64,000 nt of DNA from Rhodospirillum centenum SW (GTDB lineage: Bacteria; Pseudomonadota; Alphaproteobacteria; Azospirillales; Azospirillaceae), in the NCBI RefSeq assembly GCF_000016185.1, contig NC_011420.2, forward strand, positions 2,252,501-2,316,500, given 5' to 3'. A program made the position numbers and the translations under genes. The notes below the pieces were generated by a model. That model had not been told where the DNA came from and did no database searches. It was given only the letters and a program-made list of their open reading frames with translations. Shown here one piece after another: positions 1 through 64,000 of the stretch. Positions within the stretch are counted from its first letter, which is position 1. Every line of letters begins with the position of its first letter.

Positions 1-1907
1 TCGCCAACACCTTCGAGGCGATGGAGCGCAGCGGCGTTCTGCTGACCGATGTCGCCAACGTCTTCTTCAACCTGTCCTCGTCGAACACGAACGACGAACT
101 GGAGAAGATCCAGCTTGAGCTGGCGCCGGTGCTGGCGAAGCACAACAGCGAAATCTCGCTGAACCCGAAGCTGTTCGCCCGCATCGACGCGATCTACCAG
201 AAGCGCGACTCCCTGAACCTGACGGCGGAGCAGAAGCGGCTGGTGGAGCGCATCCACCTGAACTTCGTGCGCGCCGGCGCCCAGCTTCCGGAGGAGAAGA
301 AGCAGCGTCTGGCCGCGATCACCCAGAAGCTGGCCACCCTCTCCACCCAGTTCAGCCAGAACGTGCTGGCCGACGAGAAGTCGTTCAAGCTGGAACTGGA
401 CGGCGAGCGCGACCTTGCCGGCCTGCCGGAGTTCGTGCGTCAGGCCGCAGCCCAGGCGGCGGCCGACCGGGGCATGCCGGGCAAGTACGTCGTCACCCTG
501 TCGCGCTCCTCGATCGAGCCGTTCCTCACCTTCTCCGACCGCCGCGACCTGCGCGAGAAGGCCTTCAAGGCCTGGATCTCCCGCGGCGACAACGGCGACG
601 AGCATGACAACAAGGGCCTGATCAAGGAGATCGTCCAGCTCCGCATCGAGCGGGCGAACCTGATGGGCTATCCCACCTTCGCGGACTACAAGCTGGCCGA
701 TACCATGGCGAAGACGCCGGCCGCCGCGGAGGAGCTGCTGCTGAAGGTGTGGGAGCCGGCCAAGGCCCGCGCCGCGCAGGAGCGCGACATGCTGCAGGAG
801 ATGGCCCGCCAGGAAGGCCAGAACATCGAGATCCAGCCCTGGGACTGGCGCTACTACGCCGAGAAGGTCCGCAAGGCCAAGTTCGACCTGGACGAGTCGG
901 AAGTGAAGCCGTACTTCCAGCTCGACAAGATGGTCGAGGCGATGTTCTACACCGCCAACCAGCTCTTCGGCGTGACCTTCACCGAGCTGAAGGACGTCCC
1001 GCTCTACAGCCCGGATGTCCGCGCCTACGAGGTGAAGGACAAGAACGGCAAGCATGTCGCCGTCTTCCTGTCCGACAATTTCGCGCGCCCGTCCAAGCGC
1101 AGCGGCGCCTGGATGTCCAGCTACCGCGACCAGGAGAAGCTGCGCGGCGACATCCGTCCGATCGTCGTCAACAACAACAACTTCAACAAGGGTGCACCCG
1201 GCGCGCCGGTGCTGCTGTCCTTCGACGACGCCAACACGCTGTTCCACGAGTTCGGCCACGGCCTGCACGGCATGCTGTCCGACGTGACCTACCCGTACCT
1301 CTCGGGCACCAGCGTGTTGCGCGATTTCGTGGAGTTCCCCAGCCAGGTGCTTGAGCACTGGGTGGAGCAGCCGGAAATCCTGCAGAAGTTCGCCGTCCAC
1401 TACCAGACCGGCAAGCCGATCCCGAAGGAACTGCTGGACAAGATCCTGGCCGCGCGCAACTTCAACCAGGGATTCGCCACGGTCGAATACCTGGCCTCGG
1501 CGCTGGTGGACCTGGAGTTCCATGCCCTGAAGGACGCCAAGGACCTGGATGTTTCCAGGTTCGAGGCCGACACGCTGAAGAAGCTCGGCATGCCGAAGGA
1601 GATCGTGATGCGGCACCGCTCGCCGGCCTTCAGCCACGTCTTCTCCGGCGATGGCTACTCGGCCGGCTACTACAGCTACATGTGGGCCGAGGTGCTGGAC
1701 GCGGACGGCTTCGACGCCTTCAAGGAGAAGGGCAACATCTTCGACCCCGAACTGTCGAAGAAGCTGTACGACAACGTCTTCAGCGCCGGCGGCACCAAGG
1801 AGCCGATGGACGCCTACATCAACTTCCGCGGCCGGGAGCCGAAGGTGGACGCGCTGCTGCGCAACCGCGGCCTGACCCCGCCGGAGCCGAATGCCGGCGT
1901 GAACTGA
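1..1907 (+). CDS. dcp: Peptidyl-dipeptidase Dcp-like M3 metallopeptidase (5' truncated by window edge)
   Basis: This is a zinc oligopeptidase of the M3A family that degrades short peptides in the cytoplasm or periplasm. The zinc site HEFGH lies at 1245-1259, inside the family context FHEFGHGLHG. The downstream stretch RDFVEFPSQVLEHW is closer to Dcp than to oligopeptidase A, which usually has a VELPSQ-type sequence. The frame is open to the left edge (codons from base 3 read ANTFEAMERSG, a typical internal Dcp sequence), so the ATG at 21 is not the true start and about 60-70 N-terminal residues are missing. About 630 residues are visible. Two hairpins follow the stop codon. I am sure of the M3 family and less sure of Dcp versus OpdA. 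Confidence 0.9.
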   Translation, partial: ANTFEAMERSGVLLTDVANVFFNLSSSNTNDELEKIQLELAPVLAKHNSEISLNPKLFARIDAIYQKRDSLNLTAEQKRLVERIHLNFVRAGAQLPEEKKQRLAAITQKLATLSTQFSQNVLADEKSFKLELDGERDLAGLPEFVRQAAAQAAADRGMPGKYVVTLSRSSIEPFLTFSDRRDLREKAFKAWISRGDNGDEHDNKGLIKEIVQLRIERANLMGYPTFADYKLADTMAKTPAAAEELLLKVWEPAKARAAQERDMLQEMARQEGQNIEIQPWDWRYYAEKVRKAKFDLDESEVKPYFQLDKMVEAMFYTANQLFGVTFTELKDVPLYSPDVRAYEVKDKNGKHVAVFLSDNFARPSKRSGAWMSSYRDQEKLRGDIRPIVVNNNNFNKGAPGAPVLLSFDDANTLFHEFGHGLHGMLSDVTYPYLSGTSVLRDFVEFPSQVLEHWVEQPEILQKFAVHYQTGKPIPKELLDKILAARNFNQGFATVEYLASALVDLEFHALKDAKDLDVSRFEADTLKKLGMPKEIVMRHRSPAFSHVFSGDGYSAGYYSYMWAEVLDADGFDAFKEKGNIFDPELSKKLYDNVFSAGGTKEPMDAYINFRGREPKVDALLRNRGLTPPEPNAGVN

Positions 1908-1916
1908 GGCACAAGC

Positions 1917-1983
1917 CCGGCCCCGTCCCGCGGGGCCGGTCTTCCCGGGCGAAGGCGCGGTCGGCAACGGCCGCGCCTTTCGT
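1917..1983 (+). terminator. Two hairpins after the M3 peptidase gene
   Basis: The first hairpin pairs CCGGCCCC (1917-1924) with GGGGCCGG (1932-1939). The second pairs AAGGCGCGG (1952-1960) with CCGCGCCTT (1971-1979) and runs into a T-containing tail. Together they look like intrinsic termination of the peptidase gene. The rest of the gap up to sucC (1984-2210) holds a possible promoter and nothing else I recognise. Confidence 0.6.
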
Positions 1984-2078
1984 CTGTCTGCGGCCCTTTC
2001 TGCCGGTCTCCCGCTGCCCGTCCCGGGCACGCCCCGCCCGCCCGCGCAACCATCCTTCAGGAGAGGGGCGCTGGGTTG

Positions 2079-2106
2079 TTGAAGATGACGCACACGGTGT
2101 TAAAGT
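2079..2106 (+). promoter_or_regulatory. Possible sigma-70-type promoter of sucCD
   Basis: TTGAAG at 2079-2084 and TAAAGT at 2101-2106 are separated by 16 bases. They sit in a local AT-richer patch of an otherwise very GC-rich gap. The predicted transcript would have a leader of about 100 bases before sucC. Each box matches four of six consensus bases, so this is only suggestive. Confidence 0.35.
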
Positions 2107-2210
2107 GCGCCCGCGCGGGGGTCCCCCGCGCGCGGCCGACCTTGCGGGCCCGTCCCGGGCGGCGCTGGGAAGGCCGGATCGTCCCACTCCACAGAAGCCG
2201 GCGATCCCGC

Positions 2211-3407
2211 ATGAACATCCATGAGTATCAGGCCAAAAGCCTGCTGAAGAAGTATGGCGTCGCGGTGCCCCGGGGCGGCGTCGCCTACACGCTCGAAGAG
2301 GCCCGCGCGGTGGCCAAGGAGCTTGGCGGTCCGGTCTGGGTGGTGAAGTCCCAGATCCATGCCGGCGGACGCGGAGCGGGACGCTTCAAGGATGATCCGA
2401 ACGGCAAGGGCGGCGTCCGCGTCGTCAAGTCGATCGACGACGTCGTCGCCAGCACCGACGCCATGCTGGGCAAGGTGCTGGTGACCAAGCAGACCGGCCC
2501 GGAGGGCAAGGAGGTCAAGCGCATCTACGTGGAGGAAGGGGCCGACATCAAGCGCGAGCTGTACCTCTCCATGCTGCTGGACCGCGCCACCTCCCGCATC
2601 ACCATCGTCGCCTCCACCGAGGGCGGCATGGAGATCGAGGAGGTCGCCCACACCAGCCCCGAGAAGATCGTCAAGGTCGCCATCGACCCGGTGCAGGGCC
2701 TGCAGGGCTACCACGCCCGCAAGGTCGCCTTCGCCCTGGGTCTTGAGGGCAAGCAGGTCGGCGCCTGCACGAAGTTCCTGCTGGGCATGTACAAGGCCTT
2801 CACCGACCTGGACATGAGCCTGGTCGAGGTGAACCCGCTGGTCGTCACCGGCAGCGGCGAGGTGCTGGCCCTGGATGCCAAGGTCAACTTCGACGACAAC
2901 GCGCTCTACCGCCATCACGAGATCGAGGAGCTGCGCGACGAGTCCGAGGAGGAGGCGTCGGAGACCGAGGCCACCCGCCACGGCCTGAACTACGTCAAGC
3001 TGGACGGCAACATCGGCTGCATGGTGAACGGCGCCGGCCTCGCCATGGCGACGATGGACATCATCAAGCTCTATGGCGGCGAGCCGGCCAACTTCCTGGA
3101 TGTCGGCGGCGGCGCCACCAAGGAGCGCGTCACCACCGCCTTCAAGCTGATCCTCTCCGACCCGCATGTCGAGGGCATCCTGGTCAACATCTTCGGCGGC
3201 ATCATGCGCTGCGACGTGATCGCGGACGGCGTGGTGGCGGCGGCCCGCGAGGTGTCCTTGCACGTCCCGCTGGTCGTCCGGCTGGAGGGCACCAACGTCG
3301 ATCTGGGCAAGAAGATCCTGGCCGAGAGCGGTCTGCCGATCCTGTCCGCCGACAATCTGGCCGACGCCGCCGAGAAGATCGTCAAGGCCGTGAAGGAGGC
3401 CGCGTAA
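2211..3407 (+). CDS. sucC: Succinyl-CoA synthetase (ADP-forming) subunit beta
   Basis: This is the beta subunit of the TCA-cycle enzyme that converts succinyl-CoA to succinate with formation of ATP or GTP. The N-terminus [17 protein letters not shown] is the family hallmark. It is followed by an ATP-grasp domain with the conserved [14 protein letters not shown] segment and a C-terminal ligase domain containing [15 protein letters not shown]. The open frame extends upstream to 2076, but MNIHEYQ at 2211 is clearly the start, giving 398 residues, the usual length. The stop codon is two bases from the sucD start, so the two genes are one operon. No sucAB or mdh gene is visible next to it. Confidence 0.97.
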
Positions 3408-3409
3408 CC

Positions 3410-4282
3410 ATGGCCGTTCTCGTCAACAAGGACACCAAGGTCATCTGCCAGGGCTTCACCGGCGCGCAGGGGACCTTCCATTCCGAGCAGGCCATCGCCT
3501 ACGGCACCCGCATGGTCGGCGGCGTGACCCCCGGCAAGGGCGGCACCACGCACCTGGACCTGCCGGTGTTCGACACGGTGGCCGACGCCGTGGCGAAGAC
3601 CGGCGCCAACGCCAGCGTCATCTACGTGCCGCCGCCGTTCGCGGCCGACGCCATCCTGGAGGCGATCGACGCCGGCATCCCGCTGGTCGTCTGCATCACC
3701 GAGGGCATCCCGGTCCTGGACATGGTCAAGGTCAAGCGCGCGCTGCAGGACAGCGGCACCCGCCTGATCGGTCCGAACTGCCCGGGCGTCATCACCCCGG
3801 ACGAGTGCAAGATCGGCATCATGCCGGGCCACATCCACCGCCGCGGCAAGATCGGCATCGTCAGCCGCTCCGGCACGCTGACCTATGAGGCGGTGGCGCA
3901 GACCACGGCGGCCGGGCTGGGGCAGAGCACCTGCATCGGCATCGGCGGCGATCCGGTCAACGGCACCAGCTTCGTCGATGCGCTCCAGATGTTCGCCGAG
4001 GACCCGGAGACCCAAGGCATCATCATGATCGGTGAGATCGGGGGCGATGCCGAGGTCAAGGGCGCCGAGTTCATCAAGGAAAGCGGCCTGAAGAAGCCGG
4101 TCGTCGGCTTCATCGCCGGCCGCACCGCCCCGCCGGGCCGCCGCATGGGCCATGCCGGCGCGGTGATCTCCGGCGGCAACGACACGGCCGACTTCAAGGT
4201 CGATGCCCTGCGCGCCGCCGGCGTGCATGTCGCCGACAGCCCGGCCAGCCTGGGCAGCACCATGCTGAAGGCCATGGGCTGA
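3410..4282 (+). CDS. sucD: Succinyl-CoA synthetase subunit alpha
   Basis: This subunit binds CoA and carries the phosphohistidine. The N-terminal CoA-binding Rossmann fold begins with [26 protein letters not shown]. The active-site histidine lies in [14 protein letters not shown] near residue 246. At 290 residues it is full length. It is translationally linked to sucC, with two bases between the genes, and ends before a strong GNRA-loop terminator, so sucCD forms a closed two-gene operon. Confidence 0.97.
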
Positions 4283-4350
4283 GACCTGCGGGCTGAAGCC
4301 TGCGGGCTGACGGCGAGAGCCTGAAGCCGGACAGGGACGGTCCCGACCCG

Positions 4351-4386
4351 AAGGCCGCCGGAGCGATCCGGCGGCCTTCTGCTTTC
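4351..4386 (+). terminator. Intrinsic terminator of sucCD
   Basis: A perfect 12-bp stem (4351-4362 with 4367-4378) closes a GCGA tetraloop, a GNRA-type loop, and is followed by a T-containing tail (TCTGCTTT). Two short direct repeats flank it: CCTGCGGGCTGA twice just after the sucD stop, and GCGATCTGCCTGC at 4395-4407 and 4411-4423. Confidence 0.8.
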
Positions 4387-4444
4387 CGGGCGCCGCGATC
4401 TGCCTGCCCTGCGATCTGCCTGCGCCGCGACGCCGCGCACCCGT

Positions 4445-4469
4445 TCTGCAATTAAAAACGATTTGCAGA
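4445..4469 (+). promoter_or_regulatory. Inverted repeat in front of the PepSY-DUF2271-DUF4198-ApbE genes
   Basis: TCTGCAA (4445-4451) and TTGCAGA (4463-4469) form perfect 7-base arms around an 11-base AT-rich spacer, about 75 bases before the first gene of the module. This is the only AT-rich stretch nearby, so it probably overlaps the promoter. The half-site AACGATTTGCA resembles alphaproteobacterial Fur-type sites, which would fit an iron-linked module, but that link is inference. Confidence 0.4.
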
Positions 4470-4543
4470 GACGCCGGAGGCTGTGGCATGCAGCGGGTGC
4501 CGTTCCCCGCCGGCCCCCTGCCCGTCGCCTCCCGCCGTCCTGC

Positions 4544-5221
4544 ATGCGCCATCCGCCCATCGCCAAGATCGACCCCCGCCCGCACCCCGTGGCGGCCGAC
4601 CCGCGGGCCGGGCGGGCCGGCTTCTGGAAGCGGCAGGCCCGCACCTGGCACTGGATCTCCGGCGCGATCTGCCTGCTGGGCATGCTGGGATTCGCCGTCA
4701 CCGGCATCACCCTGAACCACGCCGCCGACATCCCGGCCGAGCCCGTCGTCAGCGAACGGCAGGCGCAGCTTCCGGAGCCGCTGCTGGCCGAACTGGCGGC
4801 CGGGCCGGAGAAGGGCCGCAGCGACGCCCTGCCCCCCGCGGTCGCGGCCTTCGTTGAGGAGGCGCTGGACATCGGCCTGTCCGGCCGCCCCGCGGAGTGG
4901 AGCCCGGACGAGGTCTATGTCGGCCTGCCGCGGCCGGGCGGGGACGCCTGGCTGTCCATCGAGCGCGAGAGCGGCGCCGTCGTCTACGAGCTGACCACCC
5001 GCGGCGCCATCGCCTATCTGAACGACCTGCACAAGGGCCGCCACACCGGCAAGGCCTGGTCCTGGTTCCTCGACATCTTCTCGGCGGCCTGCATCGTCTT
5101 CTGCCTGACCGGGCTGTGGCTGTTGCAGATCCACGCCGGCAAGCGCCCCTCCACCTGGCCGCTGGCCGTGGCCGGCCTCGCGCTGCCGGTGCTTCTTCTC
5201 GTCTTCTTCGTCCATGCGTGA
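4544..5221 (+). CDS. PepSY-type transmembrane protein, probable heme-binding electron carrier of a flavinylation module
   Basis: This membrane protein has one N-terminal helix (WHWISGAICLLGMLGFAVTG), a periplasmic PepSY-like segment ending in a YLNDLHKGRHTG motif, and two closely spaced C-terminal helices. Histidines sit at the helix edges (HWI, LNH, LHKGRH, QIH), as in PepSY-TM proteins that bind heme b in the membrane. I chose the internal ATG at 4544 (225 residues) over 4463 because the extra N-terminal stretch is arginine- and proline-rich and unlike the family. It is followed closely by DUF2271, DUF4198 and ApbE genes. The likely role is passing electrons across the membrane to the flavinylated partner. 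The family is recognisable, but the function is inferred from context. Confidence 0.75.
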   Translation: MRHPPIAKIDPRPHPVAADPRAGRAGFWKRQARTWHWISGAICLLGMLGFAVTGITLNHAADIPAEPVVSERQAQLPEPLLAELAAGPEKGRSDALPPAVAAFVEEALDIGLSGRPAEWSPDEVYVGLPRPGGDAWLSIERESGAVVYELTTRGAIAYLNDLHKGRHTGKAWSWFLDIFSAACIVFCLTGLWLLQIHAGKRPSTWPLAVAGLALPVLLLVFFVHA

Positions 5222-5228
5222 GGACCCG

Positions 5229-5744
5229 ATGCGTGCCCTTCTGATGATCGCCGGACTCGGCCTGCTGGGCGGCCCCGCCCTGGCCGACGAGATGGTGGTG
5301 GAGGTCGAGCTTCCCCAGCTCAAGGTGGCCGAGTACCACCGCCCCTATGTCGCCGTCTGGGTCGCCCGGCCCGACCAGTCCGTCGCCGCCACGCTGGAGG
5401 TCTGGTACGCCCAGGAGGACGGCCCCGAGGGCGAGGGCGAGAGCTGGCTGAAGGACCTGCGCCAGTGGTGGCGCCGCATCGGCCGCACGCTGGAGATGCC
5501 GGTGGACGGCGTCTCCGGGCCGACCCGCGCCCCCGGCGCCCATGTCCTGACCTATGCCGGCGACGCCGGCCCGCTGAAGGCGCTGCCGCCGGGCGAGTAT
5601 GTCCTGCAGGTGGAAGCGGCGCGCGAGGTCGGCGGCCGCGAGCTGGTCAGCATCCCCTTCACCTGGCCCGGCACGGCCAAGGCCGAAGCCAGGGGCGAGA
5701 CCGAGCTGGGCGGCATCCGCCTGACCCTGGTGCAGGCACCCTGA
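5229..5744 (+). CDS. DUF2271 periplasmic protein with predicted FMN-attachment motif
   Basis: This 171-residue protein has a signal peptide (MRALLMIAGLGLLGGPALA) followed by a beta-rich DUF2271 domain. Residues 93-99 read DGVSGPT, matching the D-x-x-S/T-G-x-T/S pattern that ApbE enzymes flavinylate. The predicted acceptor is Thr99, codon 5523-5525. An in-frame ATG at 5214 overlaps the upstream stop, but a GAGGA sequence placed just before 5229 supports the later start. It lies seven bases after the PepSY gene and in the same operon as an ApbE-type transferase, which supports its role as a periplasmic flavoprotein. The direction of electron flow and the final acceptor are unknown. Confidence 0.78.
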   Translation: MRALLMIAGLGLLGGPALADEMVVEVELPQLKVAEYHRPYVAVWVARPDQSVAATLEVWYAQEDGPEGEGESWLKDLRQWWRRIGRTLEMPVDGVSGPTRAPGAHVLTYAGDAGPLKALPPGEYVLQVEAAREVGGRELVSIPFTWPGTAKAEARGETELGGIRLTLVQAP

Positions 5745-5804
5745 GCGGGCACGGCGGCCCGCGCTCCCACGACCGACGCTGAACAAGAAAAGGGGTTTGG
5801 AACA

Positions 5805-6623
5805 ATGACGCGCACCGCGACACGGGCGACGCTGCTGGCGGCCCTGCTTCTGGCCACCGCGACCGGCACCGCCCAGGCCCATCGCATGTGGCTGGAGCCC
5901 TCCACCTTCACCCTGTCCGGCACCGACCAGTGGATCACGGTGGACGGGGCGATCTCCAACGACCTGTTCGTGCCCAACCATGTGCCGCTGCCCTTGAACG
6001 GGCTGTCCGTCACCGGGCCGGACGGTGCCCCCGTGGCGCTGGAGAACGCCCACCGGGGCAAGCTGCGCTCCGTCTTCGACCTGAAGCTGGAGAAGGACGG
6101 CACCTACCGCATCGCCGAGGAGGGAGCCGTCTTCATCGCGCTCTGGAAGGAGGACGGCGAGCAGAAGCGCCGCCGCGGCACCCTGGAGGAACTGCGCAAG
6201 GCCGGGCTGGAGTCCAAGCCGGAGGCGAAGTTCATCCAGTCCATGCGGCGGGTGGAGACCTTCGTCACCCTGGGCGCGCCGAACGACACCGCCCTGAAGC
6301 CGACGGGCAGAGGGCTGGAACTGCTGCCCGTCACCCACCCCAACGACATCGTCGCCGGGGAGAAGGCCACCCTGAAGCTGCTGCTGAACGGCGAACCGGC
6401 GGCGGGCCTCAAGGTCACCATCGTGAAGGCCGGCGACCAGTACCGCGACAAGCCCGCCACGCAGGAGCTGGAGACGGGGGCCGACGGCGCCGTCGCCTTC
6501 ACCGTGGCGGAGCCCGGCCGCTACTGGCTGAACGCCCAGTCGCGCGGCCGGACGACGGTCGAGGGGCTGGAGATGGACCGCATGATGTCCTACGTGGCGA
6601 CCGTCGAGGCCGCCGCCCCGTGA
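5805..6623 (+). CDS. DUF4198 domain periplasmic protein
   Basis: This 272-residue exported protein has a signal peptide ending at AQA and a mature N-terminus starting HRMWLEPS, the conserved opening of DUF4198 proteins. They contain Ig-like domains and are often found beside metal-uptake genes. The C-terminal half (roughly 170-270) has the carboxypeptidase-regulatory or CalX-like beta-sandwich pattern (GEPAAGLKVTIVKAGDQYRD). The histidine at the mature N-terminus could bind a metal. An AAGGGG sequence precedes the ATG. The stop codon overlaps the apbE start (TGATG), so the genes are translationally coupled. The exact role within the flavin module is unknown. Confidence 0.75.
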   Translation: MTRTATRATLLAALLLATATGTAQAHRMWLEPSTFTLSGTDQWITVDGAISNDLFVPNHVPLPLNGLSVTGPDGAPVALENAHRGKLRSVFDLKLEKDGTYRIAEEGAVFIALWKEDGEQKRRRGTLEELRKAGLESKPEAKFIQSMRRVETFVTLGAPNDTALKPTGRGLELLPVTHPNDIVAGEKATLKLLLNGEPAAGLKVTIVKAGDQYRDKPATQELETGADGAVAFTVAEPGRYWLNAQSRGRTTVEGLEMDRMMSYVATVEAAAP

Positions 6624-7693
6624 TGACAGGGGGCCGCGCCGTGACCGGGGGCCGCGCCGTGGCCGGGGACCTCCTGGCGACCGAGGCCCGCCCCCTGATC
6701 CCGGTGGCGCTGGCGCGCGGGGAAGCCCGCCGCCCGCCGCCGGACAGCATCCGGCTGGCGCTGGCCGGCCGGACCATGGGGACGGACTGGTCGCTGCGCT
6801 GCCACGCCCCGGCCGGAACCGACCCGGCGGGGGTGGAGGCGGCGGTGCAGGCGGTCTTCGCCGGCACCATCGCGGAGATGAGCACCTGGGAGCCGTCCTC
6901 CTTCATCTGCCGCTTCAACGGGGCACCGGCCGGCACGACGCTGGAGATGCCGGCCGGGTTCCGGCAGGTGCTGGCGGCGGCCCTGGAGGTGGCGGCGGCA
7001 ACGGACGGCGCCTTCGATCCCTGTCTGGCCGCGGAGGTCAACCGCCGCGGCTTCACCCCGGCGCCCTGGGTTCCGCCCGGCGCTCCCGGACCACAACCGC
7101 CCCCGCACGCACCGGGCGGCTGGCGGGCGCTGGCCGCCGTGACCGGAACGGGGGGTGGAGCCGGGGCCGGAGCCGAGCGCATCACCCAGCCGGGCGGACT
7201 CTGGCTCGACCTGTCCGCGATCGCCAAGGGCCATGCCGTGGACGGCATGGGCCACGCCCTGCGCGCGCTGGGCATCGAGTGCTTCCTGGTGGAGATCGGC
7301 GGCGAGTTCGTCGGCGCCGGGATCAAGCCCGACCTGACCCCCTGGTGGGTCGCCCTGGAGAACCCCGACGGCACGCCCGGCGGCTGGCGGGTTGCCCTGT
7401 GCGGCTGCGCGCTCGCCAGTTCGGGCGACTATCGCCGCCGCCATGTGCGGGACGGCCGTCCGGTCAGCCACATCGTCCGCCGGCCGGGGGCGGCCGACCG
7501 CTACGGCGACCTTGCCAGTGTCAGCGTCGTGGCGGCGGACTGCATGCGCGCCGACGCCTGGGCGACGGCGCTGTTCGCCGCCGGCGACGCGGACGGGCTG
7601 GCGCTGGCCGACACCCACGGCATCGCCGCCCTGTTCCAGTACCGCGACGCCCCGCCCCGCTGGTCCGCGGCCCTTGGGGTCATGCTGGAGTAA
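6623..7693 (+). CDS. apbE: ApbE-type FAD:protein FMN transferase
   Basis: The enzyme moves FMN from FAD to a Ser or Thr of target proteins, here presumably Thr99 of the DUF2271 protein. Family motifs are present in order: GRTMGTDWSL, MSTWEPSSFICRFN, DLSAIAKGHAVDGMG, FLVEIGGE, ASSGDYRRRH, a divergent HIVRRPG in place of HIIDPRTG, and DAWATALFAAG near the C-terminus. The gene starts inside the stop of the DUF4198 gene. An 18-bp repeat (6623-6640 and 6641-6658) duplicates the start region, so GTG codons at 6641 and 6659 are also possible starts. No convincing signal peptide or lipobox is visible at any of them, unlike most periplasmic ApbE proteins. A proline- and glycine-rich insert sits in the middle of the protein. 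Confidence 0.88.
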   Translation: MTGGRAVTGGRAVAGDLLATEARPLIPVALARGEARRPPPDSIRLALAGRTMGTDWSLRCHAPAGTDPAGVEAAVQAVFAGTIAEMSTWEPSSFICRFNGAPAGTTLEMPAGFRQVLAAALEVAAATDGAFDPCLAAEVNRRGFTPAPWVPPGAPGPQPPPHAPGGWRALAAVTGTGGGAGAGAERITQPGGLWLDLSAIAKGHAVDGMGHALRALGIECFLVEIGGEFVGAGIKPDLTPWWVALENPDGTPGGWRVALCGCALASSGDYRRRHVRDGRPVSHIVRRPGAADRYGDLASVSVVAADCMRADAWATALFAAGDADGLALADTHGIAALFQYRDAPPRWSAALGVMLE

Positions 7694-7703
7694 GGCGCCG
7701 CGC

Positions 7704-8150
7704 CTACACCTCCACGAGGTTGTCCACTTCCTTGAAGGCCTGGAGCAGGCGCACCGCCCGGTGCGGGGCGCCTGTCCAGTGCGCCGGATCGAAATCGTCC
7801 TGGAGGAAAGAGCTGAAGCCGGCCCGGTCCGACTCCGGGATGCGGTCCACATGGGCGAAACCCATGCTCCAGCCGGCGAAGGCCCGTCCCTCCGGCCGGA
7901 ACTTGATCAGGGTCGTCACGTCGGTATGGCGCGGGTCCAGGCAGATACGGGAATAGAGCCCGTGGACCGCATGGTTCGGGCCTTCCAGGGCCTGCATGAA
8001 GCGGCCATGACGAAACAGCAGCAGTCCCGTGATGCCGACCCGGCTGTTGGCGGCGCGCGCCTGGCGCAGCAGCGACAACAGCTCGGCATCGCCCATCGGG
8101 ACCACCGCCCGACTGACATAGACAAGGCAGAGCAGCGCGTCGTCGGTCAT
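7704..8150 (-). CDS. BLUF-domain blue-light photoreceptor
   Basis: This is a stand-alone 148-residue FAD-binding sensor of blue light. The domain begins at LLCLVYVSRA and contains the flavin-switch residues expected of BLUF proteins: Tyr11, Asn35, Gln53, and Trp94 with Met96 in WSMGF. After the domain there is only a short helical tail, with no enzyme or DNA-binding output, so it presumably signals by binding a partner. It is convergent with apbE, with ten bases between the stops. The open frame extends upstream, but the ATG at 8150 gives a normal BLUF N-terminus. The partner cannot be told from the neighbours. Confidence 0.88.
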   Translation of the reverse strand: MTDDALLCLVYVSRAVVPMGDAELLSLLRQARAANSRVGITGLLLFRHGRFMQALEGPNHAVHGLYSRICLDPRHTDVTTLIKFRPEGRAFAGWSMGFAHVDRIPESDRAGFSSFLQDDFDPAHWTGAPHRAVRLLQAFKEVDNLVEV

Positions 8151-8250
8151 GGAATACGTCCCCGGGAACCAAGGGACCCACAGTAGCCAAACATCCGCCG
8201 CACGCCAACAGCCGCTCCGCACGGGGCGTCGCAGCGATGCCACGGCCAAA

Positions 8251-8277
8251 GAAAAGCCCCGCGCGGAAGCGCGGGGC
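8251..8277 (-). terminator. Intrinsic terminator of the small membrane protein gene
   Basis: A perfect 9-bp stem (8256-8264 with 8269-8277) closes a four-base loop. On the minus strand it is followed by CTTTTCTTT. It lies about 60 bases downstream of the minus-strand gene ending at 8341, which supports that gene being real. Confidence 0.75.
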
Positions 8278-8340
8278 CAAGGGGGCGACCGGCGGGGCAG
8301 TGCGCCGGCGCCAAGGGCGGAACGGGGAACGGGGAACGGA

Positions 8341-8622
8341 TCAGAAGATCTGGACCAGACAGGCGATCTGCACCACCGCGACGGCCAGCACGGGAAGCAC
8401 CTCCACGCCCGGCACCCACTCGCCGATCCGGGCCAGCAGGCCCGCGGGGCGCTCGCCCGCCACCGGCAGCGTCTGCACGGCCCGCAGCGGAGCGGCCATC
8501 CGCGCCGGCCGGGTCGCCGCCGTGGTCCGGCGCCGGGTGAGCCGGCTGCGCAGCGTGCGGGCGCGGGTGGCGACGGGCGTCGGGGTCGGGATGGCGGCGG
8601 CGAAGGCGGTGATGGTGGCCAT
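8341..8622 (-). CDS. Small hypothetical protein with C-terminal membrane segment
   Basis: I do not recognise this 93-residue protein. The ATG at 8622 is preceded by a near-ideal ribosome site (GGAGGAA ending seven bases upstream), which decides the start over the longer open frame from 8790. The N-terminal half is rich in Ala, Thr and Arg (net basic), and the C-terminus is a single hydrophobic helix (VLPVLAVAVVQIACLVQIF) ending at the last residue. That layout suggests a C-tail-anchored inner-membrane protein. It is a single-gene unit between the ftsY terminator and its own terminator at 8251-8277. Confidence 0.6.
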   Translation of the reverse strand: MATITAFAAAIPTPTPVATRARTLRSRLTRRRTTAATRPARMAAPLRAVQTLPVAGERPAGLLARIGEWVPGVEVLPVLAVAVVQIACLVQIF

Positions 8623-8800
8623 GGTCTCTTCCTCCAGGGTTGGGCGTCTTCCTTGCCCAGGGAGAATTGCAACCGCTGTGCCAAGGCCCGGAAGGCCCGG
8701 ATTCCGTCGGCTTCCGGGCATCGCCCCGCGGGAGCGCCTGCCGGTGTGGCGAAAGAGTGGCAAGGACGGCGAACGGGTGGCGGTTTCCACCCTTGACCCT

Positions 8801-8833
8801 CAAGAAGAAGGCCCGGAACGGCGTTCCGGGCCT
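8801..8833 (-). terminator. Intrinsic terminator of the dapF-mtaB-ftsY operon
   Basis: An 11-bp stem (8809-8819 with 8823-8833) with a three-base loop is followed on the minus strand by a pyrimidine tail, CTTCTTCTTG. It lies about 40 bases after the ftsY stop. Confidence 0.8.
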
Positions 8834-8870
8834 CAGCGCACGACCGCCGGCGGCCCCGGCGGCGGGGAGA

Positions 8871-10079
8871 TCAACCCTCCAACCCGACCAGGGCGCGGGC
8901 GAACTGGCGGGCGTCGAACGGGCGCAGGTCGTAGACCCCCTCGCCCACGCCGATGGCATGCACCGGCAGGCCGAACTTCTCGGCCAGCGCCACCAGCACG
9001 CCGCCGCGGGCGCTGCCGTCCAGCTTGGTCAGGACCAGGCCGTTGATGGCGACCATCTCCTTGAACACCTCCACCTGGCTGTGGGCGTTCTGGCCGGTGG
9101 TGGCGTCCAGCGTCAGCAGCGTCGTGTGCGGCGCCTCGGGGTCCAGCTTCTTGATGACGCGGACGATCTTGCGCAGTTCCTCCATCAGGCCGGTCTTGTT
9201 CTGGAGCCGGCCCGCGGTGTCGATCAGCAGCACGTCGGCACCGGCGGCGCGGGCCTTCTCCAGCGCCTCGAAGGCAAGGCCGGCCGCGTCGGCGCCGGTA
9301 TCCTTGGCGACCACCGGACAGCCGGTGCGCTCGCCCCAGACCTTGAGCTGGCTGACGGCCGCGGCGCGGAAGGTATCGCCCGCCGCCATCCAGACGGTCT
9401 TGCCCTCTTCGCGCAACTGGCGGGCCAGCTTGCCGATGGTGGTCGTCTTGCCGGTGCCGTTGACGCCGACCAGCAGGATGACATGCGGCCGCCGTTCGGG
9501 CTCGATCACCAGCGGCCGGGCCACGGGCTCGACCAGCTTCTGCACCTCGCCCGCCAGATACTCGCGCACCTCCTGCGGCGAGACCTCCTTGCCGAAGCGC
9601 GTCCGGGCCAGCCCCGCCGTCATCCGGGCCGCCGTGGTCGGGCCCAGGTCGGCCCGGATCAGCAGCTCCTCCAGCTCCTCCAGCGCCTCGTCATCCAGCT
9701 TGCGCTTGGTGAAGATGCCGGAGATGCCCTCGGTCAGCCGGGAGGTGGACTTGGACAGGCCGTCCTTCAGCCGGGCGAACCAGCCCTTGCGCTCGGGCCG
9801 GTCGTCCATGCCGGGCTCGACGGCCGCGGCGGCAGGGGCCACGGCAGCAGGGGCGACAGCCGCAGGAGCCGCGTCGTCGCCGTCGGCGGCGTCCGACGCA
9901 GCGGCGGGCTCCCCGGCGGCGGGGAGGGTCTCCTGCTCCGCCTCGGGCGGCAGCGCAGCGTCCGCGTCGGGAACCGGCGCGGTCTCCTCCGGCATCGGCT
10001 GCGCCTGGGGCAGCGGCTGCGCCTGGGGCTCCGGCGTCGTCTGCGCCTCGGGCTTCTTCTTCTTGAACCAGTCGAACAT
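8871..10079 (-). CDS. ftsY: Signal recognition particle receptor FtsY
   Basis: FtsY is the SRP-receptor GTPase that docks ribosome-Ffh complexes at the inner membrane. The protein has 402 residues. An acidic, alanine- and proline-rich A domain (about 1-95) is followed by the membrane-targeting helix segment GWFARLKDGLSKS, then the N and G domains with GVNGTGKTTTIGK (P-loop), DTFRAAAVSQL, DTAGRLQNK and TKLDGSARGG. Its partner gene ffh lies about 9 kb away on the other strand. The start codon overlaps the mtaB stop (TGATG on the minus strand), so it is the last gene of dapF-mtaB-ftsY. Confidence 0.96.
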   Translation of the reverse strand: MFDWFKKKKPEAQTTPEPQAQPLPQAQPMPEETAPVPDADAALPPEAEQETLPAAGEPAAASDAADGDDAAPAAVAPAAVAPAAAAVEPGMDDRPERKGWFARLKDGLSKSTSRLTEGISGIFTKRKLDDEALEELEELLIRADLGPTTAARMTAGLARTRFGKEVSPQEVREYLAGEVQKLVEPVARPLVIEPERRPHVILLVGVNGTGKTTTIGKLARQLREEGKTVWMAAGDTFRAAAVSQLKVWGERTGCPVVAKDTGADAAGLAFEALEKARAAGADVLLIDTAGRLQNKTGLMEELRKIVRVIKKLDPEAPHTTLLTLDATTGQNAHSQVEVFKEMVAINGLVLTKLDGSARGGVLVALAEKFGLPVHAIGVGEGVYDLRPFDARQFARALVGLEG

Positions 10080-11455
10080 CAGTCCTCGACCACAGCGGTG
10101 AGCATGGTGCCGTCAACACCGGTCAGGCGGCAGCGGATCAGGCTGCCGGGCGCGTGCGTCCCGTCCAGCCGGACCTCGGCGAAGCCGGGGGTGCGCCCCA
10201 GCCCCGCCCGTTCCACCAGCACCCCGGCGGTGCGCCCGACCTGGGCGGCCAGATAGCGGTCCACCGCCACCTGCCCCGCAGCGCGCAGCCGGGCGGCGCG
10301 CTCCTTGCGGACGGGGACGGGGACCTGGGGCATCTTCGCGGCGGGCGTTCCGGGCCGGGCGCTGTAGGGGAAGACGTGCAGCCAGGTGAGGCCGCACTCT
10401 TCCACGATGCGCAGGCTGTTCTCGAACATCGCGTCGGTCTCCGTCGGGAAACCGGCGATGATATCGGCGCCGAACACGATGTCGGGGCGCAGGCCGCGGG
10501 CCTTCTCGCAGAAGCGGATGGCGTCGTCGCGCGTGTGGCGCCGCTTCATCCGCTTCAGCACCATGTCGTCGCCGGCCTGGAGCGACAGGTGCAGGTGCGG
10601 CATCAGCCGCTCCTCCTCCGCCACCAGCCGCCAGAGATCGTCGTCCATCTCCACCGCGTCCAGGGAGGAGAGCCGCAGGCGCGGCAGTTCCGGCACAGCC
10701 GCCAGCAGCCGGCGCACCATCTGCCCCAGCGCGGGGGTGCCCGGCAGGTCGGCGCCGTAGCTGGTGATGTCCACCCCGGTCAGCACCACCTCGCGGTAGC
10801 CGGACTCGAGCAGGGTGCGGACCTGGGCCACCACCTCCCCCATCGGGACGGAGCGGGAATTGCCGCGGCCGAAGGGGATGATGCAGAAGGTGCAGCGGTG
10901 GTCGCAGCCGTTCTGGACCTGCACGAAGGCGCGCGCCCGCCCCTCCATCCCCTGGATCAGGTGGGAGGCGGTCTCGCGCACGCTCATGATGTCGTTGACG
11001 CGGACGCGCTCGCTGGCGCCGACGCCGAACTCCGTCCAGGCGCTCTCGGTCAGCTTGGCGTCGTTGCCCAGCACATGGTCCACCTCGCCCATGGCGGCGA
11101 AACCATCCGGGTTGACCTGGGCGGCGCAGCCGGTGACGACGATCTTCGCCCCCGGCCGGTCGCGGCGCAGCCGGCGGATCGCCTGGCGTGCCTGCCGCTC
11201 GGCCTCCGCCGTGACGGCGCAGGTGTTGACGATCACAACGTCGTCCAGCCCGGCCGTGCGGGCGTGGGCGCGCATCACCTCGGATTCGTAGCTGTTCAGC
11301 CGGCAGCCGAAGGTGACGACGGTCAGCCCGTCGCCGCCGCTGACGGCGGGCGCGGCATCCTCGCCGGCATGGCCGTGGTCATGGTCATGGCCGTGGCCGT
11401 GGCCGTGGCCGTGCTCATGGTCGTGACCGCAGTCCTTGTGCGGAACCCCGCTCAT
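10079..11455 (-). CDS. mtaB: tRNA t6A37 methylthiotransferase MtaB with His-rich N-terminal extension
   Basis: MtaB is a radical-SAM enzyme that converts t6A37 to ms2t6A37 in tRNAs reading ANN codons. The 458-residue protein has the MTTase N-domain with cluster cysteines at 51, 79 and 110 (TFGCRLNSYE, VNTCAV, TGCAAQ), the radical-SAM motif GCDHRCTFC (184, 188, 191) and a C-terminal TRAM domain. Before the first domain lies an unusual stretch of 11 histidines within residues 6-29, alternating with Gly and Asp and encoded by a CCGTGG-type simple repeat near 11371-11424. The ATG shares four bases with the dapF stop (ATGA). The longer frame, open to 11713, is inside dapF and is not used. Confidence 0.92.
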   Translation of the reverse strand: MSGVPHKDCGHDHEHGHGHGHGHDHDHGHAGEDAAPAVSGGDGLTVVTFGCRLNSYESEVMRAHARTAGLDDVVIVNTCAVTAEAERQARQAIRRLRRDRPGAKIVVTGCAAQVNPDGFAAMGEVDHVLGNDAKLTESAWTEFGVGASERVRVNDIMSVRETASHLIQGMEGRARAFVQVQNGCDHRCTFCIIPFGRGNSRSVPMGEVVAQVRTLLESGYREVVLTGVDITSYGADLPGTPALGQMVRRLLAAVPELPRLRLSSLDAVEMDDDLWRLVAEEERLMPHLHLSLQAGDDMVLKRMKRRHTRDDAIRFCEKARGLRPDIVFGADIIAGFPTETDAMFENSLRIVEECGLTWLHVFPYSARPGTPAAKMPQVPVPVRKERAARLRAAGQVAVDRYLAAQVGRTAGVLVERAGLGRTPGFAEVRLDGTHAPGSLIRCRLTGVDGTMLTAVVED

Positions 11456-12327
11456 GCCGGCACCGTCTCGGGAAGCGGGGTCTCTGAGGGCAGGGACCCG
11501 GGCAGCAGCGTCTCCGACAGCTCGCCGGTGAAGGCGGTGGCGACCGGGCCGGTCATCAGCACATGGCCGTCGCCGTGCCATTCGATCCAGAGCCGGCCGC
11601 CGTCCAGCTCGATCCAGGCGGCCCGGCCGGTCAGGCCGCGGCGGGCGGCGGCGACCAGGGTGGCGCAGGAGCCGCTGCCGCAGGCGCGGGTGATGCCGGC
11701 GCCGCGCTCCCACACCCGCATGCGGATATGGTCGGGGGCCAGCACCTGCGCCACCTCGATGTTGCAGCGCTGCGGGAACAGGGAGTGATGCTCCAGCACG
11801 GGACCCAGGGTCGCCAGATCCACGGCCTCGGCATCGTCCACGAAGAAGACGGCGTGCGGGTTGCCCATGCCGACGCAGCAGGCGTCCTGCAACGGGCCGG
11901 CGCCCGCGGGGACGCGCAGCGTGTCGTGCGCCGCGGCGAGCGGGATCTGCGTCCAGTCCAGCCGGGCCGGCCCCATGTCCACCGTGACCGAGCCGTCGGC
12001 GCGCAGGCGGCAGCGCAGAAGGCCCGTCGCCGTCTCGACCGTCACCTCGGCCCGGCCGGACCCGTCGGCCACCAGCGAGGCGACGCAGCGGGTGGCGTTG
12101 CCACAGGCCCCGCTCTCGCTGCCGTCAGGGTTCAGGATGCGCATGAACAGGTCGGCCGCGGGATGCCGCGGCGGCTCCAGCAGGACGATCTGGTCGCAGC
12201 CGACGCCCGTGTGCCGGTCGGCAATGGCACGGGCCGCCGCCGTCGTCAGCGGCAGCGGGTCGCGGCGGGCGTCGAGCACGACGAAGTCGTTGCCCAGCCC
12301 GTGCATCTTCAGGAAGCGGCGCACCAT
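11452..12327 (-). CDS. dapF: Diaminopimelate epimerase
   Basis: The enzyme isomerises LL- to meso-diaminopimelate for lysine and peptidoglycan synthesis. The catalytic cysteine pair is Cys75 (SGACGNATRC) and Cys216 (TRACGSGSCA). The N-terminal KMHGLGNDFVVLD is typical. The protein has 291 residues, slightly longer than most relatives because of a C-terminal tail of repeated Leu-Pro-Glu-Thr/Ser motifs after residue 268. It is the first gene of dapF-mtaB-ftsY. Confidence 0.96.
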   Translation of the reverse strand: MVRRFLKMHGLGNDFVVLDARRDPLPLTTAAARAIADRHTGVGCDQIVLLEPPRHPAADLFMRILNPDGSESGACGNATRCVASLVADGSGRAEVTVETATGLLRCRLRADGSVTVDMGPARLDWTQIPLAAAHDTLRVPAGAGPLQDACCVGMGNPHAVFFVDDAEAVDLATLGPVLEHHSLFPQRCNIEVAQVLAPDHIRMRVWERGAGITRACGSGSCATLVAAARRGLTGRAAWIELDGGRLWIEWHGDGHVLMTGPVATAFTGELSETLLPGSLPSETPLPETVPA

Positions 12328-12638
12328 GGCATCAGGTCCGGAAAGTCAGGCCCCTTATATGGTCAAGCGCCCCGGCGCGTAAACCAGCGGCGCGGGAGGA
12401 GCGGGAATGCGCCGCGGCCATTCTGTAGGCGCGGCTGTTGGGACAAGGACGTGACGGAACGCACAGCGCCGGTGGTCGGGAAAGAATGTGCTCGCACGGC
12501 ACCCCTGCGGCATGCGCACCCTGCGACATGAAATGACATGGACCTGTGCTAGATGATCTGCCGTGGGCGGCCCGCCGGGCCGGCCCGGCGGATCGACAAG
12601 GACTCCGGCAAGCACCGGAAACGACCGGGAGAGGGACG
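12328..12638. other. Divergent intergenic region between dapF and cysE
   Basis: This 311-base gap must hold the promoters of dapF (minus) and cysE (plus). On the minus strand TATAAG lies just before dapF (within 12350-12365) with a weak TTTACG box 18 bases further upstream. On the plus side I see no convincing -35/-10 pair. A GGGAGAGGG ribosome site precedes cysE. No gene or structured RNA is recognisable. Confidence 0.4.
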
Positions 12639-13526
12639 ATGACGGCCTGCACTGCGATGGCCCGCGCCGAAAGCATGCCCCGTACCGCGAACATGGACTC
12701 CGCCCGCCGGGAGCGGCCGGGCGCCGCCGCGACCGTGTGGGACGCGCTGCGGCGGGAGGCTGCCTGTCTGGTGGGGGCCGAGCCCTCCATGGCGCGGCCG
12801 CTGGACCGCTCGGTGCTGCGCCACGCGGACATGGCGGGGGCACTGGCCGCACTGCTCTCCGGCAAGCTGGCCGGGGAGATGGAGGTGGCGACCCTGGCCG
12901 ACCTGATCGACCGGGCGCTGGCGGACGACCCCGACATCGTGGAGGCGGCGGCCGAGGACCTGGTCGCCGTGCGCGACCGCGACCCGGCCGCGGCGGGGCT
13001 TGCGCACCCCTTCCTGCACTTCAAGGGCTATCAGGCGCTGCAGGCGCACCGGGTGGCGCGGCACTACTGGCATGCCGGCCGCAGGCTGGTCGCCTTCCAT
13101 ATCCAGTCCGTCGTGTCCGAACGGTTCGGGGTGGACATCCATCCCAACGCCCGCATCGGCCGACGCGTGCTGATCGACCACGGCACGGGCGTCGTGATCG
13201 GGGAGACGGCGGTGGTGGGGGACGATGTCTCCATCCTCCAGGGCGTCACCCTGGGCGGCACCGGCAAGGAGGCCGGGGACCGGCATCCGAAGGTGCGCAA
13301 CGGCGTGCTGATCGGTGCCGGGGCGAAGATCCTGGGCAACATCCAGGTCGGCATGTGCGCGCGCATCGGCGCCGGCAGCGTCGTGCTGCATCCGGTCCCG
13401 GCCTTCGCCACGGTGGCAGGCGTGCCGGCCCGCCTGGTCGGGCGCCGGTCGGACGAGGTGCCGGCCCGGACCATGGACCATTCGCTGCCGGAGTCGGTGT
13501 TCGTGGAGCAGGGCGCCGGGATCTGA
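12639..13526 (+). CDS. cysE: Serine O-acetyltransferase
   Basis: The enzyme acetylates serine with acetyl-CoA, the first step of cysteine synthesis. After an alpha-helical N-domain (about 30-150, containing HPFLHFKGYQALQAHRVA), the left-handed beta-helix of hexapeptide repeats runs from DIHPNARIG to GVPARLVG. The expected catalytic His is His181 in LIDHGTGVVIGE. At 295 residues it is the usual CysE length. The open frame extends further upstream, but GGGAGAGGG just before the ATG at 12639 supports this start. The first 25 residues are poorly conserved, so a slightly later start is possible. Confidence 0.94.
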   Translation: MTACTAMARAESMPRTANMDSARRERPGAAATVWDALRREAACLVGAEPSMARPLDRSVLRHADMAGALAALLSGKLAGEMEVATLADLIDRALADDPDIVEAAAEDLVAVRDRDPAAAGLAHPFLHFKGYQALQAHRVARHYWHAGRRLVAFHIQSVVSERFGVDIHPNARIGRRVLIDHGTGVVIGETAVVGDDVSILQGVTLGGTGKEAGDRHPKVRNGVLIGAGAKILGNIQVGMCARIGAGSVVLHPVPAFATVAGVPARLVGRRSDEVPARTMDHSLPESVFVEQGAGI

Positions 13527-13568
13527 CGCCGCCCCTCCGCCCTGCCCTGCCTGACCTCCCGGCCCGGT

Positions 13569-14060
13569 TCAGCGGTGCCGGAACACCAGCCACTTGCTGG
13601 CGACGAAGTTGAAGGTCATGCCGGCCAGCGAACCGGCCGCCACGGCGGCGTAGGGCAGCAGCGGCAGCAGCGGCGACAGGGCGGCGGGCAGCAGGAACGG
13701 CCCCCCCGCCACGACCGCCGAGGAGGTGCCGTAGTTCACCGCCCCGCCCACCCCGTTGGCCGCCAGGAAGGACAGCCACTGCCAGACGGCACCGGGCTTG
13801 CCGCGGCTGCGGAAGGTGAAGACCCGGTTCATGTACCAGGTGAAGGTGGCGGCGCAGAAATAGGAGACGAGGCGGCCGACATAGAAGTTCGCCCCCGCCC
13901 CCTCCATCGCCAGGGCCAGTGCTGCCATGTCCACCGCGGCCCCGCCCACGCCGATGGCGGCGAAGGTCAGCATCTCGCGGTGAAGATGGCCGCCCCGGGC
14001 CGGCGGGACCTGTCCGGGGGCGGAACCGGCGTCGGGCCGGACCACGGCCGGACCGCTCAC
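13569..14060 (-). CDS. GtrA-family membrane protein
   Basis: This 163-residue protein has four predicted transmembrane helices after a 28-residue cytoplasmic lead. The N-terminal EMLTFAAIGVGGAAVDMAAL and the TWYMNRVFTF segment between helices 2 and 3 are typical of GtrA. GtrA proteins are thought to flip or present polyprenyl-linked sugars for envelope glycosylation. The ATG overlaps the stop of the upstream glycosyltransferase (ATGA), which fits the usual Gtr pairing of a GT2 enzyme with GtrA. It is the last gene of the three-gene operon that starts at 16990 and is convergent with cysE. Confidence 0.87.
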   Translation of the reverse strand: MSGPAVVRPDAGSAPGQVPPARGGHLHREMLTFAAIGVGGAAVDMAALALAMEGAGANFYVGRLVSYFCAATFTWYMNRVFTFRSRGKPGAVWQWLSFLAANGVGGAVNYGTSSAVVAGGPFLLPAALSPLLPLLPYAAVAAGSLAGMTFNFVASKWLVFRHR

Positions 14061-15235
14061 CGCGGCATCCCGATCCCGGCGGGATCGAAGGCGGGCGCCG
14101 GGATCTCCAGATACTTCAGCCGCTTCATCTCGCGCCGGCCGCGGGTCACCGTCTCCAGGATCAGGCCGGCGGTGAGGGACAGGAAGGACAGGAGCCCCAG
14201 GCCCGTGGCCAGCACCGCCGTGGGGAAGCGCGGCACCAGCCCGGTGGCGAAGTACTCCGTGAACAGCGGCACGGCGATGCCGACCGAGAGCATGGCCAGC
14301 AGCAGCGAGGCGATCCCGAAGAACTGCATCGGCCGCTCCTCCTTGATCAGCTTGCCGATCATCCAGAGAATGCGGAAGCCGTCGCGGAAGGTGGACAGCT
14401 TGGAGACGCTGCCGGGCGCGCGGTCCTTGTACGGCGTTTCCACCTCGCCGATCGGCATGCGCATCTCCAGCGCATGCACCACCAGCTCCGTCTCGATCTC
14501 GAAGCCGCCGGCCAGGACCGGGAAGCTCTTCACGAAGCGGCGGGAGAAGACGCGGTAGCCGGACAGCATGTCCTGGGTGCGCTTGCCGAACACCATGGTG
14601 ACCAGCGTGGTCAGCAGCACGTTGCCGAAGCGGTGGCCGCGCCGGTAGGTCTCCCAGTCGGCGACGCGGGCGCCGTTCACCATGTCGAGCTGTTCGTCCA
14701 CCAGCTTGCGCACCAGCTCCGGCGCCTTGCCGGCATCATAGGTGTCGTCCCCGTCCACCATCACGTAGATGTCCGCCTCCACGTCGGCGAACATGCGGCG
14801 GACGACGTTGCCCTTGCCCTGGAGCGTCTCGCAGCGGACGACGGCGCCGGCGGCGCGCGCCTGCTCGATGGTCCGGTCCTTGGAGTTGTTGTCGTAGACA
14901 TAGACGACGCACCCCGGCAGGGCCGCCCGGAAGTCGCGCACCACCTTGGCGATGGACGCCTCCTCGTTGTAGCAGGGCACCAGCACGGCAATGGCCGGGG
15001 TCGCCTGCGCCAGCGGGCGCGGCGCGGGGGCAAGGTCGGTGGCGGTCACGGCATCCGGCAGGGAACCGGCCATCTGGGAGCCGGCCATCTGGGAGCCGGC
15101 CATCTGGGAGCCGGGCTGCGGGGCATCGGAAGCGGGGGCGGCGGTCGCGGGGATGGACATGGGGGTCTGGTCCGGTAGGGCGGGCTGGCGTTGCAGGCTG
15201 GCGTCGATAGATAGCATGGAATCGGGCGGAAGCAC
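14057..15235 (-). CDS. Polyprenyl-phosphate glycosyltransferase (GT2, GtrB/DPM1-like)
   Basis: This enzyme is predicted to transfer a sugar to undecaprenyl phosphate at the cytoplasmic face. The GT-A domain starts at IAVLVPCYNEEASI and contains the DNNSKD and VMVDGDDTYD (DxD-type) motifs. Two C-terminal transmembrane helices follow (about 310-370). The 392-residue frame begins at a GTG (15235) with GGAGG a few bases upstream; ATGs at 15217 and 15160 are alternatives. Residues 42-58 are a GSQMA repeat from a 15-bp tandem repeat and have no counterpart in the family. The stop overlaps the GtrA gene, and the membrane protein gene ends 30 bases upstream. Confidence 0.9.
   Translation of the reverse strand: MLPPDSMLSIDASLQRQPALPDQTPMSIPATAAPASDAPQPGSQMAGSQMAGSQMAGSLPDAVTATDLAPAPRPLAQATPAIAVLVPCYNEEASIAKVVRDFRAALPGCVVYVYDNNSKDRTIEQARAAGAVVRCETLQGKGNVVRRMFADVEADIYVMVDGDDTYDAGKAPELVRKLVDEQLDMVNGARVADWETYRRGHRFGNVLLTTLVTMVFGKRTQDMLSGYRVFSRRFVKSFPVLAGGFEIETELVVHALEMRMPIGEVETPYKDRAPGSVSKLSTFRDGFRILWMIGKLIKEERPMQFFGIASLLLAMLSVGIAVPLFTEYFATGLVPRFPTAVLATGLGLLSFLSLTAGLILETVTRGRREMKRLKYLEIPAPAFDPAGIGMPR
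15062..15115. repeat. 15-bp tandem repeat inside the GT2 gene
   Basis: The unit GGAGCCGGCCATCTG occurs three times (15062-15076 with one mismatch, 15077-15091, 15092-15106) and then partially. It encodes a five-residue GSQMA repeat in the N-terminal linker, so copy-number change would keep the frame. Confidence 0.9.
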
Positions 15236-15265
15236 GGCCTCCGCGGGGGCCGGGCGGGCGCGCCG

Positions 15266-16990
15266 TCAGCCCGGCTGGGCTGCACCCGGCGCGGGGGCCG
15301 CGGGGGCCGCTGCGTCCTTGTAGACACGGCAGAGCATCATCGGTTCATCCAGGTTGGAGGTGACGGGGCGGCAGTCGTCCATGTCGGCCCGCAGGCCGTA
15401 GCGCGGCAGGATGCTGCTGGCGGTCCAGGTCTCCCAGTGCGCGACCAGCAGGTAGAAGTCGCCCTGGTGCGCGGCGATGCGCTCGGCCATGCGGCGGTTC
15501 AGCAGGATGTCGCCGTGGTCGGGGTGGATGAAATAGCTCTGGAGGCGCAGGAAGGGCACCTGCGGCGGGAACCCGTAGCTGAGGAAACTGGTCGGGGCAT
15601 AGCCGGCCTGGAGCACGATGGTGTCGTCGGGGTGCGGCAGGTCCGGGGCCTGCACCTCCACGAAGCGGTCGGTCCAGGCGATGCGGCTCCAGTTGCCCGG
15701 CCGCGCCGTCACCGTCACCAGCACCAGCAGCGCCGCCGCCAGCGCGGCCCGCGCCCGTGGCGGCACCGGCCACAGCGCAACCGCCGCCACGATCAGCACC
15801 GGCGCCAGCATCTCCAGCGGCACCAGATAGCGGTAGATGCCGAACAGCTTCAGCCAGACCAGATAGCCCAGCGCTGCCGCGACCAGCAGATAGGAGGCGG
15901 CCCAGGGCACGCCCGCCCGCGCCGCGCCGCCCGCCCCGGCCCGGCCGGCCCGCGCCGCGAGCGCCCGGCCCGCCAGCAGCAGCCCGGTCAGCGGCAGCAG
16001 CACATAGGCGACGGGGATGCGCAGGTCGCGGAACAGGATCTCTCCCACCTCCTCGGGATCGGCGACCCAGAGGAAGGGAAAGGCCAGCGCCTCGGCCGCC
16101 GATTTCGGCACGAACTTGTCGTCGCGGTAGGGCTCGGCCACGCCCCAGGGCGACTGGAAGATGTCGTTGAAATAGGGGAACAGCGGGTTCCGGTACTCGG
16201 TCCAGAGATGCAGCATCCAGTGCCCGGAGAACAGCGCCATCCCCGCCAGCACGCCCAGCCCGAAGACGAAGGACAGCAGGAACCGGCGCGGGAAGCTCCG
16301 CAGCCACGGCCCCTCGGCCACGAACAGGAAGGCGAAGCAGAGCCCGACCGCGAAGGGCAGCGTCGGCTGCTTCAGCCCGACGGCGCTGCCGACCAGGAAG
16401 CCGGCCGCCGCCACCAGGGCGAAGGCGCGGGCCCCGGACGCCCCGAACAGGGTGCCGGGGCCGGCCGCGACGATCCAGGCCGAGCCCAGCACCAGCAGGC
16501 TGATGACATTGTCGTAGAAGGTGGTGCCGATCAGCCCCACCTGCCCGCCGCCCAGAAACCCGGCCAGCGCCACCAGCCCCGCGGCCAGCGCCCGCGCCCG
16601 GCCGCCGGTGGCGGGAAAGGCCGCGGCCAGCACGGTCCAGGCAAGGCCGGCCAGCGGCACCAGGTTCAGCCCCTGCACCGCCCCCATGATGAAACCGACG
16701 ACCCGCGCCGGCAGCGCCTGCGCCAGCCAGAAGAAGGGCAGGTCCAGGGTGGGGTTGTAGAAGGTGGCCACCTGCGCCGGGGCGACGTCCATGTCGCCCC
16801 GCCCGGTCATGAACGCATAGGCGTTGTACCAGTGGTAGTTCCGCAGATCCCAGTTGGAGTCCTGCCCCAGCCAGAGGGACAGGGTGCCGCCCAGGAGCGG
16901 CCCCAGGACGAGGAGCAGAAGCAGGCCGCCGCGCTGGGCGGCGAGATCGGATCGGCTGGGCATGGGGCTGACGCTGCTGGGGGTCCGCAC
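15266..16990 (-). CDS. Polytopic membrane protein, probable GT-C-type glycosyltransferase
   Basis: This protein of up to 574 residues has about 11-12 predicted transmembrane helices and a soluble periplasmic C-terminal domain. The first periplasmic loop holds NWDLRNYHWYNAYAF, the type of acidic loop motif found in GT-C enzymes that use lipid-linked sugars. The longest frame begins at a GTG at 16990; an ATG at 16963 (MPSRSDLAAQ) is also reasonable, and neither has a strong ribosome site. It lies 30 bases upstream of the GT2 gene. Together the three genes would load, flip and transfer a sugar onto an envelope target. The target and sugar cannot be told from sequence. Confidence 0.75.
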   Translation of the reverse strand: MRTPSSVSPMPSRSDLAAQRGGLLLLLVLGPLLGGTLSLWLGQDSNWDLRNYHWYNAYAFMTGRGDMDVAPAQVATFYNPTLDLPFFWLAQALPARVVGFIMGAVQGLNLVPLAGLAWTVLAAAFPATGGRARALAAGLVALAGFLGGGQVGLIGTTFYDNVISLLVLGSAWIVAAGPGTLFGASGARAFALVAAAGFLVGSAVGLKQPTLPFAVGLCFAFLFVAEGPWLRSFPRRFLLSFVFGLGVLAGMALFSGHWMLHLWTEYRNPLFPYFNDIFQSPWGVAEPYRDDKFVPKSAAEALAFPFLWVADPEEVGEILFRDLRIPVAYVLLPLTGLLLAGRALAARAGRAGAGGAARAGVPWAASYLLVAAALGYLVWLKLFGIYRYLVPLEMLAPVLIVAAVALWPVPPRARAALAAALLVLVTVTARPGNWSRIAWTDRFVEVQAPDLPHPDDTIVLQAGYAPTSFLSYGFPPQVPFLRLQSYFIHPDHGDILLNRRMAERIAAHQGDFYLLVAHWETWTASSILPRYGLRADMDDCRPVTSNLDEPMMLCRVYKDAAAPAAPAPGAAQPG

Positions 16991-17088
16991 GGGTGGTATC
17001 CGCCCGGAACGTCCGGATCAAGGCCCCGGTTCGGCGGAATTCGGGCAGGCACGCGGAATCGCCGGCCGGCAGCCCGTACAGGCGGGGA

Positions 17089-18465
17089 TCAGACCCGGCC
17101 GGGCGCCAGCCCCAGCGCCGTCACCGCCCGCACGTCGGTCAGGTCGGCGCCGGTCAGGTCGGCGCCGACGAAGCTCGCCTCCGACAGGTCGGACCCGGCC
17201 AGCTTGGCATCCTGGAGCCGGGCATCCGTCAGGGTGGCGCCGGTCAGGACCGACTGGATCATGACGCAGCGGCGCAGGTCGGCCCCGGTCAGGTCCGCCT
17301 CGTCCAGGCGGATGCGGGTCAGGTTCGCGCTCCACAGCCGGCCGCTGCTGCTCTGGATGTGGACCGGCCCGATCTCCGCCTGCCGCAGCACGGCGCCCGT
17401 GGCGGTCGCCCGTTCCAGCGTGGCGCCGCGCAGGTCCGCCCCGGTCAGGTCGGCGCCGCGCAGGTCCGCCAGCGACAGGTCGGCCATGGCGAGCGACGCC
17501 CCGGCGAGGCTGGCCTTCCCCAGGCAGGCACAGTGCAGCAGAGCGGCGGACAGGTTGCTGCCGGACAGGTCGTAGCCGGAGAGGTCCAGGCCGGAGAAGT
17601 CGGCCCGCGCGCCTTCCTTCCCGCCGCTGTCCACCCAGGCCGCGTGCGAGGCGAGCGCCCCCGCCACGTCCAGCCCGATCTCGTCGGGCGTGCGGGCCAG
17701 GATGGCATCGTCCAGGTTGGCCGACCGCCGCGTCATCTCATCCATGATGACGCCCAGCATGATGGTGTTGGTGAAGCGGGTCTGGTTCAGCTCCGCCCCG
17801 GTCAGGACCGCCCCCGACAGCTTGGCGCCGCTGAGATTGGCTTCCCGCAGGTCGGCGCCCTGGAGATCGCAGCCGGTGAGGTTGGAGTTGGACAGGTTGG
17901 CGCGCACGAACTTGGTGCCGCGCATCACCGCGTCCGTCAGGTCCGTCTGGATGACGAAGGCGTTGGACACCCGCGCCCGCGACAGGTCCGCGGCCCGGAC
18001 CGTCGCCACCGACAGTTCGGAATGGACGGGGACCGCCTCGAACTCGTGCATGGCGATGTCGCCGTTCTTGCGCACATGCATGATGGTGCCGTCGCGCAGG
18101 TCGCTCTCGACCAGCACGGCCTCGCTCAGCACCGCGCCGCGCAGGCAGGCGCCGCGCATGTCCGCCCGGCGCAGGTCCGCCCGCTCCATCTGGGCGAGGC
18201 GCAGATCGGCGGCGTAGAGATTGGCGCCCGTCAGCACCGCCCCCGTGAGGCGCGTGCTGAACAGCTTCGCCCCCGACAGGTCGGCATCGCTGAGGTCGAA
18301 GCCGGAGAGGTCCAGATGCGACAGGTCCCGCAGCTTCAGGTTGGCGCGCACCCCGCCGGGCATCCGGCGCAGGAACGCCGTGTGCTTGCCGATGATGGCC
18401 TGCAACTCGGCCGGGCTGATCCGAACCCGCTCCGACCCGCCGTCCAGGCCAGCCTCAACCCCCAT
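17089..18465 (-). CDS. Pentapeptide-repeat protein
   Basis: This 458-residue protein is built largely of A(D/N)LXX-type pentapeptide repeats forming right-handed beta-helices in two blocks (about 55-130 and 165-445). The blocks are interrupted by a non-repeat segment (HVRKNGDIAMHEFEAVPVHSE) around residues 130-160 and another after MDEMTRRSANLDDAIL. The N-terminal helical part (ISPAELQAIIGKHTAFLRR) is not a repeat. The ATG at 18465 is preferred over the GTG-rich upstream extension because the residues before it look like random high-GC coding. Function is unknown. Some members mimic DNA or inhibit gyrase, but nothing here supports that role. Confidence 0.85.
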   Translation of the reverse strand: MGVEAGLDGGSERVRISPAELQAIIGKHTAFLRRMPGGVRANLKLRDLSHLDLSGFDLSDADLSGAKLFSTRLTGAVLTGANLYAADLRLAQMERADLRRADMRGACLRGAVLSEAVLVESDLRDGTIMHVRKNGDIAMHEFEAVPVHSELSVATVRAADLSRARVSNAFVIQTDLTDAVMRGTKFVRANLSNSNLTGCDLQGADLREANLSGAKLSGAVLTGAELNQTRFTNTIMLGVIMDEMTRRSANLDDAILARTPDEIGLDVAGALASHAAWVDSGGKEGARADFSGLDLSGYDLSGSNLSAALLHCACLGKASLAGASLAMADLSLADLRGADLTGADLRGATLERATATGAVLRQAEIGPVHIQSSSGRLWSANLTRIRLDEADLTGADLRRCVMIQSVLTGATLTDARLQDAKLAGSDLSEASFVGADLTGADLTDVRAVTALGLAPGRV

Positions 18466-18926
18466 TGCGCCGCCCCCACGTGCCCACACGAGACGATCAC
18501 GCCCCCGCGGTCCTGCACGCGCGGACCGGGACGCATACCCGACCGGGTGCCCCGGCACCCCGCCTGGACCCAGCCATACCAGGAGAGTTATAATAACCCC
18601 TTATCGATGCCCTCTGGATAAATTTTCCGCGAACGCGGCCTTGCGTCCCGGTCGGGTAGGGCCGGACGCCGCAGGGCAGCCTTTGTTGACAGGCGCCCTC
18701 GCCGGGGCTAAACAACGGTAACCGTCCAGGGGATGACCCCACGCGCCACGGCGCGCCGCCAGTCCGCGAGTTTCGCGCACTGGCGCTTTTCCGTTTGGCA
18801 CTTCCGTATCCGGGCGAGCCCGGATGCAGCGGCGCCGGAAGGCAAGGCTGGAATGCAAGGCGAGGCTGGAAGGCTCCGTGGGGGAGCGCACCGTGGACGG
18901 GACGGTGCTTCGAAGGGATCGGGTGC
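18466..18926. other. Divergent regulatory region between the pentapeptide gene and ffh
   Basis: This 461-base gap separates divergent genes. It contains a perfect TATAAT at 18589-18594 (plus strand, with TGGACC 18 bases upstream) in an AT-rich patch that could also serve the minus-strand gene, and a strong separate promoter at 18686-18714. I looked for an SRP RNA gene here, because ffh follows, and did not find the conserved SRP loop sequence. Confidence 0.5.
18686..18714 (+). promoter_or_regulatory. Sigma-70-type promoter of ffh
   Basis: A perfect TTGACA (18686-18691) is separated by exactly 17 bases from TAAACA (18709-18714). It would give a leader of about 205 bases before ffh. It is one of the best consensus matches in the window. 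Confidence 0.65.
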
Positions 18927-20285
18927 ATGTTCGAAGGATTGACCGGACGGCTTGGCGACATCTTCGACCGCCTGCGCAGGCGCGGGGCGTTGTCGGAGGA
19001 GGATGTCGGCGCCGCCCTGCGCGAGGTCCGCATCGCGCTGCTGGAGGCCGACGTGGCCCTGCCGGCGGTCAAGGCCTTCGTCGCCGGCGTCAAGGAGAAG
19101 GCGGTCGGGCAGGAGGTGCTGCGCGGCATCAACCCCGGCCACATGGTCATCAAGATCGTCCACGACCATCTGGTCGAGCTGCTGGGCGAGACGTCGGAGG
19201 AGATCAACCTCTCCGCCACCCCGCCGGTGCCGGTGCTGATGCTGGGCCTCCAGGGCTCGGGCAAGACGACGACCTCGGCCAAGATCGCCCTGCGCCTGAA
19301 GACGCGGGAGAAGAAGAAGGTCCTGCTGGCCTCGCTGGACACCCGGCGCCCGGCCGCGCAGGAACAGCTCAAGGTGCTGGCCGATCAGGTCGGTGTCGCC
19401 AGCCTGCCGATCATCCCCGGCCAGACGCCGGTGCAGATCGCCCGCCGCGCCATGGAGACGGGCCGGCTGGAAGGCTTCGACGTCGTCATGCTGGACACCG
19501 CCGGCCGGCTCGCCATCGACGACGAGCTGATGGCCGAGGTGGTGGAGATCCGCGACGCCACGAAGCCGGTGGAAAGCCTGCTGGTGGTGGACGCCATGAC
19601 CGGCCAGGACGCCGTCACCGTCGCCACCAACTTCAACGAGCGGGTCGGCATCACCGGCATCGTGATGACCCGCATCGACGGCGACGCCCGCGGCGGCGCC
19701 GCGCTGTCCATGCGCTACGTCACCGGCAAGCCGATCAAGCTGCTGGGCGTGGGCGAGAAGGTGGACGCGCTGGAGTCCTTCCACCCCGACCGCATCGCCG
19801 GCCGCATCCTGGGCATGGGCGACGTCGTCAGCCTGGTCGAGAAGGCGGCCGAGACGATCGACCGCGAGGAAGCGGAGAAGCTCGCCCGCAAGATGGAGAA
19901 GGGCGGCTTCGACCTCGACGACATGCTGTCCCACCTGCACCAGATCAAGCGGATGGGCGGCATGGGCGGCATGCTGGGCCTGCTCCCCGGCCTGGGCAAG
20001 GTCAAGGAGCAGATCAAGAACGCCAACCTGGACGAGACCGTGCTGAAGCGGCAGGAGGCGATCATCCTGTCGATGACCAAGCAGGAGCGGAAGAAGCCCG
20101 ACGTGCTGAACGCCTCGCGCCGCCGCCGCATCGCGCAGGGCTCCGGCACCACCGTCGCGGACGTGAACCGGCTGATCAAGCAGTACCAGGACATGTCCGA
20201 GATGATGAAGAAGATGAAGAAGCTGGGCCGCAAGGGCCTGATGCGGCAGGGCCTCTCGGCGCTGCTGCCGAAGGGCCGGCACTGA
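18927..20285 (+). CDS. ffh: Signal recognition particle protein Ffh
   Basis: Ffh binds signal sequences and SRP RNA and delivers ribosomes to FtsY. The 452-residue protein has the N domain (MFEGLTGRLGDIFDRLRRRG), the G domain with GLQGSGKTTTSAK, DTRRPAAQEQL, DTAGRLAID and TRIDGDARGGAAL, and a methionine-rich M domain from about residue 300 with the RNA-binding segment RRRRIAQGSGTTVADVNRL. MFEGLTGRL fixes the start at 18927. The genes downstream (GNAT, VOC, rpsP operon) are closely spaced and may be partly cotranscribed. Confidence 0.97.
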   Translation: MFEGLTGRLGDIFDRLRRRGALSEEDVGAALREVRIALLEADVALPAVKAFVAGVKEKAVGQEVLRGINPGHMVIKIVHDHLVELLGETSEEINLSATPPVPVLMLGLQGSGKTTTSAKIALRLKTREKKKVLLASLDTRRPAAQEQLKVLADQVGVASLPIIPGQTPVQIARRAMETGRLEGFDVVMLDTAGRLAIDDELMAEVVEIRDATKPVESLLVVDAMTGQDAVTVATNFNERVGITGIVMTRIDGDARGGAALSMRYVTGKPIKLLGVGEKVDALESFHPDRIAGRILGMGDVVSLVEKAAETIDREEAEKLARKMEKGGFDLDDMLSHLHQIKRMGGMGGMLGLLPGLGKVKEQIKNANLDETVLKRQEAIILSMTKQERKKPDVLNASRRRRIAQGSGTTVADVNRLIKQYQDMSEMMKKMKKLGRKGLMRQGLSALLPKGRH

Positions 20286-20289
20286 TCCC

Positions 20290-20877
20290 ATGGACTGCGC
20301 CCCCCTCCCCGCCCCGGCCGCACAGCAGGGCCCTGCGCACCGTCCCATCGGGACGGACCGGCTGGTGCTCCGCCCGCTGACGGTGGACGACGCCGAAGAC
20401 CTGTTCCCGGTCTTCAGCGACGGGGAGAGCATGCGCTTCTGGTCCTGCCTGCCCCACCGCGCCCCGCGGGAGACGCGCACCATGCTGGACGGCATGCTGG
20501 CGCGCGACGACGGCAGCTCGCGCATGTGGGCGGTCACGCTGGACGGGGGCCGCTGCCTGGGCTGGACCTCGCTCTACGGCGCCGACGGCCGGCTGGTCTG
20601 GCTGGGCTATATCCTGGCGCCGGAGGCGCGCGGCCGCGGCCTCGCCACGGAGGCGGTGGCGGCGACCCTGCGCTACGCCTTCGAGGAGTGGGACATGCAC
20701 CGGATCGAGGCGAACCTCGATCCCCGCAACGACCGCTCGGCCCGCCTGCTGGAACGGCTGGGTTTCTGCCGTGAAGGCGTGCGCCGGGAGGATTTCCTGA
20801 TCGGCGACCGCTACCACGACACCCTGATCTACGGCCTGCTGGCCGCCGAATGGCGCCAGAGCCGGGTGCCGGCGTGA
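20290..20877 (+). CDS. GNAT-family N-acetyltransferase (RimJ/RimL-like)
   Basis: This 195-residue protein has the RimJ/RimL fold: TDRLVLRPLTVDDAEDLF at the start, acetyl-CoA binding motif LAPEARGRGLATEAV, and the terminal DPRNDRSARLLERLGFCREGVRRE. It begins five bases after the ffh stop, so it is probably translated from the same mRNA. The substrate could be a ribosomal protein N-terminus, an antibiotic or a small amine. The neighbourhood of translation genes favours a protein target, but that is inference. Confidence 0.85.
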   Translation: MDCAPLPAPAAQQGPAHRPIGTDRLVLRPLTVDDAEDLFPVFSDGESMRFWSCLPHRAPRETRTMLDGMLARDDGSSRMWAVTLDGGRCLGWTSLYGADGRLVWLGYILAPEARGRGLATEAVAATLRYAFEEWDMHRIEANLDPRNDRSARLLERLGFCREGVRREDFLIGDRYHDTLIYGLLAAEWRQSRVPA

Positions 20878-20891
20878 GGGAGACGACGACC

Positions 20892-21293
20892 ATGCTCGAC
20901 CATGTCTCGATCCCCGTCGCCGACCTCGGGCGCGCGATCCGGTTCTACGATCCGGTGCTCGGGGCACTCGGCTACCGGCGACAGATGGAATCCCCCCAGG
21001 GTGTGGGGTACGGCCAGGCGGGCAAGCCCTGGTTCTGGATCGGCCGGCCGTCGGACTTCGGCGGCTGCATCGGTCCGCTGACCGGCTTCCACCTGGCCTT
21101 CGCAGCCCCGGACCGCGCCGCGGTCGATGCTTTCCACGCCGCGGCCCTGGCCGCCGGCGGGCGCGACAACGGCGGGCCCGGCCTGCGGCTGCATTACCAC
21201 CCGTCCTACTACGCCGCCTTTGTGTTCGACCCGGACGGACACAGGATCGAAGCGGTTTGTCATCGTCCGGAACCTGCCTCTGAAGGAAACTGA
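20892..21293 (+). CDS. VOC-superfamily (glyoxalase-like) protein
   Basis: This 133-residue single VOC domain starts with [28 protein letters not shown] and ends with [16 protein letters not shown]. The usual metal ligands are present as His4 near the start and Glu in the final RIEAV strand. The ATG at 20892 matches the family N-terminus; the in-frame start at 20850 lies inside the upstream gene. It sits between the acetyltransferase and rpsP, with five bases to rpsP. The substrate is unknown. Confidence 0.8.
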
Positions 21294-21298
21294 GTCCC

Positions 21299-21628
21299 AT
21301 GTCCGTCAAGATCCGCCTGTCCCGCGGCGGCGCCAAGAAGCGCCCGTTCTACTCCATCGTCGTCGCCAACAGCCGCGCCCCGCGCGACGGCGATTTCATC
21401 GAGAAGGTCGGCACCTACAACCCGATGGTCCCGCACGACCATCCGGAGCGCGTGGTGCTCCAGGAAGACCGGATCAAGGAGTGGCTGGCCAAGGGTGCCC
21501 AGCCGACCGACCGCGTCGCCCGCTTCCTGGGCAAGGCGAACCTGATCCCGATGCCCGCCCTGCGGGAGACCCCGAAGAAGTCCGCTCCGAAGGCGAAGGC
21601 CCAGGAGCGCGCGAAGGCCGCCGGCTGA
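21299..21628 (+). CDS. rpsP: 30S ribosomal protein S16
   Basis: S16 is a 30S assembly protein. [31 protein letters not shown] is diagnostic. At 109 residues it carries an alpha-type extension ending in a lysine- and alanine-rich tail. It is the first gene of rpsP-rimM-trmD-rplS. Confidence 0.98.
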
Positions 21629-21643
21629 TCCAGCCGACCCTTT

Positions 21644-21703
21644 CCGGGCCGACGGCCCGGCGGGACGTGGGACCGGGGGAGGGCGGCACGGGCCGCCCTC
21701 CCC
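21644..21703 (+). terminator. Two intergenic hairpins between rpsP and rimM
   Basis: The first stem pairs CCGGGCC (21644-21650) with GGCCCGG (21654-21660). The second is an 11-bp stem (21676-21686 with 21693-21703). Neither is followed by a T-run. They may attenuate transcription or protect the rpsP part of the mRNA, so that S16 is made in excess of RimM and TrmD. Confidence 0.5.
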
Positions 21704-21754
21704 GCCCCGCCGGCCGGGGCCGTGCCGCGCCGTGCCCAGACGGAATTCTGATCC

Positions 21755-22360
21755 ATGACCACCCGCATCGTCGTCGCCCAGATCCTCGGCGCCCATGGCG
21801 TCCACGGCCGGGTGAAGCTGAAGAGCTTCACCGCGGACGAGACGGCCGTGTTCGGCTATGCCCCGCTGACGGACGAGTCCGGACGGCGGGAGTTCAAGCT
21901 GCGCCGCACCGGCACCGGCAAGGACCACTTCCTGGCGGAAGTGGACGGCATCACCGGCAAGGAGGCCGCCGACGCCCTGCGCGGCACCCGCCTCTACATT
22001 GAGCGTGACCGCCTGCCCGCGCCGGAGGACGAGGACGAGTTCTACCATGCCGACCTGATCGGCCTGGACACCGTGACCGCCGACGACCAGCCCTTCGGCA
22101 CCATCAAGGCGATCTACGACTTCGGCGCCGGCGACATGCTGGAGATCCGGCACGTCTCCGAGAAGACGGTCTTCCTGCCCTTCACGAAGGCCTGCGTGCC
22201 CGTGATCGAGATCGCGGCCGGCCGCGTCGTGGTCGAACCGCCGGCCAACTTCTTCGCCCCGGCCGGGCCGCAGCCCGCGGAGGGCGAGGAGATGCCCGAC
22301 GGCGCCCTGGAGGCGCTGGAGGGCGAAGAGGCGGGCGCAGGGACGGCGCCGCAGCCGTGA
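21755..22360 (+). CDS. rimM: 16S rRNA processing protein RimM
   Basis: RimM helps maturation of the 30S head and binds S19. The 201-residue protein has the N-terminal beta-barrel ([21 protein letters not shown]) and the C-terminal PRC-barrel ([40 protein letters not shown]). A 35-residue acidic tail follows the PRC-barrel. The last codons overlap the trmD start. Confidence 0.96.
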
Positions 22361-23295
22361 CCAGCGATCCGCCGCCCCCGGCCGTCCCGATGGCGCCCTG
22401 GCGGGTGACCGTGCTGACCCTGTTCCCGGAGATGTTCCCCGGGCCGCTGGGCCACAGCCTCGCGGGGAAGGCGCTGGAAAACGGCATCTGGTCGCTGGAA
22501 ACGGTGGACATCCGTGCCTTCGCGCGCGATAAGCATCGCTCCGTGGACGACACCCCGTTCGGCGGCGGCCCCGGCATGGTCATGCGGCCCGACGTCCTGG
22601 ACGCGGCGCTGACCGACATCCGGGAACGGCGCCTCCGGTCGCTGTCCGGCACCCCTGTCGAGGGGGCTGCCGGGGAGCAGGGCCAGGGGGAGACGGGTCT
22701 GGAGTTACGGGGCCCGGAAGAACGGGGCCCGGAAGAACGGGGCCGGTCGATCTACCTCAGCCCACGCGGCCGTGTGCTGACCCAGGACATGGTGCGGGAC
22801 CTTGCCCGCGCTCCCTGGGTGACACTGTTGTGCGGCCGCTACGAGGGGGTGGACGAGCGCGTCCTGGAGGAACATTCCCTGGAGGAGGTCTCCCTGGGGG
22901 ATTTCGTGCTGTCCGGCGGCGAGCCGGCGGCGCTCTGCCTGATCGACGCCGTGGTCCGGCTGCTGCCGGGGGTCATGGGCAACGTCGAGACGGCGGGGGA
23001 AGAGAGCTTCGAGCGGGGACTCCTGGAGTACCCGCACTATACGCGGCCCGCTCTCTGGAAGGGTCGTGTGGTGCCGGAGGTTCTGCTTTCCGGTCACCAT
23101 GAGAAGGTCCGGGCCTGGCGGCTGGACCAGGCGGAGAGGATCACGGCGGAGCGACGCCCCGACCTGTGGTCCAGCTACCTGGACAGCCGACCGGCCCCAA
23201 AGGTGAAACAACGCCGACACCGGAAACGGGAAGCGGCACAGCCAACCAATGTCGCCGACCACCAGGAGCGTGGCGCCGACAGCATCGAAGGATAG
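22357..23295 (+). CDS. trmD: tRNA (guanine-N1-)-methyltransferase TrmD, with a linker insertion
   Basis: TrmD makes m1G37 in tRNAs and prevents frameshifting. The SPOUT knot motifs [24 protein letters not shown] and [13 protein letters not shown] are intact, as is RPALWKG. The likely start is a GTG at 22357 overlapping the rimM stop (GTGA); the ATG at 22390 ([14 protein letters not shown]) would be closer to the standard N-terminus. Residues 94-130 form an extra low-complexity segment before the knot, encoded in part by an exact 15-bp tandem duplication (22711-22740). It has 312 residues against about 240-250 in typical relatives. Confidence 0.94.
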
Positions 23296-23301
23296 AGTGC
23301 G

Positions 23302-23700
23302 ATGAACATCCTCCAGCAGCTTGAGCAGGAGCAGGTCGCCAAGCTCACCGCCGGCAAGACCATTCCGGCCTTCTCCCCGGGCGACACCGTCCGCGTGAAC
23401 GTGAAGGTCGTCGAAGGCACCCGCGAGCGCGTGCAGGCCTATGAGGGCGTCGTGATCGCCCGCAAGAATGCCGGCCTGAACAGCTCCTTCACCGTCCGCA
23501 AGATCTCCTACGGCGAAGGCGTGGAGCGCGTGTTCCCGCTGTACAGCCCGCGCATCGACTCCGTCGAGCTGGTCCGCAAGGGCGATGTCCGCCGCGCCAA
23601 GCTCTATTACCTGCGCGGCCGCACCGGCAAGTCCGCCCGCATCGCCGAGCGCACCACCGGCCACGGCATCACCAAGAAGGACACCGGCAGCGAGGGCTGA
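23302..23700 (+). CDS. rplS: 50S ribosomal protein L19
   Basis: L19 lies at the 30S-50S interface. [31 protein letters not shown] and [17 protein letters not shown] are diagnostic. At 132 residues it is normal. It closes the rpsP-rimM-trmD-rplS operon and is followed by a strong terminator. Confidence 0.98.
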
Positions 23701-23733
23701 TCCCTCCCCGTTCCTTCCGGGACCGAGAATCGG

Positions 23734-23767
23734 AACGCCCGCCGGGACCCATCCCGGCGGGCGTTTC
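23734..23767 (+). terminator. Intrinsic terminator of the rpsP-rplS operon
   Basis: A perfect 14-bp stem (23734-23747 with 23752-23765) closes a CCCA loop and ends in TTT. It is one of the longest perfect stems in the window. Confidence 0.85.
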
Positions 23768-23791
23768 CGCATTCCGGTCCCGCTTTCCGCT

Positions 23792-23813
23792 TTACATCCG
23801 ACATCGGATGTAA
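23792..23813 (+). promoter_or_regulatory. Perfect palindromic operator before the ABC-F gene
   Basis: Two perfect 10-base arms, TTACATCCGA (23792-23801) and TCGGATGTAA (23804-23813), are separated by two bases. The right arm contains TGTAAT (23809-23814), a possible -10 element, so binding here would block the promoter. The symmetry and length are typical of TetR-family operators. No regulator gene is adjacent. Confidence 0.6.
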
Positions 23814-23907
23814 TTCAATGGACCTCCCTTTCCGCCGGAGCCCGCACGCCATGGATCACGCTCTCTTCCGCTGACCGCCTTCCCGCGATCCCGGACGGAG
23901 CCTGTCC

Positions 23908-25572
23908 ATGCCTGCCCCCGGCCCTGTGGCCGCCCGCCTCGTGGCGGAACATGTCGATTTCGCCTTCTCCCCCGACCGCCCCCTTTTCAGCGGCCTGTCC
24001 CTCAGCCTCGGTGCGGAGCGCGTCGGGCTCGTCGGCGCTAACGGGACGGGCAAGAGCACGCTGCTGCGCCTGTTGCGGGGTGAGCTGCGGCCCACGGCCG
24101 GCGGCATCGGCCGGCATGGCCGGTTACTGTACCTGGCCCAGCGGCCCGATCCCGACGCTACCGTGGCGGAGGCGCTGGGCGTCGCCGGACGGCTGGCCGC
24201 CCTGTCCCGGATCGAGGCCGGCGGAACGGACCCGGCCGACTTCGAAACGGTCGGCACGGACGGCTGGGACCTGCCGTCGCGGATGCGGGAGGCGCTGACC
24301 CGGGCCGGGGTGCCCGGCCTGGAGGCGGGGCGCCGCCTCGGCAGCCTGAGCGGCGGACAGGCGACGCGGGTGCGGCTGGCCCGGATCGGGCTGGAAGCGC
24401 CGGACCTGCTGCTCCTGGACGAACCGAGCAACGACCTGGACGCCGACGGCCGCTCGGCGCTGTACGATCTGGTGCGCGGCTGGTCGGGCGGTCTTCTGGT
24501 GGTCAGCCATGACCGGACCCTGCTGGCGCTGATGGACCGTATCCTGGAGCTGTCGTCCCTGGGGCTGCGCAGCTATGGCGGCAATCACGCCGCCTACCGG
24601 GCGGCCAAGGCGGCGGAGGTCGCGGTGGCCGAGCGGCGCCTGTCCGATGCGGAGAAGGAGGCGGGGCGGACCGCCCGCGCGGCCCAGGAGGCGCGGGAGC
24701 GCGCCGCCCGCCGCGCCCGGACCGGAAAGGCCCGGGCGGACGGTTCCCAGGCGCCGATGGAACTGGCGAAGATGCGCCGGGACGCCGATGCCAGCCACAG
24801 CCGACGCCAGCGTCTGGCCGACCGTCAGGCGGCCGACACGGCGGAGGCGCTGGACGCCGCCCGGGCGGATCTGGAGCGCCGCCGGACGCTGGCCTTGACC
24901 CTGCCCCCCACCGGCCTGCCGGCGGGCAAGCTGGTGCTGCGGCTGGAGGAGGTCCGGGCCGGCTGGAGCGGCCGGCCGGTGCTGCGGGGCGTGTCGCTGA
25001 CCCTGACGGGGCCGGAGCGGGTGGCGGTGACCGGCCCCAACGGCGCCGGCAAGAGCACGCTGCTGGCCGTGGCCGCCGGCCGGCTGTCACCGCAGGGGGG
25101 AACGGTGCAGCGGGGCGTGGCGGACATCGCCCTGCTGGACCAGCGGCTCGGCGACCTGCGCAGCGGGGAGACCGTGTTGCAGGCGTTCCGCCGCCTGAAC
25201 CCGGACCTGACGGAGCACGAGGCCCGGGCCGCGCTGGCCACGTTCCAGTTCCGGAACGATGCCGCCCTGGCGCTGGTGGAGGACCTTTCCGGCGGACAGC
25301 GGCTGCGGGCGGCGCTGGCCGCCGTGCTGGGCGCCCGTCATCCGCCGCGCCTCCTGCTGCTGGACGAGCCCACGAACCACCTGGACCTGGAGAGCCTGGA
25401 CGCCCTGGAACAGGCCCTGCGCGGCTATGACGGTGCCTTGCTGGTCGTCAGCCACGACGCGGAGTTTCTGCGCGCCATCGGCACGACGCGGGAACTGCGT
25501 CTGCCGCCCCCTATTCCACCCGCAGATAGCGGGTCAGGTGCAGGTTGCGGAGATTGTCCTCCCAGCCCTTGA
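23908..25572 (+). CDS. ABC-F family ATPase (ribosome-associated type)
   Basis: This is a soluble protein of 554 residues with two ABC domains and no membrane segments. It has two Walker A motifs (GANGTGKSTLL, GPNGAGKSTLL), two signature motifs (LSGGQATRVRLA, LSGGQRLRAALA) and two Walker B motifs (LLLLDEPSNDLD, LLLLDEPTNHLD). A charged helical linker (about 235-330) joins the domains, as in ABC-F proteins that act at the ribosomal E site. It could be a housekeeping factor or confer antibiotic tolerance. The conserved part ends near 25501 (RELRL); the last 23 residues are read through the antisense of the neighbouring binding-protein gene, giving a 62-base convergent overlap. Confidence 0.88.
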   Translation: MPAPGPVAARLVAEHVDFAFSPDRPLFSGLSLSLGAERVGLVGANGTGKSTLLRLLRGELRPTAGGIGRHGRLLYLAQRPDPDATVAEALGVAGRLAALSRIEAGGTDPADFETVGTDGWDLPSRMREALTRAGVPGLEAGRRLGSLSGGQATRVRLARIGLEAPDLLLLDEPSNDLDADGRSALYDLVRGWSGGLLVVSHDRTLLALMDRILELSSLGLRSYGGNHAAYRAAKAAEVAVAERRLSDAEKEAGRTARAAQEARERAARRARTGKARADGSQAPMELAKMRRDADASHSRRQRLADRQAADTAEALDAARADLERRRTLALTLPPTGLPAGKLVLRLEEVRAGWSGRPVLRGVSLTLTGPERVAVTGPNGAGKSTLLAVAAGRLSPQGGTVQRGVADIALLDQRLGDLRSGETVLQAFRRLNPDLTEHEARAALATFQFRNDAALALVEDLSGGQRLRAALAAVLGARHPPRLLLLDEPTNHLDLESLDALEQALRGYDGALLVVSHDAEFLRAIGTTRELRLPPPIPPADSGSGAGCGDCPPSP

Positions 25573-27115
25573 CCCGCCGGCTGACCATGTTCTGGGTGGC
25601 GTGGTAGAAGATCGGGACGATCGGGATGTCGTCCAGCAGCAGGGCTTCGGCCTGCCGCATCAGGTCCTGCCGCGTCTCCGGGTCGCGCTCCCGCCCCGCC
25701 GCGTCCATCAGCCGGTCGAAGGCCGGGTTGGCGTAGCCGGACGGGTTCTGCCGGCCGATGTCGGAGCGGAACAGCTTCAGGAAGGTCACCGCATCGTCGA
25801 AATCCGCGACCCAGCCGTGCCGGGCCACGTCCTTGAAGGTGCGGTTGTTGCGGGTGTCGATGAAGACCTTCCATTCCTGGTTCGTCAGGACGACCTTCGC
25901 CCCCAGCTTCTGCTGCCACATGGCGGCGATGGCGATGGCGATCTTGCGGTGGTTCTCGGAGGTGTTGAAGAGGATCTCCACCTCCAGCGGCTTGCCGCCC
26001 TTGCCGTAGCCGGCGGCGGCGACCAGCCGCTGCGCCTCGGCATCGCGTTCGGCCTGGGTCCAGCCGGCATAGTCGGGCTGCGGCGCCGTGTAGCCCGCGG
26101 TCCGCGGCGGCACGAAGGTGAAGGCCGGTTCCTCCCCGCCCTTGGTCAGCAGGGTCGCCAGCGCCGTGCGATCCACCGCCAGCACCAGGGCCTTGCGCAG
26201 GTCGCGGTTCGAGGCCCAGGGCTGGCGGGTCAGGTTGAAGGCGTAGAAATAGTTGCCGAGATAAGGCGCGATGTGCAGCTCGTCCGCCATGTTGGCCTTC
26301 AGCCAGTCGAGCTGCGAGTCCGGCACGTCGTAGGTCAGGTCAAGCTCGCCGGCGCGGAAGCGGCGCAGCTCCGTCTCCCGGTTCTCCGTCGGGTAGAAGT
26401 AGACGGTATCGACGGCCACCGTGTCGGCGGCATGGAAATGCGGGTTGCGCACCAGCTTGACATGCCCCTGCGGCACCGCCTCGGCCAGCTTGTAGGCACC
26501 GCTGGACACCAGGATGCCGGGCCTGATGAAGTCCTCCCCGTGGCGCTCGTAGCTGGCCTTGGAGATGGCGCTGGTCGAGGTGTGCTGCAGCGAGGAGACG
26601 AACCAGGCGGCCGGTTCCTCCAGCGTGACGCGGAAGGTGCGGTCGTCCACCGCCTCCACCCCCAGCGCGGACGGCGGCATCCGGCCCAGATTGATGGCGC
26701 GGCCGTTCTTCACCGGCCAGAGGAAGTAGGCGTAGTCGGACAGGGTTTCCGGGTCCAGCAGCCGCCGCCAGGAAAAGGCGAAGTCCTCCGCCGTCACCGG
26801 GCTGCCGTCGGACCATCTGGCGTTCCGGCGCAGGATGAAGGTGTAGACCAGCCCGTCGTCGCTGACCGTCCAGCTTTCGGCCAGACCGGGGATCGGGTGC
26901 CCCTTGGCATCGACCGTCAACAGCCCCTCGAACAGGTCCATGGCGATCCAGCCGGCCGCCTCCCCGCGCAGGCGCTGCGGGTCCAGCGTCTCCGGCTCGG
27001 TGCCGTTGCCCCGGTGCAGCACCATCTCCGCCGCAGCCGGAGCGATGCTCCCGACCCCCAGCAGCGCCGCCACCGCCAGCCGTATCAGCCACATCAGGCG
27101 TCCCGCAGGCCGCAT
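25511..27115 (-). CDS. Family 5 (OppA-like) peptide-binding protein, copy 1
   Basis: This is a periplasmic solute-binding protein (SBP_bac_5) of 534 residues with a Sec signal peptide ending near SIAPAAAE. The mature protein starts with the RGNGTEPETLDPQ motif and contains the conserved ARWSDGSPVTAEDFAFSW and NQEWKVF segments. The ATG at 27115 is preceded by GGAGGGG and is preferred to 27148. It most resembles copy 2 just upstream, especially in its C-terminal half (TSENHRK, SDIG.QNPSGYANP). It is the last of five consecutive paralogues on this strand. No permease or ATPase gene is nearby. Its 3' end overlaps the ABC-F gene. Confidence 0.9.
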   Translation of the reverse strand: MRPAGRLMWLIRLAVAALLGVGSIAPAAAEMVLHRGNGTEPETLDPQRLRGEAAGWIAMDLFEGLLTVDAKGHPIPGLAESWTVSDDGLVYTFILRRNARWSDGSPVTAEDFAFSWRRLLDPETLSDYAYFLWPVKNGRAINLGRMPPSALGVEAVDDRTFRVTLEEPAAWFVSSLQHTSTSAISKASYERHGEDFIRPGILVSSGAYKLAEAVPQGHVKLVRNPHFHAADTVAVDTVYFYPTENRETELRRFRAGELDLTYDVPDSQLDWLKANMADELHIAPYLGNYFYAFNLTRQPWASNRDLRKALVLAVDRTALATLLTKGGEEPAFTFVPPRTAGYTAPQPDYAGWTQAERDAEAQRLVAAAGYGKGGKPLEVEILFNTSENHRKIAIAIAAMWQQKLGAKVVLTNQEWKVFIDTRNNRTFKDVARHGWVADFDDAVTFLKLFRSDIGRQNPSGYANPAFDRLMDAAGRERDPETRQDLMRQAEALLLDDIPIVPIFYHATQNMVSRRVKGWEDNLRNLHLTRYLRVE

Positions 27116-27224
27116 GCCGTCCCCTCCCCCTGTCCCGAACCGGTCCATCCCCCGACGCTAGGGGGCGGGGCCGCCTTTGTCCATAAGGGGGAGGGCATCC
27201 CGCCGGCACCAGGCGGCGGGACAA

Positions 27225-27251
27225 CCCCACGCCCCGGACCGGGGCGCGGGG
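27225..27251 (-). terminator. Hairpin after peptide-binding protein copy 2
   Basis: An 11-bp stem (27225-27235 with 27241-27251, one wobble pair on the transcript) closes a five-base loop directly after the stop of copy 2, and is followed by TTGT on the minus strand. A second weaker hairpin lies at 27198-27221. Confidence 0.6.
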
Positions 27252-27260
27252 CCGGCCGGA

Positions 27261-28901
27261 TCAGGCCTTGAGGTCGAGCCAGCGGGTCGGGTGGTTGTCC
27301 AGCAGGTCGTCGCCCCAGTTCAGCACCCGCTTGGCGACCATGTGCTGGGCCGCATAGGTGTAGATCGGGAAGACCGCGGCATCCTCCAGCGCGATGGACT
27401 CGGCTTGGCGCATCAGGGCGGCGCGCGTCTCCGGGTCCTGCGTCCGGTTCGCCTCCATCATCAGGCGGTCGTACTCCGGGTTGGCGTAGCCCGACGGGTT
27501 CTGCTTGCCGATGTCGGAACGCAGCAGTTCCAGGAAGGTGTTGGGATCGACGAAGTCGCCGATCCAGCCGTGGCGGGTGACGTCCTTGAACTTCTTCTCG
27601 TCGCGGCTGTCCAGGAAGACCTTCCACTCCTGGTTGTTGAGCGTGACCTTGATCCCCAGCTTCTGCTGCCACATGGAGGCGACGGCGATGGCCACCTTCC
27701 GGTGGTTCTCGGAGGTGTTGTAGAGCACCTCCAGGTCCAGCGGCTTGCCGCCCTTGCCGTAGCCCGCCTTCTGCATCAGCTCGCGCGCCTTGGCGTCGCG
27801 CTGTTCCTGCGTCCAGGCCGCATGGTCGGGCAGCGGCAGCGGATAGCCCTCCACCCCCGGCGGGGTGAAGGCATAGGCCGGCTGCTCGCCCTGCCGGGTG
27901 ATCTTCTCGCAGATGCTGGCCCGGTCAATGGCGAGGTTGAGCGCCATGCGCAGATCGCGGTTCGACTTCCACGGCTCCTTCGTCATGTTGGGGGCGAAGA
28001 AGTAGGTGCCGAAATAGGGCGTCTCCCGGTATTCGTCGGGCAGGTTCGCCTTCACCCAGTCCGTCTGGGTCAGCGGCACCTCATAGGTGAAATCCAGCTC
28101 GCCCGAGCGGAAGCGGCGCAGTTCGGCGTCCAGATTCTCGGTCGGCAGGAACATGACCGTGTCGATCCGGACATTCTCCGCGTCCCAGTAGTGCGGATTC
28201 TTCACCAGCTTGACATGGCTCTGCGGCACCGCCTCGACCAGCATGTAGGCGCCGTTGGAGACAAGGTTGCCGGGCCGGATGAAGGTGTCGCCGTGCTGCT
28301 CCAGGTTCGCCTTGCTCAGCGCATAGGCGGCGTGGTGGTGCAGCATCTTGAGGAAGTAGGGCGTCGGCCCGCGCAGGGTGACCTGGAAGGTGTGGGTGTC
28401 GGGGGCCGCCAGCCCCACGCTGTCCATCGGCTTGCGCCCCAGCGAGGCGTCCTCGGCATTCAGCACCGGCCAGAGATAATAGGCGTACTTGGCCGCGGTG
28501 CGCGGATCGAGCAGGCGCTTCCAGGAGAACACCCAGTCCTCCGCCGTCACCGGCGTGCCGTCCGACCACCTGGCGTTCCGGCGCAGGTGGAAGGTGTAGA
28601 CGGTGCCGTCCTCGCTCACCTCCCAGCGCTCGGCCGCGCCGGGGACGAGCCCGCCCTTGCCGTCGGGGATCAGCAGCCCGTCGAACAGGTCGAACTGGAT
28701 GAAGCTCTCCGGCACGCCGGAGGATTTGTGCGGGTCCAGGGTCTCCGGCTCGGAGCCGTTGCCGCGGTACATCACCTTGCCGCCGGCGGTCTGGGCGATG
28801 GCGAAGCGGGGCACGACCCCCGTCATCAGGGCCACGCCGGAAGCGGCGGTGCCCCCGGCGATGCCCGCAAGTACCGAACGGCGGCTGAGGCTCTGATCCA
28901 T
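27261..28901 (-). CDS. Family 5 (OppA-like) peptide-binding protein, copy 2, with Tat-type signal
   Basis: This 546-residue binding protein differs from its four neighbours in having a twin-arginine signal (SRRSVLAGIAGGTAASGVAL, cleavage near AIAQ), so it should be exported folded. The mature part begins RGNGSEPETLDPHKSSG and has the conserved ARWSDGTPVTAEDWVFSW, NLVSNGAYML and NQEWKVF segments. GGGAG lies about 12 bases before the ATG. It is flanked by hairpins on both sides and so may be transcribed separately. Binding of peptides is a family-level inference; the exact ligand is unknown. Confidence 0.9.
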   Translation of the reverse strand: MDQSLSRRSVLAGIAGGTAASGVALMTGVVPRFAIAQTAGGKVMYRGNGSEPETLDPHKSSGVPESFIQFDLFDGLLIPDGKGGLVPGAAERWEVSEDGTVYTFHLRRNARWSDGTPVTAEDWVFSWKRLLDPRTAAKYAYYLWPVLNAEDASLGRKPMDSVGLAAPDTHTFQVTLRGPTPYFLKMLHHHAAYALSKANLEQHGDTFIRPGNLVSNGAYMLVEAVPQSHVKLVKNPHYWDAENVRIDTVMFLPTENLDAELRRFRSGELDFTYEVPLTQTDWVKANLPDEYRETPYFGTYFFAPNMTKEPWKSNRDLRMALNLAIDRASICEKITRQGEQPAYAFTPPGVEGYPLPLPDHAAWTQEQRDAKARELMQKAGYGKGGKPLDLEVLYNTSENHRKVAIAVASMWQQKLGIKVTLNNQEWKVFLDSRDEKKFKDVTRHGWIGDFVDPNTFLELLRSDIGKQNPSGYANPEYDRLMMEANRTQDPETRAALMRQAESIALEDAAVFPIYTYAAQHMVAKRVLNWGDDLLDNHPTRWLDLKA

Positions 28902-28946
28902 CTCGACTGGTCTCCCTGTTCTTGTCGCGTGCTGACGGCGGAACCG

Positions 28947-28970
28947 CCGGGCGGTGCCAGGACCGCCCGG
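28947..28970 (-). terminator. Hairpin after peptide-binding protein copy 3
   Basis: A perfect 9-bp stem (28947-28955 with 28962-28970) closes a six-base loop, eight bases beyond the stop codon of copy 3. There is no T-run. Confidence 0.5.
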
Positions 28971-28977
28971 ACGGCTC

Positions 28978-30582
28978 CTACGGCTTCATGGAAAGGTAGC
29001 GGGTGAGCTGAAAGCCCATCGTGTTCGGGGTCCAGCCCTGGACCTTCGGGCTGACGACGGTGCGGTAGCTGCCGGTGAACAGCGGGATGACCGGCAGGTC
29101 GGCCAGCAGCACGGCCTCCGCCTCGGCCATCCGGGCGGCGCGCCGCTCGGGATCGAGGATCAGGTTCGCCTCGTCCAGCAGCCGGTCGAAATCGGCGCTG
29201 GCATAGCCCGTGCGGTTCATCCGGCCGATGTCGCTGCGCATCAGCTTGAGGAAGGTGTAGGCGTCCGGATAGTCGCCGATCCAGCCGAGATGCGTCAGCC
29301 CGACATAGTTCTTGTCGGCCGCGGTCTGGAGCTGGACCTTGAATTCCTGGTTGTTCAGCCGCGTGTCCACGTTCAGCTTCTGCTTCCACATGCCGGCGAC
29401 GGCGACCATCACCCGGCGGGAACTTTCGCTGGTGGCATGCAGGATCTCCAGCTCCGGCAGCGGCTTGCCGCCGGGGCCGTAGCCGGCCTCCTTCAGCAGC
29501 CGGCGAGCGCGCTCGTCACGCTGGGCCTGGGTCAGGGCGGCCGTCTCCGGCACCGGCGGGCGGTAGCCGGAGGTGCCGGCCGGCACGAAGCTGTAGCTGG
29601 CCTGCTCGCCCGCCCGGGTGATGCGCTCGACCAGCGCCTCGCGGTCGATGGCGAGGAAGAGCGCCTCGCGCAGCTTCGCGTTCGAGGCCCAGGGCTCCTT
29701 CGTCATGTTGAAGCCCAGATACCAGATGGAGAAGACGGGATAGAACTTCTCCACCTCCGGCATGTTCTGCCGCACCCAGTCCACCTGGGTGTAGGGGATC
29801 TGCATCACGGCATCCAGTTCGCCGGCGCGGAAGCGCCGCAGCTCGGTGTCCTGGCTGTCGGAGTGGTGGAAGTAGACGGTGTCGATCTTCACCTGGTCGG
29901 CGCTGTGGTAGTGCGGGTTCTTCACCACCTTCACATAGCTCTGCGGCTTGTAGTCCGCGAGCTGGTAGGCGCCGTTCGACACCAGCTTGCCCGGCTGCAT
30001 GAAGGACTTGCCGTCGCGCTCCACGTTCGCCTTCTGCACCGGATGCGTGATGCGGTGCATCAGGGAAGCGAGGAAGTAGCCCGTCGGCCGTTCCAGCGTG
30101 ACGCGGAAGGTGTGCGGGTCCACCGCCTCCACCCCCAGGGCGTCGCCCGGCATCTCGCCCTTGTTGATGGCCTCGGCGTTCTTCACCGGCCAGAGGAAAT
30201 AGGCGTACTGCGAGGCCAGCGCCGGATCGAGCAGGCGCCGCCAGGAGAAGGCGAAGTCCTCCGCCGTCACCGGCGTGCCGTCCGACCATTTCGCGTCCCG
30301 GCGCAGGCGGAAGGTGTAGACCAGCCCGTCGGGGCTGATCTCCCAGGAGTCTGCCACGGCCGGCACGGGCTCGCCGTTGATGCCGATGGTGAACAGCCCC
30401 TCGAACAGGTCGTACATGATCCGACCCTCGGTCACCGTGGTGCCGAGCTGGGGGTCCATGGAGCTGGGCTCCGGACCGTTGCCCCGGTTCAGCACCACCT
30501 CGGCGGCGGCCGGCTGCCCCAGGGCGGCCCCAGCCAGGACCAGGGTCAGCGCCAGCCCGGCGCGGCGAAGGAAGTCACGCAT
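28978..30582 (-). CDS. Family 5 (OppA-like) peptide-binding protein, copy 3
   Basis: This 534-residue periplasmic binding protein has a Sec signal ending at QPAAAE. The mature N-terminus is NRGNGPEPSSMDPQLGT, in which the usual Glu-Thr-Leu-Asp core has changed to Ser-Ser-Met-Asp. The ATG is preceded by GGGAG. It keeps AKWSDGTPVTAEDFAFSWRR, KLVSNGAYQLAD and NNQEFKVQ (Phe instead of the Trp in copies 1, 2 and 4), which suggests a different binding pocket. It belongs to the array of five paralogues. Confidence 0.9.
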   Translation of the reverse strand: MRDFLRRAGLALTLVLAGAALGQPAAAEVVLNRGNGPEPSSMDPQLGTTVTEGRIMYDLFEGLFTIGINGEPVPAVADSWEISPDGLVYTFRLRRDAKWSDGTPVTAEDFAFSWRRLLDPALASQYAYFLWPVKNAEAINKGEMPGDALGVEAVDPHTFRVTLERPTGYFLASLMHRITHPVQKANVERDGKSFMQPGKLVSNGAYQLADYKPQSYVKVVKNPHYHSADQVKIDTVYFHHSDSQDTELRRFRAGELDAVMQIPYTQVDWVRQNMPEVEKFYPVFSIWYLGFNMTKEPWASNAKLREALFLAIDREALVERITRAGEQASYSFVPAGTSGYRPPVPETAALTQAQRDERARRLLKEAGYGPGGKPLPELEILHATSESSRRVMVAVAGMWKQKLNVDTRLNNQEFKVQLQTAADKNYVGLTHLGWIGDYPDAYTFLKLMRSDIGRMNRTGYASADFDRLLDEANLILDPERRAARMAEAEAVLLADLPVIPLFTGSYRTVVSPKVQGWTPNTMGFQLTRYLSMKP

Positions 30583-30610
30583 GTCGTCTCCCGCGTTCGT
30601 CTATGCCCCT

Positions 30611-30626
30611 GCCCGCTTTTGCGGGC
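30611..30626 (-). terminator. Small hairpin between binding protein copies 3 and 4
   Basis: GCCCGC (30611-30616) pairs with GCGGGC (30621-30626) around a four-base loop in the 121-base gap. A second stem at 30697-30713 contains the stop codon of copy 4 in its loop. Either could end transcription of copy 4 or insulate copy 3. Confidence 0.4.
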
Positions 30627-30703
30627 GTTGGCTCCTATGTGCGGACTCGGGGCGGCAGAGTCCAGACTGCGCATGTAACCATCCCGTTTCCCGGCGCCGG
30701 CCG

Positions 30704-32317
30704 TCACGGCCGGAGGGCGAGGAACCGGGTCGGATGCGCGTTCAGGGGGTTGTCGATCCAGCCCGTCACCCGCGGGCTGACCAGCCGGGCGTCGGCATAG
30801 GTGAAGACCGGGATCACGGGCTGGTCGGCCAGGACCAGCCGCTCCGCCTCGGCCAGCAGGGCACGGCGGCGGTCGGGGTCGCGCGCCTCCCCGGCCGCGT
30901 CCAGCAGGGCGTCGAAGGCGGGGTTGGCATAGGCCGAGGCGTTCTCCGGGCCGACGTCGGCGCGCAGGAACTCCAGGAAGACGTTGGGATCGGCATAGGC
31001 CCCGACATAGGAATTGCGGGCCAGATCGCGGTACGCCTTGGTCCGGCGCGAAGCCAGGAAGACCTTCCATTCCTGGTTCGTCAGGGTCGCCTGGATGCCC
31101 AGGCGCTGCTGCCACATCCCGGCCAGGGCCACGGCGATGCGGCGGTGGTTCTCCGCTGTGTTGAACATCAGCTCGACCGAGAGCGGGCGGCCGTCCGTCC
31201 CCTTGCCGCCGGGATAGCCGGCCTCGGCCAGCAGGCGCTGCGCCTCCGCCACCCGGCGCTGCATCGGCCAGCCGGCCCAGTCGGGCACCTGCGGGTCGTA
31301 GCCGGCCGCCCCCGGCGGCACGTAGGAGACGGACGGCACCTCCCCCGCCCGGGTGATCTTCTCCACGATGATGTCGCGGTCCACGGTCATGGCCAGGGCA
31401 CGGCGCAGGCCGGGGCTGGACTTCCAGGGCTCGTGGGTCAGGTTGACGGAGTAGTAGTAGGTGCCGAACAGCGGCGTCGTCCGCAGGTCCTGCGGCAGGG
31501 TCTCCCGCGCCCAGGGCACCTGCCCCGGCGGCAGGGTGAAGGTGATGTCCAGTTCCCCCGCCCGGTAGCGCTTCAGCTCCGTCTCCTGGTTCTCCGTCGG
31601 GTAGAAGTAGACGGTGTCGATGGCGGTCGTCGCGGCGTCGCGGTGGTAGGGGTTGCGCTCCAGCCGGACATGGCCCTGGGGCACCTGCTCCACCAGCCGG
31701 TAGCCGCCGGAGGAGACGAGGTTGCCGGCGCGGAAGAACTCCCGCCCCAGCGCCTCCACCTTCGCCTTCGGCAGCGGCACCAGGAACGGGAAACTGAGCA
31801 TGGAGACGAAGTAGGGCGTCCGCCGCGCCAGCCGGAACTCCACCGTCAGGGGATCGGGCGCCCGGATGCCGACCCGGTCCGGGTCGGTCAGCCGGCCTTC
31901 GTAGAAGTCCTTGGCATTCTCGATCACCCACAGATACTGGGCGTTGTGGGTGCCCGACGCGGGATCGACCAGCCGGCGGAAGGACCAGACCACGTCGTCG
32001 GCCGTGATCGGGCTGCCGTCGGACCAGCGTCCGTCGGGGCGCAGGTGGAAGGTGACCGTCCGCCCGTCCTCGGACTCCTCCCACCGTTCCGCAAGCCCGG
32101 GGCCGTAGCGTCCGTCCGGCCCGCGGGCGACCAGCCCCTCATACAGGTCATAGAACAGGTGCGCCTCGGGGAACCCGGTGGCGGCGTGGGGGTCGAGCGT
32201 CTCCGGATCGGCCCCGTTGCCCCGGTGCAGCACCCCCGCCGCCCCGGCCGGCGGCCCCCAGCAGAGGAGGGCTGCCAGGAGCGGCAGCAGCCGCAGGGTC
32301 TTCGCACACCATTCCAT
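30704..32317 (-). CDS. Family 5 (OppA-like) peptide-binding protein, copy 4
   Basis: This 537-residue periplasmic binding protein has a signal peptide (LRLLPLLAALLCWGPPAGAA). The mature protein begins LHRGNGADPETLDPHAATG and keeps GRWSDGSPITADDVVWSFRR, NLVSSGGYRLVE and NQEWKVF. It is the most divergent of the five in the middle (NAQYLWVIENAKDFYEG instead of the YFLWPVKN motif). A Cys in the signal region (LLCWG) is not a good lipobox. It shares the array with copies 1-3 and 5. Confidence 0.88.
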   Translation of the reverse strand: MEWCAKTLRLLPLLAALLCWGPPAGAAGVLHRGNGADPETLDPHAATGFPEAHLFYDLYEGLVARGPDGRYGPGLAERWEESEDGRTVTFHLRPDGRWSDGSPITADDVVWSFRRLVDPASGTHNAQYLWVIENAKDFYEGRLTDPDRVGIRAPDPLTVEFRLARRTPYFVSMLSFPFLVPLPKAKVEALGREFFRAGNLVSSGGYRLVEQVPQGHVRLERNPYHRDAATTAIDTVYFYPTENQETELKRYRAGELDITFTLPPGQVPWARETLPQDLRTTPLFGTYYYSVNLTHEPWKSSPGLRRALAMTVDRDIIVEKITRAGEVPSVSYVPPGAAGYDPQVPDWAGWPMQRRVAEAQRLLAEAGYPGGKGTDGRPLSVELMFNTAENHRRIAVALAGMWQQRLGIQATLTNQEWKVFLASRRTKAYRDLARNSYVGAYADPNVFLEFLRADVGPENASAYANPAFDALLDAAGEARDPDRRRALLAEAERLVLADQPVIPVFTYADARLVSPRVTGWIDNPLNAHPTRFLALRP

Positions 32318-32372
32318 CCGCCGCTCCCCCCTTCAGCCCGCCGTCAGCCCGCGGCCGGGTCCCGCGCCCGTG

Positions 32373-33980
32373 CTACTTCGCAATGTCCAGATAGCGGGTG
32401 GGGTAATAGTCCCGCGGATTCGGGTTCCAGTTCAACACCCGGGGGGCGACGAGGCGGCGCCGGGTCAGGTGGTGGGTCATGATCATCGGCACGTCCCGGA
32501 GCGCCAGGGCCTCGGCCTGGGCCAGCAGGGCGAGGCGCTTCGCCGGGTCCGTCTCGACGTTGGAAAGGTCCACCAGCCGGTCGAACTCGGGATTCCGGTA
32601 GCCCGCATAGTTCTGCTTGGCGACGTCGCTGCGCAGCAGCTTGAGGAAGGTGACCGGGTCCAGATAGTCGCCGTTCCAGCCGAAGAACAGCATGTCCTTG
32701 TAGGCCTTGTCGTCCGCGGTGGAGGCGACGACGCGGCCTTCCTGGTTGTTCAGCACGGCCTCCACGCCCAGCTTCTGCTTCCACATGGCGGCGATGGCGA
32801 TGGCGATGCGGCGGTTGTTCTCGTTCGTGGAGAACAGCAGCTCGGGCTTCGGCAGCGGCTTGCCGCCGGGGCCGTAGCCGGCCTCCGCGATCAGCTTCTT
32901 CGCCATCGCGTCACGCTCGGCGCTGCTCAAGGACGCCCAGTCCGGCACCGGGGAGGTGTAGCCCGGCACGCTGTCCGGCGGCACGAAGGTGAAGGCCGGA
33001 CGGGTGCCGGCGCCGACCACCTTCTCGGCCAGGACCGTGGTGTCCGCCGCCAGCAGCAGGGCAAGCCGCAGCTTCGGCTCGGACTTCCACGGCTCCTTCG
33101 TCATGTTGATCCAGAACTGGTAGGTCGAGAACACCTCCGTCGGGCGGAACGCCTCGGGCAGGTTCTTCTGGGCGAACTCGTGCTGGGTCACCGGCAGGGT
33201 GTAGGTCGCGTCAAGCTCGCCGGCACGGAACTGCTTGAACTCGGTGTCGGCGCTCTCCGTCACCACATGGTAGACGGTGTCGATGCGGACCTGGGCGGCA
33301 TCGTAGTAGTGCGGGTTCTTCGCCAGCTTGAAGTGCCCCTGCGGCACCGCCTCGACCAGCACATAGGGGCCGCTGGCGACCATCTTGCCGGGCTGGATGA
33401 AGGCGTCGCCGTACTGCTCGACATTGGCCTTCTTCACCACCGACATGGAGGAGTGGCTGAGCTGACCCGCGAAATAGCCGGTCGGCTCGATCAGGGTGAT
33501 CCGCACGGTGCGCGGGTCAACCGCCTCGATCCCCAGGGACGAAGGCGGCTTCTCGCCGGCCGTGATCTCGCGGCCGTTCACGATCGGCCAGGCGAAGTAG
33601 GCGTAGGGCGACAGGGTCTTCGGATCGGCCAGCCGCTGGAAGGAGAAGACCACGTCCCCGGCCGTCACCGGGCTGCCGTCGGAGAACTTCGCATCCTCGC
33701 GCAGGGTGAAGGTATAGACCGTGCCGTCGGGGGAGATGTCCATGGCCGCCGCCAGCGCCAGCCGGGTCTGGCCCTTCGCGTCCAGGCTCAGCAGCCCCTC
33801 GAACATGTCGATGTCGATCCAGCCCTCCTGCACCAGATCGGAGCGGTGCGGATCGATCGTCCGCGGAGCGGAGCCGATGCCGCGGCGGATCGTGGTCTCG
33901 GCCAGGGCCGGGAGCGCCGCCGCGGTGAAGCCGGCGGTCAGGGTCACCGCCAGGGCAAGGCGGCGGAAGAACGGGGTCAT
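32373..33980 (-). CDS. Family 5 (OppA-like) peptide-binding protein, copy 5
   Basis: This 535-residue periplasmic binding protein has a signal peptide (MTPFFRRLALAVTLTAGF, cleavage near ALAE). The mature N-terminus RRGIGSAPRTIDPHRSD deviates from the RGNG-EPETLDP pattern of copies 1, 2 and 4. It retains AKFSDGSPVTAGDVVFSFQR and MVASGPYVLVE, and has NNQEGRVV where the others have NQEWKVF, so it probably binds a different ligand. The ATG at 33980 has GGAGG 11 bases upstream; the frame open to 34313 overlaps the divergent ModE-like gene and is not used. It is the first gene of the five-gene array. Confidence 0.9.
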   Translation of the reverse strand: MTPFFRRLALAVTLTAGFTAAALPALAETTIRRGIGSAPRTIDPHRSDLVQEGWIDIDMFEGLLSLDAKGQTRLALAAAMDISPDGTVYTFTLREDAKFSDGSPVTAGDVVFSFQRLADPKTLSPYAYFAWPIVNGREITAGEKPPSSLGIEAVDPRTVRITLIEPTGYFAGQLSHSSMSVVKKANVEQYGDAFIQPGKMVASGPYVLVEAVPQGHFKLAKNPHYYDAAQVRIDTVYHVVTESADTEFKQFRAGELDATYTLPVTQHEFAQKNLPEAFRPTEVFSTYQFWINMTKEPWKSEPKLRLALLLAADTTVLAEKVVGAGTRPAFTFVPPDSVPGYTSPVPDWASLSSAERDAMAKKLIAEAGYGPGGKPLPKPELLFSTNENNRRIAIAIAAMWKQKLGVEAVLNNQEGRVVASTADDKAYKDMLFFGWNGDYLDPVTFLKLLRSDVAKQNYAGYRNPEFDRLVDLSNVETDPAKRLALLAQAEALALRDVPMIMTHHLTRRRLVAPRVLNWNPNPRDYYPTRYLDIAK

Positions 33981-34188
33981 GCGCGGTCGTCCTCCGATAG
34001 CTCGGGGCCGCCCCGTCCGGGCGGGACGGACGGCCGGATCGCGGCAACGGTAGGCGCGGCACCCGTCGGCCGCAAGCCGGTCCGCACGGAAGCGCCGCGC
34101 CCGACGATGCCGCGGCTGGCGCCGGCCCGGCCGGAGCGGGTAGAGTGCCGGCCAGTTCCGGCCCGCCGGAGACAACCGCAGCCGAGCC

Positions 34189-34599
34189 ATGACCCGCCTG
34201 ACCCTGCGCCTGGATTTCGCCCCCGGCAGCCGCCTCGGCCCCGGCAAGGTGCGGCTGCTGGAGGAGATCGGGCGGCACGGCTCCATCTCCGCCGCCGGGC
34301 GCGCACTGGGCATGTCCTACCGCCGCGCCTGGCTGCTGGTGGACGAGGTGAACCGCAGCTTCCGCGACCCGGCGGTGGCGACCCAGCTCGGCGGGCCGGG
34401 CGGCGGCGGGGCCGCCCTGACCGACTGGGGCCGCACCCTGGTCGCCCTCTACCGCGAGGTCGAGCGGGCCGCGGCCGGTGCCGCCGCCGGACCGCTGCGC
34501 ACGCTGGAGGCACAGCTCGCGCCGCCGGTCGCGCCACAGGTCGCGCCAGGGGGGCCGGAGGGCGCGGCGCCTGCCGCCCCGCCGGAACCGGAAGCCTAG
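34189..34599 (+). CDS. Short ModE-like winged-helix regulator without molybdate-binding domain
   Basis: This 136-residue protein has the ModE/LysR-type winged helix (LGPGKVRLLEEIGRHGSISAAGRALGMSYRRAWLLVDEVN) that recognises ModE boxes. The DNA-binding domain ends by about residue 95, and the rest is a proline- and alanine-rich tail. The C-terminal MOP domains that bind molybdate in E. coli ModE are absent. It is convergent with modC and the two stop codons overlap in CTAG. A ModE-box-like palindrome lies upstream of modA, so it probably represses modABC, but how it would sense molybdate is unclear. Confidence 0.85.
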   Translation: MTRLTLRLDFAPGSRLGPGKVRLLEEIGRHGSISAAGRALGMSYRRAWLLVDEVNRSFRDPAVATQLGGPGGGGAALTDWGRTLVALYREVERAAAGAAAGPLRTLEAQLAPPVAPQVAPGGPEGAAPAAPPEPEA

Positions 34600-35774
34600 C
34601 ACTCCAGCTCCGCCGGCAGGGCGGGGACGATGCTGCGCCGCTCCACCGCCACCGTCTTGACGATGATCCAGACCGGCAGGCCGGGAGCGAGGCCCAGCTC
34701 CGCCGCGGCCTGCCGGGTGACGCGGGCCAGCAGCGGCTCGCCGCCGGCGCGCAGGGCGACATCCACGATGGCCCCGGCCGCGGCGTCGCCGCCCGCCACC
34801 CCGCCGGCATCCTCCCCCGGCTCCCCGGACTCGCCGCCGACCGCCACCACCTCCCCCGCCAGGGTGTTGCGGGCGGAGAGCCCCTGCGGCGGGGCGGTCG
34901 CCAGGATCAGGTCGCGCGCCCGCACCCGCACCCGCAGCCGGGTGCCCGGCGCCGCCTCCAGCCGCGGCACCATCAGCGGTCCCGCGGCGGTCGCCAGCCG
35001 GGTCAGGCCCCAGTCCCCGTCATGTCCCTCCACCACCGCGCGCAGCATCGTTCCGGCTTCGAAACGACCAAGCAGCGGGAACAGGTCCGGCTGTGCCATG
35101 AGCGCCGTCACCGGCCCGGCGGCCGCGACCCGGCCGGCGTCCAGCAGCACCAGGGTGGTGGCCAGCCGCGCCACCTCCTCGATCTGGTGGCTGACCTGGA
35201 CCATGGGCAGCCGCAGCTCGTCGCGCAGCCGTTCCAGATAGGGCAGGATCTCCGCCTTGCGCGCCGCGTCCAGCGAGGCCAGCGGCTCGTCCAGCAGGAG
35301 CAGCCGGGGCGCGGACAGCAGCGCCCGGCCGATCGCCACGCGCTGCCGCTCCCCGCCCGAGAGATGCCGCGGCCGCCGGTCCAGCAGGGCGCCGATGCCG
35401 AGCAGGTCCACGATCCGCTCCAACGGTTCGCGGGCGGCGTCGCGGGGCGCGAACAGGCGGCCATAGAGCAGGTTCTGGCGCACCGTGAGATGCGGGAACA
35501 GCCGCGCCTCCTGGAAGACGTAGCCGATGCGGCGGCGGTGCGGCGGCACCCGGACCCCCGCCGCCGTGTCCAGCAGCGGCACGCCGTCCAACACGATCCG
35601 GCCCCGGCGCGGCCAGGCCAGCCCGGCGATCAGGTTGACCAAGGTGGTCTTTCCGGCACCGGAACGACCGAACAGGGCTGTCACCCCCTGCCCCGCCGTG
35701 AAACACGCCTCCAGCGTGAAGTCCCCCTGCGTCAGGCTGACATCGACCTCAAGCACCGGACGCCCCTCCGCCAT
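34596..35774 (-). CDS. modC: Molybdate ABC transporter ATP-binding protein ModC
   Basis: This ATPase drives molybdate uptake. The 392-residue protein has Walker A FGRSGAGKTTLVNLIAG, the signature LSGGERQRVAIGRALL, Walker B LLLLDEPLASLD and the HQIEEVARLA switch region, followed by a C-terminal TOBE/Mop domain (about 295-392) that binds oxyanions. A glycine- and glutamate-rich insert sits in the TOBE domain (about 335-355). The ATG at 35774 overlaps the modB stop (TGATG). The gene ends convergently against the ModE-like regulator. Confidence 0.95.
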   Translation of the reverse strand: MAEGRPVLEVDVSLTQGDFTLEACFTAGQGVTALFGRSGAGKTTLVNLIAGLAWPRRGRIVLDGVPLLDTAAGVRVPPHRRRIGYVFQEARLFPHLTVRQNLLYGRLFAPRDAAREPLERIVDLLGIGALLDRRPRHLSGGERQRVAIGRALLSAPRLLLLDEPLASLDAARKAEILPYLERLRDELRLPMVQVSHQIEEVARLATTLVLLDAGRVAAAGPVTALMAQPDLFPLLGRFEAGTMLRAVVEGHDGDWGLTRLATAAGPLMVPRLEAAPGTRLRVRVRARDLILATAPPQGLSARNTLAGEVVAVGGESGEPGEDAGGVAGGDAAAGAIVDVALRAGGEPLLARVTRQAAAELGLAPGLPVWIIVKTVAVERRSIVPALPAELEC

Positions 35775-36469
35775 CAGACGCCCTCCAGCCGGCGCTGCGC
35801 CCGGCGCGACAGCCATTCCGAGGCAACCAGCGCCAGGATGGCGATGACCGCCGCGATCAGGCTGAGCCGCAGGGCGTTGGCGTCGCCGCCGGGGACCTGG
35901 GTGTAGGTGTAGATGGCGGACGGCAGGGTCTGGGTCACGCCGGGGATGTTGGAGACGAAGGTGATGGTGGCGCCGAACTCCCCCAGCGCCTTGGCGAAGC
36001 AGAGGATGGCCCCGGCCAGCACGCCGGGCAGCATCAGCGGCAGGGTCACGGTCAGGAACACCAGCGGCGGCGGCGCGCCCAGGGTGGCGGCGGCGTCCTC
36101 CAGCCGCCGGTCCACCGCCTCCAGCGACAGGCGCATGGCGCGCACCATCAGCGGAAAGCCCATGACCCCGCAGGCCAGCGCGGCGCCGGTCCAGTCGAAC
36201 GCGAAGACGATGCCGAAATCGGCCAGGAAGGCGCCGACCGGCCCCTTCCGCCCGAACAGCAGCAGCAGCACGTAGCCCGTCACCACCGGGGGCAGCACCA
36301 GCGGCAGATGCACCAGCCCGTCCAGCAGCAGACGGCCGGGGAAGCGCCGCCGGGCCAGCAGCCACGCCACCAGCAGGCCCGGCGGCAGGGCCGCGAGCGT
36401 GGCCCAGACGGCCACGCGCAGGCTGATGCGGATGGCCGTCAGTTCCTCGGGCGTCAGCCAGCCGTCCAT
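35774..36469 (-). CDS. modB: Molybdate ABC transporter permease ModB
   Basis: This permease of 231 residues has five predicted membrane helices and the ABC-contact EAA-type loop (EDAAATLGAPPPLVFLTVTLP). The family motifs LPLVLPPVVTGYVLLLLFGRKGPVG and ALGEFGATITFVSNIPG are intact. I chose the ATG at 36469 because GGGAG lies eight bases upstream; a GTG at 36484 is also in frame. It is the second gene of modABC. Confidence 0.95.
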   Translation of the reverse strand: MDGWLTPEELTAIRISLRVAVWATLAALPPGLLVAWLLARRRFPGRLLLDGLVHLPLVLPPVVTGYVLLLLFGRKGPVGAFLADFGIVFAFDWTGAALACGVMGFPLMVRAMRLSLEAVDRRLEDAAATLGAPPPLVFLTVTLPLMLPGVLAGAILCFAKALGEFGATITFVSNIPGVTQTLPSAIYTYTQVPGGDANALRLSLIAAVIAILALVASEWLSRRAQRRLEGV

Positions 36470-36515
36470 GCCGCTCCCGTTCACCCTTTAGCGTTTACCG
36501 TTCCGCGGCCGCCCC

Positions 36516-37301
36516 TCAGCCCTGCGGCGGGGCGAAGCCGTGGCGGCGGAAGACCTGCTGCGCCCGCTCCGAGGCAAGATACGCCACGAAGCCGCGGGCG
36601 TCCTCCGACCGCGCCCCGGCGACGACCGCCGCCGGGTACAGGATGGCCGGATGCGTGTCCGCGGGGAAGGTGCCGATCACCGCCACCTTCGGTTCGGCGC
36701 GGGCGTCGGTGGCATAGACGATCCCGGCCGGCGCCTCGCCGCGGGCCACCAGCGCGAGGGCGGCCCGCACGCTCTCCGCCTGGGCCAGCCGGTCCTTCAC
36801 CCCGTCCCAGAGGCCCAGGGACTGCAACGCGGCCTTCGCATACCGCCCGGCCGGCACCGAGTCGATGTTGCCCACGGCCAGCCGGCCGCCGCCGAGCAGC
36901 CCGGCCAGATCGAAGCCCGGCGCGATGGCGGCGGGCGCCGCCGTCCCGGCCGGCGCGATCAGCACCAGACTGTTGCCCAGCAGGGTGCGCCGCGTGCCGG
37001 GGGCCAGCAGGCCGCGCTGCTCCATGTAATCCATCCAGTCGAGGTCGGCGGAGATGAAGATGTCGGCCGGCGCCCCCGATTCGATCTGCTTCGCCAGGGC
37101 GGAACTGGCGGCATAGGAGATCACCAGGGTCGGCCCGCCCTCCGCCGCCTGCATGCCCGCGATCTCGTCCAGGGCGTTCTTCAGGCTGGCGGCGGCGAAG
37201 ATGCGCACCTCCCGGGCCGCGGCCGGGGCAGCCGGCAGGGCGCCGGCCAGGAGCAGGACCGCCGCCACGAGGGCGAGCAGCCGGCGACGAAACGGAACCA
37301 T
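36516..37301 (-). CDS. modA: Molybdate-binding protein ModA
   Basis: This periplasmic protein captures molybdate or tungstate for ModBC. The 261-residue precursor has a signal peptide ending at APAAA. Oxyanion-binding segments FAAASLKNALDEI, YAASSALAKQIESGAPADIFISAD and GNIDSVPAGRYAKAAL are typical. The start at 37301 is set by GGAGG eight bases upstream; the longer frame from 37373 would run through the operator. It is the first gene of modABC. Confidence 0.95.
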   Translation of the reverse strand: MVPFRRRLLALVAAVLLLAGALPAAPAAAREVRIFAAASLKNALDEIAGMQAAEGGPTLVISYAASSALAKQIESGAPADIFISADLDWMDYMEQRGLLAPGTRRTLLGNSLVLIAPAGTAAPAAIAPGFDLAGLLGGGRLAVGNIDSVPAGRYAKAALQSLGLWDGVKDRLAQAESVRAALALVARGEAPAGIVYATDARAEPKVAVIGTFPADTHPAILYPAAVVAGARSEDARGFVAYLASERAQQVFRRHGFAPPQG

Positions 37302-37319
37302 CGGGACCTCCGCTCGGAA

Positions 37320-37343
37320 CGATGTATCCATGAGAATACATCG
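37320..37343 (-). promoter_or_regulatory. ModE-box-like operator in front of modA
   Basis: CGATGTAT (37320-37327) and ATACATCG (37336-37343) form perfect 8-base arms around an 8-base AT-rich spacer, 19 bases before the modA start. ModE boxes have the form CG-n-TATAT/TATATA with similar spacing. The site overlaps the only AT-rich, promoter-like sequence in front of modA, so occupancy would repress the operon. Confidence 0.65.
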
Positions 37344-37431
37344 AAGCCACCCGGACGTCACCCGCCACCGCACCCTGCCGGTGCGGAAAAACCTTGTGGA
37401 ACCGCAGCTTGCGGAACCGGACCCGGCGGAT

Positions 37432-38031
37432 TCAGAGCCTGCGGAAGACCACGGTCAGGTTGTTGGCCGGCATCTCCACCACCCGGTCGGGGCGCAGGCC
37501 CGCGGCCACCGCGGCCTCGGTCACCGCCTCCAGGTCGCGCACGCCCCAGGCGGGGTCCTGCGCCCGCAGGCCGGCGTCGAAGGACTCGTTGCCGGGGGCC
37601 GTGTGGGCGCCGCCGCGGCGGTAGGGACCGTAGAGGCAGAGCGGCCCGCCGGGCGGCAGCAGCCGCGCCGCGCCGCGCATCAGCCCCAGGCAGGCGGACC
37701 AGGGGGCGATGTGGATCATGTTGATGCAGACGACCGCGTCCGCCGCGTCCACCGGCCAGGAATCGGCCGCGGCGTCGAGGTCCAGCGGCGGCCGCACCGA
37801 CACGGCATCGGCGGTCCAGGCCTCGATGCTGGCGCGGTTGCCGGGATCGGGGTCGCTGGGCTGCCAGACGAGGTGCGGCAGCGCGGCCGAGAGGAAGACC
37901 GCATGCTCCCCGGTGCCGCTCGCCACCTCCAGCACGGTGCCGCGCTGCGGCAGGACGGTGCGCAGCACCTCCAGGATCGGTTCGCGGTTGCGCTGCGTGG
38001 CGGGGGCGTGGCGGCGGGGATCGGTCGTCAT
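37432..38031 (-). CDS. DUF938 SAM-dependent methyltransferase-like protein
   Basis: This 199-residue protein has the class I methyltransferase fold: motif I VLEVASGTGEHAVFLS, then a PSDPDP motif and VCINMIHIAPWSACLGLMRGAARLL. These features are specific to the DUF938 group (starting RHAPATQRNREPIL). The ATG at 38031 fits the family; the longer upstream frame crosses the divergent TerB gene. The substrate is not known. It lies downstream of no obvious partner and its 3' end faces the modA regulatory region. Confidence 0.87.
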   Translation of the reverse strand: MTTDPRRHAPATQRNREPILEVLRTVLPQRGTVLEVASGTGEHAVFLSAALPHLVWQPSDPDPGNRASIEAWTADAVSVRPPLDLDAAADSWPVDAADAVVCINMIHIAPWSACLGLMRGAARLLPPGGPLCLYGPYRRGGAHTAPGNESFDAGLRAQDPAWGVRDLEAVTEAAVAAGLRPDRVVEMPANNLTVVFRRL

Positions 38032-38232
38032 GGCCGGAGCATAGTGCCGCAGGGCCCCGAAGGCACGCGGGAAGCCGCCGCGGAACGCCCGGACCCGTCC
38101 CGGCGTTGCCCTCCCGGGGCGCCGGGGGGGCGCCCGCGACCGCCCACCCGTCAGGCGCAGACAGGGGGCGTACCGCATGCCCCCACGCCGCGCCGGGTTG
38201 CCCTCCGTCCCGATCCCGACCATGCTGGAGCC

Positions 38233-38715
38233 ATGCTGAACCGAATCCGACGCCTGTTCGAGCAGCCCGACCGCGCCCTGGAGAGCCTGCCCGGCCCGGA
38301 CCGGCTGCACCTTGCCGCCGCCTGCCTGCTGGTGGAGGCCGCCCGCCTGGACGACACCATTGCGCCGGAGGAGCGCGCCCGCATCCTCGCACTCGTGCGC
38401 AGCCGCTTCGAGCTGAGCGCGGAAGAAGCCGAGGAACTCGTCACCTCGGCCGAGCAGGTGACCGAAGGACCGGCCCAATGGTACGCCTTCACCTCCCGCC
38501 TGAAGGACAGCTTCGACTACGAGGAGCGGGTCGGCCTGATCGAGATGCTGTGGGAGGTCGTCTACGCGGACGGGGAACTGCACCACCTCGAATCAAGCCT
38601 GTTGCGCCGGGTGGGGGGATTGCTCTACGTCTCCGACCGAGACCGCGGAGAGGCCCGGCGGCGGGTCATGGCACGGCTCGGGCTGCCCGTGGGGCCTGGC
38701 GTACCCGACCCGTGA
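38233..38715 (+). CDS. TerB-like protein
   Basis: This 160-residue all-helical protein has the TerB domain signature: LAAACLLVEAARLDDTIAPEERARI, then LIEMLWEVVYADGELHHLESSLLRRV, with acidic residues that can bind metal in two duplicated half-repeats. GGAG just before the ATG at 38233 sets the start. TerB proteins occur in tellurite-resistance and stress clusters, but stand-alone alphaproteobacterial forms like this one are common and their role is unclear. fdxA follows 50 bases later. Confidence 0.82.
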   Translation: MLNRIRRLFEQPDRALESLPGPDRLHLAAACLLVEAARLDDTIAPEERARILALVRSRFELSAEEAEELVTSAEQVTEGPAQWYAFTSRLKDSFDYEERVGLIEMLWEVVYADGELHHLESSLLRRVGGLLYVSDRDRGEARRRVMARLGLPVGPGVPDP

Positions 38716-38765
38716 GGTGACCGGGGGCCGACCCGTGCCGACGGGGATTATTGGAGATCAATGGC

Positions 38766-39101
38766 ATGCCGTACGTCGTCACCGAGCTGTGCATCAAGTG
38801 CAAGTACATGGACTGTGTCGAAGTCTGCCCCGTGGACTGCTTCTACGAGGGTGAGAACATGCTCGTCATCCATCCGGATGAGTGCATCGACTGCGGCGTG
38901 TGCGAGCCGGAATGCCCGGCCGAGGCCATCGTGCCCGACACCGATCCGAAGGCCGAGCCCTGGCTGGAGCTGAACCGCGAATACTCCACCAACTGGCCGA
39001 ACCTGAACCGGAAGAAGCCGGCCCCGGCCGACGCGGACGAGTACAAGGGCATGCCCGACAAGTATGCCAAGTTCTTCAGCCCGAAGCCGGGCGAGTCCTG
39101 A
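38766..39101 (+). CDS. fdxA: Seven-iron ferredoxin FdxA
   Basis: This small electron carrier has one 3Fe-4S and one 4Fe-4S cluster. The 111-residue protein shows nine cysteines (9, 12, 17, 21, 25, 40, 43, 46, 50) in the arrangement of bacterial 7Fe ferredoxins ([33 protein letters not shown]). The start is MPYVVTELC at 38766, with GGAG nine bases upstream; a TTG at 38751 is in frame but not needed. It is followed by a strong terminator and then carD, an order that recurs in alphaproteobacteria. Confidence 0.97.
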
Positions 39102-39128
39102 TCCGGCGCAAGCCATCGGGGCCTTGAC

Positions 39129-39166
39129 AAGGGCCGGCGCCTGTGAACGAGGGCGCCGGCCCTTTT
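39129..39166 (+). terminator. Intrinsic terminator of fdxA
   Basis: A perfect 13-bp stem (39129-39141 with 39152-39164) closes a ten-base loop and ends in TTTT. Confidence 0.85.
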
Positions 39167-39440
39167 GCCATGCAGCAATCGCATGGCGGTCATCCCCCGT
39201 TTTCCATGAACGCTGTGCGAACAATGCGACTCAGCCCCTGTAACGGGCCTGTCATTTCCCATATATTCGCACGTCGAGGATTGGCGCGACGACCCGGAAA
39301 ACACGGTCGTGCGCCCTGCCCTTAACACCGACGCAGCACAGTTCCCGGTTCCGGCCGCCCGCGCGGCTGTCGGGCGCTTTTTTCCTGCCATCGTCTTCCA
39401 GGGTGCGCGGGCCCTCACGGAAAGCGAGAGCCGACCGAAG
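39167..39440 (+). promoter_or_regulatory. Leader and promoter region of carD
   Basis: The gap between the fdxA terminator and carD contains a clear -10-like TATATT (39262-39267). The -35 region (TGTAAC, 39239-39244, 17-base spacing) is weak, as is often seen for CarD-dependent promoters. That would give a 5' leader of about 165 bases. No upstream gene is evident; the open frame from 39309 lacks a ribosome site. Confidence 0.45.
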
Positions 39441-39941
39441 ATGTCCGAAAACCTCGAATTCGCCGCGGGCGATCACGTCGTGTATCCGGCCCACGGCGTG
39501 GGCAAGATCATCGGGATCGAGACGCACAGCATCGCCGAACAGACCGTCACCCTCTATGCGATCCAGTTCGAAAAGGAACGCATGACCCTGAAGGTGCCGG
39601 TGGCGAAGGCGCGCGCCGCGGGGCTGCGCCGGCTCTCCTCCAAGGACCGGATCAAGGCGGCGCTGGAGACCCTGCAGGGTCCCTCGCGCATCAAGCGCAT
39701 CATGTGGAGCCGCCGGGCGCAGGAGTACGAGGCCAAGATCAATTCCGGCGATCCCGTCTCCATCGCGGAGGTCGTGCGCGATCTCTACCGCGGCGAGGAC
39801 CAGTCCGACCAGTCCTACAGCGAGCGGCAGATCTACCACGCCGCCCTGGAACGTCTGGCCCGCGAACTGGCGGTGGTCGAGAAGATCGACGAGCGCAAGG
39901 CGACGGAGCGGCTGGAAGCGGTGCTGAGCAAGGCCGCCTGA
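39441..39941 (+). CDS. CarD/CdnL-type RNA polymerase-binding transcription factor
   Basis: CdnL/CarD binds the RNA polymerase beta subunit and stabilises open complexes at housekeeping promoters. The 166-residue protein has the N-terminal RNAP-interaction Tudor-like domain (FAAGDHVVYPAHGVGKIIGIE, ERMTLKVPVAKA) and a helical C-terminal DNA-binding domain (WSRRAQEYEAKINSGDPVSIAEVVRDLYR, with Trp in the expected place). The start MSENLEF matches alphaproteobacterial relatives. It is followed by a T6 terminator and stands between fdxA and rpoH. Confidence 0.94.
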   Translation: MSENLEFAAGDHVVYPAHGVGKIIGIETHSIAEQTVTLYAIQFEKERMTLKVPVAKARAAGLRRLSSKDRIKAALETLQGPSRIKRIMWSRRAQEYEAKINSGDPVSIAEVVRDLYRGEDQSDQSYSERQIYHAALERLARELAVVEKIDERKATERLEAVLSKAA

Positions 39942-39990
39942 CGGCCCGGCGGACCGCCGCATCCCGCGATCGCGGCGACGCAGACGGATT

Positions 39991-40023
39991 AAGGGGGCGT
40001 CCCGGCGTGGACGCCCCTTTTTT
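39991..40023 (+). terminator. Intrinsic terminator of carD
   Basis: GGGGCGTCC (39994-40002) pairs with GGACGCCCC (40009-40017) around a six-base loop and is followed by six Ts, the longest terminal T-run seen in this window. Confidence 0.9.
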
Positions 40024-40178
40024 CGTGGCCGCGGCCCCACTAGACTTGATCGGCGGAAGCCCCGACCGGCGCCCCCTTCCGGGGGGATGCCGGCACGGGG
40101 ACCTCCGCCGAACCTTCCTGGCCGCCCCCCGGCCGAACCGCTCGTGGTTGAACCCTCTCAGGACCCGGTCGCGCCCGG

Positions 40179-40994
40179 ATGCCCGATTCAGAGAAATTCA
40201 CCCAGCTCGGCCGCCCCCGGCGCCTCTGGGCCGTGGGCGCCGTCCACGGCGAGGCGGACCGGCTGGCCGCCCTGCATGACGATATCGGCGGCCGCTTCCG
40301 GCCCGGCGACCGGCTGATCTATCTCGGCAACATGATCGGCCGCGGCCCCGCCGTGCGCGCCGTGATCGACGAGCTGCTGGCCTTCCGCCGCGCCGTCCTG
40401 GCGCTCCGTGGCGTCATCGCCACCGATATCGTCTATCTGCGCGGCGGGCAGGAGGAGATGTGGCAGAAGCTGCTGCAGCTCCAGTTCGCGCCCAACCCGG
40501 CCGAGGTGCTGCACTGGATGCTGCAGCAGGGTGTGGACACGACGCTCCTGGCCTATGGCGGCGATGCCGCCCTGGGGCTGTCGGCGGCGCGCGACGGGGC
40601 GGTGTCGCTGTCGCGCTGGACGGGCCAGCTCCGCAGCGCCCAGCGCACGGCCCCCGGGCACGACAATCTGTTCAGCGCGCTCCGCCGCGCCGCCTATCTG
40701 GACGGCGACGGGGCGGCGACGCCCGGACTGCTGTTCGTCAGCGCAGGTCTCGACACCTCCCGCCCGCTGGGGGCGCAGGGCGACAGCTTCTGGTGGGGCG
40801 GGGCCGCCTTCAACCGGATCGAGGCGCCCTACGGCCGCTTCTGCCGGATCGTGCGCGGCTACGATCCCGGCCATGGCGGCCCGCATGTCGGCGCCCACGC
40901 GGTGACGCTGGACGGCGGCTGCGGCTTCGGCGGCCGTCTGGTCTGCGGCTGCTTCGCCCCGGACGGCGCGCTGCTCGAACTGGTTGAAGTCTGA
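40179..40994 (+). CDS. PPP-family phosphatase-like protein with lost metal ligands (pseudophosphatase)
   Basis: This 271-residue protein follows the layout of bacterial PPP Ser/Thr phosphatases, but nearly every metal-binding residue is changed. GDxHG has become GAVHG (20-24), with the Asp lost. GDxxDRGP is GNMIGRGP (50-57), with both Asp lost. GNHE is GGQE (89-92). The HAG motif is SAG in LLFVSAGLDTSRPL, and the GHTP motif is GYDP in IVRGYDPGH. Framework residues (RGP, the final DGGCGFGGRLVC strand) are kept and the frame is intact, so it is not simply decaying. It is more likely a binding or scaffold protein. It lies between carD and rpoH, 147 bases upstream of the latter. Confidence 0.8.
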   Translation: MPDSEKFTQLGRPRRLWAVGAVHGEADRLAALHDDIGGRFRPGDRLIYLGNMIGRGPAVRAVIDELLAFRRAVLALRGVIATDIVYLRGGQEEMWQKLLQLQFAPNPAEVLHWMLQQGVDTTLLAYGGDAALGLSAARDGAVSLSRWTGQLRSAQRTAPGHDNLFSALRRAAYLDGDGAATPGLLFVSAGLDTSRPLGAQGDSFWWGGAAFNRIEAPYGRFCRIVRGYDPGHGGPHVGAHAVTLDGGCGFGGRLVCGCFAPDGALLELVEV

Positions 40995-41141
40995 CGCAGC
41001 CGCGGTTTTTTCAAGTCCATGGAGATTTTTTGCAGCCGGGTGTGATCCGACCCCGGCCGGGCCCCGTACTCAGGGGTGACAGAACAGTCGGGCGGCCGGA
41101 CCCTCAGGGTCGGACCGCCCCCGGCAGGAGAGAGCGGAGCC

Positions 41142-42029
41142 ATGGCGCACATCGACGACCCGGAAACCCAGCGGGCCAACCTCACCTTCATCAAGGCCTC
41201 GATGAAGGAGCCGCTGCTCTCCCGCGATCATGAGTTCGACCTCGCCAAGCGCTGGCGTGAGCGCGGCGACGAGGCGGCCCTGCACGAGCTGGTGCGCAGC
41301 TACACCCGCCTGGTCGTCGCCACCGCCGCCCGCTTCCGGAATTACGGGTTGCCGATGGGCGATCTGGTGCAGGAAGGCAATGTCGGCCTGATGCAGGCCG
41401 CCGCCCGCTTCGAGCCGGACCGCGAGGTGCGCTTCTCCACCTACGCCGCGTGGTGGATCCGGTCGGCCATGCAGGACTACATCCTGCGCAACTGGTCGAT
41501 CGTCCGCACCGGCACGACGGCGGCCCAGAAAGCCCTGTTCTTCAACCTCCGCCGCCTGCGCGCCAAGATCGAGGACTCGCCCTCGGCAAGCGCCCTCTCC
41601 CCCGACGGCCGCCGCCGCATCGCGGAGGAGCTGAACGTGGATGAGAGCGACGTCGAGTCGATGGAGATGCGCCTTGCCGCCGCCGACCAGTCGCTGAACA
41701 GCCCGGTGGCCGAGGGCGGTGACGACGAATGGCAGGACTTCCTGTCCGACCAGCGCCCCTCGCCCGAGGACGTGGTGATCGGCATGCGCGACGGCCGCAT
41801 GCGCTCCCGCTGGCTGGCGGAGGCGCTGGGCGAACTGAGCCCGCGGGAGCGCACCATCATCGCCCAGCGCCGGCTGCGCGACGACGGCGCCACGCTGGAG
41901 GAGCTGGGCCGGGTCCTGGGCGTCAGCAAGGAACGGGTGCGCCAGTTGGAGCACCGCGCCCTGATGAAGCTCCGCGCCTCCATGATCCGGCGGGTCGAGG
42001 ACTGCCAGGACCTGCTGCTGGAGGCCTGA
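41142..42029 (+). CDS. rpoH: RNA polymerase heat-shock sigma factor RpoH (sigma-32)
   Basis: RpoH directs transcription of heat-shock genes. The 295-residue protein has region 2 (GDLVQEGNVGLMQAAARFEPDREVRFSTYAAWWIRSAMQDYILRN in outline), the RpoH box QKALFFNLRRLR, and a region 4 helix-turn-helix (TLEELGRVLGVSKERVRQLE). The start MAHIDDPETQRA at 41142 is preceded by two possible ribosome sites (AGGAGAG and GGAG). An AT-rich patch with two T-runs (41006-41033) precedes it, but no clear promoter could be assigned. A paired stem beyond the stop separates it from the convergent cyclase. Confidence 0.96.
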   Translation: MAHIDDPETQRANLTFIKASMKEPLLSRDHEFDLAKRWRERGDEAALHELVRSYTRLVVATAARFRNYGLPMGDLVQEGNVGLMQAAARFEPDREVRFSTYAAWWIRSAMQDYILRNWSIVRTGTTAAQKALFFNLRRLRAKIEDSPSASALSPDGRRRIAEELNVDESDVESMEMRLAAADQSLNSPVAEGGDDEWQDFLSDQRPSPEDVVIGMRDGRMRSRWLAEALGELSPRERTIIAQRRLRDDGATLEELGRVLGVSKERVRQLEHRALMKLRASMIRRVEDCQDLLLEA

Positions 42030-42044
42030 TCCGCCCTCCGCTCC

Positions 42045-42073
42045 GGGGACCGTCCGGAACCGGACGTGTCCCC
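42045..42073. terminator. Bidirectional hairpin between rpoH and the cyclase gene
   Basis: GGGGAC-CGTCCG (42045-42056) pairs with CGGACG-T-GTCCCC (42061-42073) around a GAAC loop, with one bulged T. It lies between convergent genes and could end both transcripts. Confidence 0.6.
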
Positions 42074-42182
42074 GCGTCCCGGACCGGGCTGCCCGGCCGG
42101 GGAGCGATCCGCTGGCCCCACATGCCGGCCTGGAAGACCTCTCCACCGACAGAGACGCTTCGCCGGCAGATCGACCGTGCGC

Positions 42183-44177
42183 TCAGCCGGTGGTCTTGAG
42201 CCCTGCCGGAGATGCCGGGCCAATGTCCCCGGAAGCGCCCTGCGCCGGGGCGTCTTCGGCCAGGGCCCAGACCTTGACGGAGCCGGCCCGGCCGCGCAGG
42301 GAGAAGCGCCCCAGTTCGCGCAACGGCACGCCCGAGTCGCCGGCGGCCCGGACCGTCTCGTCGCTGGCCAGGACGACGCAGTCGCAGCCCGCGATCAGCC
42401 CGTCGCCCAGCGCCTCCAGCCGGGCCGCGGTGTTCACCGTATCGCCGACGATGGTGTAGTTGATCCGGCTTTCGGCGCCGATGTTGCCCACCACGACCCG
42501 CCCGGAATGGATGCCGATGCGCAGGCAGACCGGCGGCCGCCCGAGGGTGCGGGCCTCGGCCGCCTCCTCCGCCATGGCCAGGGCGATGGCGCGGGCGGCG
42601 CGCAGGGCCCGGACGGCATGGTCGGGCTGTTCCTCCGGCGCCCCCCAGAAGGCCATGACGGCATCGCCGATGAACTTGTCCACGGTGCCGCCCTCCGCCT
42701 CGATGCAGGCGGCGATGCGGGTGAAGTGGGCGTTCAGCAGCGCCGCCGTCTGCTGCGGCGACATGGTCTCGGCGATGGTGGAGAAGCCCTTGATGTCGGT
42801 GAACATCACCGTCACCTCGCGCTCCTCGGAGATGACGCCCTCATGGCCGTCGCCGCGGCGGATCAGGCGCAGCACCAGGGCCTTGGGCACGTAGGTCTCG
42901 AACCAGCGCAGGCCGGCGACCATGGTATTGAAGGCCTGGGCCGCGTCGGAGATCTCGCGGAACCGGCTGTCGGGCAGGGTCGGCACGGCGCGGAACTCCA
43001 GGTCCCGCAGGGCCACGGCGGCGCCGGCCAGACGCTTGATCTGCCGGCTGATGGCCCGGCCCAGCAGGAGCGCCAGCACGACCGAGACGATCAGGATGGC
43101 GAATCCGCCCAGGCTCATCCGCGCCAGCCGCTGCAACTCCTGATCCACGTCGTCGGCGCGGAAGGCGATGGCCAGGGTCCAGGGCTTCACCCCGAACGCG
43201 GTGATCCGGCGCAGAAGATAGACATAGCGCACATCGTCCACGCGGCTTTCGCGGATTTCCAGATCCCGGCCCTGGGTTCCCCGGTCGATCCGGGTTTCGA
43301 CATGGGCACCGGCCTTCAGCTCGCCGCGGCCGGTAGCGACTCCGGCGGGATCGACATCGTACCAGATGGCCCGGGCCACGGGGTCCGCCAGATCCTCCAG
43401 CCGCGGCAGCGGCGGCAGTCCCTTGGCGGTGGCGAGCGTGAAATCGGCGCTGCGCCCGGTCAGTGACGGATGCGCAAGAACATAGGAATCGTCATAGAGG
43501 ATGAAGGCCCGCTGGCCCGTCGCTATCCCCATGTCGGCCAGGAAGCGGGACAGATCCTGGAAGCTGACGCCTGTGGCCACCAGCCCGATGACCTTGCCGT
43601 CGCGGCGCACGGGCACCCGCACGCTGAGGAAGCTGACCTTCAGGTCGGGCACCCATTCCGGGTCCATCCAGGCCGTGCCCTGTTCCGGGCTGATTTCCGA
43701 CACTTCCCGGCCATAGCTGGGGTCGGGATAGACACCGAAGGAGGTCGAGCCGTCCGCCTCCCGCTTCGCGGTCAGCCAGAGGCCGCGGGGATCGAGGAAT
43801 CCCACCCCCGTGATCTGCGGCGCGGCGGCGAGGGCCGAGCGCAGCACGTCGCGCATGCGGCCGTGATCCTTCGGATCGACCTCGCCGCGCCCGATCATGG
43901 CGGCCAGATATTCCGCCTGCCAGCGGGCCGGTTCCATCTGGGCACGGACCCAGGCCTGCAACCCGCCCATGGCCAGTTCGGACTTGTCCAGCAGAAGCGC
44001 GAAGGTGTTCCGGCTGGAGGTGGTGATGCCGATGGCCAGCACGCTGGCGACCGCCAGCAGCATCAGGGTCCCGAACCCCAGCGTCAGAACAGCCGCGATC
44101 GACAGGTGGAAACGCTTTCGCTTCCACCCGGTCGGGCAGGCCGGATCAGCCGCATCCTGTCGGCGCCATCGGATCAT
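42183..44177 (-). CDS. Membrane-bound class III adenylate cyclase with periplasmic Cache-type sensor
   Basis: This 664-residue receptor has an N-terminal transmembrane helix (about 23-45), a long periplasmic double-Cache-like sensor (about 45-340), a second helix (about 345-367), a HAMP-like linker and a C-terminal class III cyclase domain. The catalytic core has VMFTDIKGFSTIAE (metal-binding Asp), VDKFIGDAVMAFWG and NYTIVGDTVNTAARLE. The Lys in DKFIGD and the Thr in NYTIVGD fit ATP rather than GTP as substrate. The ATG at 44177 fits the membrane topology; the frame to 44315 overlaps the M48 gene. It is 46 bases downstream of that gene and may be cotranscribed. The signal sensed is unknown. 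Confidence 0.9.
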   Translation of the reverse strand: MIRWRRQDAADPACPTGWKRKRFHLSIAAVLTLGFGTLMLLAVASVLAIGITTSSRNTFALLLDKSELAMGGLQAWVRAQMEPARWQAEYLAAMIGRGEVDPKDHGRMRDVLRSALAAAPQITGVGFLDPRGLWLTAKREADGSTSFGVYPDPSYGREVSEISPEQGTAWMDPEWVPDLKVSFLSVRVPVRRDGKVIGLVATGVSFQDLSRFLADMGIATGQRAFILYDDSYVLAHPSLTGRSADFTLATAKGLPPLPRLEDLADPVARAIWYDVDPAGVATGRGELKAGAHVETRIDRGTQGRDLEIRESRVDDVRYVYLLRRITAFGVKPWTLAIAFRADDVDQELQRLARMSLGGFAILIVSVVLALLLGRAISRQIKRLAGAAVALRDLEFRAVPTLPDSRFREISDAAQAFNTMVAGLRWFETYVPKALVLRLIRRGDGHEGVISEEREVTVMFTDIKGFSTIAETMSPQQTAALLNAHFTRIAACIEAEGGTVDKFIGDAVMAFWGAPEEQPDHAVRALRAARAIALAMAEEAAEARTLGRPPVCLRIGIHSGRVVVGNIGAESRINYTIVGDTVNTAARLEALGDGLIAGCDCVVLASDETVRAAGDSGVPLRELGRFSLRGRAGSVKVWALAEDAPAQGASGDIGPASPAGLKTTG

Positions 44178-44223
44178 GCCCGGACGGTAATCGTCCTGCC
44201 CGCCGGCGGCAACGGCGAAGCTG

Positions 44224-45768
44224 TCACCCCTCCGTGACGATCTTGACCAGTTGACCCGGCTGCAACGGTGCCCCGGCGGGCAGATTGTTGAGGACCCGGA
44301 ACCGTTCCTCCGCATGGTCGATGTCGGGCATCCTGCGGACGAAGTCCGCCACCGTCTGGCCCGGCGCCACCGTCACCACCCGGAGTCGGCGTGGCCTGAT
44401 CTGCGCCCGTTCGTCGGCCCCCAGGGCACGGAAGCTGTAGGCCGTGCGCCGGTAGTCTGCCGACAGGCGCGCGGTGGCGTCCGGGGCGGAGACGAAGAGG
44501 AAGCGGTAGTAGGTCCGGGGATCGAAGCGGAGGGCGACGAAGCGCACGTCCACCGGCCCGGCATCGGTGTCCGCCCGGGCCACGGCCGTGGCCGCCGGGC
44601 GGCCGTCGATGCTGAGGCTCTCCAGCCCCGAAAGCGGCACCCGCGGCGCCCATACGCCGGTCAGATAGGCGGCCGGGTCCGGTGCCCCCTGCGCCGGCGC
44701 ACCGTCGAAGGTGATCAGGGAGCGCTGGTCCGGGCCGACGGCGGTGACCTGGGTCTGGCCGTTCAGCAGCCGGAATCCCTCCGGCACCTCGAAGCGGAAG
44801 CCCAGGGCGGGGTGCAGGAAGACCCGGCCGCGCACGACACCGTTCTTCGGGCTGTCGCCGTAGACGATACCGTCGATCCGGCGCAGATAGGCGTCGCGGT
44901 CCGTCGTCCAGCCTGCGGGCGGACGGGATCCGGCGGCTTCGGTCGCGCGCTCCACCCGCTGGCCCGTGGGCGGGTGGGTCTGGAGATAGCTGAAGCTGTC
45001 CGCGGCCCCCGGCCGGCCGGCCAGTGTCGCCTCCAGCCGCGCATGGGCGCCCATGGCGTCCAGGAAGGCGGCCATCTCCAGCGGGTCATATCCGGTCGCC
45101 GCCATGTAGCGGATGCCCAGCCCGTCCGCCTCCAGCTCCTGGTCGCGGCTCCAGCCGGCCATGACGAGCTGCGCCCCGGCCGCGGCCGCCTGCCCGAGCT
45201 GCTGCCCGCCCAGCGCCCCGGCCAGGACAGCGCCCACCTGGGCCAGCGTTCCCTGGCTGTAACGCTCGGCCGTGTGGCGGGCAGTGACATGGCCGATCTC
45301 GTGCCCCAGCACGCCGGCAAGCTGCGCCTCGTTGTTCGCCAGCGCCATCAGCCCCCGGGTGACATAGACATAGCCGCCCGGCAGGGCGAAGGCGTTCACC
45401 ACCTCGCTGTCCAGCACGGTGAAGGTGTAGCGCGTGCCCGGCAGCCCGGTGCTGGCGGCCAGCCGCTGGCCCAGCCCCTCGACATAGGCCTGGACCGACG
45501 TGTCCTCGTAGGCGCCGCCCATCTCGGCCAGGATCTGCGGATGCTGCTCGGCGCCGAGCTGGCGCTCCTGGTCGGGGGAGAGCAGGCCGGTGAACTGGCG
45601 CTGCCCGGTGGCCGGATTGACGGCGCAGCCCGCGAGCAGCAGCAGTGCTGTCAGCAGGCCGGCGATCCGGGCGCGCCCCGCCCTTCTCTTCCCAGCGGTT
45701 CCGGCGACAGTCGCGGCAGCGGAAGTGGCGGCGGGCGTGGCGGCAGGCATGGCGGCAATGGGTGTCAT
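44224..45768 (-). CDS. M48-family metallopeptidase, putative lipoprotein
   Basis: This 514-residue protein resembles BepA/LoiP-type envelope quality-control peptidases. The zinc site is HEIGH (156-160) with the downstream EADGLG glutamate. A lipobox LLAGC ends at Cys48, after an unusually long N-terminal lead of about 30 residues, so the true start may be downstream of 45768. The catalytic domain spans about 55-280. The C-terminal part has a conserved family tail and a LysM-like end (RVVTVAPGQTVADFVRRM, LVKIVTEG) that could bind peptidoglycan. The adenylate cyclase gene follows. Confidence 0.88.
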   Translation of the reverse strand: MTPIAAMPAATPAATSAAATVAGTAGKRRAGRARIAGLLTALLLLAGCAVNPATGQRQFTGLLSPDQERQLGAEQHPQILAEMGGAYEDTSVQAYVEGLGQRLAASTGLPGTRYTFTVLDSEVVNAFALPGGYVYVTRGLMALANNEAQLAGVLGHEIGHVTARHTAERYSQGTLAQVGAVLAGALGGQQLGQAAAAGAQLVMAGWSRDQELEADGLGIRYMAATGYDPLEMAAFLDAMGAHARLEATLAGRPGAADSFSYLQTHPPTGQRVERATEAAGSRPPAGWTTDRDAYLRRIDGIVYGDSPKNGVVRGRVFLHPALGFRFEVPEGFRLLNGQTQVTAVGPDQRSLITFDGAPAQGAPDPAAYLTGVWAPRVPLSGLESLSIDGRPAATAVARADTDAGPVDVRFVALRFDPRTYYRFLFVSAPDATARLSADYRRTAYSFRALGADERAQIRPRRLRVVTVAPGQTVADFVRRMPDIDHAEERFRVLNNLPAGAPLQPGQLVKIVTEG

Positions 45769-45932
45769 GGCGCCCCTGGTGCGGCGGAATTCCGGGCTGC
45801 GGCGGAATGCTGGGCTAACGCCGGGGTCCCGGGACGGTTCCGCGGGCGATGGCCTGATCCCCGGGAGACTCTCCGCGGAACGGGCCCGCCGCACAAGACT
45901 TCCGGTCGGGTAAGCCCAGGGATTTGCACCAT

Positions 45933-46002
45933 GCAATGCCTTGCGCACCGCACCAATGCGGGAAGCCCGAACGGAGTATTGCATATGGCAATGCCTTGCG
46001 CA
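45933..46002 (+). repeat. Two 15-bp direct repeats containing GCAA-N4-TTGC palindromes
   Basis: GCAATGCCTTGCGCA occurs exactly at 45933-45947 and 45988-46002, 55 bases apart start to start. Each copy contains the palindrome GCAA-TGCC-TTGC. They lie about 100-170 bases upstream of a sigma-54-type promoter, the usual place for enhancer-binding protein sites. The rest of the 407-base gap between the M48 gene and the secreted protein gene (45769-46175) holds that promoter and no gene. Confidence 0.7.
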
Positions 46003-46098
46003 GCCACTGCCCGCCCGGCATCCCGGCCGTTTCAGGCGCCCGGCCTCAACTCCTTGGAATTCTTGAAAAGAGAATCCCGGCGCCGGACCACCCCCGTC

Positions 46099-46115
46099 CT
46101 GGCACCGGCTTTGCG
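46099..46115 (+). promoter_or_regulatory. Sigma-54 (RpoN)-type promoter of the secreted beta-sandwich protein gene
   Basis: TGGCAC (46100-46105), five bases, then TTGC (46111-46114) matches the -24/-12 consensus TGGCAC-N5-TTGC exactly, with the GG and GC dinucleotides 12 bases apart. Transcription would begin near 46126, about 50 bases before the start codon. TTGAAA at 46063-46068 has no good -10 partner. Confidence 0.65.
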
Positions 46116-46175
46116 AAGTGATGGTCAGACGGAAACGAGGCCAAGAGGCCCGCCCAGAACCGAATGGAGATGACC

Positions 46176-46652
46176 ATGAAGACCTTCGCCCGCCTCGCCC
46201 TCGCCGCCACCGCCCTGGTCGCCACCGCTGCCGCCTTCACCACCGGCGCGTCCGCCCAGCAGGCTTCCGGTACGATCCAGCTCCGCGGCACCGTGGCCGT
46301 GAACTGCACGATCGCCGTGACGGACCTGAACCAGCCGCTGAACCTGACCGGCGGCGAGTCGAACAAGCAGGTCGGCACGGTCACCGAGAACTGCAACCGC
46401 GGCAACGGCTACAAGATCTCCGTCGCCTCGGCCAATGCGGGCAAGCTGGTCTCCGGCGCCGCGGGCACCACGCCGATCAGCTACGCCACGCAGTATGACG
46501 GCCAGTCGGGCAACTCCGGCACGCTGGAGGTCATCCGCAACCAGGCCCAGTTCAACAAGGTGTCGTCCGTCAATGTGACGATCCCGGCGTCGGCCCAGTA
46601 CATCGCCGGCGACTATGCCGACACCCTGACGATCACCATCGCCGCCCGCTGA
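46176..46652 (+). CDS. Secreted beta-sandwich protein resembling spore coat U/fimbrial subunits
   Basis: This 158-residue precursor has a clear signal peptide (cleavage after GASA, residue 27). The mature protein is a short all-beta domain starting SGTIQLRGTVAVNCTI and ending AGDYADTLTITIAAR, the pattern of spore coat U (SCPU) and chaperone-usher pilin domains. Cys44 and Cys73 are placed to form the pilin-type disulfide. The ATG at 46176 follows GGAGATGACC; two more in-frame ATGs at 46164 and 46170 are less likely. No chaperone or usher genes are near. It is controlled by an apparent sigma-54 promoter. Family assignment is by fold pattern, so I am moderately sure. Confidence 0.7.
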   Translation: MKTFARLALAATALVATAAAFTTGASAQQASGTIQLRGTVAVNCTIAVTDLNQPLNLTGGESNKQVGTVTENCNRGNGYKISVASANAGKLVSGAAGTTPISYATQYDGQSGNSGTLEVIRNQAQFNKVSSVNVTIPASAQYIAGDYADTLTITIAAR

Positions 46653-46705
46653 GGGGCGGACGGACGGCCGCGAAGGTCTCCCTTCCCTTCCAGCCAATCC
46701 GATGG

Positions 46706-46736
46706 AACCGGGACCGGCCCAGCCGGCCCCGGTTTC
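46706..46736 (+). terminator. Intrinsic terminator of the secreted protein gene
   Basis: AACCGGG-A-CCGGC (46706-46718) pairs with GCCGG-C-CCCGGTT (46722-46734) around a three-base loop, and the second arm runs into TTT. Confidence 0.6.
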
Positions 46737-46769
46737 CGTGCGTCCGGGGCCGGCCGGCCCCGCGCCGGG

Positions 46770-46928
46770 CTACAGCCGCCCCTCCTCGCCGGTGTTGGCG
46801 AAGACGCCGTGCAGGAACCAGCTCAGCAGGGCCAGCAGCAGCACAAGGCCGCCCCAGCGCCCCTCGACGAGCGAGAGGGCGAGGCCGGCCAGCATCAGGG
46901 CGGCGTAGACGAGGAACATGCGCTTCAT
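46770..46928 (-). CDS. Small two-helix membrane protein (52 aa)
   Basis: This short protein (start MKRMFLVYAALMLAGLALS) has two hydrophobic helices separated by a VEGRWGG turn and a charged C-terminus. I do not recognise a family, although such proteins are commonly annotated as hypothetical in this group. The ATG at 46928 gives a sensible protein; the 71-residue frame from 46985 adds an arginine-rich lead unlike a membrane protein start. It is convergent with the secreted protein gene. Confidence 0.5.
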   Translation of the reverse strand: MKRMFLVYAALMLAGLALSLVEGRWGGLVLLLALLSWFLHGVFANTGEEGRL

Positions 46929-46985
46929 GGTCGGAAACTCCGTCGAACGGGTGCCGGCGCCCCGCCTTCCCCGGCGGGCCGGCAC

Positions 46986-47140
46986 ACGGACCCGGGCGCT
47001 GCCGGTCGGAGGACCGGCGTGCCTGGGCGGATGATCGGTGGGGATCGGCCCGGCCGGACCCGGTCAGACGGGATCGGCCCGGACAGGCCCGGTCAGACAG
47101 ACGGGCCCGGTCGGACGGGGGGCGGCCCGGTCGGCTGCCG
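46986..47140. repeat. Degenerate GC-rich repeat tract
   Basis: Variants of CCCGGTCAGACGGG and GATCGGCCCGG recur several times between about 47040 and 47140. They lie downstream of and partly inside the C-terminal coding end of the hypothetical gene at 47093-47533. I see no inverted-repeat ends, promoter or gene in this tract. Confidence 0.5.
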
Positions 47141-47533
47141 CGGCCCGGTGCGCAGGGACCGGGCCGGAACCGTGGCCGGCAGGACGGCGACCGCTCCCGC
47201 CCGCGGCGGCAGCGGCAGGACGGCAGAAGACGGGACGGTGGCAGCGGGGGCATCGCCGCTCCCCGAGGACGGCAGCGCCGGCGGGATTTCCGCTTCCGGC
47301 GTCGCCAGGGTGGCGGCAGCACCGCCGGCCGGGCGCAGCGCGTCCGACAGCAGCTTCTGGCCGGCGCGGGATGCCCCTGCCGCGCCTCCCGCCCCGTCCG
47401 CCCAGCCCCCGAACAGGGCGAACAGCAGCGCGACCAGACCCGCGACCCAGCGGCCCGGCAGGGGCCGGTCGGGGCGGAGCTGCGGCTGCGGCCCGGCGGG
47501 CGGCAGGACGGGAACGGAAGGTCGGGTCGTCAC
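47093..47533 (-). CDS. Hypothetical single-pass membrane protein, proline/alanine-rich
   Basis: This 146-residue frame begins at a GTG (47533) and has a short proline-rich lead, one hydrophobic helix (RWVAGLVALLFALFGGWA), then a low-complexity Ala/Pro/Ser tail. I do not recognise it. The clear helix argues that it is coding, but composition alone could arise by chance at this GC level, and the ribosome site is weak. The C-terminus runs into the degenerate repeat tract. Confidence 0.4.
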   Translation of the reverse strand: MTTRPSVPVLPPAGPQPQLRPDRPLPGRWVAGLVALLFALFGGWADGAGGAAGASRAGQKLLSDALRPAGGAAATLATPEAEIPPALPSSGSGDAPAATVPSSAVLPLPPRAGAVAVLPATVPARSLRTGPRQPTGPPPVRPGPSV

Positions 47534-47645
47534 GCTGTCAGCGGAGCGGTATCGTCGGGAGAAGCGGTCAGGGCGGCACGATGCCGCACACCATCAAGAG
47601 CACGGGCGCAGGGTCGCCGTCAAATGCCGGAACGGACGAGGTCGG

Positions 47646-48110
47646 TCACGGCGGCAGGGTTCCCCTGGCGACGACGATGCCCTGCTGCAACGCCGCCGCC
47701 ATGCGGCCGGCCCGGGCGGCGAACTGGGCGGCGGGGCCGGGCTCGAACAGTTCCTCCGCCGTCGCCACGAACAGGTCGAGCCACTGCCGGAAATGCGCGG
47801 CACCGACACCGGGCAGTTCGGCATGCACCTGCATCGGCCGGCCGAGATAGCGGCCGCTGGCCAGCAGGACGCTGGACCAGAAGGCGCGCACCCGGGCCAG
47901 ATGCGCGGTCCACACCGCGTCGTCGTCGCCGAGGGCGCGGATGAACACCGGCCCCAGCACGGGGTCATGGCGGGCGCGCAGATAGAAGACGTCCACCAGG
48001 ATGCCGATGCTCTGTTCGTCGATCCCGGCGAAGCGGGGCGGCCGCCCGGCGGGCGCGCTCCCCGCCTCGGCGACTTCCGGGGTCCTGCTGGTCTCTACGT
48101 GTCCGTCCAA
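47646..48110 (-). CDS. Group III truncated hemoglobin
   Basis: This 154-residue heme protein is of the type linked to nitric oxide or oxygen chemistry. It has the group III pattern: IDEQSIGILVDVFYLRARHDPVLGPVF (B-helix Phe-Tyr), HLARVRAFWSSVLL, and the proximal region YLGRPMQVHAELPGVGAAHFRQWLDLF, with the conserved heme-binding His in that stretch. No ATG or GTG gives a full protein; the only suitable start is a TTG at 48110, just two codons after an in-frame TGA that is the nnrU stop. Pairing with nnrU points to a role in nitrosative stress or denitrification. A slightly different start is possible. Confidence 0.85.
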   Translation of the reverse strand: MDGHVETSRTPEVAEAGSAPAGRPPRFAGIDEQSIGILVDVFYLRARHDPVLGPVFIRALGDDDAVWTAHLARVRAFWSSVLLASGRYLGRPMQVHAELPGVGAAHFRQWLDLFVATAEELFEPGPAAQFAARAGRMAAALQQGIVVARGTLPP

Positions 48111-48113
48111 GGT

Positions 48114-48737
48114 TCAGGGTCCCAGATAGGCGGCCGGATCCGGCCCCAGAATGAAAGGGTGCGCCCACAGCAGGAGCCCCCAGCTCAGCAGCGCCGCGGC
48201 CATCCGCCAGAGGCCGATACCGCGCCAGTCCACCGGGCCGGCGCCGGCGAAGGGCATCCAGCCGACGGCCCGGACGGCGGGCGGCGCGTCGCGCAGGTTG
48301 CGCCAGAGCGACACCGCCGCGATCAGGGCGAAACCGGCGAACACCACCGCGGCCCGGCCGTCCGAGGCAGCGCCCAGATGCAGCAGCGACCACAGCATCA
48401 CGCCCAGGCTACCCGGGGTCGCCGTCATCGTGTAGATGCCATGCGGGCCGTCCGCCCGCCGCGTGGTCAGCCGCGCCACCACCAGGAACAGGGCCAGCGG
48501 CATCAGCCAGGCCGCCAGGGTCTTCGCCGCCGCTCCGCCGTCCAGCGGTGACGGCACCGGGTCCGTCTGCCGCCAGACCAGCACCAGCAGGGCCAGGGCG
48601 AGCAGGGACAGGGTCCCGTGCAGCGCACCGTAGAGGCCGGCCCCCAGCCGGCGCCGCAATCCGTCGCGCAGGCCCGGCAGGGCCGGGGCCAGATGCGTGG
48701 CCGCCATCAGGGACGTCGCCAGGATCAGTCCACCCAT
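48114..48737 (-). CDS. NnrU-family membrane protein
   Basis: This 207-residue protein has six or so predicted membrane helices and belongs to the NnrU family, which is linked to nitrite and nitric oxide reductase expression in Rhodobacter. It ends in the same frame as the following globin gene, with only TGA-ACC between the end of one and the TTG start of the other. No nitrite or nitric oxide reductase gene is in this window. NnrU relatives also occur in non-denitrifiers, so the role is uncertain. A divergent TetR-family gene lies 177 bases upstream and could control the pair. Confidence 0.85.
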   Translation of the reverse strand: MGGLILATSLMAATHLAPALPGLRDGLRRRLGAGLYGALHGTLSLLALALLVLVWRQTDPVPSPLDGGAAAKTLAAWLMPLALFLVVARLTTRRADGPHGIYTMTATPGSLGVMLWSLLHLGAASDGRAAVVFAGFALIAAVSLWRNLRDAPPAVRAVGWMPFAGAGPVDWRGIGLWRMAAALLSWGLLLWAHPFILGPDPAAYLGP

Positions 48738-48914
48738 GCCGTGCTCCGTCGGTCGGCAGGAGTCCTATTCCCGTATGCAACCGATGGGAAGCCCTGCCGT
48801 CGCATGGCGCCCCTGCACGGGAAGGGCGGACGCCCCGCCCCGGGGCCGGAGGGGCCGTTGAAGACCCGGGTCCGGCCCTTTATCTACCCGTGCAGAAGCG
48901 TGAGGAGAGCGTGC

Positions 48915-49524
48915 ATGACAGGGGAACGGACCCGGGGACGGCCGCGCGCCTTCGACCCGGAGGCCGCCCTGGACCGGGCGCTGGAGGTGTTCTGGGCCAA
49001 GGGCTACGAGGGCGCGTCGCTGGCCGAGCTGACGGCCGCCATGGGGATCAACCGTCCCAGCCTCTATGCCGCCTTCGGCGACAAGCAGGCGCTGTTCCGC
49101 CGGGTGCTGGAACGCTACCGGCAGGGGCCGGGGGCCTGCGTCACGGCCGCGCTGGCCGCCGCCCCCACGGCGCGGGAGGCGGTCGCCGCCCTGCTGCACG
49201 GCTCCGCCGACAGGCTGGCCGCCCCCGGGCAGCCGGCCGGCTGCCTGCTGGTCCACGGCGCGCTGGGCTGTTCCGACGGGGCCGCCCCGGCCGAGGCCGA
49301 TGCCGCCCGCCACCGCGCCGCCACCGAGCTGGCGATCCGCGAGCGGCTGGACCGCGCGGCGGCGGAGGGAGAGCTGCCCCCCGGCACGGACACGGCGGCG
49401 CTGGCCCGCTACGTGGCCGCCGTGCAGCAGGGCATGGCGGTGCAGGCCCGCACCGGGGCGGCACCCGCGGAACCTGCACGCCATCGCGGAACCTGGCCCC
49501 TGCGCGCCTGGCCCCGTGGCCTGA
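48915..49524 (+). pseudogene. TetR/AcrR-family regulator with disrupted 3' end
   Basis: The N-terminal helix-turn-helix is intact (RGRPRAFDPEAALDRALEVFWAKGYEGASLAELTAAMGINRPSLYAAFG), and the start at 48915 has GAGGAGA upstream. The ligand-binding domain reads normally to AVQQGMAVQARTGAAPAE. Over the next 60 bases, removing one C from each of four C-runs would restore the family's usual ending, E-LHAIAE-LA-LRAWP-VA and a TGA at 49522. As given, the frame misses that stop and stays open to 50294, inside the next gene. It is either a decaying gene or a run of sequencing or assembly errors. It is divergent from nnrU. Confidence 0.65.
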
Positions 49525-49635
49525 CGGGAGGGACGCCGACCCGCAGCCGGCGGGTGCGGAAGCGGCGAATCGGGTTTACGCACCCCCCTTCCGCCTCCTA
49601 TGCTCATCGCCCAATGGCACTCAGCGGACGAGACC

Positions 49636-50586
49636 ATGCCGCGCGGCGAGCTATTCCCTCCCATCGAGCCCTACCAGACCGGACGCCTCAGGGTCAGCGA
49701 CCTCCACACCCTCTACTGGGAGCAGTGCGGCAACCCGACCGGGGTGCCGGTGGTGTTCCTGCACGGGGGTCCCGGGGCGGGCGCTTCACCCACGCACCGG
49801 CGGTTCTTCGACCCGGCCTTCTACCGCATCGTCATCTTCGACCAGCGCGGCGCCGGCCGCTCCTCCCCCCTGGGCGAGGTGCGGGAGAACGACCTGGACT
49901 CCCTGATCGGGGACATCGAGGCCCTGCGCGAGCATCTCGGCATCCCACGCTGGCTGGTGTTCGGCGGTTCCTGGGGTTCCACCCTGGCGCTGGCCTACGG
50001 CCAGACCCATCCGGCCCGGCTGCTGGGCCTGATCCTGCGCGGCATCTTCCTGATGCAGCGCCAGGAGATCGACTGGTTCCTCTACCAGATGGGAACGGTC
50101 TTCCCCGAGGCGTGGTCCGCCTTCGTCGGCCATATCCCGGAGGCGGAGAGGGGCGACCTGCTGGAAGCCTACTGGCGCCGGCTGACCGACCCGGACCCGC
50201 AGATCCACATGCCCGCGGCACGCGCCTGGAGCGTGTACGAAGGCGCCTGTTCCACGCTGCTGCCCAGCCCGGAACTGGTTTCGGCCTCGGGTGAGGACAA
50301 CCATGCCCTCGGCCTCGCCCGGATCGAGGCACATTATTTCCGCAACAACCGGCTGACGCCGGAGACGCGGCTGCTGGACGGGGTGGCCCGCCTGCGGCAT
50401 CTGCCGGCGGTGATCGTGCAGGGGCGCTACGACATCGTCTGCCCCATCCGCACCGCCGACGCGCTGCACCGGGCCTGGCCGGAAGCCGACTACGTGGTCG
50501 TGCCCGATGCCGGACACAGCGCCATGGAGCCGGGCATCCGGGCGGCGCTGGTCAACGCGACGGAGCGGTTCAGGACGCTGGTGTGA
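49636..50586 (+). CDS. pip: Proline iminopeptidase (prolyl aminopeptidase, S33)
   Basis: This alpha/beta-hydrolase removes N-terminal proline from peptides. Motifs HGGPGAGASPTHRRFFDP (oxyanion region), DQRGAGRSSPLG and the nucleophile elbow GGSWGSTLAL are typical, as are the C-terminal GRYDIVCPI (catalytic Asp) and DAGHSAMEPG (catalytic His). I chose the ATG at 49636 (316 residues, MPRGELFPPIEPYQTG), which matches the family start; the ATG at 49600 adds 12 residues. Its last 17 bases overlap the convergent antiporter gene. Confidence 0.93.
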   Translation: MPRGELFPPIEPYQTGRLRVSDLHTLYWEQCGNPTGVPVVFLHGGPGAGASPTHRRFFDPAFYRIVIFDQRGAGRSSPLGEVRENDLDSLIGDIEALREHLGIPRWLVFGGSWGSTLALAYGQTHPARLLGLILRGIFLMQRQEIDWFLYQMGTVFPEAWSAFVGHIPEAERGDLLEAYWRRLTDPDPQIHMPAARAWSVYEGACSTLLPSPELVSASGEDNHALGLARIEAHYFRNNRLTPETRLLDGVARLRHLPAVIVQGRYDIVCPIRTADALHRAWPEADYVVVPDAGHSAMEPGIRAALVNATERFRTLV

Positions 50587-52366
50587 GGTCGCGCACGGGC
50601 TGCTGCGGGGAGCGCGGGCGGCGCAGCCCCGCCCGCAGCCGCCACCAGGGGCGCTCCACCGGAGTCAGGTCGATACCGACCGTGGTGACGCTCTCCCCCT
50701 CCATGGCGCAGACGATCAGGTCCACCGATCCTGCCCGCACCCGGTCACCCGGCGACGGCCGGCGGCCCAGCACCGTCTCCAGGAAGGCGGCGATGCTGCC
50801 CTCGGCCTGCGTGGCCGCCTCGATGGCGTAGAGCCGGCCGACGGTCGCCGCCGGGGTCATTCCCTGCACCTGGAAATCGCCGATGGCGGCCCCCCTCCTG
50901 CGGCCGGGGGCGCGGCGCTGACCGAACAGGCGGTCGAGCACGGCCAGAGCCCGTGCCTCCCCCAGCACCAGGATGGAGTCGCCGGGCTGCAGGGCGCGCA
51001 CCTCCTCCGGGGGGACGGGGCGCCCCTCGCGCAGCATGGCGAGCACCCGCACCGACTCCGGAATGACCAGCCGGCCCAGCCCGCGCGACACGGCCTCGCT
51101 GTCCGGTGCCGCGGTGAACATGGCGAGCTGCTCCTCCCCCATGGGCAGGTCGATGTCGATGCGCGGCGGCGGCGCCGGATCGGGCGGCACCTCCACCCGC
51201 AACAGCCGGGCCGCCGGACCGATGGTCCAGCCCTGCACCACCAGGGAGACCAGCACGACGACGAAGGCGATGCCGAAATAGGCCTGCGCCCCCTCCACCC
51301 CTGCCAGCACGGGGATGGTGCCCAGCACGATGGGCACCGCGCCGCGCAGGCCGACCCAGCCGACGAAGGCGATCTCGTTCCAGGCGAAGCGGAAGGGCAG
51401 CAGGCAGAGGGCGACCGCCAGAGGCCGCGCCAGCAGCACCAGCACCAGCGCGATCATCAGCCCCGGCAGGGCCAGCGGCTCCAGGGCCGACGGCGTGACC
51501 AGCAGGCCCAGCATGACGAACAGGGCGATCTGCGCCAGCCAGGCCAGCCCGTCGTGGAAGCGCCGGATCAGCAGGTCTGCCCGGTGCCGGCGGTTGCCCA
51601 GCACGAAGCCCGTGACAAAGACCGCCATGAAGCCGGAGGATCCCAGCCACTGCGCCACGCCGAAGATGAACAGGGCCCCCGACAGGGCCAGGATCGGATA
51701 GAGCCCGTCCGCCGCCTGGATCCGGTTGACCGCCCAGGCCAGCGCGTGCCCGGCCACGATCCCCAGCGCCACCCCGCCCATCAGTTGCAGGGCGAAATCG
51801 TGGGCGAAGACCCAGGGCGACAGGGGAGCGGTGGCCGTGACGAGCTGGATGCCCAGCAGCGTCAGGAAGATCGCCATCGGGTCGTTGAGGCCGGACTCCA
51901 CCTCCAGCGTGGCGCTGAGCCGGGGCCGCAGCCCCAGCCCGTGGGTGTTCAGCAGGAAGAAGACGGCCGCCGCGTCGGTGGAGCCGACGATGGCCCCGAT
52001 CAGCAGCCCCTCCTCCCAGCCCGTCCCCAGGAACCAGACCGCGGCCGCGCCGGTCGCGGCCGCCGTCAGCAGCACGCCGACGGTCGCCAGGACCAGGGCC
52101 GGCCAGCGCGCCTGCCGGAACGTCTCCCGCCGGGTGCGCAGGCCGCCGTCGAACAGGATCACGGCCAGCGCCACGCTGCCGACCAGATAGGCGACCTGAT
52201 AGTCGCCGAAGGGGATTCCGCCCGGACCGTCCTCGCCCGCCAGCATGCCCAGTCCCAGGAAGACCAGCAGCAGCGGTGCGCCGACACGCGAAGAAACCAG
52301 CCCCGCCACGATGGCGAGGAGAAGCAGCACGCCGGCCAGCAGGATCAGGTCGTTGACGGCCTCCAC
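50570..52366 (-). CDS. CPA1-family K+/H+ (or Na+/H+) antiporter, NhaP2/CvrA-like
   Basis: This 598-residue membrane protein has about 12-13 helices with the CPA1 core (GAIVGSTDAAAVFFLL, ESGLNDPMAIFLTLL with the key Asp, FVGWVGLRGAVPIVLG). A cytoplasmic C-terminal half follows, with a TrkA-C/RCK-C-type domain (about 400-480: MGEEQLAMFTAAP to DSILVLGEARAL) and a CorC_HlyC-like domain (about 505-580). This layout matches NhaP2, which exports K+. The start MEAVNDLILLAG at 52366 is normal. Convergent with pip, with a 17-base overlap. Confidence 0.9.
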   Translation of the reverse strand: MEAVNDLILLAGVLLLLAIVAGLVSSRVGAPLLLVFLGLGMLAGEDGPGGIPFGDYQVAYLVGSVALAVILFDGGLRTRRETFRQARWPALVLATVGVLLTAAATGAAAVWFLGTGWEEGLLIGAIVGSTDAAAVFFLLNTHGLGLRPRLSATLEVESGLNDPMAIFLTLLGIQLVTATAPLSPWVFAHDFALQLMGGVALGIVAGHALAWAVNRIQAADGLYPILALSGALFIFGVAQWLGSSGFMAVFVTGFVLGNRRHRADLLIRRFHDGLAWLAQIALFVMLGLLVTPSALEPLALPGLMIALVLVLLARPLAVALCLLPFRFAWNEIAFVGWVGLRGAVPIVLGTIPVLAGVEGAQAYFGIAFVVVLVSLVVQGWTIGPAARLLRVEVPPDPAPPPRIDIDLPMGEEQLAMFTAAPDSEAVSRGLGRLVIPESVRVLAMLREGRPVPPEEVRALQPGDSILVLGEARALAVLDRLFGQRRAPGRRRGAAIGDFQVQGMTPAATVGRLYAIEAATQAEGSIAAFLETVLGRRPSPGDRVRAGSVDLIVCAMEGESVTTVGIDLTPVERPWWRLRAGLRRPRSPQQPVRDLTPAS

Positions 52367-52455
52367 GGCATCTCCGAATCGGTCGGGCCGGACAGGGTCC
52401 GGCGGCAGTCGGGGGATCGGGCTGGCGGAACGGGATTAAACCGCGTCCCGGTGAA

Positions 52456-52465
52456 CACATATGTG
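52456..52465. promoter_or_regulatory. Short palindrome between the antiporter and nudC genes
   Basis: CACATATGTG is a perfect 10-base palindrome in the 240-base divergent gap. It is AT-rich compared with its surroundings and lies about 90 bases before the antiporter gene and 140 before nudC. It may be an operator or overlap a -10 element, but the promoter boxes are not clear. Confidence 0.3.
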
Positions 52466-52606
52466 ATTTGATCGCCACGGAACAACCCTCCCGGATGCTC
52501 GAAACCACCCGGACGGGTCGAAATCCGGGACCGGAGAACGGCGCATCCATGCGCCCGGGACGCGGTGCTTCCCTTCCACGCCGGCCCGTGTCACGACTGA
52601 CGCACC

Positions 52607-53527
52607 ATGAGCATCGTGAACTTCTATGCCGGCAGCAGCCTCGACCGTGCCGCGGTGAAGCGGCGGGATGCGGCATGGCTGGCCGGCCGCCTCGCCGCCG
52701 CCGGCACGCGGCTGGTGCCCGTCTGGCGCGGCAAGCATCTGGTGGACGGCCCGCGCGAGGCGCCGCAGCCGGTCTGGCTGGACCCGGCGGAGAGCTGGTG
52801 GCGGGAGATCGCCGCAGCGGAGCCGGTGTTCCTGGGGCTGGAGGGGGAGACCGCCTGTTTCGCCGTGGACCTGTCGCCGCTGGAGGACCCGGCCGCGCAC
52901 CCCCGGCTGGGCGGACTCGGCGCCTTCGTCGATCTGCGCACCCTGTCGCCGCTGATCGGAGAGCGGGCCGGCAGCCTGTTCGCCTATGCCCGCGGGCTGC
53001 TGCTCTGGCACGGGCGGCACCGCTTCTGCGGCGTCTGCGGCAGCGCCACCATCGTGGCCGACGGCGGCCATGCCCGGCACTGCACGGATCCTGCCTGCGC
53101 CACCCACCATTTCCCGCGCACCGATCCCGTGGTCATCATGCTGATCACCGACGGCGACCGCTGCATCCTGGGCCGGCAGCCGAAGTTTCCGCCCGGCTTC
53201 TATTCCTGCCTCGCCGGCTTCGTGGAACCCGGCGAGGGCGCGGAGGAAGCGGTGGCGCGGGAGAGCTGGGAGGAAGCCGGCGTCCACATCACGGATGTGC
53301 GCTACCATTCCTCGCAGCCCTGGCCCTTTCCGGGGCAGCTCATGCTGGGCTTCACGGCGCGGGCGACCAGTTCCGCCATCACCACCGACCCGGAGGAGAT
53401 GGAGGACGTGGCCTGGTTCGAGCGCGACTGGATCAAGGCCAACCGCGGCAGCGACGGCTTCCGCCTGCCGCCCCGTGACGCCATCGCCCGCCGCCTGATC
53501 GATGACTGGCTGGACGGCGCGGGCTGA
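52607..53527 (+). CDS. nudC: NAD+ diphosphatase/RNA-decapping hydrolase NudC
   Basis: NudC cleaves NAD(H) to NMN and AMP and removes NAD caps from RNA. The 306-residue protein has an N-terminal domain, a zinc ribbon (FCGVCGSATIVADGG to CTDPAC), the Nudix box GFVEPGEGAEEAVARESWEEAGV, and the NAD-specific motif SQPWPFP at about residue 228. The residues after that motif read GQLM, where the family usually has a Ser two residues after PFP. The start MSIVNFYAGSSLDRA at 52607 fits the family. Confidence 0.94.
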   Translation: MSIVNFYAGSSLDRAAVKRRDAAWLAGRLAAAGTRLVPVWRGKHLVDGPREAPQPVWLDPAESWWREIAAAEPVFLGLEGETACFAVDLSPLEDPAAHPRLGGLGAFVDLRTLSPLIGERAGSLFAYARGLLLWHGRHRFCGVCGSATIVADGGHARHCTDPACATHHFPRTDPVVIMLITDGDRCILGRQPKFPPGFYSCLAGFVEPGEGAEEAVARESWEEAGVHITDVRYHSSQPWPFPGQLMLGFTARATSSAITTDPEEMEDVAWFERDWIKANRGSDGFRLPPRDAIARRLIDDWLDGAG

Positions 53528-53628
53528 TCCCTACGGCGACCCGCGGCAGGCTCTCCTCCCGCACTCTTGCAAGTCAGTCTCAGTTGCGGTAGCGGAGTCG
53601 GGTATCCGCCGCATCGGGAGACTGTGCC

Positions 53629-53931
53629 GTGAAGGTCGAGAACCCCTGCGTGAAGCTCTGCAAGTTCGATGCCCGGGGCATGTGCCTGGGCTGCTTCCGC
53701 GACAAGGCGGAAGTGAAGGGCTGGAAACGTCTGGGGGAGGCGGAGCGCAGCGCCGTGCTGGAGCGCATCCGCCCGCTGGTCGCCCTGCACCCGGCGGGCA
53801 AGGACAGCGCCGGCAGACGCGGCAAGGAGCGCAAACGGCTGAAGAAGCTGGACCGCCGGATCGCCAGGCTGGAGCGCAAGCTGGCGGAGGCGCGCAGCGA
53901 GCGCGCCCGGCAGACGGCCGTCGCGGCCTGA
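53629..53931 (+). CDS. DUF1289-domain protein
   Basis: This 100-residue protein has an N-terminal four-cysteine DUF1289 motif (NPCVKLCKFDARGMCLGCFR), followed by a helical region ending in a basic coiled coil (LKKLDRRIARLERKLAEARSERARQ). The start is a GTG at 53629. DUF1289 proteins are small and are thought to bind iron-sulfur or zinc. The function is unknown. It lies between nudC and the convergent ferritin-like gene. Confidence 0.82.
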   Translation: MKVENPCVKLCKFDARGMCLGCFRDKAEVKGWKRLGEAERSAVLERIRPLVALHPAGKDSAGRRGKERKRLKKLDRRIARLERKLAEARSERARQTAVAA

Positions 53932-53964
53932 CGTCCAGGCCCGCCTGAACGGCAGCCCCGCGGA

Positions 53965-54780
53965 TCAGGCCAGGGCGGGCAGGCCGGCGCGACGGCGCAT
54001 CCGCTTGAAGGCGACCCGCGCGGCAAGGTCGTGCAGCATCCCCTGCGGCTTCAGCCCGCTGGCCTTGAACACCATGGCGACCATCCGGTCCAGGTGCTGG
54101 GGCCGGTAGTAGCTGTAGGCGTGCAGCATGTATTCCCGGGTGTTGACGGCCCGGTCGTAGGGCTGCTGCCAGTGGTTCGCCGCGTAATAGGCGTAGGCCA
54201 GCTCGTCGTCCTCGGTCTCGTTGATCCGGGACAGGGCGATCCACAGGCGCTGGAAGCGGTTCAGCCGCTCGCGCTCCAGATAGCGCTTCAGGTAATCATA
54301 GAACAGCTTGTAGTGGCGCAGCTCGTCCGCGGCGATGTGCTTGCAGATCAGCTTGAACACCGGCTCGTCGGTGCTGTCGCCCAGCGCCGTGTAGTAGCTG
54401 GAGGTGCCGGTCTCGACGATGCAGCGGGCGACCAGTTCGCCCGAGCGGGAGCCGCGGGCCGACGTGGTGGCATCGGTGTCGATCCGGTAGCCGTCGCGGA
54501 ACCGCTGCACCGCGTCCTGGAAGCTCCAGGCGGGGTCCACGGCCTCGGCCCAGCGGCCCAGCGCCTCACCGTGCTGCACCTCTTCCACCGCCCAGGCGCG
54601 CGCGACCTCCTGGAACTCCGGATCGTCAGCGAAGATGTTGCAGAGATAGTCGGCGTAGATGTGCCCGTTATATTCGACGAGGGCCGCCGCCTTGGCCACC
54701 TTCAGCATGGCCGGATCGACCTTGGAGGGGTCCAGCCGGTCCCAGGGCAGTTCGTCGATCGTCCAGTGCCTGTACGCCAT
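53965..54780 (-). CDS. Ferritin-like (diiron) protein related to acyl-ACP desaturases
   Basis: This 271-residue all-helical protein has the diiron pattern in two pairs of helices: VEYNGHIYADYL and WAVEEVQHGEALGRW, then VETGTSSYYTALG and HIAADELRHYKLFYDYL. Those give the ExxH/E ligands expected of an oxygen-activating or oxygen-reducing carboxylate-bridged diiron site. The start MAYRHWTIDELPWDRLDP at 54780 is normal; the frame from 54837 adds an arginine-rich lead. No fatty-acid or redox partner genes flank it, so I cannot say whether it is a desaturase, hydroxylase or ferritin-type enzyme. Confidence 0.8.
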   Translation of the reverse strand: MAYRHWTIDELPWDRLDPSKVDPAMLKVAKAAALVEYNGHIYADYLCNIFADDPEFQEVARAWAVEEVQHGEALGRWAEAVDPAWSFQDAVQRFRDGYRIDTDATTSARGSRSGELVARCIVETGTSSYYTALGDSTDEPVFKLICKHIAADELRHYKLFYDYLKRYLERERLNRFQRLWIALSRINETEDDELAYAYYAANHWQQPYDRAVNTREYMLHAYSYYRPQHLDRMVAMVFKASGLKPQGMLHDLAARVAFKRMRRRAGLPALA

Positions 54781-54980
54781 CGGAACGCGCCGTCTCCTCG
54801 TTGGGCCCGGCGCCGGGCGCCAGGATCGTATGACCATCGCGCGGCGGCTTGCGAGCGACCCGCAACCGCCGCGGCACCGCTGAAGATTGGCACGTCCGCC
54901 GGGCTATGCAACAGCCGACCCGGCAGGCCCCCCCCCGGCGGCCGACCATGCCGCAGCCCGATCGGGCGGGGGAACGGGCT

Positions 54981-55010
54981 GCGGCCCCTCCCCCGGAGGG
55001 AGGGAGCCGC
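54981..55010 (-). terminator. Hairpin after the atp operon
   Basis: GCGGC-CCCTCCC (54981-54992) pairs with GGGAGGG-A-GCCGC (54998-55010), with one bulged A and a five-base loop, ten bases beyond the atpC stop. There is no T-run. The rest of the 54781-55019 gap holds nothing else I recognise. Confidence 0.55.
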
Positions 55011-55019
55011 TGGCCGGTG

Positions 55020-55460
55020 TCAGGCCGCTTCGGCGTCCTGCTGGGAGGCGATCAGGTCCAGCTTCGCCTGGGTCGTCACGAGCCGGGTCTCCAGGGCGCG
55101 GCGCTCGACGTCGGAGGTCGCGTCCTCGATATCCTCGCGCAGATCGCTGATCTGTTTTTCCAGCGCCGCGGTATCGGACTTCAGCAGCGCGTCCAGGTCG
55201 GAGGCTTCCTCCGCCAGCACGGTGCAACGGGTGTCCGTCACCTCGGCGAAGCCGCCGGCCACGAAGATGCGGCGGCTGACGGTGGTCTGGTTGTCGCCGT
55301 AGACGTCGATGATGCCCGGACGCACGGTGACGATCATCGGCGCGTGTCCCGGCAGCACGCCGAACAGACCGTCGGCCCCCGGCACCACCACCATCGCCAC
55401 CGGCTGCGAAACCAGCAGCTTCTCCGGGGACACCAGTTCGAACTCGAGCTTGTCGGCCAT
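55020..55460 (-). CDS. atpC: ATP synthase F1 epsilon subunit
   Basis: Epsilon is the rotary stalk subunit that inhibits hydrolysis. The 146-residue protein has the N-terminal beta-barrel (KLEFELVSPEKLLVSQPVAMVVVPGADGLFGVLPGHAPMI in outline) and a C-terminal helical hairpin. Two adjacent ATGs (55463 and 55460) follow GGAGGTC; the second gives a better spacing of five bases, so I used it. It is the last gene of atpHAGDC. Confidence 0.96.
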   Translation of the reverse strand: MADKLEFELVSPEKLLVSQPVAMVVVPGADGLFGVLPGHAPMIVTVRPGIIDVYGDNQTTVSRRIFVAGGFAEVTDTRCTVLAEEASDLDALLKSDTAALEKQISDLREDIEDATSDVERRALETRLVTTQAKLDLIASQQDAEAA

Positions 55461-55538
55461 CATGACCTCCCGATGTCAGATTTCAGAAGCCCGGGGCCGG
55501 GGGCGTGTGCCCGCCGGCACCGGCCGTCCGTCCTCTGA

Positions 55539-57957
<2,419 letters not shown>

Positions 57958-58007
57958 GCCGGCCCTTTGTGGTTCTTGGCCCCGAACTCAACCCTGGCGG
58001 GGGCGGA

Positions 58008-60097
<2,090 letters not shown>

Positions 60098-60401
60098 CTG
60101 GTAACCTCGGCTAGTCCGTCAGACCTGAAGAATTTCAGGGCTTTAGCAATAAGCGGGCGAGCCAGGAGGATACCCCCCTGACGTCGGGCGAGCGAGCACA
60201 TAACACAGCGAAGAATGCGGTGCAACTGCAACAGGACACGCTGCCGCCGCGACACGGGTGCAGGCGGCTTAAGTGGGTCTTAACCCCTCGGCGCGCAGTC
60301 TTCCTCTTGCGTGTGCCGGGTTCCGGCCGCACGCCACCCCGACTGTCCGGAGGGGGGTGTCGGGGAGACCTCCGCTGACCCATGAGCGCACCGCAGCATC
60401 C
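60098..60401. other. Divergent region between atpH and the gene at 60402
   Basis: This 304-base gap holds a small inverted repeat, CCTGAA-GAAT-TTCAGG (60124-60139), about 30 bases before atpH, and a possible atp promoter further up (60197-60225). On the other strand I see no clear promoter for the gene at 60402. No RNA gene is recognisable. Confidence 0.4.
60197..60225 (-). promoter_or_regulatory. Possible promoter of the atp operon
   Basis: On the minus strand TTGCAC (60225-60220) and TATGTG (60202-60197) are 17 bases apart, giving a leader of about 95 bases to atpH. The -10 box is only half consensus, so this is tentative. Confidence 0.35.
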
Positions 60402-60743
60402 ATGACCGTCGTGCCCTTCTCCCTCGCCCGCTTCACCCCCGCCGATCTGGCGGAATGGAACTCGGTGGCCCTGCCCAAGCTGGACCGGGGTCTCTGGGAG
60501 TCCGTGACCCGCAGCTCCGGTCCCGACTTCGACCGGCTGGTCGTCCACTTCCCGAATCTGGACCGGCCCGTGTTCCGCTTCGAGCGGGACCGTCGGGGCG
60601 GCTACCGGCTGCTCTTCAATGACCGCCGCGGCTGGTACGAGATCGGCAGCGGCGACAGCGCCGGGGAGTGCCTGTCCGTCTGGAAGGGCCGGCTGCCGCG
60701 CAGCCCGCAGCGCCAGCCCGAGGACGCCAGCACCATCGCCTGA
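60402..60743 (+). CDS. Hypothetical protein (113 aa)
   Basis: I do not recognise this protein. The composition and pattern look like a real globular domain: alternating strands with conserved-looking aromatic residues (LVVHFPNLDRPVFRFERDRRGGYRLLFNDRRGWYEIGSG in outline). The ATG at 60402 (MTVVPFSLARFTPADL) is the most natural start; the upstream extension to 60273 is arginine- and proline-rich. It ends in a low-complexity, basic tail, and its stop codon lies in the first unit of a 17-bp tandem repeat. Confidence 0.6.
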   Translation: MTVVPFSLARFTPADLAEWNSVALPKLDRGLWESVTRSSGPDFDRLVVHFPNLDRPVFRFERDRRGGYRLLFNDRRGWYEIGSGDSAGECLSVWKGRLPRSPQRQPEDASTIA

Positions 60744-60797
60744 CGGTGCCTGCCGTCTGGCGGTACCTGACGTCTGACGGTGCCTGACGTCTGACGA
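60740..60797. repeat. 17-bp tandem repeat, three copies plus a partial one
   Basis: Units at 60740-60756, 60757-60773 and 60774-60790 are variants of CTGACGGTGCCTGACGT, followed by a partial copy. The repeat overlaps the stop codon of the hypothetical gene and lies just before the convergent flippase stop. Confidence 0.85.
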
Positions 60798-60809
60798 TGG
60801 CACCCGGCC

Positions 60810-62270
60810 TCAGGCCTTGGCCGGGCGGCCCAGGGCAGCGGCGGCGAAGGCGGCCAGCCGCGCCAGCGGGCCGCGATCGATCAGCAGCACCAGCGCCAGA
60901 TAGAACAGGGCGCCGGCCGGCACCAGCAGGGCCAGTGCCGGCAGCGCCGGCCAGTGCGGCACCAGCCAGAGGCGGGCCGCCAGCAGCAGGGCCGCCATCA
61001 GGCAGGCCCCCGCCACCGGCAGGGCGGCCGGGCCGAACTGGTCGCGCCAGCGCACCCCCGCGCCGACCCGTACCATCCAGGCGTTCAGCGGCAGCACGGC
61101 GACGAAGCGGGCCGCCCAGACCGCCGCCGCGACGACCACCCCCGCCTCTCCGAAAGCCACCAGCAGCGCGACGCTGACCGCGAGGCCGATCGCGTTCTGC
61201 ACCGCCAGCCAGCGCGGCCGGCCCACCGCCGTCAGCGCCGCATTGCCGAACTGCCGCACGAGCTGCGCCATGGCGACGATGCAGAGGATGCGGACCAGCG
61301 GCACCGCCGGATCCCAGCCCGGCCCCAGGACCAGCGCCACCACCTCCGGCGCCAGCGCGAACAGGCCGGCGAACAGCGGCTGGGTGACGAGCGCCGTCAG
61401 CTCCGTCGCCTGCCGGAAGCCGCGGGACAGCGCCTCGCGGTCATCCTGGCGGCGGGAGAACAGGGGCAGCGCCAACTGGTGCAGGGCACTGCCCAGGATC
61501 ATCCGGGCCGTATCCACCAGCCGCATGGCGACGGTCAGGTAACCGACCGCCGCCGGACCCAGCAGGTAGCCGACGATCAGCACGAACAGGCGCAGGTTCG
61601 CCTGCCAGAGGAACGACGCCACGAAGGCCGGCAGCGCGAAGCCCAGCAGCTCGCGCAGATGGCGCAGGGAGAGGACCAGCCGCGGTCGCCGTGGCGGGTC
61701 GATCCAGAGCGCCAGCGTGGCCGCGGCCGCCATGGCGATCTGCTGCGCCACCAGCGCCCAGACGCCGAATCCCCAGAGCGCCAGGGCCAGCCCGGCCGCT
61801 GCCCCGGCCAGCCGGCCGAAGAGGGAGCGCGCCGCCACGCGCTTGAAGCGCAGGTCACGCCGCAGCAGGGCCGTCATCACCCCGTTGGCGCCGCCGAAGA
61901 CGAGGCTCAGCCCCATCCAGGCCAGCACCGGCGCCAGCCCCGGCGCCTCGAACAGCCGCTCCGCCGCCGGCGCCAGGAACCAGCAGCCGGCGGCCATGCC
62001 GGCACCGAGCAGGAGGCTGGCCCAGAGCGCGCTGTCGGCATGGCGGTCGTCCAGATCGCGCCGCTGCACCAGGGCGTCGTGGAACAGCATCTCCGCCACC
62101 AGGTACAGCACCTGGACGATGGAGAGGGCGAGGCCGGCCAGCCCGAACTCGGCCGGGCCGATCAGCCGGGCCAGCACCAGGAGCGTCGCCAGCGACAGCA
62201 GCGAGACACCGCCGCTCTCCAGCACGACCCAGACGACGCCGCGCGCGGCGGCAAGGCGGCTGCCGCTCAT
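60810..62270 (-). CDS. Polysaccharide (Wzx/MOP-superfamily) flippase-like membrane protein
   Basis: This 486-residue protein has about 12-14 transmembrane helices and the MATE/MOP-superfamily pattern seen in O-antigen and exopolysaccharide flippases (LESGGVSLLSLATLLVLARLIGPAEFGLAGLALSIVQV in outline at the start). The ATG at 62270 (MSGSRLAAARG) is preferred over an arginine-rich extension to 62384. It probably moves lipid-linked oligosaccharide across the inner membrane. It stands alone here, with no neighbouring glycosyltransferase genes, while the GT operon at 13.6-17.0 kb is a possible functional partner. Confidence 0.85.
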   Translation of the reverse strand: MSGSRLAAARGVVWVVLESGGVSLLSLATLLVLARLIGPAEFGLAGLALSIVQVLYLVAEMLFHDALVQRRDLDDRHADSALWASLLLGAGMAAGCWFLAPAAERLFEAPGLAPVLAWMGLSLVFGGANGVMTALLRRDLRFKRVAARSLFGRLAGAAAGLALALWGFGVWALVAQQIAMAAAATLALWIDPPRRPRLVLSLRHLRELLGFALPAFVASFLWQANLRLFVLIVGYLLGPAAVGYLTVAMRLVDTARMILGSALHQLALPLFSRRQDDREALSRGFRQATELTALVTQPLFAGLFALAPEVVALVLGPGWDPAVPLVRILCIVAMAQLVRQFGNAALTAVGRPRWLAVQNAIGLAVSVALLVAFGEAGVVVAAAVWAARFVAVLPLNAWMVRVGAGVRWRDQFGPAALPVAGACLMAALLLAARLWLVPHWPALPALALLVPAGALFYLALVLLIDRGPLARLAAFAAAALGRPAKA

Positions 62271-62582
62271 CGGACGCCCCCGGGGATCGGGAGGCCGCGG
62301 ACGGACGGAAGGGGTTCGGTCATGGCGGATCGCACGGCTGCGGGAACGGACGGCGTATAACGCCCGGCGGTCCCCGGCCGGCACGGCGCGGTCCGGCTAG
62401 CCCCGAAGAGCAGGCGCGCGGAAGAACAGGCACGCGGACAGCGGGAGGCACCCCCGGTGACTCCCGGCCGGTGACTCCCGGATTGCATCGGCCGGTCGAT
62501 GGCGGCATGTTCACCCCATCATTCTGTCGCCTGCACCGCTGCGGCCCCTGCCCCTGCCGGATCAGGCGCGGGAGAGAGACAG
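62271..62582. other. Divergent region between the flippase and map genes, with a 14-bp tandem repeat
   Basis: The 312-base gap contains an exact tandem duplication of CCGGTGACTCCCGG (62454-62467 and 62468-62481) upstream of map. I see no clear -35/-10 pair on either strand and no gene. Confidence 0.5.
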
Positions 62583-63395
62583 ATGCGTCAGTCGCGCCAG
62601 ACCGACCAGCATGGCCGGCCGATCACCCTCTACGGGGCCGAGGACTGGCCCGCGCTGCGCCGCGCCGGGCGTCTGGCCGCGGAGGCGCTGGACCATGTCG
62701 CCGGCCTGATCCGTCCGGGCATCAGCACCGCCGAGCTGGACCGCCAGTGCGAAGCCTGGATGCGGGAGCGCGGGGCGGTGCCCGCCACCCTGGGCTATCA
62801 CGGCTACCGCCATGCGAGCTGCATCTCCATCAACCATGTCGTCACCCACGGCGTACCGTCGGAGGACAAGCGGCTGGTCGAGGGCGATATCGTCAATGTC
62901 GATCTCTCCCCGATCCTGGACGGCTGGTTCGGGGACAGCAGCCGCACCTACTTCGTCGGCGAGCCCTCGCCGCTGGCACGGCGGCTGACCCGCACGGCCT
63001 GGCGGGCGATGTGGGCGGGAATCGAGGCGGTGCGCCCCGGCGCGCGCATGGGCGATGTCGGCCACGCCATCGAAGCCGCGGCCCGCGCCGAGGGTTTCAC
63101 CGTCGTGCGCGACTTCTGCGGCCACGGCATCGGCCGCGTCTTCCACGATGCGCCGGAGGTGCTGAACTTCGGCCGCCCGGGCACCGGCGTGCTGCTGGAA
63201 CCGGGCATGGTCTTCACCATCGAGCCGATGGTGAACGCCGGCGGTGCGGCCGTGAAGGTGATGGCCGACAAGTGGACGACCGTGACCCGCGACCGGTCCC
63301 TCTCCGCCCAGTTCGAGCACATGGTGGGCGTGACCGAGACGGGGGTGGAGGTCTTCACCCGCTCCCCCGCGGGACTGGACGGCGAGCCGGCCTGA
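62583..63395 (+). CDS. map: Type I methionine aminopeptidase
   Basis: The enzyme removes the initiator Met from nascent proteins. The 270-residue protein has the five metal ligands in order: Asp in VNVDLSPILDGWFGDSSRTY (two), His in GHGIGRVFHDAPEV, Glu in FTIEPMV and Glu in FEHMVGV. It is of the short bacterial type without a zinc-finger extension. The ATG at 62583 is preceded by GGAGAGAG; the frame from 62499 is an artefact of GC bias. Confidence 0.95.
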   Translation: MRQSRQTDQHGRPITLYGAEDWPALRRAGRLAAEALDHVAGLIRPGISTAELDRQCEAWMRERGAVPATLGYHGYRHASCISINHVVTHGVPSEDKRLVEGDIVNVDLSPILDGWFGDSSRTYFVGEPSPLARRLTRTAWRAMWAGIEAVRPGARMGDVGHAIEAAARAEGFTVVRDFCGHGIGRVFHDAPEVLNFGRPGTGVLLEPGMVFTIEPMVNAGGAAVKVMADKWTTVTRDRSLSAQFEHMVGVTETGVEVFTRSPAGLDGEPA

Positions 63396-63420
63396 TCCCC
63401 TACGCCGCCGCAGCCCCCCG

Positions 63421-64000
63421 TCAGCGGGCGGGCGGCGGCGGTGCGATCACCGGCAGGCCGGACGGGGCCAGCGCGATCTCCACCGGCAGACGGGCGATCA
63501 CGTCGCCGTCGCCCTGCACCGGCTCCCCGGCCGGGCCGTCGATGCCCACGCGCACGGCCGGCAGGACCCGGAAGCCGGGCAGGCGCTCCAGCAACCCCAG
63601 CACCATCCCGGCCGAATAGGCGAGCGCCGCCGCCCGGCCGCCGCATTCGAACAGGCAGGCGTGGAGCTGCGGCCGCTCCAGATCGGCCTGGGGGGCCAGC
63701 ACGAACCGGCCGCCGTAGAAGTGCCCCTTGGCGACGATGCAGGAGGCGGCCCGGACCCGCTCCACCCCGCCTGCGGCATCCTCAACCGTCACGGTGTAGA
63801 CCGGCCGCGGCCCGGCCAGAAGCTGCCCGAGCGTCTCCACCACATAGGCACCCTTGCCGGTCAGCCGCTTGAGCCGGGGGTTCACCCGCTCCACCACCGC
63901 CGCATCCAGCCCGGCACCGGCCATCATGGTGAAAAAGCGGCCGCCGGCGCGGCCCGGATGGATCAGCCGCACCGGCCCCGTCGCCAGAAGCGCCGCCAGC
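63421..64000 (-). CDS. Diacylglycerol kinase-family lipid kinase, C-terminal part (cut by window edge)
   Basis: The frame is open to the right edge, so the start lies beyond the window; the GTG at 63972 is internal. The visible part is the C-terminal beta-sandwich of the DAGK/YegS/sphingosine-kinase family (FFTMMAGAGLDAAVVERVNPRLKRLTGKGAYVVETL in outline, then GHFYGGRFVLAPQADLERPQLHACLF). The catalytic N-terminal domain with the GGDGT motif is not visible. It would phosphorylate a lipid at the inner membrane. It is convergent with map, 25 bases apart. Confidence 0.8.
   Translation of the reverse strand, partial: LAALLATGPVRLIHPGRAGGRFFTMMAGAGLDAAVVERVNPRLKRLTGKGAYVVETLGQLLAGPRPVYTVTVEDAAGGVERVRAASCIVAKGHFYGGRFVLAPQADLERPQLHACLFECGGRAAALAYSAGMVLGLLERLPGFRVLPAVRVGIDGPAGEPVQGDGDVIARLPVEIALAPSGLPVIAPPPPAR

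Follow-up and report, generated by a model that had tools for sequence, protein, structure and literature searches.

A PepSY-like flavinylation operon of Rhodospirillum centenum: a probable Fur-controlled ferric reductase with a signal-less ApbE

Four adjacent forward-strand genes (4544-7693) in the 64,000-nucleotide stretch of Rhodospirillum centenum SW DNA analysed here (the window) form one more member of the already known PepSY-like flavinylation system; the system itself is not new. The operon probably encodes a Fur-controlled periplasmic ferric-iron reductase feeding Fe(II) uptake. From heme through attached FMN to iron as the substrate, in that direction, we infer that electrons would cross the inner membrane via the PepSY_TM_like_2 protein, probably on two b-hemes held by conserved histidines, and pass to FMN covalently bound on Thr99 of the DUF2271 protein, where the operon's own ApbE would have attached it. 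In the periplasm, flavinylated DUF2271 would then reduce Fe(III) or a ferric chelate, the DUF4198 protein, with its predicted mature N-terminal histidine, would bind the metal, and Fe(II) would be taken up by a transporter, for instance the FeoB of this genome. The original prediction is partly supported: its genes, acceptor threonine, histidines and DUF4198 fold stand, but it had missed the prior description of the system, the link to Fur and the absence of a signal peptide from ApbE. We consider the resulting mismatch of compartment between ApbE and DUF2271 to matter more than the addition of one operon to a known system.

The four genes, as predicted, are present with intact reading frames and Pfam matches far above the cut-offs. 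They encode, in order, a PepSY_TM_like_2 membrane protein (4544-5221, 225 aa; PF16357, E 1.1e-77), a DUF2271 predicted periplasmic protein (5229-5744, 171 aa; PF10029, E 9.7e-48), a DUF4198 predicted periplasmic protein (5805-6623, 272 aa; PF10670, E 7.3e-53) and ApbE, a predicted FMN transferase (6623-7693, 356 aa; PF02424, E 4.4e-54) whose start codon shares 1 base with the stop codon of DUF4198. The NCBIfam search gave nothing besides one ApbE match below the cut-off and one chance match. The gene order, which was to be checked in relatives, is conserved beyond chance: the first three genes are found in 66 of the 66 loci compared (window included), with ApbE next in 60. The operon is flanked on one side by what we take, from the translation, to be sucCD and on the other by a BLUF gene; no TonB-receptor gene and no NAD(P)H reductase gene adjoins it.

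PepSY-like flavinylation clusters have been tied to iron reduction (Meheust et al. 2021, PMC8238504), and those described there combine, as in the window, a PF16357 protein, DUF2271, ApbE and a secreted DUF4198 protein; the window differs from them by SGPT in place of SGA[ST] and by an ApbE without signal peptide. Their definition calls for PF03929 or PF16357 in a flavinylation cluster with at least one target gene bearing a signal peptide; the window has PF16357 beside DUF2271 and ApbE, with a signal, by a hydrophobicity heuristic, on the target gene DUF2271. The same four-gene order is found in Caulobacter crescentus CC3059-CC3063, which is reported to be Fur-bound and induced by iron limitation (PMC3751524), with Fur control there and a Fur-like box here; insertions in CCNA_03155-03159, the same genes, lower fitness in EDTA (PMC12004947). 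Unlike the window operon, that of Caulobacter has a fifth gene beside ApbE, annotated as sulfite reductase (NADPH) flavoprotein. Such a reductase gene was seen beside ApbE in at least 26 relatives (a lower bound, because L173, reductase-bearing by Pfam, was missed) and was absent in 54, 15 loci being too short. Elsewhere in the genome, around C1:497276-498622, lies a frame resembling a PepSY-flavodoxin-NAD reductase fusion.

The product starting at 5229 carries DGVSGPT at residues 93-99, where it had been placed (codons 5505-5525, that of Thr99 being 5523-5525), and Thr99 is the predicted covalent FMN acceptor. The conservation asked of this threonine holds for 100 of the 100 DUF2271 proteins surveyed. 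That the heptapeptide fits the acceptor pattern of ApbE enzymes is only nearly true: the terminal Thr is there, but the published motif is D-x-x-[ST]-G-A-[ST], and SGPT falls outside it because Pro, not Ala, precedes Thr99. The literal [S/T]GA[S/T] is a reported conserved feature and lies outside the operational definition of a flavinylated DUF2271; among the proteins surveyed the preceding residue is Ala in 68 and Pro in 32, Pro having arisen several times among the relatives. In another protein, an Ala-to-Val change at this motif position is reported to leave about 50% of the flavinylation (PMC12052999), and the DUF2271 of another species is flavinylated by its ApbE, which a Thr-to-Ala change abolishes (PMC8238504). 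Searched against PDB sequences, the window protein gave a single chance match (E 0.42).

At its N-terminus DUF2271 shows a run of hydrophobic residues as well as an AxA site, read by eye as a Sec-type signal of about residues 1-19, whereas ApbE has no signal peptide. The relatives show the same pairing when signals are called with a hydrophobicity score devised for this analysis (threshold 1.6, in place of SignalP). With ApbE N-termini placed by the xMGTxW motif (L021, L154 and L185 were left out for want of it), only 6 of 95 ApbEs of the operon type reach 1.6 and 4 reach 1.9, leaving 89 without signal, versus 95/98 for DUF2271, 98/100 for DUF4198 and 16/20 for other ApbEs of the class (23 loci, 3 of them dropped for too little sequence before the domain); the loci surveyed are not independent, many being from Sphingomonadales. 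Tat export of DUF2271 was rejected as a general answer: of 98 N-terminal stretches 6 have a loose RRxhh, in four cases upstream of the likely start. The soluble fumarate reductase of Klebsiella pneumoniae is cytoplasmic. It is the substrate of a cytosolic ApbE, signal-less like that of the window (cited in PMC12052999), but the presumed substrate in the window has a Sec-type signal. As summarized in the same 2025 review, ApbE is typically membrane-anchored in the periplasm, with secreted targets and few cytosolic exceptions; an export signal is typical of periplasmic ApbEs and not defining, cytosolic members being known. We found no report in the literature of a signal-less ApbE paired with a DUF2271 that carries a Sec signal.

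Since ApbE is without signal and DUF2271 has one, the simplest reading is that FMN would be added in the cytoplasm, either ahead of export or while it proceeds, a point that we hold with less certainty. Many ApbEs of the operon type share a conserved N-terminal R-h-h-[VIL]-P peptide, and we tentatively propose that, in this widespread operon type, a dedicated signal-less ApbE flavinylates the DUF2271 precursor in the cytoplasm, that the precursor then passes through Sec with its covalent flavin, and that the peptide docks ApbE to the precursor, the translocon or PepSY. If the ApbE of DUF2271 does work within the cell, Sec must pass a covalent flavin and the enzyme would meet the motif while the precursor is unfolded, perhaps also a reason for the tolerance of Pro; flavinylation before export would spare a periplasmic supply of FAD and relocate 'extracytosolic' flavinylation. 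Attachment in the periplasm as in textbook systems, either by an ApbE exported without recognisable signal or by a NosX-like ApbE acting on DUF2271, seems to us rather doubtful. It would agree with the second ApbE of the genome, which is NosX-like, bears a Tat signal and sits in a nos-like cluster, with the relatives that have no adjacent ApbE and retain the acceptor motif, and with the export signals on at least three ApbE-DUF2271 fusions (L204, L205 and L207) and, as judged by eye, on the ApbEs of three relatives (L002, L012 and L176). Nevertheless, the ApbE that is fourth gene in most loci is signal-less as a rule, and we know of no non-classical export route for ApbE.

Aligned to the solved ApbE structures 5mgy and 6nxi, the window ApbE keeps the catalytic Ser, His and Asp (roles taken from PMC12052999). 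At 10 of the 66 conserved columns, however, its residue is a deviant one, the second highest count among 98 proteins (median 3), and the Asp and Pro of the altered HxxDPxTGxP loop are among these positions; with such deviations the enzyme may be weak. These deviations, together with the long terminal branch of the window's DUF2271 and a diverged operator (see below), are what would be expected if the module were decaying in this genome, with ApbE losing function and DUF2271 left unflavinylated. The intact frames, the catalytic residues, Thr99 and the five PepSY histidines, all kept, make such decay quite improbable.

The PepSY protein had been predicted to hold histidines suited to heme at the helix edges. 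Five histidines do sit near helix ends, His36, His59, His163, His197 and His224, conserved respectively in 64, 59, 66, 63 and 65 of the 66 loci, and are candidate heme ligands. The structure model (mean pLDDT 85) has long helices at 20-62, 170-200 and 202-224. Its comparison with the PDB yielded nothing convincing (best Foldseek E 0.03, best Z 6.0, both chance-like), FoxB (7ABW) was not among the matches listed, and the profile gave only one weak match to PDB sequences (E 0.062). Conserved heme-suited histidines and a presumed tie to iron reduction are shared with the FoxB-like PepSY siderophore reductases (PMC11334425, PMC12424826). Compared with these, the window protein is short, and its long helices number three.

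The role of DUF4198 as a metal holder, also part of the prediction, is consistent with its structure model, which has the same fold (Foldseek E 4.7e-15) as metal-bound Zcp (PDB 9MHI-9MHO; VIA Z 20.8, sequence identity 17-20%) and IsDUF4198 (PDB 9GCB, PMC12537917; VIA Z 15.8, identity 16%); the literature search on Zcp found nothing relevant. Solved proteins of this fold bind Ni, with a Kd of 18 nM (PMC12537917), or Zn, Co and Cu (PDB entry titles), and none of those seen had iron. They raise the alternative that the same electron chain serves a metal other than iron, Ni, Co, Zn or Cu (for example Cu(II) to Cu(I)), for which DUF4198 would be the chaperone. The Ni ligands of IsDUF4198, however, are His1 and His18, and by prediction the window protein has the first alone. 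Predicted cleavage at AQA|H leaves the window protein with His as mature residue 1 (codon 5880-5882), kept in 65 of 66 loci with one gap, but position 18 is Trp, as in 58/66, and its subgroup has instead its own conserved His34 (62/66) and His153 (63/66). The Fur binding and iron response of the Caulobacter homologue also argue against a non-iron metal, as does the Fur-like box of the window and its relatives, and we regard this alternative as unlikely.

This box, a putative Fur-type operator at 4449-4471 overlapping a 21-bp palindrome-like stretch (4447-4467, TGCAATTAAAAACGATTTGCA), scores 6.8 with an initial matrix of 9 sites, third best in the window. Once the matrix is refined on the upstream stretches of the relatives, that of the window being excluded, its score rises to 12.3, the second highest in the 64 kb (next site 2.4). 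It is weaker than the sites of most relatives. The refined matrix finds a Fur-like site (consensus ATTGCGAATnATTCGCAAT) upstream in 97 of 108 relatives, versus 4 of 109 shuffled controls; the former count carries some circularity, since these very stretches served for the refinement. Of 18 stretches that precede TonB-receptor plug domains in this genome, the matrix also hits 6, with scores of 16.8-26.3. The exact TGCAA-N11-TTGCA was rejected as a genome-wide Fur box: it occurs at one single place in the 4.36-Mb genome and, at 2 mismatches, is not enriched in the window (5 found versus a mean of 9.91 expected).

For the electron acceptor, which the original prediction had left as not established, iron can be proposed with moderate confidence because the module is known, its Caulobacter homologue is Fur-regulated and a Fur-like box lies upstream; the direction of flow we still infer. 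What counts against the ferric-reductase reading is the SGPT motif, the deviant ApbE, the lack of an adjacent reductase or TonB-receptor gene, the weaker operator, the PepSY protein without PDB match and the non-iron metals of the DUF4198-fold relatives. In favour of that reading, the genome, searched with the relevant families, gave 3 FUR-family matches, 39 plug-domain matches and a FeoB_N match (E 4.8e-56).

The four adjacent genes of the original prediction were confirmed, all with Pfam matches well above cut-off: PepSY_TM_like_2 (4544-5221), DUF2271 (5229-5744), DUF4198 (5805-6623) and ApbE (6623-7693). They are tightly packed, the DUF4198 stop and the ApbE start sharing one base. Upstream lie what we take, from their translations, to be sucC and sucD; downstream of apbE, and convergent with it, is a BLUF blue-light sensor gene (7704-8150, minus strand; PF04940, E 2.8e-28). 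The whole source genome, 4,355,543 bases long, is a single contig.

A single protein scan of genome contigs yielded 54 relatives. Within the taxonomic order of the window, where 82 genomes were searched with Pfam profiles, 13 loci besides the window's exceeded the cut-off; of these, 11 matched all four genes by tblastn and two (L067, L068) none, so that 66 loci, window included, were compared. The gene order recurs in relatives: PepSY-DUF2271-DUF4198 in 66/66 and ApbE next in 60/66. Class- and phylum-wide searches added 80 loci (145 relatives in all). In one Azospirillaceae genus (g3; L069-L079), frames of 267-269 aa showed a weak partial DUF2271 match, below cut-off, at profile positions about 62-121.

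The operon is real and its type has already been described. The same gene set characterizes the PepSY-like flavinylation clusters of PMC8238504, which counts 3220 of them, with DUF2271 in 2833 and DUF4198 in 1500, and reports that flavinylation of the Amantichitinum DUF2271 by its own ApbE was demonstrated and was lost on a Thr-to-Ala change. Two points merit follow-up: in which compartment flavinylation occurs, and the acceptor motif with Pro.

The motif was surveyed in 100 sequences, i.e. the window and the 99 of 145 loci whose DUF2271 was near enough to align (46 were dropped). All 100 have the acceptor Thr, Thr99 in the window, and in 84 the motif opens with Asp. The proposed fit of DGVSGPT to the acceptor pattern was borne out for the Thr but not for the residue before it, Pro versus the Ala of D-x-x-[ST]-G-A-[ST] given in a review, which also mentions that Ala-to-Val leaves flavinylation at about 50% in another protein. 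In our survey this residue was Ala 68 times and Pro 32 times. A tree that left out the motif columns (it rests on few columns and has many unresolved forks) shows 12 switches of this state, of which at least five are forced by well-supported branches. ApbE adjoins every Pro-type DUF2271 (30 by profile, L060 and L062 by tblastn); the 14 sequences without ApbE by profile comprise 12 Ala and these 2 Pro cases, in cut loci. Since Pro is frequent, Ala/Pro changes are repeated and ApbE stands beside all Pro cases, SGPT is, judged by sequence, a recurrent natural form of the predicted acceptor and no one-off error. Some further loci pair DUF2271 with DUF4198, in most cases beside PepSY, and retain the motif with no adjoining ApbE seen (L178, L181-L184, L187, L189-L191, L195, L197, L199, L200, L202, L206).

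The window ApbE has no signal peptide: no hydrophobic stretch was found in its N-terminus (MTGGRAVTGG to TMGT) or in the open frame just upstream. Among 95 relatives with PepSY, DUF2271, ApbE and a placeable ApbE start (3 were not placeable), our own hydrophobicity score was passed by 6 ApbEs at 1.6 and 4 at 1.9, with three real signals by eye; at 1.6 it was passed by 95/98 DUF2271 and 98/100 DUF4198 partners. Other ApbEs of the class passed in 16 of 20 cases, at least two of the four failing ones showing a twin-arginine stretch by eye, and the genome's second ApbE, whose neighbours resemble nosL and nosY by eye, starts with a clear Tat signal. The peptide R-[VIL]-[LIA]-[VIL]-P occurs near the ApbE start in 62/95 (500 shuffles: mean 0.7, highest 4); the window has only a looser form, RPLIP. 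Signal-less DUF2271-linked ApbEs, for example those of L144, L160, L161 and L179, have a conserved R-V-L-[VI]-P peptide at the N-terminus, in many cases with a Pro-rich linker behind it. At least three ApbE-DUF2271 fusions (L204, L205, L207) carry a signal, and there the enzyme is therefore outside. The review (PMC12052999) describes ApbEs as mostly secreted, with cytosolic ones existing, one of which modifies a soluble fumarate reductase. Among the open-access matches listed, including the available text of PMC8238504, PMC11334425 and PMC12052999, no description was found of an ApbE that lacks a signal while its substrate is exported. Against the generality of signal-less ApbEs counts the statement of Meheust et al. 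(PMC8238504) that the cognate apbE of the tested species was signal-truncated.

The prediction also had histidines at PepSY helix edges; in the model (mean pLDDT 85) five lie near the ends of three long helices, and His36, His59, His163, His197 and His224 are kept in 64, 59, 66, 63 and 65 of 66 loci. These candidate ligands are placed as expected for heme on both membrane sides. A fold search with the PepSY model yielded matches at chance level (best Foldseek E 0.03, best Z 6.0), FoxB not being among those listed. In DUF4198, His is the first residue of the predicted mature form in 65/66 (one gap), with mature-form His34 in 62/66 and His153 in 63/66. The model (mean pLDDT 94) matches Zcp structures that contain Cu, Zn or Co (Z at most 20.8) as well as Ni-bound IsDUF4198 (Z 15.8), the next-best match being far lower (6.7). 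IsDUF4198 coordinates Ni by His1 and His18, whereas the window protein has Trp at position 18; other ligands would therefore be needed in this subgroup, if metal is bound, and His34 and His153 are candidates.

The dyad TGCGA-N5-TCGCA was found in 17 of 109 upstream stretches (the window and 108 of 145 relatives, the rest having no recognisable PepSY start or too little sequence) versus 0 in shuffles. A refined matrix, trained with the window excluded, found a site in 97/108 relatives' stretches (4/109 shuffled ones pass); its consensus, ATTGCGAATnATTCGCAAT, is Fur-like. The putative site of the window operon (4449-4471) scored 12.3, second in the 64 kb. The top one (53564-53586, 15.5) lies just upstream of a plus-strand frame (53593-53928) with the cysteine pattern CxxxC...CxGC, presumably DUF1289-like. 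With the same matrix, sites scoring 16.8-26.3 were found in 6 of 18 stretches taken upstream of the genome's 39 TonB-receptor plug matches; three FUR-family matches and FeoB are present. Caulobacter CC3059-3063 has the same gene order plus a reductase gene and is reported to be Fur-bound, strongly induced by iron limitation and, with insertions, less fit in EDTA; Alteromonas DUF2271/DUF4198 genes are likewise reported as iron-responsive. Most probably the window operon encodes a periplasmic ferric reductase under Fur control.

No reductase gene adjoins the window operon; one is next to ApbE in at least 26 relatives, seemingly absent in 54 and not assessable in 15. This missing neighbour is one weak point. 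The other concerns the window ApbE, in which 10 of the 66 conserved columns deviate (median 3), ranking it second among 98 proteins; the HxxDPxTGxP loop is affected, whereas the catalytic Ser, His and Asp are retained. A 777-aa frame elsewhere in the genome (L253; G000:C1:497276-498622, minus strand) matches the reductase at 41% identity and by eye is fusion-like, with a PepSY-like start, a flavodoxin-like part and an NAD-binding reductase part. It is possibly a separate ferric reductase; a TonB-receptor plug match lies about 4.5 kb away (C1:492500), and no refined-matrix site was found upstream of the 777-aa frame (C1:498600-500200).

A divergent second DUF2271 class was also seen. In L213 (3861-8706), with genes named by eye, the order begins with a short exported protein and a protein like cytochrome b561; DUF2271 follows, then a membrane protein of 735 aa that looks like a fusion of PepSY and reductase parts and, about 2.5 kb downstream, an ApbE, again without signal peptide. 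Spacing is similar in L156-L159, L209-L212, L214, L215, L218-L220 and L222.
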